From a virus, in the IMG/VR virus record IMGVR_UViG_3300030012_003178, positions 1 through 45,830 of that record: DNA of 45,830 nt, one strand, 5' to 3'. The translations under genes were made by a program, and so were the position numbers. This document shows, in pieces, positions 1 to 45,830 of this stretch. Within the stretch, counting starts at the first letter, position 1. Each line of letters starts with the position of its first letter. Below the pieces are notes generated by a model, which did not search any database, was not told where the DNA came from, and saw only the letters and a list, made by a program, of their open reading frames with translations.

Positions 1-76
1 TATACATTTTTTTATTTGTACCTTTGCCTTCAACGACAAATTTTACACTTGATACTTCTTCTGTGATTAATTTCAT
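1..76 (-). CDS. 21: gp21-like prohead core protease, N-terminal 25 codons only
   Basis: The reading frame starts at the ATG at 76-74 and runs off the left edge. The 25 visible codons begin MKLITEEV and include VKFVVEGKG, which resembles the N-terminus of marine T4-like gp21. In T4, gp21 is the serine-type protease that matures the prohead by cutting scaffold and capsid proteins after (L/I)-x-E. The position agrees with T4 order (20, 67, 68, 21). The start lies 5 bases after the stop of the 91-aa gene, so the two are probably co-transcribed. The catalytic domain is outside the window, so the call rests on the N-terminus and synteny. Confidence 0.72.
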   Translation of the reverse strand, partial: MKLITEEVSSVKFVVEGKGTNKKMY

Positions 77-81
77 TGTTC

Positions 82-357
82 TTAATTTGTATATCCTACA
101 GATGTACCCAAGACACTAGCATGAGCAGCAAAGATTGCCTCGGTTGATTTTTTCTCTACAAATTCAACAGTGTTACCTGGCATTGTAAAAGTTCCAATTG
201 TTGATGATCCTCCGACTTCATCAATAATAGATACTAGTCTTGCGGTAGCACCATTATTGCAAAGACGCACTACAGTTGCATTTCCAAATGTGGAAGCTCC
301 TGCAGCATCAGTACCACATGCAGCCTGACTACCTGTTACTAAAGTTCTATTCGCCAT
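82..357 (-). CDS. 91-aa conserved-type virion protein of unknown function
   Basis: This is a small protein rich in Ala, Gly, Ser and Thr, beginning MANRTLVTGSQAACG. Short strand-like segments suggest a beta-rich fold, for example the stretch around residues 55-70 (TFTMPGNTVEFVEKK). There is no signal peptide or membrane segment. Its first 11 bases overlap the end of the gp67-like gene, and gp21 starts 5 bases after its stop. It occupies the T4 gene 68 slot, but it is shorter and not acidic or helical like gp68, so I do not call it gp68. A capsid-associated or head-assembly role is inferred from context only. Confidence 0.75.
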   Translation of the reverse strand: MANRTLVTGSQAACGTDAAGASTFGNATVVRLCNNGATARLVSIIDEVGGSSTIGTFTMPGNTVEFVEKKSTEAIFAAHASVLGTSVGYTN

Positions 358-544
358 CGGGTTCTTCCTCTTGTGGTTCTTGGTCTACTTCATCTTCAAC
401 TTCATCACCAAACAATCCAGCAGATACGTTTGGTCTTTCTGCCTCTACTTTTTCTGCTGTTTTAGCGTATAGCATATCTTTTATCCTATCGCTAATATCT
501 GACGGTGACTCATTGTCAATCATCAAATCAATTAAATCATCCAT
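347..544 (-). CDS. 67: gp67-like prohead core (scaffold) peptide
   Basis: The 65-aa protein has a helical, charged N-terminal half (MDDLIDLMIDN..., then DRIKDMLYAKTAEKVEAER). It ends in an acidic tail of about 20 residues dominated by Glu and Asp. T4 gp67 has the same plan: a short core protein with a helical start, an acidic tail, and a gene directly after portal gene 20. In T4 it helps form the prohead core and is degraded by gp21. A T4-type late promoter (568-575) lies 24 bases upstream of its start. The gene overlaps the next one by 11 bases. The assignment comes from composition and position, since sequence identity is low at this length. Confidence 0.6.
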   Translation of the reverse strand: MDDLIDLMIDNESPSDISDRIKDMLYAKTAEKVEAERPNVSAGLFGDEVEDEVDQEPQEEEPDGE

Positions 545-567
545 TGTGACACAAAATAACTATAACT

Positions 568-575
568 TATTTATA
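568..575 (-). promoter_or_regulatory. T4-type late promoter before the gp67-like/gp21 genes
   Basis: On the minus strand the sequence reads TATAAATA, a perfect match to the T4 late promoter element recognised by the gp55-type sigma factor with the sliding clamp. It overlaps the stop codon of the portal gene and is 24 bases from the start of the 65-aa gene, a normal leader length. Confidence 0.65.
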
Positions 576-2313
576 TCTCTCCGCCCTTCGGCATTCTGAT
601 ATCAGTTGCTTTTGTTGCTCCTGCATCTGTTGCCTTATCGCTACCAGTATCTAAATCTGGTTCATTTACTGGTTGACCTAAACTCATTTCTGAATTTGGA
701 TTTTGCATTGGATCTGCTATTTGATCCACAGGCATTCCACTATTTGGATCTACAGGCATATTTGGATCTGCAATTATACCATCTTCTATTTCCTTCTTCA
801 TTTGTTTATCCAAATCTTTAATATCATCTTCAGTTTGTTTAAGAACTTTAGTACGAACATAATGTGCAGAAAAATATTTACCCATGTAGGGTTCCATTGC
901 AGCGACTACACCTAATTGCTCATTTAATAATTCATTTGCCTTAAGATCTGAGAAATGGTTATCATACAAGAAATCAAATTGGATATGATCACTTAGTTCT
1001 TCCCAATCATCAGGAGTACAAATATTTTTAAGAATCAACTGAGTTTTCAACATATCCATGAATATTTGGGAAAATCTCTTACGTAATCTACCTACAAATT
1101 TAGTAAACTTAAGTTCATCTCTTAATATTTCAGATGAACGACCTAAGTTAAATCCACCTTGACTATCCAATCTACTTGATGGAACATTTAATGACTTATA
1201 AAGTTTAGTTTGAAAATATTCAATATCAGTAAGTTCTCCAAGATTTTGTCCACCAGGAAGTGTAGTGATTTCTGTTCCTCTACCACCCTCTCTTCTTGGT
1301 AACCAAAAATCTTCAAGCATCGCCATGTACTTACGATCATCACGAATCTCTCCAGTATCAGCGTTATATACTAACTTATTACGATAACGATTCATAACGT
1401 CACGTAAATATTGCTCTGCCTTAATTTTTGGAAGATTGCCAACGTCAATATAAAATATTCTTCTTTCTGGTGCTCTTGATAATCTGTAAATAACAAGGCT
1501 GTCCTCAACCATTCTTAATTGGTTAAGAGACTTAATTGCTTTATGTAAATATGATAATACTGTTTGTTTATTACGATCTACTAAACCTGATGTACAATAT
1601 GTTACCGCATCTTTTGCAATCTTAATTGTCTTAGCATTTCCTCTAACAGGCATATATCCTGCTTGTTTTGATGCAGCACTTGGATCATATAAGTAGTATT
1701 CTTCTATCTTTGGTGTCTCGTACGCTCTTAAATCATTTGGTCCTAACTTATCTGTAACTATTGGTGACTGATAATTTGGTCCAAGTTTTTCTTGTTTTCT
1801 AATTAATCTAATCTTTAACGGGTCAATATATCTTACTTCCTGAATACCTTCTTCTGGTTTCTTTAAATCTATTACTTTATGATAATATACTCTTCCATCA
1901 ATATACCAAGTTCTAAAAATTTCATGACATTTTTTGTCAAATCCTAAAAGTTTTTTAATATGTTTAAATTCATCTCGGATAGAATCTTTTAATCTATCAG
2001 ACGCATTTAGATTTGATAATTCAATCTCTACAGGTGAATCATCTAAATCTGACACTATTGCTTCATTTACAACATCTTCAATTGCACTATCACATTCTGG
2101 ATGTAAGCACATTTCACGATATCTACGTACCAAATCTTGCTCATTCTTATATACTCCCTCGATATCTACGTATTGACCGTAGAAACCGCTGGAGATATAA
2201 AAATCAGATTTATCCTCTTCGTTAGAAGGAATTGGAGAGACGACAGCCTTTGACTTATCGTCTTTCGCAACCTTTGGTAACTTGAATCCAAATAACTTAT
2301 TGTTAGTTGCCAT
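571..2313 (-). CDS. 20: Portal vertex protein gp20
   Basis: The 580-aa protein is slightly longer than T4 gp20 (524 aa). Recognisable family features are the N-terminal GFYGQYVDIEG region, YREMCLHPECDSAIEDVVNEA (around 65-90), and the region with LNVPSSRLDSQGGFNLGRSSEI followed by ILRDELKFTKFVGRLRKRF. The last 90 residues are rich in Asp, Pro and Met, as in marine relatives. The dodecameric portal sits at one capsid vertex, nucleates prohead assembly, docks the terminase and becomes the head-tail connector. It follows gp19, and the 65-aa core peptide gene follows it, exactly the T4 order. Confidence 0.95.
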   Translation of the reverse strand: MATNNKLFGFKLPKVAKDDKSKAVVSPIPSNEEDKSDFYISSGFYGQYVDIEGVYKNEQDLVRRYREMCLHPECDSAIEDVVNEAIVSDLDDSPVEIELSNLNASDRLKDSIRDEFKHIKKLLGFDKKCHEIFRTWYIDGRVYYHKVIDLKKPEEGIQEVRYIDPLKIRLIRKQEKLGPNYQSPIVTDKLGPNDLRAYETPKIEEYYLYDPSAASKQAGYMPVRGNAKTIKIAKDAVTYCTSGLVDRNKQTVLSYLHKAIKSLNQLRMVEDSLVIYRLSRAPERRIFYIDVGNLPKIKAEQYLRDVMNRYRNKLVYNADTGEIRDDRKYMAMLEDFWLPRREGGRGTEITTLPGGQNLGELTDIEYFQTKLYKSLNVPSSRLDSQGGFNLGRSSEILRDELKFTKFVGRLRKRFSQIFMDMLKTQLILKNICTPDDWEELSDHIQFDFLYDNHFSDLKANELLNEQLGVVAAMEPYMGKYFSAHYVRTKVLKQTEDDIKDLDKQMKKEIEDGIIADPNMPVDPNSGMPVDQIADPMQNPNSEMSLGQPVNEPDLDTGSDKATDAGATKATDIRMPKGGEI

Positions 2314-2347
2314 GAATATAGAGTTTTGAAAATATTATCTTTACTAT

Positions 2348-2983
2348 TTAGACACCCGTACCAACTTGAGTTTGAGCAAGAGGATCCATAGTATCATACC
2401 ACTGATACTGCATCTCTACTGTAAACTCTTCAATTGTATCATTACTTCCGTAATCTAAAGTAATTTCACCGACTGTTGTTGGGTATGCACCAATAAATTG
2501 ATACATCTTTAGAACAGGTAGACTTGCATCAGAAATTGGTGAAGGTCCACTAACTGCTGCTCTTCCTAACTGACGAACAATCATTGGTTGCTGATAGTCA
2601 GCAGGATTTACTAAACCAGCATTATCTTCATGCTTGTTTATTAAGTTACTCCATCTTTCAAATGCAGTTCTAATATTAAAATCAATATCATTAATAACAG
2701 TGATTGTCCAAGGAGCGTATGTCCTAGTTCCAGCAATCTTTAATTGCCTTCCCCTGAATGGAACTTCAATATTAGTAACTGTAGATGCAGGTAACTGTGC
2801 TGCCTTAACTAAAAATCTTACCTTATCTGAAAGGTCATCCTTACTGGTTGTGGTTGGAACTGCATCATCTGGGAAATACATCTCGCACTCAAATAAATTA
2901 GGACGAGCACCACCACCAACCATTCTACCCTTGAATGCATCAAGGGTACGATCTTTAGTTGAAGGAATGTTTAGGTTTGCCAT
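2348..2983 (-). CDS. 19: Tail tube protein gp19
   Basis: This 211-aa protein is somewhat longer than T4 gp19 (163 aa). Family-type segments are RPNLFECEMYFP near residues 28-39, RFLVKAAQLPAST, VPFRGRQLKIAGTR, and YPTTVGEITLDY with EFTVEMQYQWYD near the end. The protein polymerises as stacked hexameric rings to form the inner tail tube through which DNA is delivered. It lies directly between sheath (gp18) and portal (gp20), as in T4. Its ribosome binding site is the same AGAGGAAAAA string used by gp18, so the two abundant tail proteins share a strong translation signal. Confidence 0.93.
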   Translation of the reverse strand: MANLNIPSTKDRTLDAFKGRMVGGGARPNLFECEMYFPDDAVPTTTSKDDLSDKVRFLVKAAQLPASTVTNIEVPFRGRQLKIAGTRTYAPWTITVINDIDFNIRTAFERWSNLINKHEDNAGLVNPADYQQPMIVRQLGRAAVSGPSPISDASLPVLKMYQFIGAYPTTVGEITLDYGSNDTIEEFTVEMQYQWYDTMDPLAQTQVGTGV

Positions 2984-3005
2984 TAACTTTTTCCTCTGTG
3001 TTTAA

Positions 3006-5408
3006 TTAAACGTTTCCAACGACTTCTTCAAAACTTACTCCTGTGCGTGTAGCAACAAATGTAAGTCCGATAAAGTTGATTGATCTGACTGGTTTGACAA
3101 AGATATCAGCTCTAAATTGATTAGAATCGATAATGTCGGGAGTGTTATTTGTTTCATCGCAAATAACCACGAAATCAGTAATACCTCTCTTCGCTTTTAC
3201 ATCACGAAGGAAAGGATCAACAATGTTCAAGAAATTAGATCTTGTAATAACATCGTTGAATTCAAAGAGTTGTGCTCTTGCTGCTCTTTCAATTGTAGAT
3301 TCAATTGTGAGGAACAAACGACGAACATTAATTCTATCAAATGCTGATGCTACTCCAAGTCCAGTTTTGTCTCCAAATAAGATGATACCTGAACCAGGTG
3401 AGAATATAACTGGGTTAATTCTCTTAGGATAAAGTAGATCTCTCTGTGACTGTGATGGGTTGTATGCTAACTTAACCGCACCATTGATTGCTCCTCTTGA
3501 TGCACCTGCAGGTGAGAACCAAGAGAATTGATTGATAGAAGTTCTTGCCATTAATCCAGCAATATCACCATTAAGTGGGATATATCTGAACTCATTGTTA
3601 AACCTATCAAACATATATTTGTAACCACTATCAAATACGCAATATGATGAAGATGGTAGTGGATCAAAGAAATCAATTATATTTTGTGTTTGATTATCTG
3701 AATTAGATACGTTTACAACACCTGTTTTCCAAGGAGATATACATGCAATGCAGTCTTTTCTTGTAGATGCTACATCTATAAGTTTTCTTGCTTTTGCTTG
3801 TGCCTCTGCATTTGAAAGACCAGATGAAGGACCTTGAATCAAGAAGTTGATTGAATACTCTGCTTGATTGGTAAAGATATCATATGCACTAATAACATCT
3901 GCAAGTGATGCATTATATCCACCACTTGAATCATAGTTTTGACCACCACTTAATGTGTATGTGCTAACACCAATACCAGCATATGTTTTTCCTTGTGCAT
4001 TAGTTGTCCAGTTTCCTGTTCCAGTTAATGTCCAGTTTGTGCCACCTGCTGTTGCAGTTAGTCCAGTTGCTTGTCCTGTTGGAGCACCACCTGCATAGAT
4101 GTTACTTGAAACTCTTGCAAGATAATCTTTATAGTAGTTTGGTTCTGATGGTGAAACTCTACCATCTTTTGCTTTTGAAAGACTTAAGTGTTTCTCGATG
4201 ATGTTACCTGCAATTCCAGTAACACTTCCTGTATCATCAACAACTACAATATGAATTTCATCATTTCTACCTGATCTTTCACCTGCATACTCAGATGTTC
4301 CAGGTTTTTCTGCAATTGATTTCCAGAATACAGTTGAGTTTGTAAGTCCTAGTGTTTGCTTATCATACCAATCTGATGATGTTGCACTATTGAACGTTGC
4401 ATGTACTGTGGAATCAGGTTCAACAACTTTAATTGGGAAGTTAACCTCTGCCTGATTGCCTCTGGAAAATGTAAATTCTACATTGTCACCAGTAGTAGCG
4501 ATTCCTGAGATTGCTTTATCAACAGAAATAATACTAGCTCCGATAGCAACAACTTTTGTATCAGCAGAAACTGTAATAGCGGTTGTAGTAACCCCAACAC
4601 TGTCTCCTACCTGAATATTTGCAGTTGCAATACCACTAATTGTAGCATCAAATGACTCGTTGGTTACACCAGTTACGGTGCTGATATTTGTTGATCCAGT
4701 TTGTTTTACAACAGGAGCAATAAATTTTGATGGACTATCGTTAGTACCTTGTTTGTATGTTACTGGAGTAGATACATTTGCTGAAGATACTTTATCGGTT
4801 ATCTTTACATCAATTGTATGATTATCTGTATCGACTGCTGTGATAACACCTCTTAGGAATCCTGATGCTGATGAAGTTGCTCCTATACCAACTTCTAGTC
4901 TTCCATCAATTGATTGTGTTACACCTAAACCAACCATTCCAGAAGTTACTCCAGAACCGACTGAAATTCTTTGATCTGCAAAATCATCAACTACACAAAC
5001 TTTTAAATCATTTAAACACTTACCAGGATACTTTGCTGCATAATTAAAACTTACCGCACTTGCATAATTGTTTACGTAGTCTTCATAGTTTTTAATTTTT
5101 ACGGTTGCACCTTTATCATTTGCGTTATTTAAAGTGCTATTGTCTGCTCTGACAACTCTTAAAACACCACCGTAAGATAAGTAAGACGATGCACTCATCC
5201 AATACTCGTACTGAGCATCATCTTCTTTAGGTTCTCCAAAAGTAGCAAGTAGATCCTGTTCTGTTTCAATGAGTGTTGGTACGTCTACAGGTCCCTTTTC
5301 AAAAGGACCAGCAATTGCACCCACTTGCTCATTGATAGCATCTACTCTGCCAATAGTCAAATCAACTTCTCTTACCTTGGTGCCAGGAGATACTAAGTTA
5401 AGTGACAT
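3006..5408 (-). CDS. 18: Tail sheath protein gp18
   Basis: The 800-aa protein exceeds T4 gp18 (659 aa). Its N-terminus (LVSPGTKVREVDLT, then EYWMSASSYLSYGGVLRVVRA) and C-terminus (IFVKPVRSINFIGLTFVATRTG, then FEEVVG) are typical of contractile sheath subunits and form the conserved inner core. The middle, from about residue 170 to 480, is rich in Thr, Ser, Gly and Val and probably holds surface-exposed insert domains that account for the extra length. The sheath contracts to drive the tube into the host envelope. A late promoter lies 41 bases upstream, and the binding site AGAGGAAAAA lies just before the start. Confidence 0.95.
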   Translation of the reverse strand: MSLNLVSPGTKVREVDLTIGRVDAINEQVGAIAGPFEKGPVDVPTLIETEQDLLATFGEPKEDDAQYEYWMSASSYLSYGGVLRVVRADNSTLNNANDKGATVKIKNYEDYVNNYASAVSFNYAAKYPGKCLNDLKVCVVDDFADQRISVGSGVTSGMVGLGVTQSIDGRLEVGIGATSSASGFLRGVITAVDTDNHTIDVKITDKVSSANVSTPVTYKQGTNDSPSKFIAPVVKQTGSTNISTVTGVTNESFDATISGIATANIQVGDSVGVTTTAITVSADTKVVAIGASIISVDKAISGIATTGDNVEFTFSRGNQAEVNFPIKVVEPDSTVHATFNSATSSDWYDKQTLGLTNSTVFWKSIAEKPGTSEYAGERSGRNDEIHIVVVDDTGSVTGIAGNIIEKHLSLSKAKDGRVSPSEPNYYKDYLARVSSNIYAGGAPTGQATGLTATAGGTNWTLTGTGNWTTNAQGKTYAGIGVSTYTLSGGQNYDSSGGYNASLADVISAYDIFTNQAEYSINFLIQGPSSGLSNAEAQAKARKLIDVASTRKDCIACISPWKTGVVNVSNSDNQTQNIIDFFDPLPSSSYCVFDSGYKYMFDRFNNEFRYIPLNGDIAGLMARTSINQFSWFSPAGASRGAINGAVKLAYNPSQSQRDLLYPKRINPVIFSPGSGIILFGDKTGLGVASAFDRINVRRLFLTIESTIERAARAQLFEFNDVITRSNFLNIVDPFLRDVKAKRGITDFVVICDETNNTPDIIDSNQFRADIFVKPVRSINFIGLTFVATRTGVSFEEVVGNV

Positions 5409-5448
5409 GTCTTTTTCCTCTGACTGGTTTCAAATTTTTAACTAATAA

Positions 5449-5456
5449 TATTTATA
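5449..5456 (-). promoter_or_regulatory. T4-type late promoter before gp18
   Basis: The minus strand reads TATAAATA in the 72-base gap between gp17 and gp18, 41 bases upstream of the gp18 start. This probably gives high late transcription of sheath and tube, which are needed in many copies per virion. Confidence 0.75.
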
Positions 5457-5480
5457 AATCACTCTTTCTTACATGCATTA

Positions 5481-7184
5481 TTACATGTACTCCCACATAT
5501 ATGAACGATCCCCGTATTCATCTACGTTCCAGTTACTAGGAGCATCTCCTAAACGATCTAAATGTGTACCATCTTTATCAACATACCATCTATCTCCATC
5601 ATCATCTACAAAAGTATTTTCATCTAAACCATCAGATATAAAACCAAACGGTGCCATGTCTTGCTCAATCTGATTCTTCTGTTCTTCATATAATCTTTTT
5701 CTTACATCTTGATCTGTAAGTTCTTTAAAATAATCCTGTGCAACCAACCATGCATATATTACAAGACACATTGCAAGGTCATCATTACATCCTTCCTCTG
5801 CCTCAAATGAATTACTTTTAGATATAAATGTGGTAAGTTCTGATAATATTTCATAGTCTTTAAATAATACTTTATCTGCCTCTACCATTGTTTTAAGATT
5901 TAATGCACCAACCTTTTTGACAGTTTTTGACATCTTTACACCAAGTTGAGTTTTCTTTCCACTAAATCCCTGTCCTACAATCTGACCTGCACGACCTCTC
6001 ATTGAACACATTAAAAGATTTTCATACTCTAAATCAAAGTTAAGTATTGCAGCAACCTGATCTCCAATATCATTTACTTCACAAAGAATAAATGCTTGAT
6101 TATAATTAACTGCTACTTCATATATGATATTAGGAAACAACATTGGTTTGATTTCATTATTTCGATATTTTGCTACAACCTTATGAGGAAATGTTGTAAT
6201 ATCAACTATTACAAATGTAGAATAATCTTCACCAACACCACGAGCAACGTCAACTGTGCAAAGATAATCATGCTCCTTTACAGGATGCTCATATACATCT
6301 AATCCACCATTTGATGTTATCGGTCTTTCATATATTAATGACTTTAATTTTGCTGGATTAATTAACGTTCCAACAGATCCTAAGAACTGACACTCGAACT
6401 CAACACGAAACTGTGCTTCTGATGTGTTCTTGATTGTTTGTTCTTTCCATGCCTCATCACGACCTGGAACCTCAGACCAGTGAACTTCTGTTGTTACATA
6501 ATCATTGTCACCTTTTTCTGCATCATTCCACATACGATAGAAATGATTCATACCTTTAGGTGTGGATACAATTATAATCTTTGTTGATTTACCAGATGAT
6601 ATTGTAGGATATACTGAACTAAAAAAGTCATCTGCAATATGATTTGGTACAAAAGCAAATTCATCTAAGAATATAATATTGAATGACATACCTCGAACAG
6701 CAGCAGCAGATGTTGATGCTGCCATGATCTTAGATCCATTGTCTAACTCTAAACTTCCTTTATTCCATACAAGAATGCCTTGTTGCATCCACTTAGGTAG
6801 ATTCTCGTATGCAGTCTGCAACCTACCAAGTAGATCTCTTGCAGTTTGTGCTTTGTTTGCAAGAATACCTATGTTAACACTATCATTAAAGATAGCATAA
6901 TGTAATAAGTATGATACCGATGTTGTAGATTTACCTGTTTGACGAGGCATCATACAGATATTAAATCGATGCTCATGAAATCTGTTTATTAACTTTTCCT
7001 GAAACGGCCACATATCAAAACCAACAAGACCCTCATCAACGTTGATGATCTTGATATAATTTTTTGCAAAATATACAGGATCTTCTCTACATTTTATAAA
7101 TTCAGCAATCTGTTCTTGAGTAAACTCAATCTCAGTATTTGCTTTCTTTAGATTCGGATTTCCAAGATATACATTATTAGACAT
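5481..7184 (-). CDS. 17: Terminase large subunit gp17 (packaging ATPase and nuclease)
   Basis: The 567-aa protein carries both terminase domains. The N-terminal ATPase shows Walker A MPRQTGKSTT (79-88), Walker B IIFLDEFAF (170-178) and the coupling motif STPKG (207-211). The C-terminal RNase H-like nuclease shows likely metal ligands D312 (in VDVARGVGEDYS), E369 (in ILCEVND) and D468/D469 (in GCNDDLAM), matching the three acidic residues of T4 gp17. It cuts concatemeric DNA and pumps it through the portal to fill the head. An Asp-rich tail (525-567) follows the nuclease. A late promoter at 7217-7224 lies upstream. All key residues are present, so it should be active. Confidence 0.97.
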   Translation of the reverse strand: MSNNVYLGNPNLKKANTEIEFTQEQIAEFIKCREDPVYFAKNYIKIINVDEGLVGFDMWPFQEKLINRFHEHRFNICMMPRQTGKSTTSVSYLLHYAIFNDSVNIGILANKAQTARDLLGRLQTAYENLPKWMQQGILVWNKGSLELDNGSKIMAASTSAAAVRGMSFNIIFLDEFAFVPNHIADDFFSSVYPTISSGKSTKIIIVSTPKGMNHFYRMWNDAEKGDNDYVTTEVHWSEVPGRDEAWKEQTIKNTSEAQFRVEFECQFLGSVGTLINPAKLKSLIYERPITSNGGLDVYEHPVKEHDYLCTVDVARGVGEDYSTFVIVDITTFPHKVVAKYRNNEIKPMLFPNIIYEVAVNYNQAFILCEVNDIGDQVAAILNFDLEYENLLMCSMRGRAGQIVGQGFSGKKTQLGVKMSKTVKKVGALNLKTMVEADKVLFKDYEILSELTTFISKSNSFEAEEGCNDDLAMCLVIYAWLVAQDYFKELTDQDVRKRLYEEQKNQIEQDMAPFGFISDGLDENTFVDDDGDRWYVDKDGTHLDRLGDAPSNWNVDEYGDRSYMWEYM

Positions 7185-7216
7185 AACAGATTAGCAGTTC
7201 CACTTACGAAGTGACT

Positions 7217-7224
7217 TATTTATT
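7217..7224 (-). promoter_or_regulatory. Late-promoter-like element before gp17
   Basis: The minus strand reads AATAAATA, one base from the T4 late consensus, overlapping the last codons of the 805-aa gene. Between it and the gp17 start (7184) is a small inverted repeat (CACTT-CGT-AAGTG on the minus strand, 7201-7213) close to the expected transcript start. It may shape the leader. Confidence 0.5.
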
Positions 7225-9637
7225 CTTGAATCTGGATCTCTTGCAGTCTTAGCTGAGGTAAGTTTCTATTTGCTGCCTTTGATCCTTTCTTTAACTTAGA
7301 TGGTTTTGTTGTAACTGCAGTCTTAAGTTTAGATCCAGGATTTGCTGCACGATATGATGCAACTCCTTTTGCATTCAATCCACCAGATGGATTCTTACCT
7401 GCCTTTCTTTGCCATGCAGGACTTTTTCCCTCAGTAAATGATTCTGGGTCAGGGTTATCTTGTTTCATTTTATGTTTTGCTGCTTTATCAGCAATATCAT
7501 ATTTTACTTTATCTAGAATTTTTTTGATAGGAGTTAATTTTGGTTTATTTTTCTTTCTTGATTGTTGCTCATTATTTGGTGCTGACTCTGCTTCTGCAAC
7601 AAACTCTTCTTTCATTTCATCCTTTCTCACATATTCTTTTCCACCAGCCCCTATATCAGTTACCTTGACTTTGATCTTTGATGGATCACCAAGTTTAACT
7701 TTAACCATTTTTTTCTTTGCCTCTTCAACATAACCTAGTTCAGATCTCCAATCTTCTTTAGCTAACTTACGTGCTGCAGTATTGATACCTTTTATTCTTT
7801 TTTCTGTTTTTGCCTCTGCTTCAGTTCCTGTTTTATAATCCATATTAGCATTAGCACGACCTGCTTTTTCAGATTGTTTCGCTAAATCGTGAGTTGCTGA
7901 CTGAACGTAGTTAGACATTGTAGACTTTTTAAGTTCAGTTATATTAGAAGAAGTATCGACCTCTAACTCCTCCTTCTTAGTCTTTTTTACGCAGTTTGGA
8001 TACCTCTTACCGAACATTGTCTTCATACCTTTCTTCTCATATCCCTTCCAACACTTTTCCTGAAACTGTTGAAATGTTGCAGATGCAAATTCTTCATTAC
8101 GTTCGGCTGGTTTACTTTTATAAATTTTGGTCAAAGTTTTTCTTTTCTTTTCAGTATCTCCAGTTTCAGCACGGTCATCCATTCTTCTAGTACCATAAGC
8201 ATCTTGAGTTCTTTGATGTAACAACTCATTGGCTCTATTTAATCCTGCTGTTCTGCCTTTTTTCGTTCTATTCATATAATTTTTTATCATTGGAGTTTCT
8301 CTACCTTCTTTTCTTCTTTTAATAGCTCTTGCAGCACCTGCATACCTTTTATCTTGCTCCTGTTGTGCTTTCTTTTCATATTTTTGTAACGTTATATCAG
8401 AAAGTTCATTTATATTAGAAGTAGAAATTGGTTCAAATGATTCTTTCTTACTACTATTACCCCAATTTGCAGCACCAACTTTACGACATTTAACTAATGC
8501 ACCTGATGCGTATGCAGATGGCCAAACTGAATATCTTGACTTGACCTTATGGTAACATGCGTCTTTCTTTCCGCTACCCTTTCCTTTCTTATCTTTTACT
8601 TCATATAAGAATAGTTCTTCATTCCTCCAATCGGAATACATGCTTTCTTTTTTCATTTTTTTCTTGGGGTCGGTTGAAACCATTGTGGGTGCTGCTGCAC
8701 CTGATTTTTGTGGTTGATTGGGATCTGCTGCTCTCTTTCTTCTTGCAGCACTGTTCCTTTCCTTCTTACTCATAGATGCTCTCTTCGATGATGAAGTGCA
8801 TTTTGGAGTTGTTTTTTGTCCAGGTTGACGAGCACATGGTTTCCCATCATACTTTCCACCAACTTGAACCCATCCTTTAACTTTACGACCTGATTTGGTA
8901 GTACCACTTGATTTACCAAACCATGCACGAAGACCTTCTTCGTTCATTTCCTTTTCTTTACCATCAAGATAATCTGCAGCAGTATCTAAGTAATCAGACG
9001 CTTTGGTTATCTTCGATTGAACCCACGCTTTGAAATTATCTTTCTTACGTGAATGTTTTTCAATTCTCTTTGATGCTTTACCTGCAGTTTTCAATTGATT
9101 CCGAATCATTTCTGGTTCGTGATCACCATGTTTTTCTTCTTTCATTGCCTTAGTCTTCTTTTTCATCGAATTGATAAACTTTCGATAGACTGCTGCTTCA
9201 GAGGTTTTACCCATCTCTCTCGCCCTTTGTTCCATAGCAACAGCCGCTTGGATCTTATGAGCATGTGATCGAGATGAATTCCTAATTTTTGAAACAGACG
9301 CTTTCGCTGTAGCAACATCCTTGAAACCAAGTCCATGAATAGTTCCTTTAGGATTTTCATCAGTATATAAATCAGAATGTTTTTTAGAGTTTGCAGGTTG
9401 ACCCTTCTTACGAGGAATACGAGGATTTGATTCTTCGTTTACCTTTTCAATGTAATCTGCTTGTTTTCCGTGATTTTTGACTGACTTTCTAAGTTGCTTT
9501 ACAATCTTAGTAAGTCTTTTGTCTTTTTCCTCATTCATCTTTTTCTTCTTTCCTTGACAATGTGCCTTTTGACTGAAACCTTTTGGGTTATTACAGTTAA
9601 TTGACTTTTTGTATTTGGAACTCCAACCCTCATTCAT
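7220..9637 (-). CDS. Large Lys-rich modular protein, possible processed internal virion protein
   Basis: The 805-aa protein is very rich in Lys, Arg, Ala and Ser and has no membrane segment. It is a string of short modules seen in marine phage proteins: SINCNNPKGFSQKAHCQG (12-29), a GWVQVGGKYDGKPCARQPG module (255-273), a CYHKVKSRYSVWPSAYASGALVKCRK module (361-386), an FQEKCWKGYEKKGMKTMFGKRYPNC module (525-549) and AWQRKAGKNPSGGLNAKG (741-758). From memory, some resemble domains named DUF5872 and DUF6321. Linkers repeat MNEE or MKEE. Sites of the T4 head-protease type (L/I-x-E) sit near module edges at 344-346, 409-411, 566-568 and 798-805. It lies between the small and large terminase genes and overlaps the 83-aa gene by 4 bases. 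A packaged DNA-binding polyprotein is my inference. Confidence 0.88.
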   Translation of the reverse strand: MNEGWSSKYKKSINCNNPKGFSQKAHCQGKKKKMNEEKDKRLTKIVKQLRKSVKNHGKQADYIEKVNEESNPRIPRKKGQPANSKKHSDLYTDENPKGTIHGLGFKDVATAKASVSKIRNSSRSHAHKIQAAVAMEQRAREMGKTSEAAVYRKFINSMKKKTKAMKEEKHGDHEPEMIRNQLKTAGKASKRIEKHSRKKDNFKAWVQSKITKASDYLDTAADYLDGKEKEMNEEGLRAWFGKSSGTTKSGRKVKGWVQVGGKYDGKPCARQPGQKTTPKCTSSSKRASMSKKERNSAARRKRAADPNQPQKSGAAAPTMVSTDPKKKMKKESMYSDWRNEELFLYEVKDKKGKGSGKKDACYHKVKSRYSVWPSAYASGALVKCRKVGAANWGNSSKKESFEPISTSNINELSDITLQKYEKKAQQEQDKRYAGAARAIKRRKEGRETPMIKNYMNRTKKGRTAGLNRANELLHQRTQDAYGTRRMDDRAETGDTEKKRKTLTKIYKSKPAERNEEFASATFQQFQEKCWKGYEKKGMKTMFGKRYPNCVKKTKKEELEVDTSSNITELKKSTMSNYVQSATHDLAKQSEKAGRANANMDYKTGTEAEAKTEKRIKGINTAARKLAKEDWRSELGYVEEAKKKMVKVKLGDPSKIKVKVTDIGAGGKEYVRKDEMKEEFVAEAESAPNNEQQSRKKNKPKLTPIKKILDKVKYDIADKAAKHKMKQDNPDPESFTEGKSPAWQRKAGKNPSGGLNAKGVASYRAANPGSKLKTAVTTKPSKLKKGSKAANRNLPQLRLQEIQIQE

Positions 9638-9885
9638 TGTTCTTGACCAGAAAATAGTAAGGGTTTAGTTGGGTCATTTTTCGCAGGATCAAAATATAGT
9701 ATAATAGCATTTGGATATGCCTTTCTCACTTCAAAAGCAACTTCTGCTTTGCTAGGTCTACTAAATTTAGGAAAGAACATATTAATATCATACATTTTTC
9801 CTCTCCAATTAAAGACAATATTATAAGTCCTTCCTCGTTCTTGAATACGAAGATATGACTCTCTAATGTCTTTAAATCTTTTCAT
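9634..9885 (-). CDS. 83-aa conserved-type protein of unknown function
   Basis: This is a small basic protein beginning MKRFKDIRESYLRI, with a central hydrophobic stretch (TYNIVFNWRGKMYDINMFFP) and AYPNAIILYFDPA near the end. There is no signal peptide. It sits between gp16 and the 805-aa protein gene and overlaps the latter by 4 bases (ATGA arrangement), so the two are translationally coupled. I recognise the type from marine T4-like phages but know of no function. A role in packaging or head filling is suggested by position only. Confidence 0.8.
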   Translation of the reverse strand: MKRFKDIRESYLRIQERGRTYNIVFNWRGKMYDINMFFPKFSRPSKAEVAFEVRKAYPNAIILYFDPAKNDPTKPLLFSGQEQ

Positions 9886-9904
9886 AATAATATAGAACCT
9901 TTTA

Positions 9905-10327
9905 TTATTTAGTCTTTTTAGGATCAGATTGTTTTTTTAATAATTTTTGTAATTCTGCAGTTGATCCAACAAATAATGCATTATTAACTGTAGACGGACC
10001 TTTTGGATCTTCTGCTTTTAAATCTTTCATTTTTTGTTGAAGATCTACTAACTTATCTGTAGTATCTGCAACGTTTTTAATTAACTGACTGACAACTTCA
10101 AACGCTCTTGGTTGTTGTCCTTCTTGAGCAACTTCCATGATACTATCAAGTGCTTCTTGTCCTTTTTCAATTAAAGAATATAAATTACCTCTCGTATATT
10201 CATAGTCACGAGTTGAATCATCTTTGTTTTTCTCTAACGTTTTTGCTTCTTTTTTAGAAGGTAACGACTCATCTTCATCTACAACTTCTATATCAAGAGA
10301 GTTGTTTATAGCATCAAATTTACTCAT
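9905..10327 (-). CDS. 16: Terminase small subunit gp16
   Basis: The 140-aa protein is close in length to T4 gp16 (164 aa). It has an acidic, charged N-terminus (residues 10-45), a helical core (YEYTRGNLYSLIEKGQEALDSI..., then PRAFEVVSQLIKNVADTTDKLVDLQQKMKDL) likely to form the coiled coil of the ring oligomer, and a Lys-rich tail (LQKLLKKQSDPKKTK). Small terminase recognises phage DNA and regulates the gp17 ATPase and nuclease. Its start overlaps the gp15 stop by 4 bases. The order 15-16-17 is as in T4, except that two genes are inserted before 17. Confidence 0.9.
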   Translation of the reverse strand: MSKFDAINNSLDIEVVDEDESLPSKKEAKTLEKNKDDSTRDYEYTRGNLYSLIEKGQEALDSIMEVAQEGQQPRAFEVVSQLIKNVADTTDKLVDLQQKMKDLKAEDPKGPSTVNNALFVGSTAELQKLLKKQSDPKKTK

Positions 10328-11385
10328 ACGTCAACTCCTTTTGTTGGACTGTAAGTTCTACCATCATTAAATGCAAAACGATTCTCACTAAATCCAAAAT
10401 CATCTCCTAGATTTTCTTCAACTAATGCATCGTCTGCAGCATTTATAGCACTAATTTTAGCACCACTATTATGAGTATCTATAACAGAGGAATATTGACC
10501 ACGTTTTACAAGTAATGTATTTCCTGTAATTTTTCGGATAAACATGACTTCATTATCAACTTCAATATAGGTTTGTTCAACCAAACTTGTAGCATCAACC
10601 ACACTAAATTGTGTTTTTACTGTATCTAGATTACCATCTAGATTAGTTACTGTATCATCAGTATAATCTTTAGTTGCAGTGGCAGTAGCAGTGTATCTAA
10701 GATCCCTTGACACATTCTTTCTATCTGCTGTACGAGCAGCATAATCGACCTGAACTTTTTTGATAAGTCCCTCGGAAGATGTTGGAACTGGTCCAAATAA
10801 AAATGTCTTTGCTGTAAAATTAAGTGTATGTGTTATTACTCTCTTCTCTTGGTATCCACTTCCATAATTATCGTCAAAAGTTAAATTATCTAAAACCATA
10901 GGTATATCTCTTTTCTCTCCTATAGATGAAACTAAATCTACAGTTAAATTAAATGATGGTTGAAAAAATGGAAGTATCTGTTCAATTATCTGTAATGCAT
11001 CTTCATTATACTGAGTCATTATTCCAAGATTAAATCCAATATTATATGGAACTGGCATAAAAACTTTTTTGGCAACTTTATTCCCTACAGTGCTTTGTGC
11101 TTTAAAAGTTTGCATAGTTGAAACTTTTCTAGCAGCATCATATGTAACACTAGACATTTCAAATGAAAGTCTTGGTAATGTTATTGCAACTCTTTCTCTT
11201 AAATCTGGTTTTTGTTCTAATCTTGCAAGAAATTTTTCAATAGGACCATATGCAATTGGAACTCTAACACTTGTGTGAAGAGTACCATCTGGTTTCTTAT
11301 GTTGAATATCAATCGTATTAAAAAGAGTACCAAATGCAATGATAGTCTTTCTGATAATTTCGTGATAATAGTAAGTTCCTAACAT
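10324..11385 (-). CDS. 15: Tail sheath stabiliser / tail completion protein gp15
   Basis: This 353-aa protein is longer than T4 gp15 (272 aa). The N-terminus MLGTYYYHEIIRKTIIAFGTLFNTI and the segment VPIAYGPIEKFLARLEQKPDL (residues about 42-62) are characteristic, as is ITLPRLSFEM. In T4, gp15 forms a hexameric ring that caps the finished tail and joins it to the neck proteins gp13 and gp14. The C-terminal third, from about residue 225, resembles small beta modules seen elsewhere in these virion proteins (DATSLVEQTYIEVDNEVMFI) and probably accounts for the extra length. It is followed by gp16 with a 4-base overlap. Confidence 0.93.
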   Translation of the reverse strand: MLGTYYYHEIIRKTIIAFGTLFNTIDIQHKKPDGTLHTSVRVPIAYGPIEKFLARLEQKPDLRERVAITLPRLSFEMSSVTYDAARKVSTMQTFKAQSTVGNKVAKKVFMPVPYNIGFNLGIMTQYNEDALQIIEQILPFFQPSFNLTVDLVSSIGEKRDIPMVLDNLTFDDNYGSGYQEKRVITHTLNFTAKTFLFGPVPTSSEGLIKKVQVDYAARTADRKNVSRDLRYTATATATKDYTDDTVTNLDGNLDTVKTQFSVVDATSLVEQTYIEVDNEVMFIRKITGNTLLVKRGQYSSVIDTHNSGAKISAINAADDALVEENLGDDFGFSENRFAFNDGRTYSPTKGVDV

Positions 11386-11411
11386 GATATTATTCTCATT
11401 TACTTAATTAT

Positions 11412-12851
11412 TTAGAATTCACCGAATGGATTGATTTCTGAAAAATCTAAAATTTCATTTGCCTCAGTCTCAAATGGTGTGTTTTCATTGAATGCATCAG
11501 TGTCATCTTGAGTTGATACAGTTTTGACAATGTACTTTGCATCAGACCCGTTTGAAGTAGTTCCGATACCAACAACTGCCTCTCCAACTATAAAACTTCC
11601 GCTAGGTCTAGTAACTTTAAGAATTCTATCATCAAAATCCCATTCTTGCACAAATGCAGTTGTGCCAGATCCAACACCACGAACTAATTCTTTGTATAGA
11701 TAATTTCCAGTTGCAAATCCAGCAGCAGCAGGTGGATCTATTGTTATGGTTGGTGCAGTAAGATAACCAGCACCACTATTTGTATATCTGATTTGTACAA
11801 CTTTTCCTAGAGTATCAAGAACTACTTCTCCAGTTGCATTTATTCCACCAGATGGTGCAGTGCTTATTGACACATTTGGAATTTCTCCATATTCATCTCC
11901 ACCATCAGTAATTGTAACTGCACTTAAACCATTATCTGCTAAAATTGCAGTCGCAATACCACCAGATCCTAAGACATTTACACTTCTAATAGTAACTGTT
12001 GGTGGTTCTGTATATCCAAATCCTGGATTTGTAATTAAAATTTTATCTATTGATTGCCCAGTTTGTCCATCTCGACTTGTCATTATAGCAACAGCAGTTG
12101 CATTAATACCTTGTACTGCACCAACAGTTGGTGCGGTTGATATTCCAATTGCAGGTGCAGCAGTATATCCAGTTCCATCATTAATCAAATCAATTGATCC
12201 TATTGAAAATCCTGATGTCAATGGAGATAAAGAAGTTGCTCTTTCTACAGTAGCAGTTGCAGTTTTTGCTGACACTCCCACCATTCCAAGAGTTACAATA
12301 AACCCAAAACTATCTACAGCAGTATCAACTGCTTCAATACTTGTGTTTATATCTTGATCAAGTTCAGCATCCATTACCTCACAAGTTAATGTATAAACAT
12401 ATAAATTGTTTAATTGATAAAATGGTTTTCTCGCCTCAACATATTTAATCTCAAACATAGTATTATCAAGAGGAAGATACACTAAATCACCTTCTTGAGG
12501 TCTTGTGGATACTTCAATTTGATTATCGGCACCAATAAAAGGACTTATAAAATCCTCATACCTTTCCTTTGATACAATTAAGTTAACACCATCAGTTGTT
12601 TGTACACCAAACTTTGATAGAACATCACCTTGCCCTTCAAATCCTTGATAATTTAATAGATATGCTTCTAATCGATAGGCATCATCAAATGAAGATGACA
12701 CTATTTCTTTAAGTATTGATTTTTTATTAATTATTTTTCTTGGCAAGTAAACTACATCTTGCCCATACATTCTTAATTGTTCGTTTATAAGATCCTGAAC
12801 AAGTCTCTGTTCACTTGATGATCCTTGTAGAAAATAAGGATTAAGTGCCAT
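11412..12851 (-). CDS. 14: Neck protein gp14 enlarged by GG-x-GY repeat modules
   Basis: The 479-aa protein is nearly twice T4 gp14 (256 aa). The N-terminal 180 residues are family-like (NPYFLQGSSSEQRLVQDLINEQLRMYGQDVVYLPR split across 4-38, then YLLNYQGFEGQGD and LVYLPLDNTMFEIKYVE), and the end ...EILDFSEINPFGEF is also typical. Between them, about 220-385, are four imperfect repeats built on a beta hairpin with the pattern (G/N)xGxGYxxxPxIxI: DGTGYTAAP, PGFGYTEPP, GGDEYGEIP and SGAGYLTAP. The same module recurs in the gp7-like and gp8 proteins. In T4, gp13 and gp14 join the portal to the tail. The extra repeats would decorate the neck. Confidence 0.92.
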   Translation of the reverse strand: MALNPYFLQGSSSEQRLVQDLINEQLRMYGQDVVYLPRKIINKKSILKEIVSSSFDDAYRLEAYLLNYQGFEGQGDVLSKFGVQTTDGVNLIVSKERYEDFISPFIGADNQIEVSTRPQEGDLVYLPLDNTMFEIKYVEARKPFYQLNNLYVYTLTCEVMDAELDQDINTSIEAVDTAVDSFGFIVTLGMVGVSAKTATATVERATSLSPLTSGFSIGSIDLINDGTGYTAAPAIGISTAPTVGAVQGINATAVAIMTSRDGQTGQSIDKILITNPGFGYTEPPTVTIRSVNVLGSGGIATAILADNGLSAVTITDGGDEYGEIPNVSISTAPSGGINATGEVVLDTLGKVVQIRYTNSGAGYLTAPTITIDPPAAAGFATGNYLYKELVRGVGSGTTAFVQEWDFDDRILKVTRPSGSFIVGEAVVGIGTTSNGSDAKYIVKTVSTQDDTDAFNENTPFETEANEILDFSEINPFGEF

Positions 12852-12855
12852 ATCA

Positions 12856-13671
12856 TTATCCTATAAAATCGAGTGGTGGTAATTCGTACTCTGTTTTGAG
12901 TTCATATTCAATTCTCTCAATATCCTGAACAGCATCATCATATATTTGTCTACCATTTAATGATACACCACCAGGAAGCATAACTCCTTGAAATTTCATT
13001 AGGTTCATTCCCCATTGTTTCTTTATCGTAGCAGTTAAATATCTCTTTAACCACCAATCATTAAATACATCACTTGCATTTGCTGGATCTAATAATCTGT
13101 AACAATCTATTATTAAGAAAGTATCATTAGGAACTTGTTCCCAGTCAATATCCATGTATAGTCTATGCTGCCTTTTATTAAACCTAAGTTGAACATCTGG
13201 AGTTATTAATCTACTAAGATCTTCAAGATAAGTTTTGACCATAGCATAATTCATTAAATCAAGTGCACCATAGTAGTATAAATCATTCAAGAATATTTGA
13301 TATTTAATATTAAATAAACCACTAGATATAGTGCTTTGATCCATTTTAAATACCTTTTCTACACCAAGAACATGGTCAGGTAGTTGTAAAAAATTATTTC
13401 TTTCTGTGAACTGTGGATTACTTACACCAACACTTGAGGTTGCTGACGTTGTAGTGTTTGACGTTTTAATTAAATCTAAATTTGCTTCAGTTAATTCGTG
13501 CTTTAAGAATACTCTTTCTACTCCATCAAAATGTCTCTCTTGAAAATATTGAAGAGCATCGTCTACCAGATCATCTATTTGATCATCGTCTACGTTTATT
13601 TCTAAAACTGGGAACCCTAATTTCCTTAACGAATAGTCAATTAGTTGTTGTCTGGTACTAGGTTTACTCAT
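12856..13671 (-). CDS. 13: Neck protein gp13
   Basis: This 271-aa protein is close to T4 gp13 (309 aa). The N-terminus (RQQLIDYSLRKLGFPVLEIN, then DDQIDDLVDDALQYFQERHFDGVE) is a recognisable gp13 signature. YLEDLSRLITPDVQLRFNKRQHRLYMDIDWE and a C-terminal helix ending LKTEYELPPLDFIG are also typical. It forms the head-completion ring under the portal and binds gp14 and gp15. It starts 4 bases inside the upstream 72-aa gene and ends 4 bases before gp14, so these genes are translationally linked. Confidence 0.93.
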   Translation of the reverse strand: MSKPSTRQQLIDYSLRKLGFPVLEINVDDDQIDDLVDDALQYFQERHFDGVERVFLKHELTEANLDLIKTSNTTTSATSSVGVSNPQFTERNNFLQLPDHVLGVEKVFKMDQSTISSGLFNIKYQIFLNDLYYYGALDLMNYAMVKTYLEDLSRLITPDVQLRFNKRQHRLYMDIDWEQVPNDTFLIIDCYRLLDPANASDVFNDWWLKRYLTATIKKQWGMNLMKFQGVMLPGGVSLNGRQIYDDAVQDIERIEYELKTEYELPPLDFIG

Positions 13672-13886
13672 TTTTTATTTGTAACCTTCTCTGGATATTT
13701 AGACTCATAGTCTTTCTGCATATTGATGTTAATGTCAATAAGTCTTTGTCTTTCTATAGCAAATTCTTGTGTCATAGTTTGAATTTTTGCTTCTAAGAAT
13801 ACATTTTGATTCACTAATGTTGATAATCTTTGATTGTATAATTTCACCAATACGTTAATGTCAACATCACTTTTTTGTTCATCCAT
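13668..13886 (-). CDS. 72-aa coiled-coil protein of unknown function
   Basis: This is a small helical protein: from residue 8 to about 60 it shows heptad-like hydrophobic spacing (VDINVLVKLYNQRLSTLVNQ, then FLEAKIQTMTQEFAIERQRL) and ends in a Lys-rich tail. A coiled coil is likely. Its stop overlaps the gp13 start by 4 bases, and it follows the 444-aa fibre-like gene by 3 bases. Candidate roles are assembly chaperone or trimerisation partner for the fibre-like proteins next to it. Nothing in the sequence proves either. Confidence 0.8.
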   Translation of the reverse strand: MDEQKSDVDINVLVKLYNQRLSTLVNQNVFLEAKIQTMTQEFAIERQRLIDININMQKDYESKYPEKVTNKK

Positions 13887-13889
13887 AGG

Positions 13890-15224
13890 CTAAAAAGTTC
13901 CTCCATCGAGTGTATTTGTCCATTTTGGAACACCAGAAGCGTCTGTTGTAAGGACAAAGTTAGAAGTAGTTATACCAGCAGTGGTACCAGCAGAAACAAT
14001 TGATCTACCAGTTGAATCAAAGTACATGATTCCATTACCACCTGAAGCGTAATCACTACTTTGAAAATAAAGACCTTTAATATCAAGGAATCCCCTAACA
14101 CCACTTGCTGAATTAGCAGTTATTGTAGCATCAGGAATATATGTCCAAGATCTATCGGGAGCGTTACTTAGTGAATTTGAACTTCCCTCATCCACGTAAC
14201 CAAAGAATCCTTTTTTATTATTTGCAGATCCTGAACCTGTATTATATGAGAATGAAATACCACGATCTGTATTAGTATCAAATGCATGAGTGATAGTAAC
14301 TTGTGTTTCTGTTGATATTCCAGCAGTTGAAAGTCCTGTATATGTAACAACGTTTGTTGAAAGATTTAAAGAGGTAACTGTAGTTAAACCAGAATTTGGA
14401 AGACCAGCGACTTGAAGTAAATCACCAGTGTTTATGCCAACAACAGAATCTAAAGTTATTGTCGATACACCAACAGCCACATCGAGCATTACAGTTCTTG
14501 CACTTGTTACATCTCCAAGATGCATCACTGGATCATTTAGAGTTGCATTAGTAGAATTAACTGTAGTTGTAGTTCCATCTACCTGTAAACTACCTTTTAC
14601 AACTAACAAACCCTCACTACTTAAACCATCAGGGAATGGATCAATATAAAGCACATCTCCACTTCTTGATGAAATAGTATTAGTTGATATTGCAATATTA
14701 TCAATCACTGATCCACCAGTAATGCCAACACCACAATTAAATTGCCATGCTGCACCAGAAACTAAAAGTTTATCTGTTCCATTCTCATCATATTCAAGTT
14801 TTGAATCTTTATCAGTACCAAAACTAAAGAAGGTATCATCTGGAACATTTATTTCTCCACTTCCAGCAGGATCTAATAATATATCTCCATTTGCATCAGT
14901 GGATGATAATGTATTACCATCTAATCTTAAGTTATCTACATTCCATTGATCTACTCTTCCAGTTTGATCAACAATTGGGACAAATCCATTCGCAGCAGTT
15001 GTTGGGTTAACTTGTCCTGCAACTAAACCTGGTGCAATACTTAATAAATCTGTAAAATATCTACCACCAACTTCTTGTGGGTTTGATCCGTTATCACCAG
15101 CAAATAACCTGCCACCTTTATTACCATGCGTTCCAACACCAACGGTAAGACCCAATTCACCAAAATTTAAAGTGCTAGGTGCAGTCGTTCCTGTTGATCT
15201 TTTTACTCTTATTATACTTGCCAT
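13890..15224 (-). CDS. Fibre-like virion structural protein (444 aa)
   Basis: The N-terminus MASIIRVKRSTGTTAPSTLNFGELGLT matches the short start common to phage fibre and whisker proteins (xKRSTxxxxPxxLxxGELxxx). A second recognisable module, VVKGSLQVDGTTTTVNST followed by NDPVMHLGD (around 210-240), is widespread in marine phage fibres. The rest is Gly, Ser and Thr rich and beta-strand prone. It ends DGGTF, nearly the same last five residues as the neighbouring 75-aa protein (NGGSF). It lies where T4 has genes 9-12 and wac, so it could be a whisker, short tail fibre or fibre connector. I cannot choose among these. Confidence 0.82.
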   Translation of the reverse strand: MASIIRVKRSTGTTAPSTLNFGELGLTVGVGTHGNKGGRLFAGDNGSNPQEVGGRYFTDLLSIAPGLVAGQVNPTTAANGFVPIVDQTGRVDQWNVDNLRLDGNTLSSTDANGDILLDPAGSGEINVPDDTFFSFGTDKDSKLEYDENGTDKLLVSGAAWQFNCGVGITGGSVIDNIAISTNTISSRSGDVLYIDPFPDGLSSEGLLVVKGSLQVDGTTTTVNSTNATLNDPVMHLGDVTSARTVMLDVAVGVSTITLDSVVGINTGDLLQVAGLPNSGLTTVTSLNLSTNVVTYTGLSTAGISTETQVTITHAFDTNTDRGISFSYNTGSGSANNKKGFFGYVDEGSSNSLSNAPDRSWTYIPDATITANSASGVRGFLDIKGLYFQSSDYASGGNGIMYFDSTGRSIVSAGTTAGITTSNFVLTTDASGVPKWTNTLDGGTF

Positions 15225-15226
15225 GA

Positions 15227-15454
15227 CTAGAAGCTACCTCCATTAATGTCCAAATTTTGTGTCGTGCCTGGTGTTAATTCTAAAGTTGCTTCAAATTTGT
15301 TAGATGCTGCGTTAAAAACGAGAACCATTCCATTGGATAAACCTCCAGAAATGTCTACATCGCTCAATCCTGCTAATGATCCTCCCGCACCACCAAAAGT
15401 TGCGGGAACTTTAATTGCATTTTGTGAACCTACTCTTACTTTAATGTCTGCCAT
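15227..15454 (-). CDS. 75-aa virion protein with shared C-terminal peptide
   Basis: This small protein begins MADIKVRVGSQNAIKVP, followed by a Gly-rich linker and the module LAGLSDVDISGGLSNGMVLVFN, then NKFEAT. The LSDVD...NGMVLVYN-type module is common in marine phage fibres and baseplate proteins. The C-terminus NGGSF is almost the same as that of the next gene product (DGGTF). There are 2 bases between its stop and the 444-aa start. It looks like a miniature fibre or an adaptor that binds the same partner as the 444-aa protein. Function unknown. Confidence 0.8.
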   Translation of the reverse strand: MADIKVRVGSQNAIKVPATFGGAGGSLAGLSDVDISGGLSNGMVLVFNAASNKFEATLELTPGTTQNLDINGGSF

Positions 15455-15460
15455 TTTTTA

Positions 15461-15799
15461 TTAGGTGGTAGTGACTCCTGCAGTTACTAATGCACTGCCT
15501 TCGACAACTCTTGTTTTAGTTGCACCATCATTTAAAAGTAAATCATAACTATATCTTCCTGCCTTTAGACCATTAGTAATCGATGATCCTAATGATATTT
15601 TAACTTGTCCCTGAGTTCTATTTGGGAACGATACAGCAAAAGTTGCAGTTGTTGATAGGGAAGATGGGTGTTTCTTCATTATAGAAGCACCAGTATAACC
15701 AGTCAAATCAAGAGGTGCATTGTTGCTTCCTTCAAGGTTGAATGTCTGATTAAAATCAGCACCAACATCAATTACAATATTACTAACGAATGCTGCCAT
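15461..15799 (-). CDS. 112-aa virion protein of unknown function, immunoglobulin-like plan
   Basis: This protein begins MAAFVSNIVIDVGADFNQTF and continues with LDLTGYTGASIMKK, ATFAVSFPNRTQGQVKISL and LKAGRYSYDLLLNDG. The alternation of short strands, with ADFxxxxxL...DLTGYT, resembles the small N-terminal baseplate-binding domains of receptor-binding proteins (BppU-like) in other phages, here as a free-standing protein. A perfect late promoter lies 31 bases upstream. It starts the cluster that runs down to the fibre-like 444-aa gene. An adaptor between baseplate and fibre is a reasonable guess, not proven. Confidence 0.8.
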   Translation of the reverse strand: MAAFVSNIVIDVGADFNQTFNLEGSNNAPLDLTGYTGASIMKKHPSSLSTTATFAVSFPNRTQGQVKISLGSSITNGLKAGRYSYDLLLNDGATKTRVVEGSALVTAGVTTT

Positions 15800-15829
15800 T
15801 ATTTGAACATGTATTTTTAGTCTTACCTA

Positions 15830-15837
15830 TATTTATA
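15830..15837 (-). promoter_or_regulatory. T4-type late promoter before the 112-aa/fibre cluster
   Basis: The minus strand reads TATAAATA, a perfect late element, in the short gap between the 74-aa gene and the 112-aa gene, 31 bases from the start of the latter. It would drive the fibre-like and neck genes independently of the giant genes upstream. Confidence 0.72.
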
Positions 15838-15839
15838 AT

Positions 15840-16064
15840 TCAATCACGCACAATCGATTTTAGCATAGATTTAATTTCATCTAGATCATTTTTCATTGAA
15901 TTTACATCGGTTTTTAATTTTTCAAATTCTTTTTTCTCTTTATACTTTTGTTCTGATATTCTTAAAAAATTTTCATATTCACTTTTATTGTTGTTGACAA
16001 TCGCATTAGAGGACATATCTCTAACAAGATTGTCTTGTGACTCAACTTTTACGTACCGCTTCAT
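15840..16064 (-). CDS. 74-aa coiled-coil protein of unknown function
   Basis: This is a small, charged, helical protein. Residues 25-74 (SEYENFLRISEQKYKEKKEF, then EKLKTDVNSMKNDLDEIKSM) have clear heptad spacing and should form a coiled coil. The start overlaps the end of the 2,456-aa gene by 4 bases (ATGA), indicating coupled translation. Small coiled-coil proteins beside giant fibre or baseplate genes in phages are often assembly chaperones or trimerisation factors, but that is inference. Confidence 0.8.
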   Translation of the reverse strand: MKRYVKVESQDNLVRDMSSNAIVNNNKSEYENFLRISEQKYKEKKEFEKLKTDVNSMKNDLDEIKSMLKSIVRD

Positions 16065-19000
16065 TCTTCACCTTGGAATGACCTTAAGGCAATACTTCTA
16101 AAGTTTTTAATTCTAGGTGGTTTTGCTTGATTAGTTGATGTCATTATAACTTTAATCATAAATCCATTAAACTGTGGAAGGTTATTTGCAGTAAATTTAT
16201 ACTCACTAAAAGAGTTAGTCTTGATATTTGGTTTTACGAATTTATCAGAAGAACCATCTATATTAAATGGAATATAGATTTGTCCATCATTTGAACTGTC
16301 ATTTCGGAATAATTTGAATAGTACTTTGATGTCTGCTTCTTCGTCTCTATGACCATCAAATTTAACAAATAATCCATTGGACGGGAATTCTAAATCAATT
16401 TTTTTAGTTTCATATACTCCATGATGAGGATCCAATCCTGAAATTCTAATTTGGTTATTAGTTTCAAAATTATCAACAGGTTGATCAACTAAATTACTAT
16501 GAAGAATAACATTTAATCTACTTAAATCAACGAATGGTGATATATCTTCATTATTAGTTTTCAATGTTAATTCAAGTGCAAAGGATCTTTCATTCCCCAA
16601 TAAATTAAATTCATTTACTTGAGATGCTATAATACGGGGGGTATCAAGTTCATTATTTTTATTGAGAGCAATATTTGTGAATCCCTCATCATTAAATGAT
16701 GGTTCAGAACCACTTATACTTGTTCCTGATGTTGTTTTAATTCTTCCACTAAGAGATGCACCTGTGGGAAGAATTGAAGTGACTTGTGGATTTACAATTT
16801 CAAACGGTACATTTTGAGATATTTTTAAATTTTTTCCACCACCTCTCATAGAGTTTCTAAAAGATTTATTAGTATCATCAAGTTTTATAAAGTAACTATC
16901 AAAAGTTTTTTCTCTAGGATCAATGTTATGTGTTTTATTAATTTTCAAAAGAGAAACTTCATTAAATTCATATGTTGACACTAAATCATTTTGTTTATGA
17001 TTTGATTTTAAACTAGAATCAATTCCTCTATCTTTAATAGTAACTTGTCTTGTTACATCATTAAAGGATTCGTAAGAAATGATTTCTTTACCAATTTTTA
17101 AATATCCAGTGTTCGCTGCACTTACTGGAGAACCTTCAAATGATGTTAATATTCCAATACTAGACACCACGAAATCAGTAGTATCATCATCTATGGCATC
17201 AGATAATAATACAGGTGATACATTACTTTGGAAATCTACAATTTCAACTTTATTTTGATTGGAATGCATTCCATGATTTTCATGATTAATTTTCAATGTA
17301 AATCCATCTTTAATTTGATCATTAGCTATAGATGTAGGTCCACTAACCGCTTCACTACTTCCACTAGAATTAAAATGTGTAAGAGCAATAGACTCTTGAA
17401 ATGGTCTAGTAACATTATCAAGAACAAGTAAATCCGTGGTTGAAACTACACCAACAACTGCTCTAACTGCACTACCGCTATTTCCAACAGAATTTGCAAT
17501 TATAACATCACCAGCAGCAAATCCATTTCCACCATCAGTTACAGTAATAACTCCAACTTGATTTGCAGAATTAATATGAACAGTTCCAGTTACAGTATTA
17601 CCAAATCCAGTGAGAGCAGTAAATGCAATTCCTGTAAATACACCCTCTGTTATCCCTATTCCAGAACCTGTAATTGAAGTTAATGAAGTCGCTCCAACAC
17701 CAATGTCAGCTAGGGGATGACCAGTAGCATATTTTTGAGCACCTGATGTCACAGGACCACCAATGGCAGACACTCTTCCAGTATCTGTAATACTACCATT
17801 TACTTGATCTATTCTATCTCCCAAAGTGAATTCTCTAGTTGTATTAGCAATTGATACAAGTTGTGTTTGAGAGAATGATTCAATTGGATTTTCTTTTAAT
17901 ATTTTACCTAAAGGTAAGTCTGTATTATGAAGTAGTATTGATCCTGATGAACTTGTTACAAATTTTGCTTTGTTTAATTTAAATTTTAAATCTTCATATT
18001 GACTCGGTGTCCATGTTGAGGCATTTTGTGATTTGAATAATGAACCTAATGTTGGTTGCTTATCATTTAATTTCTGAGTTAGTAAATCAACCTCTCCCAT
18101 TCTACTGATAAAGACGTTATACGCTGCAGTAGGTGCATATAATATCAAAGCATATTCATAGTCTGATTGCAAGTATACAGGAGATTTAAACTTGAATGTA
18201 GTCGCATCACTACCGTCAGTAGAAGTTTTTATTTCACCTGGATCTATATCAACTTCTCCAAATGGAACAATTGTTTTTGTAGGAGTTCCATTTTGCATAG
18301 TTCTGATAGAAATATTAAGTGGAATTGTATCATCTTTAGTTCTAACAAAAATTTCTCCACCTGTAATGAATATACCATCACTGGATACAATTGTACCATC
18401 TTCTAATTTTCTCTTTCTTGGAACAAAGAATGATTGTGCTAATGGATCACCATCATCAACTTCTTCTCTAGTTACAGTTACTATATCTTCAATAATATTT
18501 TCACTGATTCTAGTTACAGTTTGTTCACCAGTCTGAACTTTATCAACTTCAGCAGTTTTAAAGGAAAGAATTTGCTCTTGTGTTGTTTGACTAAATCCAG
18601 TAGCATTGTAAACTGTTTCTGCAGATACTTCTCCAGGTAATAGATTTAACTCATTTGTAGGACTAGAAGTTATTCTAATTGTGTTTGCACCAGTAGTAAA
18701 TTTATGGTTAGATGTAATCTTAGGATCTGGTATATGTAATGAAAATATAAGATTGCCACCTTCATCACTGATCAATTTAATGCTATCAACCTCTGCTTCA
18801 GCAGACCCATCAGAATTTACAAGATCCATTTTTGGTATAACATAACCAATTCTATCTGGTTTCACAAAATCTGCTAAATCAGAAGTATCCACATTTAAAG
18901 TAGTACTTGTACTTGAATATGCAGAGGTTAACGATGAATTATTATAAGGTTCGGTTGGGAATGTTGAAGTAGGAGAATTGAATGCTCCAAATTTATGATT

Positions 19001-22000
19001 TGCTTGTGCTACTCTAAATTTAATTTCTGGTTGTCCTAAAACTTGAACTGATTTAGATGACTCAACAATATCACCAGTAGCAAATGAACCTTTTACCATT
19101 GTGATTGGTAATAATTTAGGAATACAGAAACCTGTAAGATTCACGTTCTCCATGAAGACAAAATATCTCGTATTTGGTTTTAATTTTTTACCAATAACTT
19201 CTATGTTTCTTGATCTAACATTATACAACACATTAATATCAATTACCCTTTCTCCAAGGCTGAATTGTTCATTCTTCGCAGTTACTTCTAAACCAAATGT
19301 TTTTTCAATTCCTTTCTCTTCAATAGTTTGACGTATATCATGTGATGATGTAGTCACTATTTCATTACCAAAATCTTGAACATGAACTTGTTGATTGATA
19401 GCCTCTTCACCAACTACAGTTTCAACCCCTGTCCATGTTGTTTCCGAAGAGTTAAAAATACTTCTTGCCATTCCACCATTTTCACCAACACCGAATACAT
19501 CAGCAAGTCCATTATATATTGAATCAATTTGAACTATATCAGGAGTTTCTAAAGGAACTTCTTCAATCCAAAAATCTGTTGCTGGATTTAATTCAATAGA
19601 ACCAACATAAGTTGTAATTAAAAATGGGTTTACATTTTCAACTCTAGTTGCATCTGGTTGATTGATAAATTCAACTTCATCAAAACTCAATGTTAACACT
19701 GACCCATTCCGAGTGATATTAGGTGAAGCAAAATCATCTACTATTGAGTAATCTGCTGTAGTTGGAGATGATTTTGTGGATTTAGTTTCAAACCCTAATG
19801 ATGCATTTCTTTCTGTTGTTCTTGGTCTTAATTCTCCTCTTGATAAATCGATATCAAAATTAGAATCTCCAGTTAAATTATGCGATGCATGATTTCTAAA
19901 ATTATCAACAAAGAAACCAGATTTAAATTTATCTAACCCAGTATTTGGATCTTTTATTGCTAGATTATTAGTATCAGTTTCAAGTAAATTTAAAGTTGTA
20001 TATTCCTCAAGATTTTTTATTCTACCTTCAAGATTACCAATATCTTTCATGGTATATCTTTTATGTGGTATTAGTTTAACTTGTGAATTTAAAGTAGCAT
20101 TTATGGTGTATGGAGACATTGAAATTAATGCAACTTCAAACGCTTCATTATTTGGTAATGGTGCTTTTGGAAATTCTGATGGTTCTCCTTTCTTCAATTC
20201 AAATACACCATTTTTTGTTAAATATAATCTATCAATTCTACCAAGATAATAATTATAATCGAGTTTAACAGTTTTATTGGAAACTAATGTTTCTGAAGAA
20301 GTTCCAGTAAAAACTCTACTTAAGAATGAAAATGGTGATATATTAGCAGATTCTGCACTAGATCCACTATATGAAACAACTCTTGGTCTATAATCAATAA
20401 AATCAGTCGCTCTAGTTTCACCTATTGAAGGAATTTCTTTAGAGTAATTCAATCCATTGTAACTGTTTACTGTTTCAACTGTTCCACTTGATTCGTCATT
20501 TACATAATGATCAAATACAATTTGAATTTTTCTTGTTGGTGGATTAACATTTTTCTTTCTAACAATTCTACCATAATCAACAAATTCTAATCTTTGACCG
20601 TCATCAAGTTCATAATTTGAAATTAAATTTCTATCACCAATTATAATTGCACTAATTTGCCCAACAATACCCGAATCTTTTAATGTAATGTTTTCACCTA
20701 TTTCAAATACTTTATCGTTTTCGTATACAAATCTTAATTGCTGTCCTCCAGCAACGTTGAATACACGAGCGACTGCACCTGAATCATTTCCAACAAATTG
20801 TTCACCAACAACTACATTATTTGTAAATGTATCTGACTGAGAAGAGACAGTTATTGATGGAAGTTGTACATCACCAGCGTCATTTGATTCAAACACTGCC
20901 AACACTCTGTGTATGTCTGGAACATTTAATGAAATTTCTTCATCTTGAACTCTTGTTCCATATACCTTACTAAAAGTTAAACCATCGAGAAAGGTTGTTT
21001 CTGTGCTTCCTGCACCCGCACCTACAAACTTTGATTTATCAACAATTATACTATTGCATCTAGTAATTGTTTTATCTTTAGATGTAAGTTTATTTCTCTT
21101 TGCCAAGAAAGTTAACTTTGCTTTTGTATCAATTTTTGATAAACCATTTATTGTAAAAGTAGTTCTTGCAGCATTAAAAGATGTTTGTACATGTCTTATA
21201 ATTTCTCTAGGACCATCTTCCCATTCTAAAGTGTAATCTCTTTCTGTAAAAGGTTCAAATGTCAAATCATTATCACCAAGATCTGCTATATTAAACGTAA
21301 CATTTACTGAGTTCGTTGCTGGAAGATCAATTTGTTTTCTGACAAAATAATCACTTCTTAACAAATTAACAGAGGATATGTATTGATTTTTTATTGGTAA
21401 TTTATATCCAGGAAAATTACCTTCTCTTAACTGTGGAACTACAATCTTAGGACTATTTGGACTTGTATTTACCACTGTACCATTAGAAATTCCTTCAACC
21501 GATTCTGTTGCAAATAAAGTAATACTATCTTTTGCAACAGCATCAACTCTATTAAAGTGTGGTAAATCAGATGTTCCTGAACTAACATATGATATTATAT
21601 CTCCTATTTTAACAAGATTTCTAAAATCAGCAACACCACCACAAGTCATTGCAGCAGTTTGATTTAAACCAGAACCAGTTGGAGCAGCAACATTAAATTC
21701 ATCACCAAGATTAAATGCTCTAATTTCTCCACTTAATTCTGTGTTACCTTTAAATGTTGATAGACCCACCGTAGTGAAAACAGATTTAACATCAGAAAAT
21801 TCAAAATCTGTTGAAACACCTACATTAGTTCCAATATTAATACCATTTATTTCTAATGGTTCATTTACTTGAAAATTGCCTTTTGTATTATAAAGCATCA
21901 AATTTACATCATCAGATACTTCAGATTTCAAAAATCCTACAGATCCACTAAATTTACCTTTTACATAATCATTTGCATCAGCACTTATTTTTGAATCAAG

Positions 22001-23431
22001 TGTTATTTCAGTAAATGTTTGAATATCATATAATCTTAAATCATGTTTATCAGTTGCTACTCCAACATTAAATTTTTGATTAAAATCATATGCTCTTGCA
22101 TATCCAATAAGTTTAGAACCTGCTGGAATAGTTGATGCTGCTCCAACACCTTGTAATCTTCTGTCATATAAATCTACTCTATATGTGGAATCAAAACCAA
22201 TTGTAGGAGCACCACTAACAGATTCTAATGTTACAATATTTCCTACATTCACAGGTAAGAACTGTTGCTCCTTCTTACGGGTCGTTCTTGGTTTTAATGA
22301 GTCAATACCAGTCGTTCCTATTTTATCGATCTCATAACCCCGCACATACGCCTTTCCTGGTGAAACCTGAATTGTATATATTTCATCTGAGGGAGTATTA
22401 CCATTTTGAGTTATTTCATTTTCAAAGTACAAACCTCTATTTGATATTCTATCATTTAATGATTCACGAATATCTAGAGCAAATGGTTTTGTGTAATAAT
22501 CTCCTGATTCGTCAAATGTTCTTCTTGCTAACTCTCTTTCAAATATATTAAAGTCTGTTCTATCAACAAATTTTTCTAAAACACCATTTTTTACACGAAT
22601 TAATTCAATAAAGTTTTGATCACTAGTATCCTTTAAATCTTTTTTAATTAATGTTGTTGATATTTTAAATCTATCAGCACCAGGTGCAGATTCATTTGCA
22701 AATCCCTTTGCATTATCAAATAAATCAGAGTTTGCTTTTGATGCACTAACTATTTCCTCTTGTATAGATAAACCAACTTTATATGAAGGAGAATTTGTAT
22801 ATTGATCTAAAATTACAGTTGATTTTAGAACATTTACAAAATAACCACGAATGAAATACACTCCGTCAGAAACTGACGCAGAAGAACCAGTGGCAGTAGA
22901 ATTTGTATCTATACATTTAGCAAAAGTTGAATTTGCCTCAATGTTTGATATTGAAAAATTAATATCTGAAAGAGTAATTAAATTTTCACCATCTGCAAAT
23001 TTATTTTGTACTCCATCAGTTCCATTTGAAAGATATTTTACATATAATGTATCAACATCATCTATAGATTCAGTTTCTGTTAATCTATCGACAACTACAG
23101 CAGTTACACCAGAAGTTTCCCCTTTTATTTTAATTCCACCATCTGCTAATACCTTTGTGTATTCTTTTACTGGTATATTTAAAAAGAATGGATCTAATTT
23201 CACTGCAAAATAAGAATTATCAAATGATACTCCACCAGGTATCACCATAGATCCTTCTTTAAAGAAATATTGACCAAATTTTTCTATTTGATTTTGAAGA
23301 ATTGATTGTAACGTAGTTAATTCTCTAGATTGAACAGGGAATCCAGGTTTAAACAGTACTTTTTTATAATTTTTACTTTCGGAAAAATCATCAAAGTATG
23401 GGGAAACGTTTAAGTTAGTGTTTTGTGTCAT
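16061..23431 (-). CDS. Giant DUF4815-type virion structural protein, baseplate/tail pin-like
   Basis: This 2,456-aa protein begins with a strong marine-phage signature: LNVSPYFDDFSESKNYKKVL, then FKPGFPVQSRELTTLQSILQ and GQYFFKEGSMVIPGG (residues 7-65). I recognise this as the domain called DUF4815, found in baseplate and adsorption proteins. A later module near 1660-1800 (DPLAQSFFVPRKRKLEDG, then YEYALILYAPTAAYNVFISR) looks like a carbohydrate-binding-type beta domain that recurs in this family. One GG-x-GY repeat lies near 1967. It follows gp8 by 4 bases, in the place of T4 genes 9-10, so a tail-pin or fibre-connector role is likely. The large beta-rich central region probably reaches outward. 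No frame break is seen across 7.4 kb. Confidence 0.88.
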   Translation of the reverse strand: MTQNTNLNVSPYFDDFSESKNYKKVLFKPGFPVQSRELTTLQSILQNQIEKFGQYFFKEGSMVIPGGVSFDNSYFAVKLDPFFLNIPVKEYTKVLADGGIKIKGETSGVTAVVVDRLTETESIDDVDTLYVKYLSNGTDGVQNKFADGENLITLSDINFSISNIEANSTFAKCIDTNSTATGSSASVSDGVYFIRGYFVNVLKSTVILDQYTNSPSYKVGLSIQEEIVSASKANSDLFDNAKGFANESAPGADRFKISTTLIKKDLKDTSDQNFIELIRVKNGVLEKFVDRTDFNIFERELARRTFDESGDYYTKPFALDIRESLNDRISNRGLYFENEITQNGNTPSDEIYTIQVSPGKAYVRGYEIDKIGTTGIDSLKPRTTRKKEQQFLPVNVGNIVTLESVSGAPTIGFDSTYRVDLYDRRLQGVGAASTIPAGSKLIGYARAYDFNQKFNVGVATDKHDLRLYDIQTFTEITLDSKISADANDYVKGKFSGSVGFLKSEVSDDVNLMLYNTKGNFQVNEPLEINGINIGTNVGVSTDFEFSDVKSVFTTVGLSTFKGNTELSGEIRAFNLGDEFNVAAPTGSGLNQTAAMTCGGVADFRNLVKIGDIISYVSSGTSDLPHFNRVDAVAKDSITLFATESVEGISNGTVVNTSPNSPKIVVPQLREGNFPGYKLPIKNQYISSVNLLRSDYFVRKQIDLPATNSVNVTFNIADLGDNDLTFEPFTERDYTLEWEDGPREIIRHVQTSFNAARTTFTINGLSKIDTKAKLTFLAKRNKLTSKDKTITRCNSIIVDKSKFVGAGAGSTETTFLDGLTFSKVYGTRVQDEEISLNVPDIHRVLAVFESNDAGDVQLPSITVSSQSDTFTNNVVVGEQFVGNDSGAVARVFNVAGGQQLRFVYENDKVFEIGENITLKDSGIVGQISAIIIGDRNLISNYELDDGQRLEFVDYGRIVRKKNVNPPTRKIQIVFDHYVNDESSGTVETVNSYNGLNYSKEIPSIGETRATDFIDYRPRVVSYSGSSAESANISPFSFLSRVFTGTSSETLVSNKTVKLDYNYYLGRIDRLYLTKNGVFELKKGEPSEFPKAPLPNNEAFEVALISMSPYTINATLNSQVKLIPHKRYTMKDIGNLEGRIKNLEEYTTLNLLETDTNNLAIKDPNTGLDKFKSGFFVDNFRNHASHNLTGDSNFDIDLSRGELRPRTTERNASLGFETKSTKSSPTTADYSIVDDFASPNITRNGSVLTLSFDEVEFINQPDATRVENVNPFLITTYVGSIELNPATDFWIEEVPLETPDIVQIDSIYNGLADVFGVGENGGMARSIFNSSETTWTGVETVVGEEAINQQVHVQDFGNEIVTTSSHDIRQTIEEKGIEKTFGLEVTAKNEQFSLGERVIDINVLYNVRSRNIEVIGKKLKPNTRYFVFMENVNLTGFCIPKLLPITMVKGSFATGDIVESSKSVQVLGQPEIKFRVAQANHKFGAFNSPTSTFPTEPYNNSSLTSAYSSTSTTLNVDTSDLADFVKPDRIGYVIPKMDLVNSDGSAEAEVDSIKLISDEGGNLIFSLHIPDPKITSNHKFTTGANTIRITSSPTNELNLLPGEVSAETVYNATGFSQTTQEQILSFKTAEVDKVQTGEQTVTRISENIIEDIVTVTREEVDDGDPLAQSFFVPRKRKLEDGTIVSSDGIFITGGEIFVRTKDDTIPLNISIRTMQNGTPTKTIVPFGEVDIDPGEIKTSTDGSDATTFKFKSPVYLQSDYEYALILYAPTAAYNVFISRMGEVDLLTQKLNDKQPTLGSLFKSQNASTWTPSQYEDLKFKLNKAKFVTSSSGSILLHNTDLPLGKILKENPIESFSQTQLVSIANTTREFTLGDRIDQVNGSITDTGRVSAIGGPVTSGAQKYATGHPLADIGVGATSLTSITGSGIGITEGVFTGIAFTALTGFGNTVTGTVHINSANQVGVITVTDGGNGFAAGDVIIANSVGNSGSAVRAVVGVVSTTDLLVLDNVTRPFQESIALTHFNSSGSSEAVSGPTSIANDQIKDGFTLKINHENHGMHSNQNKVEIVDFQSNVSPVLLSDAIDDDTTDFVVSSIGILTSFEGSPVSAANTGYLKIGKEIISYESFNDVTRQVTIKDRGIDSSLKSNHKQNDLVSTYEFNEVSLLKINKTHNIDPREKTFDSYFIKLDDTNKSFRNSMRGGGKNLKISQNVPFEIVNPQVTSILPTGASLSGRIKTTSGTSISGSEPSFNDEGFTNIALNKNNELDTPRIIASQVNEFNLLGNERSFALELTLKTNNEDISPFVDLSRLNVILHSNLVDQPVDNFETNNQIRISGLDPHHGVYETKKIDLEFPSNGLFVKFDGHRDEEADIKVLFKLFRNDSSNDGQIYIPFNIDGSSDKFVKPNIKTNSFSEYKFTANNLPQFNGFMIKVIMTSTNQAKPPRIKNFRSIALRSFQGEE

Positions 23432-23435
23432 TTCT

Positions 23436-25031
23436 TTAGAATTCTACTACGATTTTTACTTCTTCTTTTTGAGAGGATGACCTAGTTATAGGTGCTCTAT
23501 TATCAATGTAAATAATTTCTCCTGAATGCCTGTTAAAATCAGGAGGTGCTATACCTTTATCAAAGGTTTGCCCAAGTTCTATAATTTTGTCACCAGTGTT
23601 GATAGTATTATCATTAAAATTTTCATCTACTTTTAATTCTGGTCCTGAAATGTCACTACATTTTATGTTTCCAGAACCTCCTCCACTAGTAAAATCAAAT
23701 AATCTATTACCTGCAGCACTATCACCAGTCAAACCTACAGGTTGGTAATACCTCAAAACACCAGTATCTCTATTCCATGATGCAACATAACCAACAGCAG
23801 TTGAACCGATACCAACTTGCTGTTTAATTATTTTATTAACTGGGTATGTAGTATTACTGGTGGTTGTTGCTGAACCAGTAACGGTTAACTTTAATGCACC
23901 AAGAGCAGTTGCAGTGGAAGTATCAAGTGGTTCTGCTTGACTTTTATTTTGAATGGGGTTTTTAATTAAACCAATACGAGAAAAATCAACTCCTTGAACA
24001 AAATCAGGATCTGTATCATACTTAGAGTAAACCATCACCCTATTTCCACCAAGTTCTCTATAGATATCAGCACCATGACCACCTTGTGGTGGTATGATAA
24101 CTTCAAAAGTTGCTCCCTGTCCAGCACCAAGAGTGGTTACATTACTATTATCAAAAAGAATTAATGCTTTTGTATATCCAGTTCCACCATTTGTTACTGT
24201 AACTGAATTAACTATACCACCTTGTATTGACACTGCAGCAAAACCTCCAGTGCCATCGCCTAAGATAGGAACTCCAGTAACAGTTCCTGTAGAAGTTGCA
24301 GGTTCTCCTGTGGTTGGATCTGCAGCAATTGAATAACCAGATCCTCTAGCAGTAATTATAACTTGTTCAATTTTTCCTTTTACCGCAGCATTTTTAATTG
24401 TTAAACTTGAGGTATCCCCCCATTTTTCAGGAAGAGGTACATATTGATCAGTTACAAATTTTACAACATCTGAAGGAGATATGGTGAAAAGATACTTCCA
24501 AACATATCCATCAGACCCTGTACCTACTTTTTGAGGAGATACATCAACAAAGTTGGGTTCTACTAAAGATTTTTGACCATTCGGAAATTCTGGGTTTGCA
24601 CCGTTATTTAAACAAGCATATACTTTAAATTCAGAATTTACTACAAAGAATCTTGATCCATATAATGTTGTAGCAGAAGATTGTGGAGATTTATTATCTA
24701 AATCATAATTATTTCTATACATATCATAAGTTATACCCAATTCCCAATTATATCTTCTCACAACTCTTCTAACATCAGTGGCAGAAACTCTTTTTAGAAA
24801 AAGCATACTACCATGATATAAATTTTCTTCTTTAAAAGAATCTTTAGGTGATGGAGTTCCTCCAACATCCCCCCATGTGTCATCTCCATAATCAACAATA
24901 TCGTCGTTTTTTGGATTTGGATGACCTAAAAATGTGTAGTAATAATTTGTAGTAGTACCAATTCCAGTGAAACTTTTTGCAAAGGTTTCAGCATTTAATA
25001 TTCTAAATTGGTCAGTGATTATGGCTGGCAT
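23436..25031 (-). CDS. 8: Baseplate wedge protein gp8
   Basis: The 531-aa protein is larger than T4 gp8 (334 aa). Family features are the N-terminus ITDQFRILNAETFAKSF, the segment YYTFLGHPNPKNDD, LFLKRVSATDVRRVVRRYNW and VWKYLFTISPSDVVKFVTDQ (about 180-200). C-terminal FNRHSGEIIYIDNRAPITRS closes with KVVVEF-type residues (KIVVEF). An insert of about 150 residues after 220 carries two GG-x-GY repeats (ARGSGYS, NGGTGYT) and explains the extra size. In T4, dimeric gp8 lies in the outer wedge and contacts gp6, gp7 and gp10. A late promoter is 18 bases upstream. Confidence 0.92.
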   Translation of the reverse strand: MPAIITDQFRILNAETFAKSFTGIGTTTNYYYTFLGHPNPKNDDIVDYGDDTWGDVGGTPSPKDSFKEENLYHGSMLFLKRVSATDVRRVVRRYNWELGITYDMYRNNYDLDNKSPQSSATTLYGSRFFVVNSEFKVYACLNNGANPEFPNGQKSLVEPNFVDVSPQKVGTGSDGYVWKYLFTISPSDVVKFVTDQYVPLPEKWGDTSSLTIKNAAVKGKIEQVIITARGSGYSIAADPTTGEPATSTGTVTGVPILGDGTGGFAAVSIQGGIVNSVTVTNGGTGYTKALILFDNSNVTTLGAGQGATFEVIIPPQGGHGADIYRELGGNRVMVYSKYDTDPDFVQGVDFSRIGLIKNPIQNKSQAEPLDTSTATALGALKLTVTGSATTTSNTTYPVNKIIKQQVGIGSTAVGYVASWNRDTGVLRYYQPVGLTGDSAAGNRLFDFTSGGGSGNIKCSDISGPELKVDENFNDNTINTGDKIIELGQTFDKGIAPPDFNRHSGEIIYIDNRAPITRSSSQKEEVKIVVEF

Positions 25032-25048
25032 TGCTATTGTTTTTTGAT

Positions 25049-25056
25049 TATTTATA
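25049..25056 (-). promoter_or_regulatory. T4-type late promoter before gp8
   Basis: The minus strand reads TATAAATA, a perfect late element, in the 59-base gap after the giant gp7-like gene, 18 bases from the gp8 start. The leader is short but sufficient for late transcription. Confidence 0.68.
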
Positions 25057-25090
25057 CCATAATGAAGAATGTTTATTAAATAAGAACTTT

Positions 25091-28000
25091 TTAGGAATAT
25101 TCAGTTCTTAATCTGACTATTCTAGATACCTGTGCGGATGTATCTATTCCAACTGTTCCTTGCTGATTAAAAAATTCAAAAGCATGAGAATTGGGTGTTC
25201 TTGAAACATCTATTGATCCCCAACTGTAATTACCTTTTGAGGTAACATGATCAACTGTGCTGGTGTTTATTCCAGTAACACTGTTCACGTTAGAAAATAC
25301 ACGAAGAATGCTAGATCCAATTGAAACATGATGATGAGCATAAAACACATTATCTATAAAGGCAGTTCCAATCGCTACTGTCGTTCCTGCAGTTGCACCT
25401 ATACTTGTAACACCAGTTCCTACAATTGAATCTTTAATTACGAAGAAATCACCAGTTTGGATTCCAGATCTACCTTTACCAGGATCACCTATAATATTAG
25501 CATCTGGTTTTAAATCAAATATAATACATTTTTTCGATGCCATATTTAAACCAGTGTTACTTACTGCAACACCGACAATCTGTCCGAAATCACCATTAAA
25601 AGTAACATTTTTAATTTCTTCAACATCTGCTTCTTCTGGTTCTATTATCACTAGTGGTGGATTAGATGCTTGATATCCACCTCCAGCATTATTAACAGTA
25701 ATTGATGTAATTATTCCAGAAGTAATAGATGCTGTTGCTGTTGCTGTTACACCAGATCCAATTAAAGTTTGCACACCGTTACCGTCTGCATCAAACGGTG
25801 CTATTGAAGAGATTGCAACTACTACATGCCTTGTACCATCAGGTAAGGTGCTGCTGGAGGGCATGGCATGTGTAGTATCTGGAAATGTAATAGGAGGTTC
25901 TTGTATTGAAACTTTAGGTGCAGACTTATATCCTGATCCACCATCTGATATTGTAATACCACTTATAGTTCCATCTGTAGCGACAATAGCAGTTGCAATT
26001 CCAAGTGTTGGTCGGTTAGAGGAAACTATTTTAATGCTATTTCTACTTTGGGATACTTGATCATCAATTTTTTGGAACGCTGGATAAGTGTTTGCAACAT
26101 AGATCTTTGTGTCGTTTGCAGCGACTGATTGTATGATATTAGTACATGGATAAAATTGGGGTTCTAAGTAATTTCTAGTCTTATGAATTTTTGCACCATC
26201 AATAATTACATCTTCCGTTTGTTTTTTCCAATCAACTGGTCGTTTAATTGTGCTATCAGTAGATATACCGACACCAGAATAAGTTTGAGTTTCAACTGTG
26301 TCTGCAGAGATTAATTGGTATATAATTCTTGGATCTTGACCTGTTGTGGTTTGGGATTTTTGTAGTTGTAATATATCGCCTGGTTTTACAGATTGCTCTA
26401 CATCTACTTGAATAAAATCAGAATCAGATCCTGTATAGAAATAAACTTGACATTTACTACCAGATTTAGGTGCTTCTAGGAATTGAAGTCTTGTACCACC
26501 TTTAAATACATAATCAATATTTGGTCTTTGAAGGACATCATTTACAAATATAAACAAATTATTAGCAAGTGTAATACCAGAACCATCTTGTGCAACTATA
26601 CTGTAAAATTCTTTTCCTGTATCTAATGTTCTTGTAAATAAGAATGTTTTTCTAAATCCATTAAATAAATTGCTAAAATCATCTAATTTTATTAATTGTC
26701 CAAATGTCCAACCAGAAAACTTATCTTGGAATTTACTATTTACTGTAACTGTGAATGGTAAAGTTGAAACACCTGGATTATACTTCAATTGATCTAAAGT
26801 TAAAACATCTCCAATGGTGTAACCAATTCCACGTTCAGTCATATCAAATGATATGACACTTCCACCAGTTCCTACTACAACATCAATCGCTGCACCAGAT
26901 CCTGTTCCTCCAGATAATGCTAGATTCTTATATGGTTTTGGTGAATCGATAATAATTCTAAGATTGCCATCAGTTGCGGTGTAACCAGTTCCAGCATTTG
27001 TTATTGTTAGTGCTGTTACAATTCCTGAAGTTATTGATGCAGTTACTGCTGCACCAGATCCAATTGTTGATGCGATTGAAACTCTAGGTGCTTCAAGATA
27101 TCCTCCACCACCAGTTACAATACCAACTGCAGATATTGTTCCTATTCCAGAAACTGTTAGATTTGCTGTTGCTGCATACGGTGTTTGGAATCCACTACCA
27201 ATGCCAACATCAAATTCTCCTATTCTACCACCTCTAGGTGTGCTATTGTTATTAGCAGGAACACTGTTTCCAAAACGATCAAAGGCACCTGTAAATACTA
27301 TAGTCTGTCCTACTCCAGTTATGTTATAATCTGATCTAACAGCAGATCCAACATCTTTGTAAAAAGGTTTTTGGAAAATATTATTGATTAAAATTGCACC
27401 AAATGATGTATTAATTCCCTGAATACCTGTAACGGTAGATCCGTAACTAGTAAGATTAAATGTTCTTCCAATACCATTAAAACTTTCCGAAATATCATCT
27501 ATTACAAAATTATTGTCATAATTTAATCTATATAATGCTCTACCACTAAATGATGATCTGGTAGTAAGAGTTCCAACTCCAACTGGACCATATGGTGCAT
27601 CAGAAAAATGAATAAGACCTTTTTCTATCCTATAATCACCAGAAATAGCAGTAACTGCGGAACCAACTGTATGTGCAGCAGGAACTGTTCCCATTACACC
27701 TCTAGTTACAGTTAATGAATTTGTTGCTCCTATTGCAACTAAATTTATTTTTATAATTTCATCATTTATTTTAATTAAATCCTTACCTGAAAGATTAGAT
27801 ACATCATGTAATAATATTGTATCTGTACTCGCATTAATCTGAGAAGATAATGTGAGAGGTAATATTTTTCTAGCAAGAGGACTTTGAATTACATTGTCCA
27901 CAGTAATAAAACTTCTATTTGTCGCTACGTCTGTATGAACTTCTAACGTATGAGTAATTCCAACTCCAGTTAAATTAGTAAATGTAACTGCAATTCCTGC

Positions 28001-31000
28001 AGCAGCATTACTTGTACTAATCGCAACTTTAATTTTACTGTTAGTGATTTTAATAGGAAAAACTTCTGCAGGAAGTATATCAGTGCTACCTATTCCTGGA
28101 ACAGAAGTTGTAACAATACCAATCGAAGTATTACCAACTCCAGAGTAAATTAATCTTTCTCCAGTATGGAATTCATGATCAATAATGTCAATATCTTGCT
28201 TATTGGTTGTATTAATATCAGTTGCAGGGTTAAATGATTTAATGAATAATGGATTACCATCTGATAATAAAGTAAATGTAGTCAATCCAACAATATTACC
28301 ACCAGTGGTTGTTGATATTCCTGTAAATTGAGGACTCAAGTCATCAATCATTAAAACTTTATTAGTTACAGATTCGTTGTAATCTGTAATTGTTGCATCT
28401 TCAAATGTTATAATTTTTGAAAGATTTTTTACATCAGTATCTTCTGTTGCAAAGTCAAATTGACTGATTCTATGAACTGATGCTTCGTTATCTACATTTA
28501 ATGATAACTTAACTGTTGTCTCTACAGTTGTTATACCCACAGAATCTTCATTCAATAATTGATAATCAGAGAAATTCTTATATCCAGATACATGTGCTAA
28601 ACTATCAATTGGTTCTTTCCATGAATGGTAAGGAACTTCACCTTTTACAGAATATGAAAATCTTTGATAATAATCATTATCATGTAGTCTTTGTGTATTT
28701 ACATTTAATTTACCCTTGTCGTTCGACCAATCAATATTTTTATTAACAACAGCAGATACTTCTAAATCAAAATTAAAATCAAATATTTTTTCTATGGTTG
28801 CTTTAAAACCATTAACAGAACCTGAAATTTGATTTTCTATTTCAAAATCACCTGTAACATTTTCTAATTTTAATAATAATGCCCCATCATCCCAACCTTG
28901 TTTAATTACAGTACCGCTGGCATTTCCTTGAGTTATTGTTTCTCCTTCTAAAAATTTAACTTTTTTAAATATTGGTTCAAATGAAGCAAGATCGCTTGTT
29001 TTTATTACTCTACCAAAAGCATTGTTCCCATCATAAGTTCCACCAGTTGTTCCAAGTCCAACTATCGGATAACTAATAGATTCCTCTCCACCATCGGTAT
29101 CTATACCTTCACTGTCTAATGGAATAGTAAAGGTTTTTAAATTATAATCAGAAGAATTATATCCAGCACCATCAGTGAATGTATTAATATCTTCAAGTAT
29201 TTTTACATTTTCTACAAATATTTCATCACCTAACTCAAATGGGAAACTTCCAGTCGGGAATCCATTTACTGGTGCTCTTAAAAACAAAGTATTTCTTTGC
29301 TCACTGGCATTAAGATTAAATTCAGATTTTGCATTAATAACACCAACACCATTTGAATTAACTGTAGGAATTACTTTTAAATTATCTCCAAATCCACTAC
29401 CATTAGTTACAATATCTACCTTTGAAACTGATCCACCAACTAAAGTCGCCTTAAATGTCATATCAGGCTGTCCTACTGCAGATATTATAGGAGGAGTAGT
29501 ATAATTTTGTCCTCCAGTTTTTATACCCACGCTTTCTAACGTAAATGCATTTTTTAATTTTAAAATTACATGAGAATCTGCTCTAGGTGCTAAAGTTTTA
29601 TTATTACTAAGTTCTAATCCTTGATCTAAAATATTAACAGCACGAATTTTACCAATATCTTCCGATTCAACAGATAAAACTGCATCAATACCTGTTGTGC
29701 TTCCTATTGAAGAAATAAATGGAAGATCAGATAAATTATTTCCTGGATTAATTATTTCAATAGAATTAATTCCACCTTGTATATTAGTTGAATTTGAACT
29801 ATAAAATGCAGTACTAAAACCAGTGGAATCATAAAAAGTAGTTTCTGCAGTTCCAGCAATTGAGAAAGATATAGTTGTGCTACCGACTCCAGTTACTCTA
29901 TGTTCTCTGTTAAACTTACTTTCTACAAATGTTACTTTAGGTTCAATATCAGTTTCTGTATAAACAGAAGATGGGAACGTAGTTGTGTATTTAGTGTCAA
30001 GACCTTCAATCCTATAATATAAAATATTTGATAAATCTTCTGTATTATTAATTGTTACTTTACTATTTGATTGACCAAAACTTCCAGAGGTAGTAATACC
30101 GACTGAATTAAATCTAGATTTAAATTTATTATCAGTATAAAAATTCAAAGTATATCCAGATAAACTTGAATCAGAAACATTAAATTCTATTTTATTTCCT
30201 TTAATAATTTCAAGTGGTGGATTAATTTTAGATAATTCATGAGTTCCTGCACCATTATCAGTAAATTTTATATTCTGATATGGGAATGCTTTTTTAGATG
30301 AATAAAAACTATCTGCTAATCTAATAGTGTTATCATCTATTCTGATAACATGATAAACACTGTTATTAACTAATGGATCTATTAAATCTGTAGGATCTGA
30401 TCCTAAGTAAATTACAGCATCTCCAGTTTTAAAATCATGATTTGCAATTGTGATAGTAGACACTGTATCCCCTACACCAACTGCTGCTGGACTAAATGTA
30501 ACTGGATTAACAATTAATTTATTCACAGCAGAATTATATTTTAGTATAAATTCTTGAGTTTGGTTTGGTGATATATTTAATTTTAAATTATCACCTGCAA
30601 CTAATAAATGTTGGTCATCTGAAATAAGAGTAACAGCAGTTTTTATTGCTTTTCCTGTAACGTCACCTGACAATCTTTCAATTTTATGATTACTTCCAGT
30701 TGTTTGATCATTAAAAAATATCAAATCACTACCCTGTTTCAATCCAATAAAATTATTATTAAATTTTACACATATTAAAGGTTCAACAGTGGACAGATCA
30801 AATAAACTTGAAAAACCTGCATCTAAACTTGCTTTTATAACACCCTCGTCAAAAGATGTTAATTTTAACTTATCTCCAGTTTTAAATTTATGATTTGGGA
30901 GAAAAATAGAATTAGGAATTGATGAGTCTATTATAGCAGTACTAGATCCAGTTCCAACTGTAAAACCTGTAACTATGTTATTTGATGTGCTACCTATACC

Positions 31001-34000
31001 AACAGATCTATTGTAAGCGATACCTTCAAGAGTTATAAAAGATGCATCAAAAAATTCTACTGCTTTTGGTTCTATATTTTTATTTTCTAACTTTTTAACA
31101 ACATCAAAAGTAAACTGTTGAGGTAATAAATTAACTTCAGAACTTGCATTATGTGCAGATTCTATATTATTACGTTTTCTAACAACATTATATCGATTAT
31201 TTAAACGATCAATTGTAGTTATCAACATCTCTTCATCTTCTATTTTAATGATATCATTTGAATTGAACACCTTAGAAGATGTTGGTTCTTCTAAGTTTAT
31301 GAATGTATTAATTCCAGTTGTATTAGTATTACCAATAGAAACTGCTAATTCTGATTTAGTTGTAAGAACACCAACAGTTCTAAATCCTTCTATATTCTTA
31401 TAAACAGATGATGATATTCCAGTTATTTCAACAAGATCAGAATCTTTGAAATTATGTGGAATAGTTGTAAACCCTGTAACTTTTTTACCTTTAATTGCAA
31501 ACCTTACAGTGCTCTCAGTTACCTCACTTGTGCCAACAGAAACTACTGTCTTTCCTAAAACATCTTTGATTTTAGCACTAGCAAAATTAGATCCAAAATT
31601 AATTAACTCATTAGTTCTATAGTTTTCACCAGACTGTAAAACATTAATAGTTGTTATACCAGATTTAGAAATAGAATCAATTTTTACTATGACCTTTGAA
31701 TTAATCGGAGTTTCTAAAAATGGGTATGTTTTGAATTCTTCTTTTACTCCTAATGGTGTTACGTTTCTTTTATATAATCCACTATTTAAAGTCAAGTCAT
31801 TTTGAATATTAAAAATATCATAATTATATGAATCAGTAGCATCCTTATGTTTAAGTGTTATATATGGAAAAATTGGAGTTTTGGTAGAACTATCAACAGT
31901 AGAAAAATATGCATAAGTTCCATCTGGAAAATCTGAATTAACAATAAATCTACCATTATATTCATCCAAATCTCCTCTACCAGTATAAACGTAATCATCA
32001 ATAAGATCTCCCTGAGAAAATCCTGAAGGTCTTAAATTAGTGCTTATTCCAGGATTAATAAGTTCATAACTAGATTTTATTCGTTTTAATCCTCCTGACC
32101 CAGATTCATCTGGAATTGCTTTAGCGTTACCTATAGATCCATAAATTGGATTTCCGTCATATGCCCATCCTAAAATAGGAGAATGTGAGGATCCAACATC
32201 TCCTGGTTCTAATTCTTGCTCATTTCCATCTAAGTTATCAAGTAATTTTTTTCTAAGTTCTTTTGGTGGATAAAAGGAACAAATTTTATTGCCCTTATCT
32301 CTAGTTTCAGATTTAATTTGAACAGTGTCACCATACAGATCTTTGTTACTACCTGTTAAGTAATGATTGAATCTCTCAACGTCATTAAGTTTCCATTCAT
32401 GTAATTCTGATCCAAGAATACAACCAGATCCAAATGGAACTGCAGTAATTGTAGTTTTTCCAGATTCTTGAGAGTATCCCTTTCCTCTGTTTAAAATTTC
32501 AATAGAAGTTATTTTTCCATTAGAAACAATCGCTCTTAATTTAGCAAATTTTCCAGAACCACCAACTATAATTTCAGGTGCTGTTGAATAGTTTTCACCA
32601 CCATCAATTATAATAACTTCAGTTATTTCACCATTAGTATCGACAACAGGTTCCAATTCTGAATTTTTGCCAGTTTCTATTGTTATCGATGGTTTTCTTA
32701 CATAATTAACTATATCAGTTACACCATATCCAACACCACCAGATTCTATGAAAATATTAGAAATTTTTCCTTTTACCACTGGATCTGCAGTTGCAGTATA
32801 ATAAGATGGAAAAATAGTTGATCCCAATCCAACTGGACCGCTAATATTAACAGATATGTCAGGGTAATTAAAAGTATGACTACCAGATCCTGAATTAGAA
32901 AAATTAATGTAAATTTTATTATTATAATTTGTTAAATTAGAACTTAATTTAAATTTATGATCATTTATTACCGTTAAAATATAATTCGTAGAGTTGGTCA
33001 ATCCACCAATTGCAGTATTTGAAGTTGTATATTTTACTTCATCACCATTTTTAAAATTATGATTTTTAGCATAAATGCAATTATCAACAACACTGACTCC
33101 CACAAATGTTTTGAATAAATCTTCTTGATTTGCTGGTGGATAAACATCACTTGTTACAACTACTTTATTATTTTTAAAATTTCGACCACCATTTACAACA
33201 GAAATTTCAGCAATTCTACGTCTATTTCTTTTTGATGTAAACGTATGCCTATTATTTCCAAAATTTGTAAAATCAATTGTATTAATTCCTGCGATAGCAT
33301 TTTCTTCCGATATATGAAGTTTAAATGCTCTATCATCTCCAGAAACATGAGATATAAAATAATTACCACCGTTTGATAGTAAATTAGTAGAAAATCCAAC
33401 CTGTACCGCTGAAATACCAATAGGTCTTCCATTAGCAGTATAAGTAACTTCTTCTCCATTTAAAAATCTATGATCTTCATCTATAGTAATTTTATTATTT
33501 GTTAAATCAACACCTCTTGTATCATTACATGACACCGAGTGCTTAAATGGTTCCATTCTAACTTTAGTTTGTACATCTCGACCTTGACCACCACTTATTG
33601 TAACTGATGGTGTTCCTATGTAATCAAAACCTTTATTTGTTACAATTATTTCTTTAATTTGACCTTCATCTACATGTGCATTCATCACTGCAGAATTTCC
33701 AGAGGGATCAGAAACTGTAACTGCAGGTGGAGAAACGACGCTATAATTATTTCCGTTATCTAAAACTATAATATCATCAATTTGACCATAAAATACAGAA
33801 TCATTAGATATAGGAGAGTGGTATTCAATTCCATTCAAACTTAATCCTATTGGTCCGCTAATATTTTGATTATTTTGATTATTTTTTGGAGTTTTTAAAA
33901 TTCTTCTAAAATTATTTTGATTTTCTAATTTTGTTACTATGTTACCTATTGGAATTGCTGGTGTAATCTTATGCTGATCGTTTCCAACGGTTCCTTGTAC

Positions 34001-35902
34001 TTGTATAAAATTATTTAAATATAAATTTTGAGCATTTAGTGCTAATTTTATATTATTTGGATCTATAACTTTTACAAAATAAGTTCCAGTTGTTATTCCA
34101 GTAATTGTACTATTAGATGATAAAGATTGATAGTAAATCTTTTCACCATTTAAAAATTCATGTGTTGGTAGGTTTATTTTACTATCTAATATTTTATTTG
34201 ATTCAAATATTTGTGATCTATCTGTAGATTGAAGAGAACTGTCAGAAGGATAACCAGAAAATGCAACATAAGTATTTTTATCGTTATCTATGAAGGTATT
34301 TTGAATATCAGAAAGTAAAAATCCAATTCCAAGACTTGGTGATGCAAATTTTAATCTCTTTTTAATACTAAAAGCACCTGTACTTGATGTAACAGCAGTT
34401 CCAACATAACTAAATTCTGTATCTGACGTTACAGAACTAATTTCTACATCAGACTGTACAATATCTTTTGTTTCTCTATCTAAAATATCAATTCTATCTC
34501 CTACATTTAAAAAATGTTTATTTAAAGTTTGGAGAGTATTAGTTAAAACCGTTGGTTGTATAATTTCTAAGAATGAAACGTTATTATAAAACCAAGTATT
34601 AAATTTTTTGTCATTTGTGTTTACTTTTTCTCCAAGATACTTTAATTTTATATCATCATCTTCTCTAAAAAATTTAGTTTTTTCAAAATTCTTAGAAACA
34701 TTAGATACTGCTCCCATAACACGCATTTTGCATATTTTGGATGTATCATTATTTTCATATCCAAATATAAACACGTTATCAATAATTGAAGTCCCCTCAG
34801 ATAATGAAACATCGGAATTAACACCAAAAAATTGATTATCTGATTTTGTTTGATACGTTACAGGGACATAAGAACCTGATGAATTTAAATATTGAAATCC
34901 ATTTATGGTTGAAAATCCAACTGTAGAATCTACTGTTACAACTGATGTTGTAGATGCAGTTCCAATAACTTGAGTTTTATTATTTACTTTAAAAGTTCCT
35001 TCAATTGAACCTTTAGATAACGAAATTCTATGATATCTTTTATTTCCTAAAAATATTTCTTCAACATTACTAACTGCACCCGAAGCAGTTGGTGAAGTAA
35101 AAGATTCTTGAAAAATTACAGTTTGTTCTAAATTAATTGGATTACCTTCAAGTGCTTCAACCATCAACTGATCTGCTACAATCCACTCTGCATCAGAAGA
35201 TGTTATTGTATCATCAAAAGGTTTTAAAATAGAAACTTTTTTTCCAAATAATACTTGAAATAAAATATCAAGTGCAGTATCTGTTCCTTTTGACGTATAA
35301 AAATCCTTTGCTCTTGATAAAATATTTTCTACCGAGAGACCCGTCATGAAATTTCTCTTTTCAACTCCAGGTAAGTAATTTGCTTTAAACTTTTCGTAAA
35401 ATTTTACTAAGAATATATGACTTAAATTTGAAATATTTGAGTTTGGAGCATGTTCAACTGCTTCTGTTGTGTTAAAAGTTAAAAATTCTGGATTACCGTT
35501 TTTTTCTAATGCACTTATCGCACTAAACCCACGAACACAACCAGTAAATGATGTTTCAGTCTTTCCAGTATATGTAATAATTTCATTATCAATTTTTAAG
35601 AGTCCATAACTATCTGGAAAACCAAGAGTACTGCTTACATTAATAATATCATCAAAAGCAGTAATTTCTTGAATTAAGATAATTGGTGATAATGCCTGAA
35701 AACCAACAATATTAAGGTCAATAAAGTTAGAAATATTTTTGTTATCAGTAATATTCTCTGCAAGGTCGATATTTCCATATTCACGTTCTTGTGAAATATA
35801 ATATTGATTTAAAAATTCTTTAAATAATGGATTATCTTCTTGAATAAAATCTGGAATTTGACTATCCAGAATATGAGAAATTTTTACTTTAGTATCTGAC
35901 AT
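25091..35902 (-). CDS. 7: Giant gp7-like baseplate wedge protein with YHYH domain and GG-x-GY repeats
   Basis: This 3,603-aa protein is more than three times T4 gp7 (1,032 aa). The N-terminus (SHILDSQIPDFIQEDNPLFK, then EFLNQYYISQEREYGNIDL) and AKDFYTSKGTDTALDILFQVLFG (around 195-220, in two runs) are gp7-like. Near 1180-1340 is a YHYH-type domain (FYPPKELRKKLL, then ILGWAYDGNPIYG around 1240). At least twelve repeats of the form NxGxGYxxxPxIxI are scattered, near 717, 760, 1105, 1144, 1425, 2054, 2137, 2170, 2934, 2970, 3027, 3324 and 3407. It follows gp6 by 2 bases and precedes gp8, exactly the T4 gene 7 slot. The core should hold the wedge together, and the extra 2,500 residues probably form external arms. 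Confidence 0.87.
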   Translation of the reverse strand: MSDTKVKISHILDSQIPDFIQEDNPLFKEFLNQYYISQEREYGNIDLAENITDNKNISNFIDLNIVGFQALSPIILIQEITAFDDIINVSSTLGFPDSYGLLKIDNEIITYTGKTETSFTGCVRGFSAISALEKNGNPEFLTFNTTEAVEHAPNSNISNLSHIFLVKFYEKFKANYLPGVEKRNFMTGLSVENILSRAKDFYTSKGTDTALDILFQVLFGKKVSILKPFDDTITSSDAEWIVADQLMVEALEGNPINLEQTVIFQESFTSPTASGAVSNVEEIFLGNKRYHRISLSKGSIEGTFKVNNKTQVIGTASTTSVVTVDSTVGFSTINGFQYLNSSGSYVPVTYQTKSDNQFFGVNSDVSLSEGTSIIDNVFIFGYENNDTSKICKMRVMGAVSNVSKNFEKTKFFREDDDIKLKYLGEKVNTNDKKFNTWFYNNVSFLEIIQPTVLTNTLQTLNKHFLNVGDRIDILDRETKDIVQSDVEISSVTSDTEFSYVGTAVTSSTGAFSIKKRLKFASPSLGIGFLLSDIQNTFIDNDKNTYVAFSGYPSDSSLQSTDRSQIFESNKILDSKINLPTHEFLNGEKIYYQSLSSNSTITGITTGTYFVKVIDPNNIKLALNAQNLYLNNFIQVQGTVGNDQHKITPAIPIGNIVTKLENQNNFRRILKTPKNNQNNQNISGPIGLSLNGIEYHSPISNDSVFYGQIDDIIVLDNGNNYSVVSPPAVTVSDPSGNSAVMNAHVDEGQIKEIIVTNKGFDYIGTPSVTISGGQGRDVQTKVRMEPFKHSVSCNDTRGVDLTNNKITIDEDHRFLNGEEVTYTANGRPIGISAVQVGFSTNLLSNGGNYFISHVSGDDRAFKLHISEENAIAGINTIDFTNFGNNRHTFTSKRNRRRIAEISVVNGGRNFKNNKVVVTSDVYPPANQEDLFKTFVGVSVVDNCIYAKNHNFKNGDEVKYTTSNTAIGGLTNSTNYILTVINDHKFKLSSNLTNYNNKIYINFSNSGSGSHTFNYPDISVNISGPVGLGSTIFPSYYTATADPVVKGKISNIFIESGGVGYGVTDIVNYVRKPSITIETGKNSELEPVVDTNGEITEVIIIDGGENYSTAPEIIVGGSGKFAKLRAIVSNGKITSIEILNRGKGYSQESGKTTITAVPFGSGCILGSELHEWKLNDVERFNHYLTGSNKDLYGDTVQIKSETRDKGNKICSFYPPKELRKKLLDNLDGNEQELEPGDVGSSHSPILGWAYDGNPIYGSIGNAKAIPDESGSGGLKRIKSSYELINPGISTNLRPSGFSQGDLIDDYVYTGRGDLDEYNGRFIVNSDFPDGTYAYFSTVDSSTKTPIFPYITLKHKDATDSYNYDIFNIQNDLTLNSGLYKRNVTPLGVKEEFKTYPFLETPINSKVIVKIDSISKSGITTINVLQSGENYRTNELINFGSNFASAKIKDVLGKTVVSVGTSEVTESTVRFAIKGKKVTGFTTIPHNFKDSDLVEITGISSSVYKNIEGFRTVGVLTTKSELAVSIGNTNTTGINTFINLEEPTSSKVFNSNDIIKIEDEEMLITTIDRLNNRYNVVRKRNNIESAHNASSEVNLLPQQFTFDVVKKLENKNIEPKAVEFFDASFITLEGIAYNRSVGIGSTSNNIVTGFTVGTGSSTAIIDSSIPNSIFLPNHKFKTGDKLKLTSFDEGVIKASLDAGFSSLFDLSTVEPLICVKFNNNFIGLKQGSDLIFFNDQTTGSNHKIERLSGDVTGKAIKTAVTLISDDQHLLVAGDNLKLNISPNQTQEFILKYNSAVNKLIVNPVTFSPAAVGVGDTVSTITIANHDFKTGDAVIYLGSDPTDLIDPLVNNSVYHVIRIDDNTIRLADSFYSSKKAFPYQNIKFTDNGAGTHELSKINPPLEIIKGNKIEFNVSDSSLSGYTLNFYTDNKFKSRFNSVGITTSGSFGQSNSKVTINNTEDLSNILYYRIEGLDTKYTTTFPSSVYTETDIEPKVTFVESKFNREHRVTGVGSTTISFSIAGTAETTFYDSTGFSTAFYSSNSTNIQGGINSIEIINPGNNLSDLPFISSIGSTTGIDAVLSVESEDIGKIRAVNILDQGLELSNNKTLAPRADSHVILKLKNAFTLESVGIKTGGQNYTTPPIISAVGQPDMTFKATLVGGSVSKVDIVTNGSGFGDNLKVIPTVNSNGVGVINAKSEFNLNASEQRNTLFLRAPVNGFPTGSFPFELGDEIFVENVKILEDINTFTDGAGYNSSDYNLKTFTIPLDSEGIDTDGGEESISYPIVGLGTTGGTYDGNNAFGRVIKTSDLASFEPIFKKVKFLEGETITQGNASGTVIKQGWDDGALLLKLENVTGDFEIENQISGSVNGFKATIEKIFDFNFDLEVSAVVNKNIDWSNDKGKLNVNTQRLHDNDYYQRFSYSVKGEVPYHSWKEPIDSLAHVSGYKNFSDYQLLNEDSVGITTVETTVKLSLNVDNEASVHRISQFDFATEDTDVKNLSKIITFEDATITDYNESVTNKVLMIDDLSPQFTGISTTTGGNIVGLTTFTLLSDGNPLFIKSFNPATDINTTNKQDIDIIDHEFHTGERLIYSGVGNTSIGIVTTSVPGIGSTDILPAEVFPIKITNSKIKVAISTSNAAAGIAVTFTNLTGVGITHTLEVHTDVATNRSFITVDNVIQSPLARKILPLTLSSQINASTDTILLHDVSNLSGKDLIKINDEIIKINLVAIGATNSLTVTRGVMGTVPAAHTVGSAVTAISGDYRIEKGLIHFSDAPYGPVGVGTLTTRSSFSGRALYRLNYDNNFVIDDISESFNGIGRTFNLTSYGSTVTGIQGINTSFGAILINNIFQKPFYKDVGSAVRSDYNITGVGQTIVFTGAFDRFGNSVPANNNSTPRGGRIGEFDVGIGSGFQTPYAATANLTVSGIGTISAVGIVTGGGGYLEAPRVSIASTIGSGAAVTASITSGIVTALTITNAGTGYTATDGNLRIIIDSPKPYKNLALSGGTGSGAAIDVVVGTGGSVISFDMTERGIGYTIGDVLTLDQLKYNPGVSTLPFTVTVNSKFQDKFSGWTFGQLIKLDDFSNLFNGFRKTFLFTRTLDTGKEFYSIVAQDGSGITLANNLFIFVNDVLQRPNIDYVFKGGTRLQFLEAPKSGSKCQVYFYTGSDSDFIQVDVEQSVKPGDILQLQKSQTTTGQDPRIIYQLISADTVETQTYSGVGISTDSTIKRPVDWKKQTEDVIIDGAKIHKTRNYLEPQFYPCTNIIQSVAANDTKIYVANTYPAFQKIDDQVSQSRNSIKIVSSNRPTLGIATAIVATDGTISGITISDGGSGYKSAPKVSIQEPPITFPDTTHAMPSSSTLPDGTRHVVVAISSIAPFDADGNGVQTLIGSGVTATATASITSGIITSITVNNAGGGYQASNPPLVIIEPEEADVEEIKNVTFNGDFGQIVGVAVSNTGLNMASKKCIIFDLKPDANIIGDPGKGRSGIQTGDFFVIKDSIVGTGVTSIGATAGTTVAIGTAFIDNVFYAHHHVSIGSSILRVFSNVNSVTGINTSTVDHVTSKGNYSWGSIDVSRTPNSHAFEFFNQQGTVGIDTSAQVSRIVRLRTEYS

Positions 35903-35904
35903 TT

Positions 35905-37809
35905 CTATCTGGTAAACCTTTTACTATTAACGAAACTTGAGGGTGGTGTATAGGACGAACCTGATCTATCTGAACCTGAAGATATCAAATCCTCTAAGAG
36001 AGTCAATCTGCTTCCACTAGTAGTATCTAGCACAATATAAAGGTTCTGTTTTGCAATGATATCATTAGATTCTGGTATTACTTCAACTTCAATTTTATTT
36101 GGAATCGTTGAAGATGAAATATTGATTGCAGACAGAATAATTTCACCTTTTACATAATCAACAGAACCTGCATTATTATTAATAAAGTTGGGTGAACTAT
36201 CAATAAGAGTAAAAAATCTAACAACACCAGTTAATCCATCAGAATTTGGTAAATCTGTTAAAAATACGTCGCCATCAACTCCTTCAATCTTAAATGATGA
36301 TGATCGTATGTTAAACCCTTCCAGATCTGCATGAAATCTATTTGCATAACATAATTCATAGTTTGCAAGTTGTCCAAACGCAGGTTTTAAATCTCTTCTC
36401 ATTTTAAGAACAGTTATATTTGAAGTGATTGCAGTGTCAACTTTGTCAATTGTAGATAATAACTTACTATACTTAAGTCTACCTCCAAAAGAGTTAATGT
36501 CTGATGATTTAGAATATGTTTCAATCGATTTAAAAATACGAGAGGATAAATCTTCTTTGGTTGTGATAAGTCCAGGATCATAAGATACAGTAGTATCATA
36601 TTCAACATATAAAAATTTCAAATCAACAAATTCTTGTTGAATTCCAGCAACTGTATATTGTTTCAATCCTGCTTTAATTGCAGATTTGGCAGTGCTTGAT
36701 AATATCTCTCCAGTCTTAGGTTTAACAGTAATAAAAACTTTTCCGAATTGTGGAGGATCCAATTCCTCACCTCCATATGCACTCACAGAGTCAATATTTG
36801 GATAAACCGATGGAACCAAACTAATATAATCATTTGCAGTTACTGCTCGGTATTGCGACGCATACACCCTCGGAGCAAGGTACTTGACATTATCAACGGG
36901 TTCAATATTATCACCACTCTCAGACGCTTGTGTGACCGTTAGAAGAGATATATTGTTTGTAACTGAAGTGTCGGTTATTGTATCACCATTTCGACTTGGG
37001 TAAGTTAGATTCCCTGCGAAATTAAAGTTAGATGCACCGTTACCATCTGTGCCATTAGTAACAATATAAGAAACTTTAATAGTACTACCATTTGGTGGTT
37101 TTTTACCGAGAACTCCATCACCGAATAGAATTTGATATTTTTCATCTGAAATCTCCTGTATAAGAAATAATCGAGACTCTGAGTTAACTTGAAATATATT
37201 CTCATACGCATTATATATTTCGATTGTTCCAGTTTCACCATCGGTAACCGAAACTCGAATTGTAGTCGTATCTATGTCTGTATTCGGTAAAATATACTTG
37301 TCATCTAATTTTGCTGCATTTACTTTAAATTCTTTTGTAAGGTAATTTCCTTCATATATTTCGATATTTTCAAATACTGCTGTTCCATCACTTCCAGGAG
37401 TTGCTATAATTTTATCTGGTGTTGAAAAAGTAAATGATCCGTTTTCAATATTACCAAGTGCAACAACTCCTGAATTCAATGTAATGAATCTTGCTGGAAT
37501 ATTTGATACATCTACTGTAAAACTTATCTTTGCAACTGCTGCTCTCTTTGATCTTGGAACATATCCGATGTTTCTTGCGAGTGATACAATATTTTCTCTT
37601 ACAGTTGCACTATCAATAAACGCTTCATTGACTGCCATGTTAGTATTATAGGCAGTAATATAGGAATTATACGCTAAATTATCAATTAATACAGAAAAAT
37701 TAGAACCTTCAAAGTCAAAATCAGTAAAATTTGAGTTTGACCTCAAATAATCCTTAATTTGAGTGCGTAAATCTTGAAAATCTAAGTTTGTGAACTGATT
37801 AAATGCCAT
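35905..37809 (-). CDS. 6: Baseplate wedge protein gp6
   Basis: The 634-aa protein is about the length of T4 gp6 (660 aa). The N-terminal region FTNLDFQDLRTQIKDYLRSN, then FEGSNFSVLIDNLAYNSYI and AFIDSATVRENIVSLARNIGY (about 25-95) is diagnostic of the gp6 / J-like wedge family. RLFLIQEISDEKYQILFGDG (around 225) and VYASQYRAVTANDYISLVPS (around 320) are also typical. Gp6 dimers form the continuous ring that joins the six wedges and reorganise during contraction. Its start shares one base with the gp25 stop (TAATG), so translation is coupled. Confidence 0.96.
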   Translation of the reverse strand: MAFNQFTNLDFQDLRTQIKDYLRSNSNFTDFDFEGSNFSVLIDNLAYNSYITAYNTNMAVNEAFIDSATVRENIVSLARNIGYVPRSKRAAVAKISFTVDVSNIPARFITLNSGVVALGNIENGSFTFSTPDKIIATPGSDGTAVFENIEIYEGNYLTKEFKVNAAKLDDKYILPNTDIDTTTIRVSVTDGETGTIEIYNAYENIFQVNSESRLFLIQEISDEKYQILFGDGVLGKKPPNGSTIKVSYIVTNGTDGNGASNFNFAGNLTYPSRNGDTITDTSVTNNISLLTVTQASESGDNIEPVDNVKYLAPRVYASQYRAVTANDYISLVPSVYPNIDSVSAYGGEELDPPQFGKVFITVKPKTGEILSSTAKSAIKAGLKQYTVAGIQQEFVDLKFLYVEYDTTVSYDPGLITTKEDLSSRIFKSIETYSKSSDINSFGGRLKYSKLLSTIDKVDTAITSNITVLKMRRDLKPAFGQLANYELCYANRFHADLEGFNIRSSSFKIEGVDGDVFLTDLPNSDGLTGVVRFFTLIDSSPNFINNNAGSVDYVKGEIILSAINISSSTIPNKIEVEVIPESNDIIAKQNLYIVLDTTSGSRLTLLEDLISSGSDRSGSSYTPPSSFVNSKRFTR

Positions 37810-38219
37810 TATACCCTTGTCGGTTGTAGTAGGAACTCTATATTTTGACTTGGAATCGGTAATCCGATGATATTATAGTCAATTTGAACATTCAAGTCGT
37901 TAGAGTCTTGATTTGCTTCTACATATACACTATTTAATTCAATTCGAGGTTCATAATTTTTTAATAATGTGCTAATTTCTTCTTCTAATACTGCATCAAC
38001 ACCAGAATTTGTGTTTTCAAAGAGTAAATCACCAATTGATGTACCCAATAACTCATTAAAAAACCTCTCATTAATCCGAGTTCGAGTGAGATTAATGACA
38101 GATCTCTTAATTGCGTCTTCATTTCTCAAAATAGTTACATCATTTGTAACTGGATGCCTTTTAAATGACAAACTTATGTCTTTAAATGCACGAGAAACTT
38201 TAGTCGTAAAGGTTGACAT
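37809..38219 (-). CDS. 25: Baseplate wedge protein gp25
   Basis: The 136-aa protein matches T4 gp25 (132 aa) in size. It shows the family pattern: an N-terminal strand region (VSRAFKDISLSFKRHPVTND), IKRSVINLTRTRINERFFNE, the conserved LGTSIGDLLFEN, LLKNYEPRIEL and a final strand (IDYNIIGLPIPSQNIEFLL). Gp25 sits at the junction of wedge, hub and sheath and starts sheath assembly. Its first codons overlap the end of a 56-aa gene by 20 bases, and its stop touches the gp6 start. Confidence 0.95.
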   Translation of the reverse strand: MSTFTTKVSRAFKDISLSFKRHPVTNDVTILRNEDAIKRSVINLTRTRINERFFNELLGTSIGDLLFENTNSGVDAVLEEEISTLLKNYEPRIELNSVYVEANQDSNDLNVQIDYNIIGLPIPSQNIEFLLQPTRV

Positions 38220-38370
38220 CCGAAATTGTAGTATCCTTACTTATATCTATAAGCGTTTTATCAACTTTATCAGTTTTCTTTGGAATTTTATCGTCATTTG
38301 TCACCTCTCGCAGCAATTTTTGGTATTGATGGTTTGCGAGATTGTCTAAAAAATCGTGTTGAAACTCCAT
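38200..38370 (-). CDS. 56-aa conserved-type protein upstream of gp25
   Basis: A short frame starts MEFQHDFLDNLANHQYQKLLREVTND (in two runs) and ends ISDVNLYD. It is preceded by AAGGC spaced 6 bases from the ATG. The N-terminal half is likely one amphipathic helix and the rest is charged (KIPKKTDKVDKTLIDISKD). It fills the gap between the 236-aa gene and gp25, and its last 20 bases overlap gp25 in another frame, the kind of packing expected of a real coupled gene. Function unknown. A T4 counterpart cannot be assigned. Confidence 0.65.
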   Translation of the reverse strand: MEFQHDFLDNLANHQYQKLLREVTNDDKIPKKTDKVDKTLIDISKDTTISDVNLYD

Positions 38371-38402
38371 TTTTGCCTTTTTTTCTATATTTAGGGCAAA
38401 TT

Positions 38403-39113
38403 TTAACCTAATTCTGGTTCAATATCAATACTAACTTCGTTTTCTGGTTCAAATGGAAGTCTTTCCTTCCTTTCTTTTGCTGTTTTCCAGAAATAATTCT
38501 CTTCAGAACCCAATCCATCACGGTCATGACCGTTTTCCACCTGATAATACACGGTTGATACCTTAAAATCAGGATTCTTAGGTGTCTCAGGAGTGATACT
38601 GTTGTCATATATTCTCATTCTATTGTTTGGATAGAGGCAAAACTGTCCATTATCCAATTCGAGAAGGTTATGACTCTTATGTTCAGCAGGTTGCTCACTT
38701 GTAGAGTAATCAATTGCATCCACACTCTCATGATAGTTGTCTAAAGTGCATATGTAAGTGCCCGTCTGAGTGCCATAATCACGAGTATAGACCTCATAGT
38801 GCATTGAACCGATAAACTGCTTCTGAACCGCTACAACTCCATAATCCATGCAGTTCCAGAACTGTAGGTTGTGTAGAGTCATATCAGGATCTGGTATCTC
38901 TGGATCGGTTGTAAATGCAGAGATCGGTAGTTTATCATAGACTGCAGCATACTCTGGTAAATAAGTCTCAAAATAAAAGGCACGACCAGGTATACTCTTT
39001 GCAGTAACCCAGACTCCTTTGACAAACTCACCGTGACCACTCTTATGGTCAGTTAGATATTCTTTTCTTACCCATACTTCATAAGAGGGTAGATTTGTAA
39101 TTAGTGTACTCAT
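38403..39113 (-). CDS. 236-aa conserved-type protein of unknown function
   Basis: This is an aromatic-rich, acidic protein with a complex globular composition: EVWVRKEYLTDHKSGHGEF near residues 12-30, RAFYFETYLPEYAAVYDKLP, NLQFWNCMDYGVVAVQKQF and NGQFCLYPNNRMRIYDN. The last 30 residues are acidic and probably flexible. I know similar proteins from marine T4-like phages but no function. It begins 3 bases after the zinc-ribbon gene and ends 32 bases before the 56-aa gene, inside the run of genes leading to the baseplate. A head or tail assembly role is inferred from position only. Confidence 0.85.
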   Translation of the reverse strand: MSTLITNLPSYEVWVRKEYLTDHKSGHGEFVKGVWVTAKSIPGRAFYFETYLPEYAAVYDKLPISAFTTDPEIPDPDMTLHNLQFWNCMDYGVVAVQKQFIGSMHYEVYTRDYGTQTGTYICTLDNYHESVDAIDYSTSEQPAEHKSHNLLELDNGQFCLYPNNRMRIYDNSITPETPKNPDFKVSTVYYQVENGHDRDGLGSEENYFWKTAKERKERLPFEPENEVSIDIEPELG

Positions 39114-39116
39114 GTT

Positions 39117-39302
39117 TTAATTTTGACCAATTTTTCTTTTGATATCATAATGTTTATCAGTTGGTGAATGATACACCAGTACAAAGGCATCACAATTCGG
39201 ACAGGAAAGATTGGTAACGATATCATATTCTTCGTTACCGTAGTCCTCTCCATCGTGATCACCACCCCAAATCAATTCGGAGTTACATGACCAACACTTC
39301 AT
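39117..39302 (-). CDS. 61-aa zinc-ribbon protein
   Basis: Two CxxC pairs are present, C3/C6 (MKCWSCNSEL) and C34/C37 (LSCPNCDAF), separated by an acidic, Gly-rich loop. This is the plan of a small zinc ribbon. Such proteins in phages may bind nucleic acid or modulate host RNA polymerase, but this one has no feature that shows which. Its ATG overlaps the upstream 58-aa gene stop (ATGA), and the 236-aa gene begins 3 bases downstream. Confidence 0.8.
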   Translation of the reverse strand: MKCWSCNSELIWGGDHDGEDYGNEEYDIVTNLSCPNCDAFVLVYHSPTDKHYDIKRKIGQN

Positions 39303-39475
39303 TTCTTTCCCTGCCCCAAGTAGTATTTTGACCTTGCTGTACCATCTTTTGTGTACTCAGATCTTTTCTTTGATTTACGAGGTTTCAAGTTATCCATGTT
39401 GAAAAATGTAAACTTCTTACGAGTCACACCATCTTTATCAACGAATGATGTCTGTCTCTTTTCAAAGCGAGTCAT
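39299..39475 (-). CDS. 58-aa basic protein, unknown
   Basis: This frame begins MTRFEKRQTSFVDKDGVTRK and ends YYLGQGKK. It is strongly basic (Lys and Arg about a third of residues) and shares with the previous 47-aa gene product a C-terminal pattern of Tyr followed by xGQG(R/K)K. Both its start and stop overlap neighbouring genes in ATGA arrangement, which strongly supports translation. It may bind nucleic acid. Function unknown. Confidence 0.72.
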   Translation of the reverse strand: MTRFEKRQTSFVDKDGVTRKKFTFFNMDNLKPRKSKKRSEYTKDGTARSKYYLGQGKK

Positions 39476-39615
39476 TTTCTTCCCTGCCCTCTGTACTTCT
39501 TCTTTGCCTTGTTGGAGGCGGTTGCAGAGTACTTGGTGTGCTTTCCACGACCCTGCTTTGTTTTCTTTGGTTTTGATTCCACTTGTTCGATGTTGTTAAT
39601 GATTCTCATTGCCAT
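39472..39615 (-). CDS. 47-aa basic protein, unknown
   Basis: This short frame begins MAMRIINNIEQVESKPKKTK, then GRGKHTKYSATASNKAKKKY and ends RGQGRK. The GAGAG purine run before the ATG is a plausible ribosome binding site. The SATAxNKAKKxYRGQGR pattern is, from memory, conserved among marine T4-like phages. It is very basic and probably binds nucleic acid or an acidic partner. It starts the four-gene overlapping chain that leads to the 236-aa gene. A start at the second ATG (39609) is possible. Confidence 0.72.
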   Translation of the reverse strand: MAMRIINNIEQVESKPKKTKQGRGKHTKYSATASNKAKKKYRGQGRK

Positions 39616-39674
39616 GATAATAATTCTCTCCTTTTAAATTCAACTTTAACGACGATTTTTCAAATTATAAGACA

Positions 39675-40433
39675 TCAGATGATTCTTGTCTTCTCGTGCC
39701 CGACTCGGATCTTCGGATCACACCAGATCTCAAAACCTGCTGCGATTGCATCCAAACAGAAGGAGACATCCTCGCCACACATGTCCTGCACTTCTCCAGA
39801 TTCAAATACTTGCATCTTCGGAGCAAACCAGGGATACTTGAGACCCTCATGCTCAAACACCCCGTGCTTGATCAATAACCAACCAAATCCTGCATAGTCA
39901 ACAGTGAATGGTTTGCGTCTCTTGCTCATGGTTTCAATGGTCTCATGATTCATCACTCCACCATTCTGACGGAAGTCTTCTTCTTCCATCCAGTGTGCAA
40001 CGGATGTTGTCTTTCCATCCTCTGTACAGTACCATCCTGATGCAATGTTCTTATTCATGTGTACAAGACGGTAGAACTTCTCAGTGTCAAATACAATATC
40101 ACTATCAATCCATAACTGATAGTCATACTTTAACTTACCATCCCAGGGCAACTGGTCAGGTCCTCGAAGAACATTTGCACCCAGACACTTACATCTTGCA
40201 AAATTCACCATTGATGAATAATCTTGAGATATCTGAATCGCTGCTCCGTTCTGTACAAGATCAAAGCATAACTGAACGAATGCTTTTAAGAAGGTATATG
40301 AGACTCCTCTTCCTGGTAAGCAGAATACAACTGTCTTTCCTTTGATTAGTTGCTTCGCTTCTTCTAAATTAAACTCGTCAACAGGTGCCTTCTTCTTCGG
40401 CACATCTGCCTTGACTGTAAATCCTTTTGCCAT
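39675..40433 (-). CDS. Putative GT-A fold glycosyltransferase (252 aa)
   Basis: After a charged N-terminal segment, the protein shows the order of a retaining or inverting GT-A glycosyltransferase. KTVVFCLPGRGVSYTFLKAF (33-52) is the nucleotide-sugar binding strand-loop. YQLWIDSDIVF has a DxD metal site (D110, D112). MCGEDVSFC has E221/D222 as acceptor-side residues, and VGHEK supplies H246 as a possible metal ligand. It is soluble, with no signal peptide. The donor and acceptor cannot be told from sequence. Modifying DNA, virion proteins or host surface sugars are all possible. It has its own sigma-70 type promoter at 40458-40486. Confidence 0.8.
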   Translation of the reverse strand: MAKGFTVKADVPKKKAPVDEFNLEEAKQLIKGKTVVFCLPGRGVSYTFLKAFVQLCFDLVQNGAAIQISQDYSSMVNFARCKCLGANVLRGPDQLPWDGKLKYDYQLWIDSDIVFDTEKFYRLVHMNKNIASGWYCTEDGKTTSVAHWMEEEDFRQNGGVMNHETIETMSKRRKPFTVDYAGFGWLLIKHGVFEHEGLKYPWFAPKMQVFESGEVQDMCGEDVSFCLDAIAAGFEIWCDPKIRVGHEKTRII

Positions 40434-40457
40434 AAAATTGAATTAATTTATACTTCC

Positions 40458-40486
40458 ATTATACCACTACAAGTCAAATCATGCAA
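40458..40486 (-). promoter_or_regulatory. Sigma-70 type promoter for the glycosyltransferase gene
   Basis: On the minus strand, TTGCAT (-35, 40486-40481) and TATAAT (-10, 40463-40458) are separated by exactly 17 bases, with TGG just before the -10. The -10 is perfect. The expected leader before the ATG at 40433 is about 17-20 bases. Host RNA polymerase should use it, so this gene may be expressed earlier than the late genes downstream. Confidence 0.7.
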
Positions 40487-40515
40487 TGAGTATATGTGAA
40501 TATTTAGTTCCCTTT

Positions 40516-40665
40516 CTAGTACTCTTCGTACTGTAATTTATCGAGCATGTCCATCAGATCATGCTTCAATGAAGTATTCACGAGTAGGTGCTCGTCCTCC
40601 TCCATTCGGAATTTGATTGTCTCGATGATGGTGTCTTTCTCGTACTGATCAAGTATAAGTTCCAT
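40516..40665 (-). CDS. 49-aa acidic helical protein, unknown
   Basis: This short frame begins MELILDQYEKDTIIETIKFR and ends DMLDKLQYEEY. It is acidic and strongly helical, typical of the tiny early proteins of marine T4-like phages. A clear -10 box (TATAAT, 40697-40692) lies upstream of the start. Function unknown. Confidence 0.65.
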   Translation of the reverse strand: MELILDQYEKDTIIETIKFRMEEDEHLLVNTSLKHDLMDMLDKLQYEEY

Positions 40666-40666
40666 A

Positions 40667-40697
40667 GCGGTCTTATGATTGTCTCTGTCCCATTATA
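40667..40697 (-). promoter_or_regulatory. Promoter -10 box and repeated leader of the 49-aa gene
   Basis: The minus strand has TATAAT at 40697-40692. The leader then contains ATCATAAGACCGC (40679-40667), a 13-base string that occurs again at 43893-43881. A -35 box is poor (TTTTGT at 17 bases). The repeated leader string could be an operator or an RNA signal. Confidence 0.5.
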
Positions 40698-41032
40698 TAG
40701 AGTTGGGGGTTTTTACAAAAAAAATTCTGGGAAAATTTTTTGGAGGGCCTCTGAAGTCTTATGGGATTTCCCTTAAACCATACAGAGTTATGTATAAATT
40801 TCTGGATCTCTGGGGTCTTGGGGGTAAAATTTTCTGGGCGGATTTTTTATTTCGCTCGCTTTCTGGGTTCGTTGTAGGTTAGGGAAGTTAGCGTTTTTTA
40901 AACCGCAAGGGGCCGCCCGCCCCAAAAATCGTAATAAAAATTAACTGCATTTTTAGCATCTGCAAATATAATGCACGAAGTAAACAAATAGGGGTCAAAT
41001 CCATTGGTATGACTGGGATGTGCCACTTTTAA
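40698..41032. other. Noncoding stretch with G-runs, possible RNA hairpin and GC-rich inverted repeat
   Basis: No convincing gene is present. Two related segments, TCTGGGAAAATTTTTTGGAG (40726-40745) and GGGGGTAAAATTTTCTGGGC (40820-40839), look like a degenerate duplication. Between them, CTCTG (40749-40753) pairs with CAGAG (40783-40787) and TATGG (40760-40764) with CCATA (40778-40782), giving a bulged stem. At 40909-40923, GGGGC-CGCCC-GCCCC is a GC-only inverted repeat that stands out in AT-rich DNA. It is not followed by a T-run in either direction, so it is not a normal terminator. Confidence 0.5.
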
Positions 41033-41257
41033 CAATTAGTAATATATACACTATTAGTAATTATACCTATCAATAACTTGACAACGAATTAGCGTCCTTA
41101 AGTGTTAAATAACGAATCACTATTTGTTAATTAGTGACTTAATAGTTGTTAATTAGTGTTAGTTACATTGTATTGTATAAAATAAAAAAAGGGCAATAAC
41201 GAAGTCATAGCAAGGGATCTGGACGATAATTGTTTATATATAAGGACGTAATTAGTA
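41033..41257. repeat. Iterated AATTAGT-type repeats
   Basis: The core (T)AATTAGT or a one-base variant occurs near 41034, 41052 (TATTAGTAATTATAC), 41087 (AATTAGCG), 41127 (TTAATTAGTGACTTA), 41149 (TTAATTAGTGTTAG) and 41250 (TAATTAGTAATTGTAC). Several spacings are close to multiples of one helical turn (about 19-21, 34 and 42 bases), so a protein could bind them on one face. They lie in a gene-free region next to the AT-rich block and DnaA-like boxes. Confidence 0.55.
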
Positions 41258-41340
41258 ATTGTACTCATACGCTAATATAATATTGAAATCTTACATATTT
41301 CTGATAATATTATTATATACGATTGATAAGAAATGCTAAT
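41221..41340. other. Very AT-rich block, possible DNA unwinding element
   Basis: This stretch has roughly one G or C in five bases by eye and includes runs such as TTTATATATAAGG, GCTAATATAATATTG and GATAATATTATTATATACG. No gene is present. Its position, beside iterated repeats and about 140 bases from the DnaA-like box array, fits the unwinding element of a replication origin. AT-rich noncoding DNA alone would not show this. Confidence 0.45.
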
Positions 41341-41452
41341 TGAAAATGGTTATCATTATCGCACACTAGATGTAGTTGTTCGGTTATCCGCACTTTACAA
41401 AAAATCGTGGATTCTCATAAGACTCAGGCACAGTAACATTTTATACATCACT

Positions 41453-41475
41453 TTGTATCATATGTGTTTGACAAA
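41453..41475 (-). promoter_or_regulatory. Promoter-like repeated element, copy A
   Basis: On the minus strand this reads TTTGT, five bases, then ACATATGATACAA. The end is an extended -10 (TGATACAAA). The same element occurs at 42674-42696 with all 18 fixed bases identical. This copy lies only 2 bases from the DnaA-like array, and transcription from it would run leftward into the AT-rich block. Confidence 0.5.
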
Positions 41476-41477
41476 AG

Positions 41478-41544
41478 TTCTCCACAATGCTTGTGGAAAA
41501 CCTGTGGAAAACCTGTGGAAACGCTGTGGAAAACTTGTGGAGAT
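41478..41544. repeat. Array of DnaA-like boxes, 11-bp period
   Basis: On the minus strand, boxes related to TTTTCCACA lie at plus coordinates 41492-41500, 41503-41511, 41514-41522, 41525-41533 and 41536-41544, each exactly 11 bases from the next. Three are perfect TTTTCCACA, one is GTTTCCACA and the last is ATCTCCACA. An inverted sixth box, TTCTCCACA, lies at 41478-41486 and forms a 10-base dyad with the first box. TTTTCCACA is, to my knowledge, the usual DnaA box of cyanobacteria. A weaker plus-strand box (TTATCCGCA) lies at 41384-41392. The array most likely binds host DnaA. Confidence 0.7.
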
Positions 41545-41570
41545 ATGGGTGTAACATATATCACACCCAT
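41545..41570. repeat. Perfect 8-bp inverted repeat next to DnaA-like boxes
   Basis: ATGGGTGT (41545-41552) and ACACCCAT (41563-41570) flank a 10-base AT-rich centre. It directly follows the box array and lies 11 bases beyond the stop of the 65-aa gene. There is no T-run, so a terminator is unlikely. It may be an operator or a cruciform-forming part of the origin. On the minus strand it is preceded by TATGATACAG, another extended -10-like string. Confidence 0.55.
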
Positions 41571-41581
41571 CTGTATCATAA

Positions 41582-41779
41582 CTATATCTCTGTAATATCC
41601 TTACTCATATCTAAAATATTAGTTATAAGATTATCAAGATTTCTTAACTTTCTTATATTAGTCTTATAATCTAGGTTATTAGATTGAGATAAAACCCGCT
41701 GTTTATAACGATACATAAAGACGCTAAATTGCTTATCGTTTAAGTACTTAATAGGACGTAAGTTTTTAGAATTGTTCAT
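41582..41779 (-). CDS. 65-aa basic protein beside the DnaA-like array
   Basis: I prefer the start at 41779 (MNNSKNLRPIKYLNDKQFSV...), since the 21 codons upstream in the same frame (from 41842) look unlike the rest. The protein is basic, helical and contains FMYRYKQRVLSQSNNL and NIRKLRNLDNLITNILDM. Lys and Arg content suggests nucleic acid binding. No strong ribosome binding site is seen at either start, which lowers confidence. It ends 11 bases from the inverted repeat and 37 from the last DnaA-like box, so a role at the putative origin is possible. Function unknown. Confidence 0.5.
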   Translation of the reverse strand: MNNSKNLRPIKYLNDKQFSVFMYRYKQRVLSQSNNLDYKTNIRKLRNLDNLITNILDMSKDITEI

Positions 41780-41866
41780 AATTAAAGACGAAGAATAAAG
41801 GACGAAGTTACATTTTATACCACGTAATGTGATGGGGGTCATTTTTGCTACTCGTTGACTAAGAAC

Positions 41867-41901
41867 GAAATATAAAGCGATTACTTGTTATGTAATCGCT
41901 T
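41867..41901 (-). terminator. Rho-independent-type terminator of the 211-aa gene
   Basis: A perfect 10-bp inverted repeat (AAGCGATTAC / GTAATCGCTT, arms 41875-41884 and 41892-41901, 7-base loop) overlaps the stop codon of the 211-aa gene. On the minus strand it is followed by TATATTTCG, a weak U-rich tract. Confidence 0.6.
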
Positions 41902-42516
41902 GTATGTCACCCATGTAACCGCCTGTAACTGCGATGGAATCAAGTTTAGGTTATATTTCTTATTAATCATCTTAGTCGCTTGTCTGTACTCTTCTGAGAT
42001 GATTTTGTAATTTTTTGCTGAGATAGAAGGCACTTTTTTAAGAGCGTTTACAATACCTGCACTTATACAAAATGCGTGACCATCTATTGTTACAGATTCT
42101 TTACATCCTAGAATGTTTCTTTTAAAGTTTTGAGTTTTTAAACCTGATAGAATAGATTCTATTTGGTTAGCGTTACTTTCAAGTATGTTTACTGCCTTAT
42201 GCTTATTACTTGTAAAGGTACATACTGAAATATCAGAAACTTTTTTAAGTCTATAGTATGCAAGTATAAGATTTTTAGCATCTATCTTGTTGCGATCCCA
42301 CTTGTTGCGAATACTTAAGGCACTTGTAACGCCAGCAACATGCTCGATTGAGATCTCTTTTTTAGTCTCATTAGATACTGATTGAGCAAACTTGTTAGCG
42401 TCTTTATACCAGTTTAAACCTTCAGTAATTTCAGATTGAGTCGCTTGCTTGAAAACCTTTTCAATATTACCTTTAGTAATCTTGTAGTCTGTTTTGTTAA
42501 TAGTGATAGTTGGCAT
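41881..42516 (-). CDS. 211-aa protein resembling phage DUF7178-type proteins
   Basis: The pattern is that of a family common in phages: a helical start, VAGVTSALSIRNKWDRNKID (60-79) matching the (A/G)GVxAALSPxxxWxxN motif, FKRNILGCKESVTIDGHAFC (131-150) matching the ILGxxxxVTIDxH motif, and SQLQAVTWVTYKR (195-207) near the end. I recall this as DUF7178. The name needs a domain search. The ILG...VTIDxH segment vaguely recalls helix-hairpin-helix DNA glycosylases, so DNA binding or processing is a guess. It stands alone between a promoter-like element and a terminator, in the signal-rich region. Confidence 0.8.
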   Translation of the reverse strand: MPTITINKTDYKITKGNIEKVFKQATQSEITEGLNWYKDANKFAQSVSNETKKEISIEHVAGVTSALSIRNKWDRNKIDAKNLILAYYRLKKVSDISVCTFTSNKHKAVNILESNANQIESILSGLKTQNFKRNILGCKESVTIDGHAFCISAGIVNALKKVPSISAKNYKIISEEYRQATKMINKKYNLNLIPSQLQAVTWVTYKRLHNK

Positions 42517-42673
42517 AATGTTTAAGTAACTGATCTAATATTAAACCCTATTAATCAGTAATGCAAGTAAATCGGCACACTTTGATGTAACCATTTTTAC
42601 AAGGTCGCTGTGATATAAGATACAACTCGCTGTAATAAAAATCACAGCAGTTTGTATGATTGGTCACCTGACA

Positions 42674-42696
42674 TTGTATCATATGTACAGCACAAA
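42674..42696 (-). promoter_or_regulatory. Promoter-like repeated element, copy B, before the 211-aa gene
   Basis: On the minus strand this reads TTTGT, five bases, then ACATATGATACAA followed by TGTCAGG. TGATACAAT is an extended -10 (TG, one base, TACAAT). It points at the 211-aa gene, whose start is about 155 bases downstream, leaving a long leader. The same element lies beside the DnaA-like array at 41453-41475. Confidence 0.55.
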
Positions 42697-42732
42697 TCTA
42701 AAAAATCGTCTACAATTGGTATAAGCAAACGC

Positions 42733-42760
42733 TCGGCAAGGAAAAGAAACCTACCCTGCC
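42733..42760. repeat. 19-bp shared hairpin motif, copy 1
   Basis: TCGGCAAGGAAAAGAAACC (42733-42751) is followed by TACCCTGCC. GGCAAGG can pair with CCCTGCC around an A-rich loop, with one mismatch. The 19 bases are identical in copy 2 at 43454-43472, again followed by an ACCC(C)TGC string. Both lie 200-220 bases upstream of a minus-strand gene, and in both an AT-rich TATTA(A/G)TAAT stretch follows. Strand is unknown: it could be a small plus-strand RNA or a leader or operator for the minus-strand gene. The rest of 42517-42887 holds copy B of the promoter-like element and a terminator. Confidence 0.6.
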
Positions 42761-42824
42761 AACTTTTAATTTTATTAATAATTTGTAATATTTAAAAAAA
42801 GTTCTATCTCCATTCTAGTATAAG

Positions 42825-42870
42825 AATCCAGAAAATATAAAAAACTGTAACATAATGAAATATTACAGTT
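42825..42870 (-). terminator. Rho-independent-type terminator of the 121-aa gene
   Basis: On the minus strand AACTGTAA (42870-42863) and TTACAGTT (42850-42843) form an 8-bp stem with a 12-base loop, followed by TTTTATATTTTC. A second perfect inverted repeat (AATCCAAAT / ATTTGGATT, 42880-42900) overlaps the gene's stop codon just before it. Confidence 0.65.
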
Positions 42871-42887
42871 ATATTAAGAAATCCAAA

Positions 42888-43253
42888 TTATATTTGGATT
42901 CCTACATGTATGTTAAGAAAATCTTTAATTTTCTCTCTCTTTCTTGGTGGGATTGCATACTCATCAGGATACCACTTTACAACTCGCTGACATTCTCTTT
43001 TGCTCCTGCCACCTCCTGACTTCTTAACCTGTATTCTATGAGCATAGGTAAATCCCATATCCTCAACATGTCTAAACTCTTTTGTATAGGATGCTGAGTT
43101 ATCAGAACCTCTATAACCCTTTACTACCTTAAGTAGTACTTTCTGCTGAGTTACCCCTTTAGGGTGCTTTCTGATCTCTTTAATGATCCTTCTGCATAGT
43201 GCTAGATCAACGTCTGCCTTCTTAGGATTGACATGTAGTTTTAAGTAATTCAT
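42888..43253 (-). CDS. 121-aa basic protein, possible winged-helix DNA-binding protein
   Basis: The protein is rich in Lys and Arg. Residues 14-50 (VDLALCRRIIKEIRKHPKGV, then TQQKVLLKVVKGY) resemble the helix-turn-helix part of a winged helix. They are followed by FRHVEDMGFTYAHRIQVKK and a Gly-rich turn (SGGGRSKRE) that could be a wing. It has its own extended -10-like promoter (TGATACAT near 43325) and a terminator, so it is a single-gene unit in the region of putative origin signals. A regulator that binds the neighbouring repeats is an inference to test. Confidence 0.72.
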   Translation of the reverse strand: MNYLKLHVNPKKADVDLALCRRIIKEIRKHPKGVTQQKVLLKVVKGYRGSDNSASYTKEFRHVEDMGFTYAHRIQVKKSGGGRSKRECQRVVKWYPDEYAIPPRKREKIKDFLNIHVGIQI

Positions 43254-43319
43254 TTGATTAAGATTGAACTATTCATAGATTAGCAGATTATTTTGATAGT
43301 CTACGTTAATCAGATACCA

Positions 43320-43335
43320 ACCCATGTATCATTTT
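43320..43335 (-). promoter_or_regulatory. Extended -10-like promoter of the 121-aa gene
   Basis: The minus strand reads AAATGATACATGGG, with TG, one base, then TACATG in the same TGATACA context as the two promoter-like elements at 41453 and 42674. It lies about 70 bases upstream of the ATG. No clear -35 box is present. Confidence 0.4.
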
Positions 43336-43453
43336 TTACATTTTAGTGTAACTGTATAAATTGTACATAATTGTTAAAATGTCTGTAACAATTCACCAAT
43401 TTCTTATATTTTCGACTATCATAGAGGTATGAAACAAATTCCTAGAAAATAGG

Positions 43454-43480
43454 TCGGCAAGGAAAAGAAACCACCCCTGC
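43454..43480. repeat. 19-bp shared hairpin motif, copy 2
   Basis: TCGGCAAGGAAAAGAAACC (43454-43472) repeats copy 1 exactly, followed by ACCCCTGC. GCAAGG pairs with CCCTGC with one mismatch, so the predicted hairpin is kept while flanks differ. It lies about 200 bases upstream of the 121-aa gene. The rest of 43254-43588 is AT-rich with no gene seen. Confidence 0.6.
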
Positions 43481-43588
43481 AATAAAATAATATTAGTAAT
43501 AAATTGAAATATTAATATTTACAACAAATTGTCACAATTCTTATTATAAGATTTTGTTACATCCCATTGTATAAAATGATACTCTCCC

Positions 43589-43765
43589 CTATTCTGAGAG
43601 TGAGTTCCTTATAAATTTTTGGAGTATGCTGTTGCCTTTCTTAACATCCTGTAAGAATTTTGAGTCTAGTGCGACACAAAGTGCGATCACAGAATCCTTA
43701 TAAGACTTCGGCACTCTTATGTGGATTGTCTCTCCCGCATTGGGGAACTTCTTGGTAAATGGCAT
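43589..43765 (-). CDS. 58-aa protein of unknown function
   Basis: The frame starts MPFTKKFPNAGETIHIRVPK and ends ILQKFIRNSLSE. The IRVPKSYKDSVIALC segment followed by a helix recalls the short ribbon-helix or helix proteins common in cyanobacteria and their phages (xxRVPxxxxxxVxxL). A perfect -10 (TATAAT, 43800-43795) lies about 30 bases upstream. It is the last gene of the right-hand set before the noncoding repeat region upstream of it. Function unknown. A DNA-binding role is possible. Confidence 0.7.
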   Translation of the reverse strand: MPFTKKFPNAGETIHIRVPKSYKDSVIALCVALDSKFLQDVKKGNSILQKFIRNSLSE

Positions 43766-43794
43766 GACATAAGGTCTTTGCGTTCTTATACCCT

Positions 43795-43800
43795 ATTATA
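43795..43800 (-). promoter_or_regulatory. -10 box of the 58-aa gene
   Basis: The minus strand reads CTATAATAGGG, with a perfect TATAAT. The ATG is 30 bases downstream. No good -35 is visible at 16-18 bases. Confidence 0.45.
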
Positions 43801-43833
43801 GCACGAATCCGTGACATGTGACACATTGTGTGA

Positions 43834-44080
43834 GGACGAAGATATATGTTGCAAATCTTGACGAAGTGCTTGACTTTTTTGCGGTCTTATGATAGAACGA
43901 GGGGCAAGATCGCTACAGGACGAAGCATTTAGACGAACTTTTAACCACCTTTGTGAAAGACGAACGTATATTTATTTGACCATTTAGAGGACGAAAAAAG
44001 TACATAAGACCTCAAAAGACGAAGAAAACACGAAGAAAACCATAAGAACGAAGATTTCCTACACGTTTCGGTGGACGAAA
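43834..44080. repeat. Cluster of GACGAA-type repeats in a noncoding stretch
   Basis: GACGAA (often GGACGAA or AGACGAA) or a one-base variant occurs at about 43835, 43860, 43894 (AACGAG), 43919, 43932, 43959, 43990, 44018, 44028 (CACGAA), 44047 (AACGAA) and 44074, i.e. roughly every 10-35 bases. The CATAAG string is also frequent here. No gene is present between 43766 and 44085. Further GACGAA copies lie at 41788 and 41802, upstream of the 65-aa gene. The repeats could be protein-binding sites or, read on the minus strand (TTCGTC), a repeated RNA leader element. Confidence 0.6.
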
Positions 44081-44085
44081 TAATA

Positions 44086-44307
44086 TCATAAGGTTGCATC
44101 ATGCTTAAGAGTCTGATAATCTATGGAATTAATGCACCATCCAGACTCTTCTGTGATCTGTTCAATCAGGTCATCCTCATCACATGCGTCCCAGATACCG
44201 AGATTATCCTCCTCGATAATATCCGCTTCATCTGGTGAGACTCCATATACCTCATCCATGTCTGTATTAAAATCAAATTCAATCTTGGTTACATTAAACC
44301 TCATCAT
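44086..44307 (-). CDS. 73-aa acidic protein, unknown
   Basis: The protein is strongly acidic: MMRFNVTKIEFDFNTDMDEV, then PDEADIIEEDNLGIWDACDE and DLIEQITEESGWCINSIDY. The (E/D)DLIxxIxxExGWxxxSIDYxxL ending is, from memory, common in small proteins of marine T4-like phages. The start overlaps the previous gene by 14 bases. It is the last gene of the operon before the GACGAA repeat region. Function unknown. Confidence 0.75.
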   Translation of the reverse strand: MMRFNVTKIEFDFNTDMDEVYGVSPDEADIIEEDNLGIWDACDEDDLIEQITEESGWCINSIDYQTLKHDATL

Positions 44308-44518
44308 TCATTACCTCCATAGTGTTCTGTATTGTAAACTCATAATCAACATTACCATTCACATCCTCATAGTTACAATCTAAGAATGATTCAAAGGTAG
44401 AGTTGATGAGTGTATCATTCTGCATATAGTAGAATGTAATGCTATCATCAGGTCGTAGATCACTCTTATTGTAATCTACGAATAAACCTAACTCCTTTAC
44501 AAGTTCCTTAACTTTCAT
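44294..44518 (-). CDS. 74-aa acidic protein, unknown
   Basis: The protein begins MKVKELVKELGLFVDYNKSD and continues DDSITFYYMQNDTLINSTFE, with an acidic end (DCNYEDVNGNVDYEFTIQNT). It is soluble with no recognisable motif. It overlaps the next gene by 14 bases and follows the previous one by 3 bases, so it belongs to the same operon. Confidence 0.73.
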   Translation of the reverse strand: MKVKELVKELGLFVDYNKSDLRPDDSITFYYMQNDTLINSTFESFLDCNYEDVNGNVDYEFTIQNTMEVMNDEV

Positions 44519-44521
44519 GAT

Positions 44522-44752
44522 TTAGTTCTTGCAGTAGTCCATTTCTCTGACTTGTTTCATGATTTCCATTTTCTTCATATCAAATGGTGTCAATGGTTCT
44601 AAGTCAGATAAGAAACATTCGACTGTTCTCATTTCATAGTCAACAATGTCTGTCATAATCACAGCATAGTTGTTGATTGGTTCACAGATTACCACATGAC
44701 CAGTAAGATCATCATGTATCTTTGATTTGACGTTAGTGCCAACTTTAATCAT
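44522..44752 (-). CDS. 76-aa protein, unknown, SH3-like start
   Basis: The N-terminal 50 residues (IKVGTNVKSKIHDDLTGHVV, then CEPINNYAVIMTDIVDYEM) look like a small beta barrel of the SH3 or KOW type, with VGxxVxSxxxxxxGxVV. The end is a charged helix (FDMKKMEIMKQVREMDYCKN). The fold is a guess from pattern only. It overlaps the upstream gene by 4 bases. Confidence 0.73.
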   Translation of the reverse strand: MIKVGTNVKSKIHDDLTGHVVICEPINNYAVIMTDIVDYEMRTVECFLSDLEPLTPFDMKKMEIMKQVREMDYCKN

Positions 44753-44982
44753 AAGACTCCTTCAAGTGATAACTGTATTGTAGCATTTTCCTCTCTGCTG
44801 TCAACTATCTTTTCATCATAACAGTCATATTCTTCCTCATAATCATGCCATGACCCATCTTCATACTGTTCAATCGCATGTTGACGGTTGCGAGCATAGA
44901 TGGTATAAGTACCATACTTATGAAATTTAACATCTATGTAAAATGCTTTTTCGGTCTTGACATCAAACATGTTCAACTCCAT
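44749..44982 (-). CDS. 77-aa acidic protein, unknown
   Basis: The protein contains KAFYIDVKFHKYGTYTIYAR, then NRQHAIEQYEDGSWHDYEEE and ends LSLEGVL. The pattern of a two-strand start followed by AxxxxQxxIxxxxxG occurs in several small phage proteins of unknown function. The ATG at 44982 overlaps the previous gene. The ATG at 44970 (MFDVKTEK) is an alternative. It overlaps the next gene by 4 bases. Confidence 0.72.
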   Translation of the reverse strand: MELNMFDVKTEKAFYIDVKFHKYGTYTIYARNRQHAIEQYEDGSWHDYEEEYDCYDEKIVDSREENATIQLSLEGVL

Positions 44983-45154
44983 AATGGTTTACAATGATGT
45001 CCTCCATCTCATTCATCTGATCTTTGGTGTAAATGAGTAGCATATCCTCGATAAGTGATGATGCACAGTTTATGTCATCTGTAATGAGTGATGTGATCTC
45101 ATAGATGAGTCTTTCCCTTTGTCGGATTGTCTGTGGTGTTGGATTCTGTATCAT
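44963..45154 (-). CDS. 63-aa acidic helical protein, unknown
   Basis: This all-helical protein begins MIQNPTPQTIRQRERLIYEI and ends DIIVNHYGVEHV. It overlaps the next gene by 20 bases and the previous by 4 bases. No motif is recognised. Confidence 0.7.
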   Translation of the reverse strand: MIQNPTPQTIRQRERLIYEITSLITDDINCASSLIEDMLLIYTKDQMNEMEDIIVNHYGVEHV

Positions 45155-45384
45155 TTTGTAAGAAAGTGTGAAATTTGACCTACATTAATTCTATTATCTT
45201 TCCAGACTAATTTACAAACTTTGTAACTAATCTTATCCAAAATGATTTCCTCCTTTGATTTTGGTCGTCCATCTGGATAAAAGTCATCATTTGCTCTTGA
45301 TTCGCAAGAGATCTCATTCTCTCGGTCAAATAGCATCTGAAGTGCAACCAGTTCGACATCTGTCAGTTTAAGCGTATTCACCAT
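45151..45384 (-). CDS. 77-aa helical protein, unknown
   Basis: The protein begins MVNTLKLTDVELVALQMLFD and contains EEIILDKISYKVCKLVWKDN. The LTxxELxxLxxxLD start is shared with the 52-aa product encoded just upstream (FTQDELITLRGVLD), so the two may be paralogues or bind the same partner. It overlaps the 52-aa gene by 17 bases and the 63-aa gene by 4 bases. Confidence 0.72.
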   Translation of the reverse strand: MVNTLKLTDVELVALQMLFDRENEISCESRANDDFYPDGRPKSKEEIILDKISYKVCKLVWKDNRINVGQISHFLTK

Positions 45385-45526
45385 GTACTCCTTGTAATAC
45401 TTTGATTTTACCTTTGATGATGATACAATGGTTCATCATGCTCTCTGTGCCTTCAAGGTGATCCATGTACATGTCCAGTACTCCTCGAAGTGTGATGAGT
45501 TCATCTTGTGTGAATATACTGTTCAT
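45368..45526 (-). CDS. 52-aa protein, unknown
   Basis: This short frame begins MNSIFTQDELITLRGVLDMY and ends QGVHGEYA. Its start shares one base with the stop of the 63-aa gene (TAATG), and its end overlaps the 77-aa gene by 17 bases, filling an otherwise empty gap. The (L/F)TxxELxxLxxxLD start recurs in the next product. Function unknown. Confidence 0.68.
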   Translation of the reverse strand: MNSIFTQDELITLRGVLDMYMDHLEGTESMMNHCIIIKGKIKVLQGVHGEYA

Positions 45527-45717
45527 TAACCTAACTCCTCTAAGAGTTCAACATCATACTCTTCACAGTTGCGTACCATGTCAATGAAGTTGTGCTTTGC
45601 GATCTCAAGTTGTTCAACAAGACCCAACTCTGGTTGGTCTTTGTGTACTTTGCGAAACCATGCTTTCTCTAGTTGTGCAAGGTGTTCTTTGTAAGTCAAG
45701 TTGTAATCAATTTGCAT
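45526..45717 (-). CDS. 63-aa protein, first of the small-gene operon, unknown
   Basis: The protein begins MQIDYNLTYKEHLAQLEKAW and ends CEEYDVELLEELG. It is helical and acidic. It is the first visible gene of a chain of eight overlapping or nearly adjoining genes reaching 44086. The 113 bases upstream to the window edge hold no gene, and only weak promoter-like strings (TATACT near 45775 on the minus strand). Confidence 0.7.
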   Translation of the reverse strand: MQIDYNLTYKEHLAQLEKAWFRKVHKDQPELGLVEQLEIAKHNFIDMVRNCEEYDVELLEELG

Positions 45718-45830
45718 GATTGGAATTGAATTGCTTAATCACATCATATATCAGGGAACTATGCCTGTGAAGTATATGTGTTGAAATGAAAATAGAGTTG
45801 AAATGGTATCCCAAAGCACTTGTGAAAGTG

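Follow-up and report, generated by a model that had tools for sequence, protein, structure and literature searches.

A recurrent cluster of cyanobacterial-type DnaA boxes, and possible replication origin, in T4-like Synechococcus phages

Phages of the T4 type serve in textbooks as the example of replication that needs no host initiator: the T4 origins oriF and oriG consist of a promoter and an unwinding element, are primed by an R-loop and do not depend on DnaA. P1-type and other plasmid origins combine DnaA boxes with iterons and a Rep protein, and datA in E. coli is a DnaA titration site that limits chromosome initiation. DnaA-box origins and DnaA-regulated promoters are already known kinds of element. 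The published cyanobacterial DnaA-box consensus is the 9-mer TTTTCCACA (PMC4674748), which is present in the oriC of Cyanothece 51142, Anabaena 7120 and S. elongatus 7942. The Cyanothece oriC has two boxes 2 nt apart (an 11-bp step) that are bound cooperatively; a pair of perfect boxes at this spacing was a better target for Cyanothece DnaA(IV) than a pair of imperfect boxes separated by 10 nt, and no clear binding to single boxes was seen (PMC4674748). In phages of Alphaproteobacteria, sites for a host cell-cycle regulator, CtrA, lie in phage regulatory DNA and are claimed to act in transcriptional control (PMC9437464). For Syn9 a single theta origin was predicted, unlike T4, according to a review (PMC2984593). 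This computed origin was the only one mentioned in the literature searched, in which no experimental cyanophage replication start was found, and no report of DnaA boxes in T4-like cyanophages was found in the open-access literature searched.

The window analysed here, meaning the whole stretch of DNA, is a 45.8-kb linear viral contig and a T4-like cyanophage fragment. Its first-pass annotation as T4-like agrees with the presence of the baseplate genes gp25 and gp6, and a neighbouring gene region (39675-40433) shares 79% DNA identity with Synechococcus phage S-T4. The array of boxes (41478-41544) lies inside a non-coding gap. Boxes were assigned by sequence match, and the features are listed below.

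35905-37809, minus strand: gp6, baseplate gene
37809-38219, minus strand: gp25, baseplate gene
40666-41581: non-coding gap holding the element
41342-41360, minus strand: Fur-box-like 19-mer palindrome, 17/19, the best in the window and in the same gap as the array
41394-41423, plus strand: promoter-like TTTACA-N18-TAAGAC, aimed at the boxes and 54 bp from them, weak alone (p about 0.008)
41424-41477: A+T-rich stretch between the promoter-like motif and the boxes, a possible unwinding segment
41478-41486, plus strand: inverted DnaA box TTCTCCACA, one mismatch to TTTTCCACA, forming a dyad with the first minus-strand box
41492-41500, minus strand: DnaA box TTTTCCACA, perfect
41503-41511, minus strand: DnaA box TTTTCCACA, perfect, +11 bp
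41514-41522, minus strand: DnaA box GTTTCCACA, one mismatch, +11 bp
41525-41533, minus strand: DnaA box TTTTCCACA, perfect, +11 bp
41536-41544, minus strand: degenerate DnaA box ATCTCCACA, two mismatches, +11 bp
41545-41570: perfect 8-bp inverted repeat ATGGGTGT ... ACACCCAT, adjoining the last box, with no T-run

The first-pass annotation had described five boxes on one strand, each exactly 11 bp from the next, and an inverted sixth box that pairs with the first as a dyad, and the coordinates agree with this to the base (41478-41486 on the plus strand with 41492-41500 on the minus strand). Mismatches of the minus-strand boxes to TTTTCCACA are, in order, 0, 0, 1, 0 and 2. The three boxes described as perfect are so, and they are the sole perfect copies of TTTTCCACA in the 45.8 kb. 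Matches with at most one mismatch number 28 in the window against 25.9 expected by chance; the total of single boxes is at chance level, and the non-random part is therefore their clustering, which reaches five boxes (at most one mismatch) per 60 bp compared with one to three in 60 Markov shuffles. Independently, TRF reported a period-11, 4.5-copy array with a score of 79 as the top-scoring tandem array of the window. A coding repeat was rejected, as the array sits in a non-coding gap and the short ORFs over it are mechanical. The 9-mer is that of cyanobacterial oriC and the step matches that of Cyanothece; unlike those origins, the phage array, as a putative origin, is carried on a lytic phage genome, has no dnaN beside it and is flanked by divergent promoter-like sequences.

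A search with a 77-bp query matched about 80 cyanophage records. Perfect TTTTCCACA was mapped across 22 complete cyanophages and TTWTCCACA in Syn9, P-SSM2, P-SSM4, P-HM2, S-RSM4 and T4, the last five being searched genome-wide by exact TTWTCCACA only. Clusters of TTTTCCACA are present in 17 of 27 complete T4-like cyanophages, namely S-SM2, S-PM2, S-RIM44, Syn1, Syn9, S-RIM2, S-RIM12, S-ShM2, S-H38, S-CAM1, S-CAM3, ACG-2014a, b, c and d and, with one-mismatch boxes, S-BM3 and S-SSM4. No cluster was found in S-T4, S-CAM7, ACG-2014f, ACG-2014j, ME01 and S-RSM4 (six of the 23 Synechococcus-type genomes), in any of the four Prochlorococcus phages (P-SSM2, P-SSM4, P-HM2 and MED4-213) or, by the exact genome-wide search for TTWTCCACA, in T4. 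The difference between Synechococcus-type (17/23) and Prochlorococcus (0/4) phages has a Fisher probability of about 0.012 when kinship is ignored. Where gp25 was mapped, the clusters are found about 3-8 kb upstream of this gene, within the stretch of small genes that precedes the structural module (array and gp25 at 58.1 and 61.0 kb in S-SM2, 37.7 and 42.7 kb in ACG-2014d, 47.0 and 51.5 kb in S-RIM2, 52.6 and 58.3 kb in Syn9, and 19.2 and 26.9 kb in S-PM2; 3.3 kb apart in the window); S-BM3, S-H38, S-CAM1, S-CAM3 and Syn1 are left out of these distances. Most contigs found through gp25 ended too soon upstream of it, though several of sufficient length carry clusters, and a DUF7178-neighbour search gave two distant loci only. 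In one cyanophage contig (L185, 877-1795), TTTTCCACA forms several separate clusters upstream of gp25, all inside about 1 kb.

An unbiased ranking was performed in which, for every 9-mer, the genomes with two copies 9-60 bp apart were counted (24 genomes including the window, with about 20 kb around the site used for most). The most locally clustered 9-mer was TTTTCCACA, with 16 of the 24 genomes; none of its overlapping shifts exceeded 7, the highest count for an unrelated 9-mer was 4, and about 20,400 other 9-mers of equal G+C all scored 0-4. This gap in rank indicates that the signal is carried by exactly this 9-mer, and the ranking and the Markov shuffles together rule out a chance origin of the array. 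Perfect box pairs within 60 bp were confined to the cluster in five whole cluster-bearing phage genomes. Across viral contigs, TTTTCCACA-N2-TTTTCCACA was found in mixed phages among the matches listed, so that the pair is not a specific pattern; triple TTTTCCACA arrays are rare (30 contigs).

Box steps are 11 bp in the window and ACG-2014d and 12 bp in S-RIM44, Syn1, S-H38, S-CAM1, S-CAM3, S-PM2 and MbCM6, and the sequence outside the 9-mers differs between phages. Inverted partner boxes, where present, are separated by about 5 or 14 bp; some arrays lack them, those of Syn1, S-RIM44, S-H38 and S-CAM1 being direct only. In some phages, S-PM2 among them, the two inverted boxes together form a perfect palindrome. 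A 9-mer that is kept while spacing and orientation shift is what a protein-binding site under turnover typically shows. Of the 11-bp-phased array anticipated in related cyanophages, the cluster recurred (17/27), in one non-coding region, but not every phage has the phasing, since steps of 12 bp and inverted pairs are equally common. Conservation at the locus was likewise partial. L147, which of the relatives covering the whole gap is the closest (DNA identity near it about 84%), has its boxes in this gap too, displaced by about 450 bp, and L268 (74% identity) has none; the nearest relatives thus do not share the exact position, and in the clade of the window it is therefore the gap that is kept as a place and not the individual array.

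The A+T content and promoter-like motifs beside the boxes were compared between genomes. An A+T-rich stretch on the gp25 side of the boxes is significant (p<0.05) in nine of 18 genomes, whereas the stretch in the window (up to 75% A+T in 40 bp) is ordinary for this A+T-rich phage; in S-BM3 and S-SM2 the A+T peak at p<0.05 is on the other side, away from the promoter motif. Beyond the A+T stretch, usually 43-75 bp from the boxes, lies a conserved motif, RYGCTWAGAYNACWAC, which occurs about once per genome and in most genomes forms TTGACA-N17-TAAGAC aimed at the boxes; S-SM2, S-BM3 and S-H38 have TTGACA-N17-TAGAAT/TAGACT in its place. Because the relatives supplied the TAAGAC form, its fit in those relatives is circular; the window, whose TTTACA-N18-TAAGAC has the same layout as the motif of other cyanophages, was not among the sequences used for the derivation. 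A perfect or near-perfect sigma70-type TTGACA-N17-TATAAT points away from the boxes, toward gp25, in most genomes, and in most array-bearing genomes this outward promoter stands at a distance of 110-165 bp from the boxes. No such promoter is evident in S-PM2, S-RIM44, Syn1 and the window, and elsewhere its distance and strength vary.

DnaA domain IV is not encoded in any of the 25 phage genomes searched, a DnaA ATPase domain is absent from the window, and a phage-encoded DnaA was therefore discarded as the binder. The host DnaA of WH7803 and RCC307 keeps the box-reading signature GGKDHTTVMYA. With the family-wide recurrence of perfect 9-mers, the turnover of their spacing and orientation and the published biochemistry of a cyanobacterial DnaA, these results give good support to the original identification of the boxes as cyanobacterial-type DnaA boxes, and it is very probable that DnaA binds these phage arrays. 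Upstream of dnaN in marine Synechococcus WH7803 and RCC307 only degenerate boxes were found; the host consensus is thus taken from other cyanobacteria, and marine Synechococcus oriC was set aside as a direct template. We also considered that the boxes serve another phage or host protein with a preference for TTTTCCACA, or form RNA or DNA hairpins. S-RSM4, which keeps the promoter motif and the A+T part, has TTGATTCTCAATAGCA / TTATTGAGAACC repeats in place of the DnaA boxes (L500, about 1700-1900), as another binder might allow, and the palindromic pair of S-PM2 would suit a hairpin. However, TTTTCCACA is identical to the cyanobacterial DnaA box, one cyanobacterial DnaA is known to prefer the 11-bp step (PMC4674748), and hairpins are impossible for the direct-only arrays, on which ground a terminator or hairpin reading was rejected. 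This alternative is improbable.

We interpret the array as a cis-acting host-DnaA site in a recurrent Synechococcus-phage control element that is most likely a replication origin, an interpretation for which the case is very nearly evenly balanced. The origin function, taken by itself, is plausible but falls somewhat short of an even chance. Host DnaA-ATP would load cooperatively on boxes one helical turn apart, adjoining a short stretch of DNA with a high A+T content in many of the phages, and transcription from the adjacent promoter-like sequence into the boxes would help to melt the duplex or would give a primer. The first round would then be begun by two phage proteins, the helicase loader gp59 and the helicase gp41, after which recombination-dependent replication would take over. 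By analogy, this layout of initiator boxes, A+T segment and inward transcription resembles an origin uniting oriC-type and T4-type elements. As with oriF and oriG, the setting is a T4-type phage, and a promoter-like sequence is directed into a segment that is often rich in A+T; T4 itself has no need of DnaA and lacks the TTWTCCACA cluster. As at P1-type plasmid origins, a foreign replicon would recruit host DnaA through a cluster of boxes, but iterons and Rep were not found beside the phage array (without a dedicated Rep search). Location of the origin by GC skew was abandoned: no change was seen at the array in five whole cluster-bearing genomes, where the skew follows gene direction. Since nearly all of the genes run in one direction, the flat skew neither proves nor excludes an origin.

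The layout is also compatible with DnaA control of divergent early promoters, the main alternative to an origin. Bound host DnaA would then repress or activate these promoters in an early transcription switch, and the phage early genes would sense the replication state of the host, as CtrA does in phages of Alphaproteobacteria. The outward TATAAT-type promoter, strong in most array-bearing genomes, and the motif aimed into the boxes are consistent with such control, as is the Fur-like site in the same gap, which from its sequence suggests a site for a second host regulator; precedent is given by the reported control of phage genes by CtrA, a different regulator (PMC9437464). The inconstancy of the outward promoter, including the four genomes in which it is not evident, argues against it, and we regard a switch as possible but rather doubtful. 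A Fur-box-like palindrome (16/19) is also present in L147 (628-646), in the same non-coding gap as the 17/19 site of the window.

The tight clusters of perfect boxes and the lack of a phage DnaA could also be explained by a DnaA sink, in which the multiplying phage genomes would draw off host DnaA and halt initiation of the host chromosome. A sink could work at any place and without promoters around it, and clustered boxes number only about 2-6 per genome, which makes this explanation very improbable; the flanking promoter architecture is more in favour of an origin or of control of a promoter than of a passive sink. Returning to the origin, we tentatively propose, with rather less than even confidence, that most T4-like marine Synechococcus phages start replication at one DnaA-recruiting origin with 11/12-bp-phased boxes and a promoter, which Prochlorococcus phages would have lost or never had. 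These viruses may thus use the host initiator to start or time their own replication, and, if so, phage replication or early expression would be linked to the replication state of the host. The element provides one precise candidate site in the well studied isolates S-PM2, Syn9, S-RIM2 and S-CAM1.

Several existing annotations overlap the arrays. In S-PM2 (AJ630128, 19177-19333) a tRNA-Asn and a tRNA-Leu are annotated over the array, at least one of which may be wrong, and the tiny CDSs annotated over the arrays of S-SM2 (GU071095, 57997-58101) and Syn9 (NC_008296, 52477-52635) are probably not genes. Similar repeats were encountered in other records. Some ssDNA microviruses (MZ089777, Microvirus mar31; MG945484; gokushovirus records) have the same TGTGGAAAACC 11-bp repeat, which occurs at up to ten places in one 5.2-kb microvirus genome. 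Among Arthrobacter phages, MH834612 and its relatives include several with arrays of the TTTTCCACA 9-mer about 100 bp from the right end.
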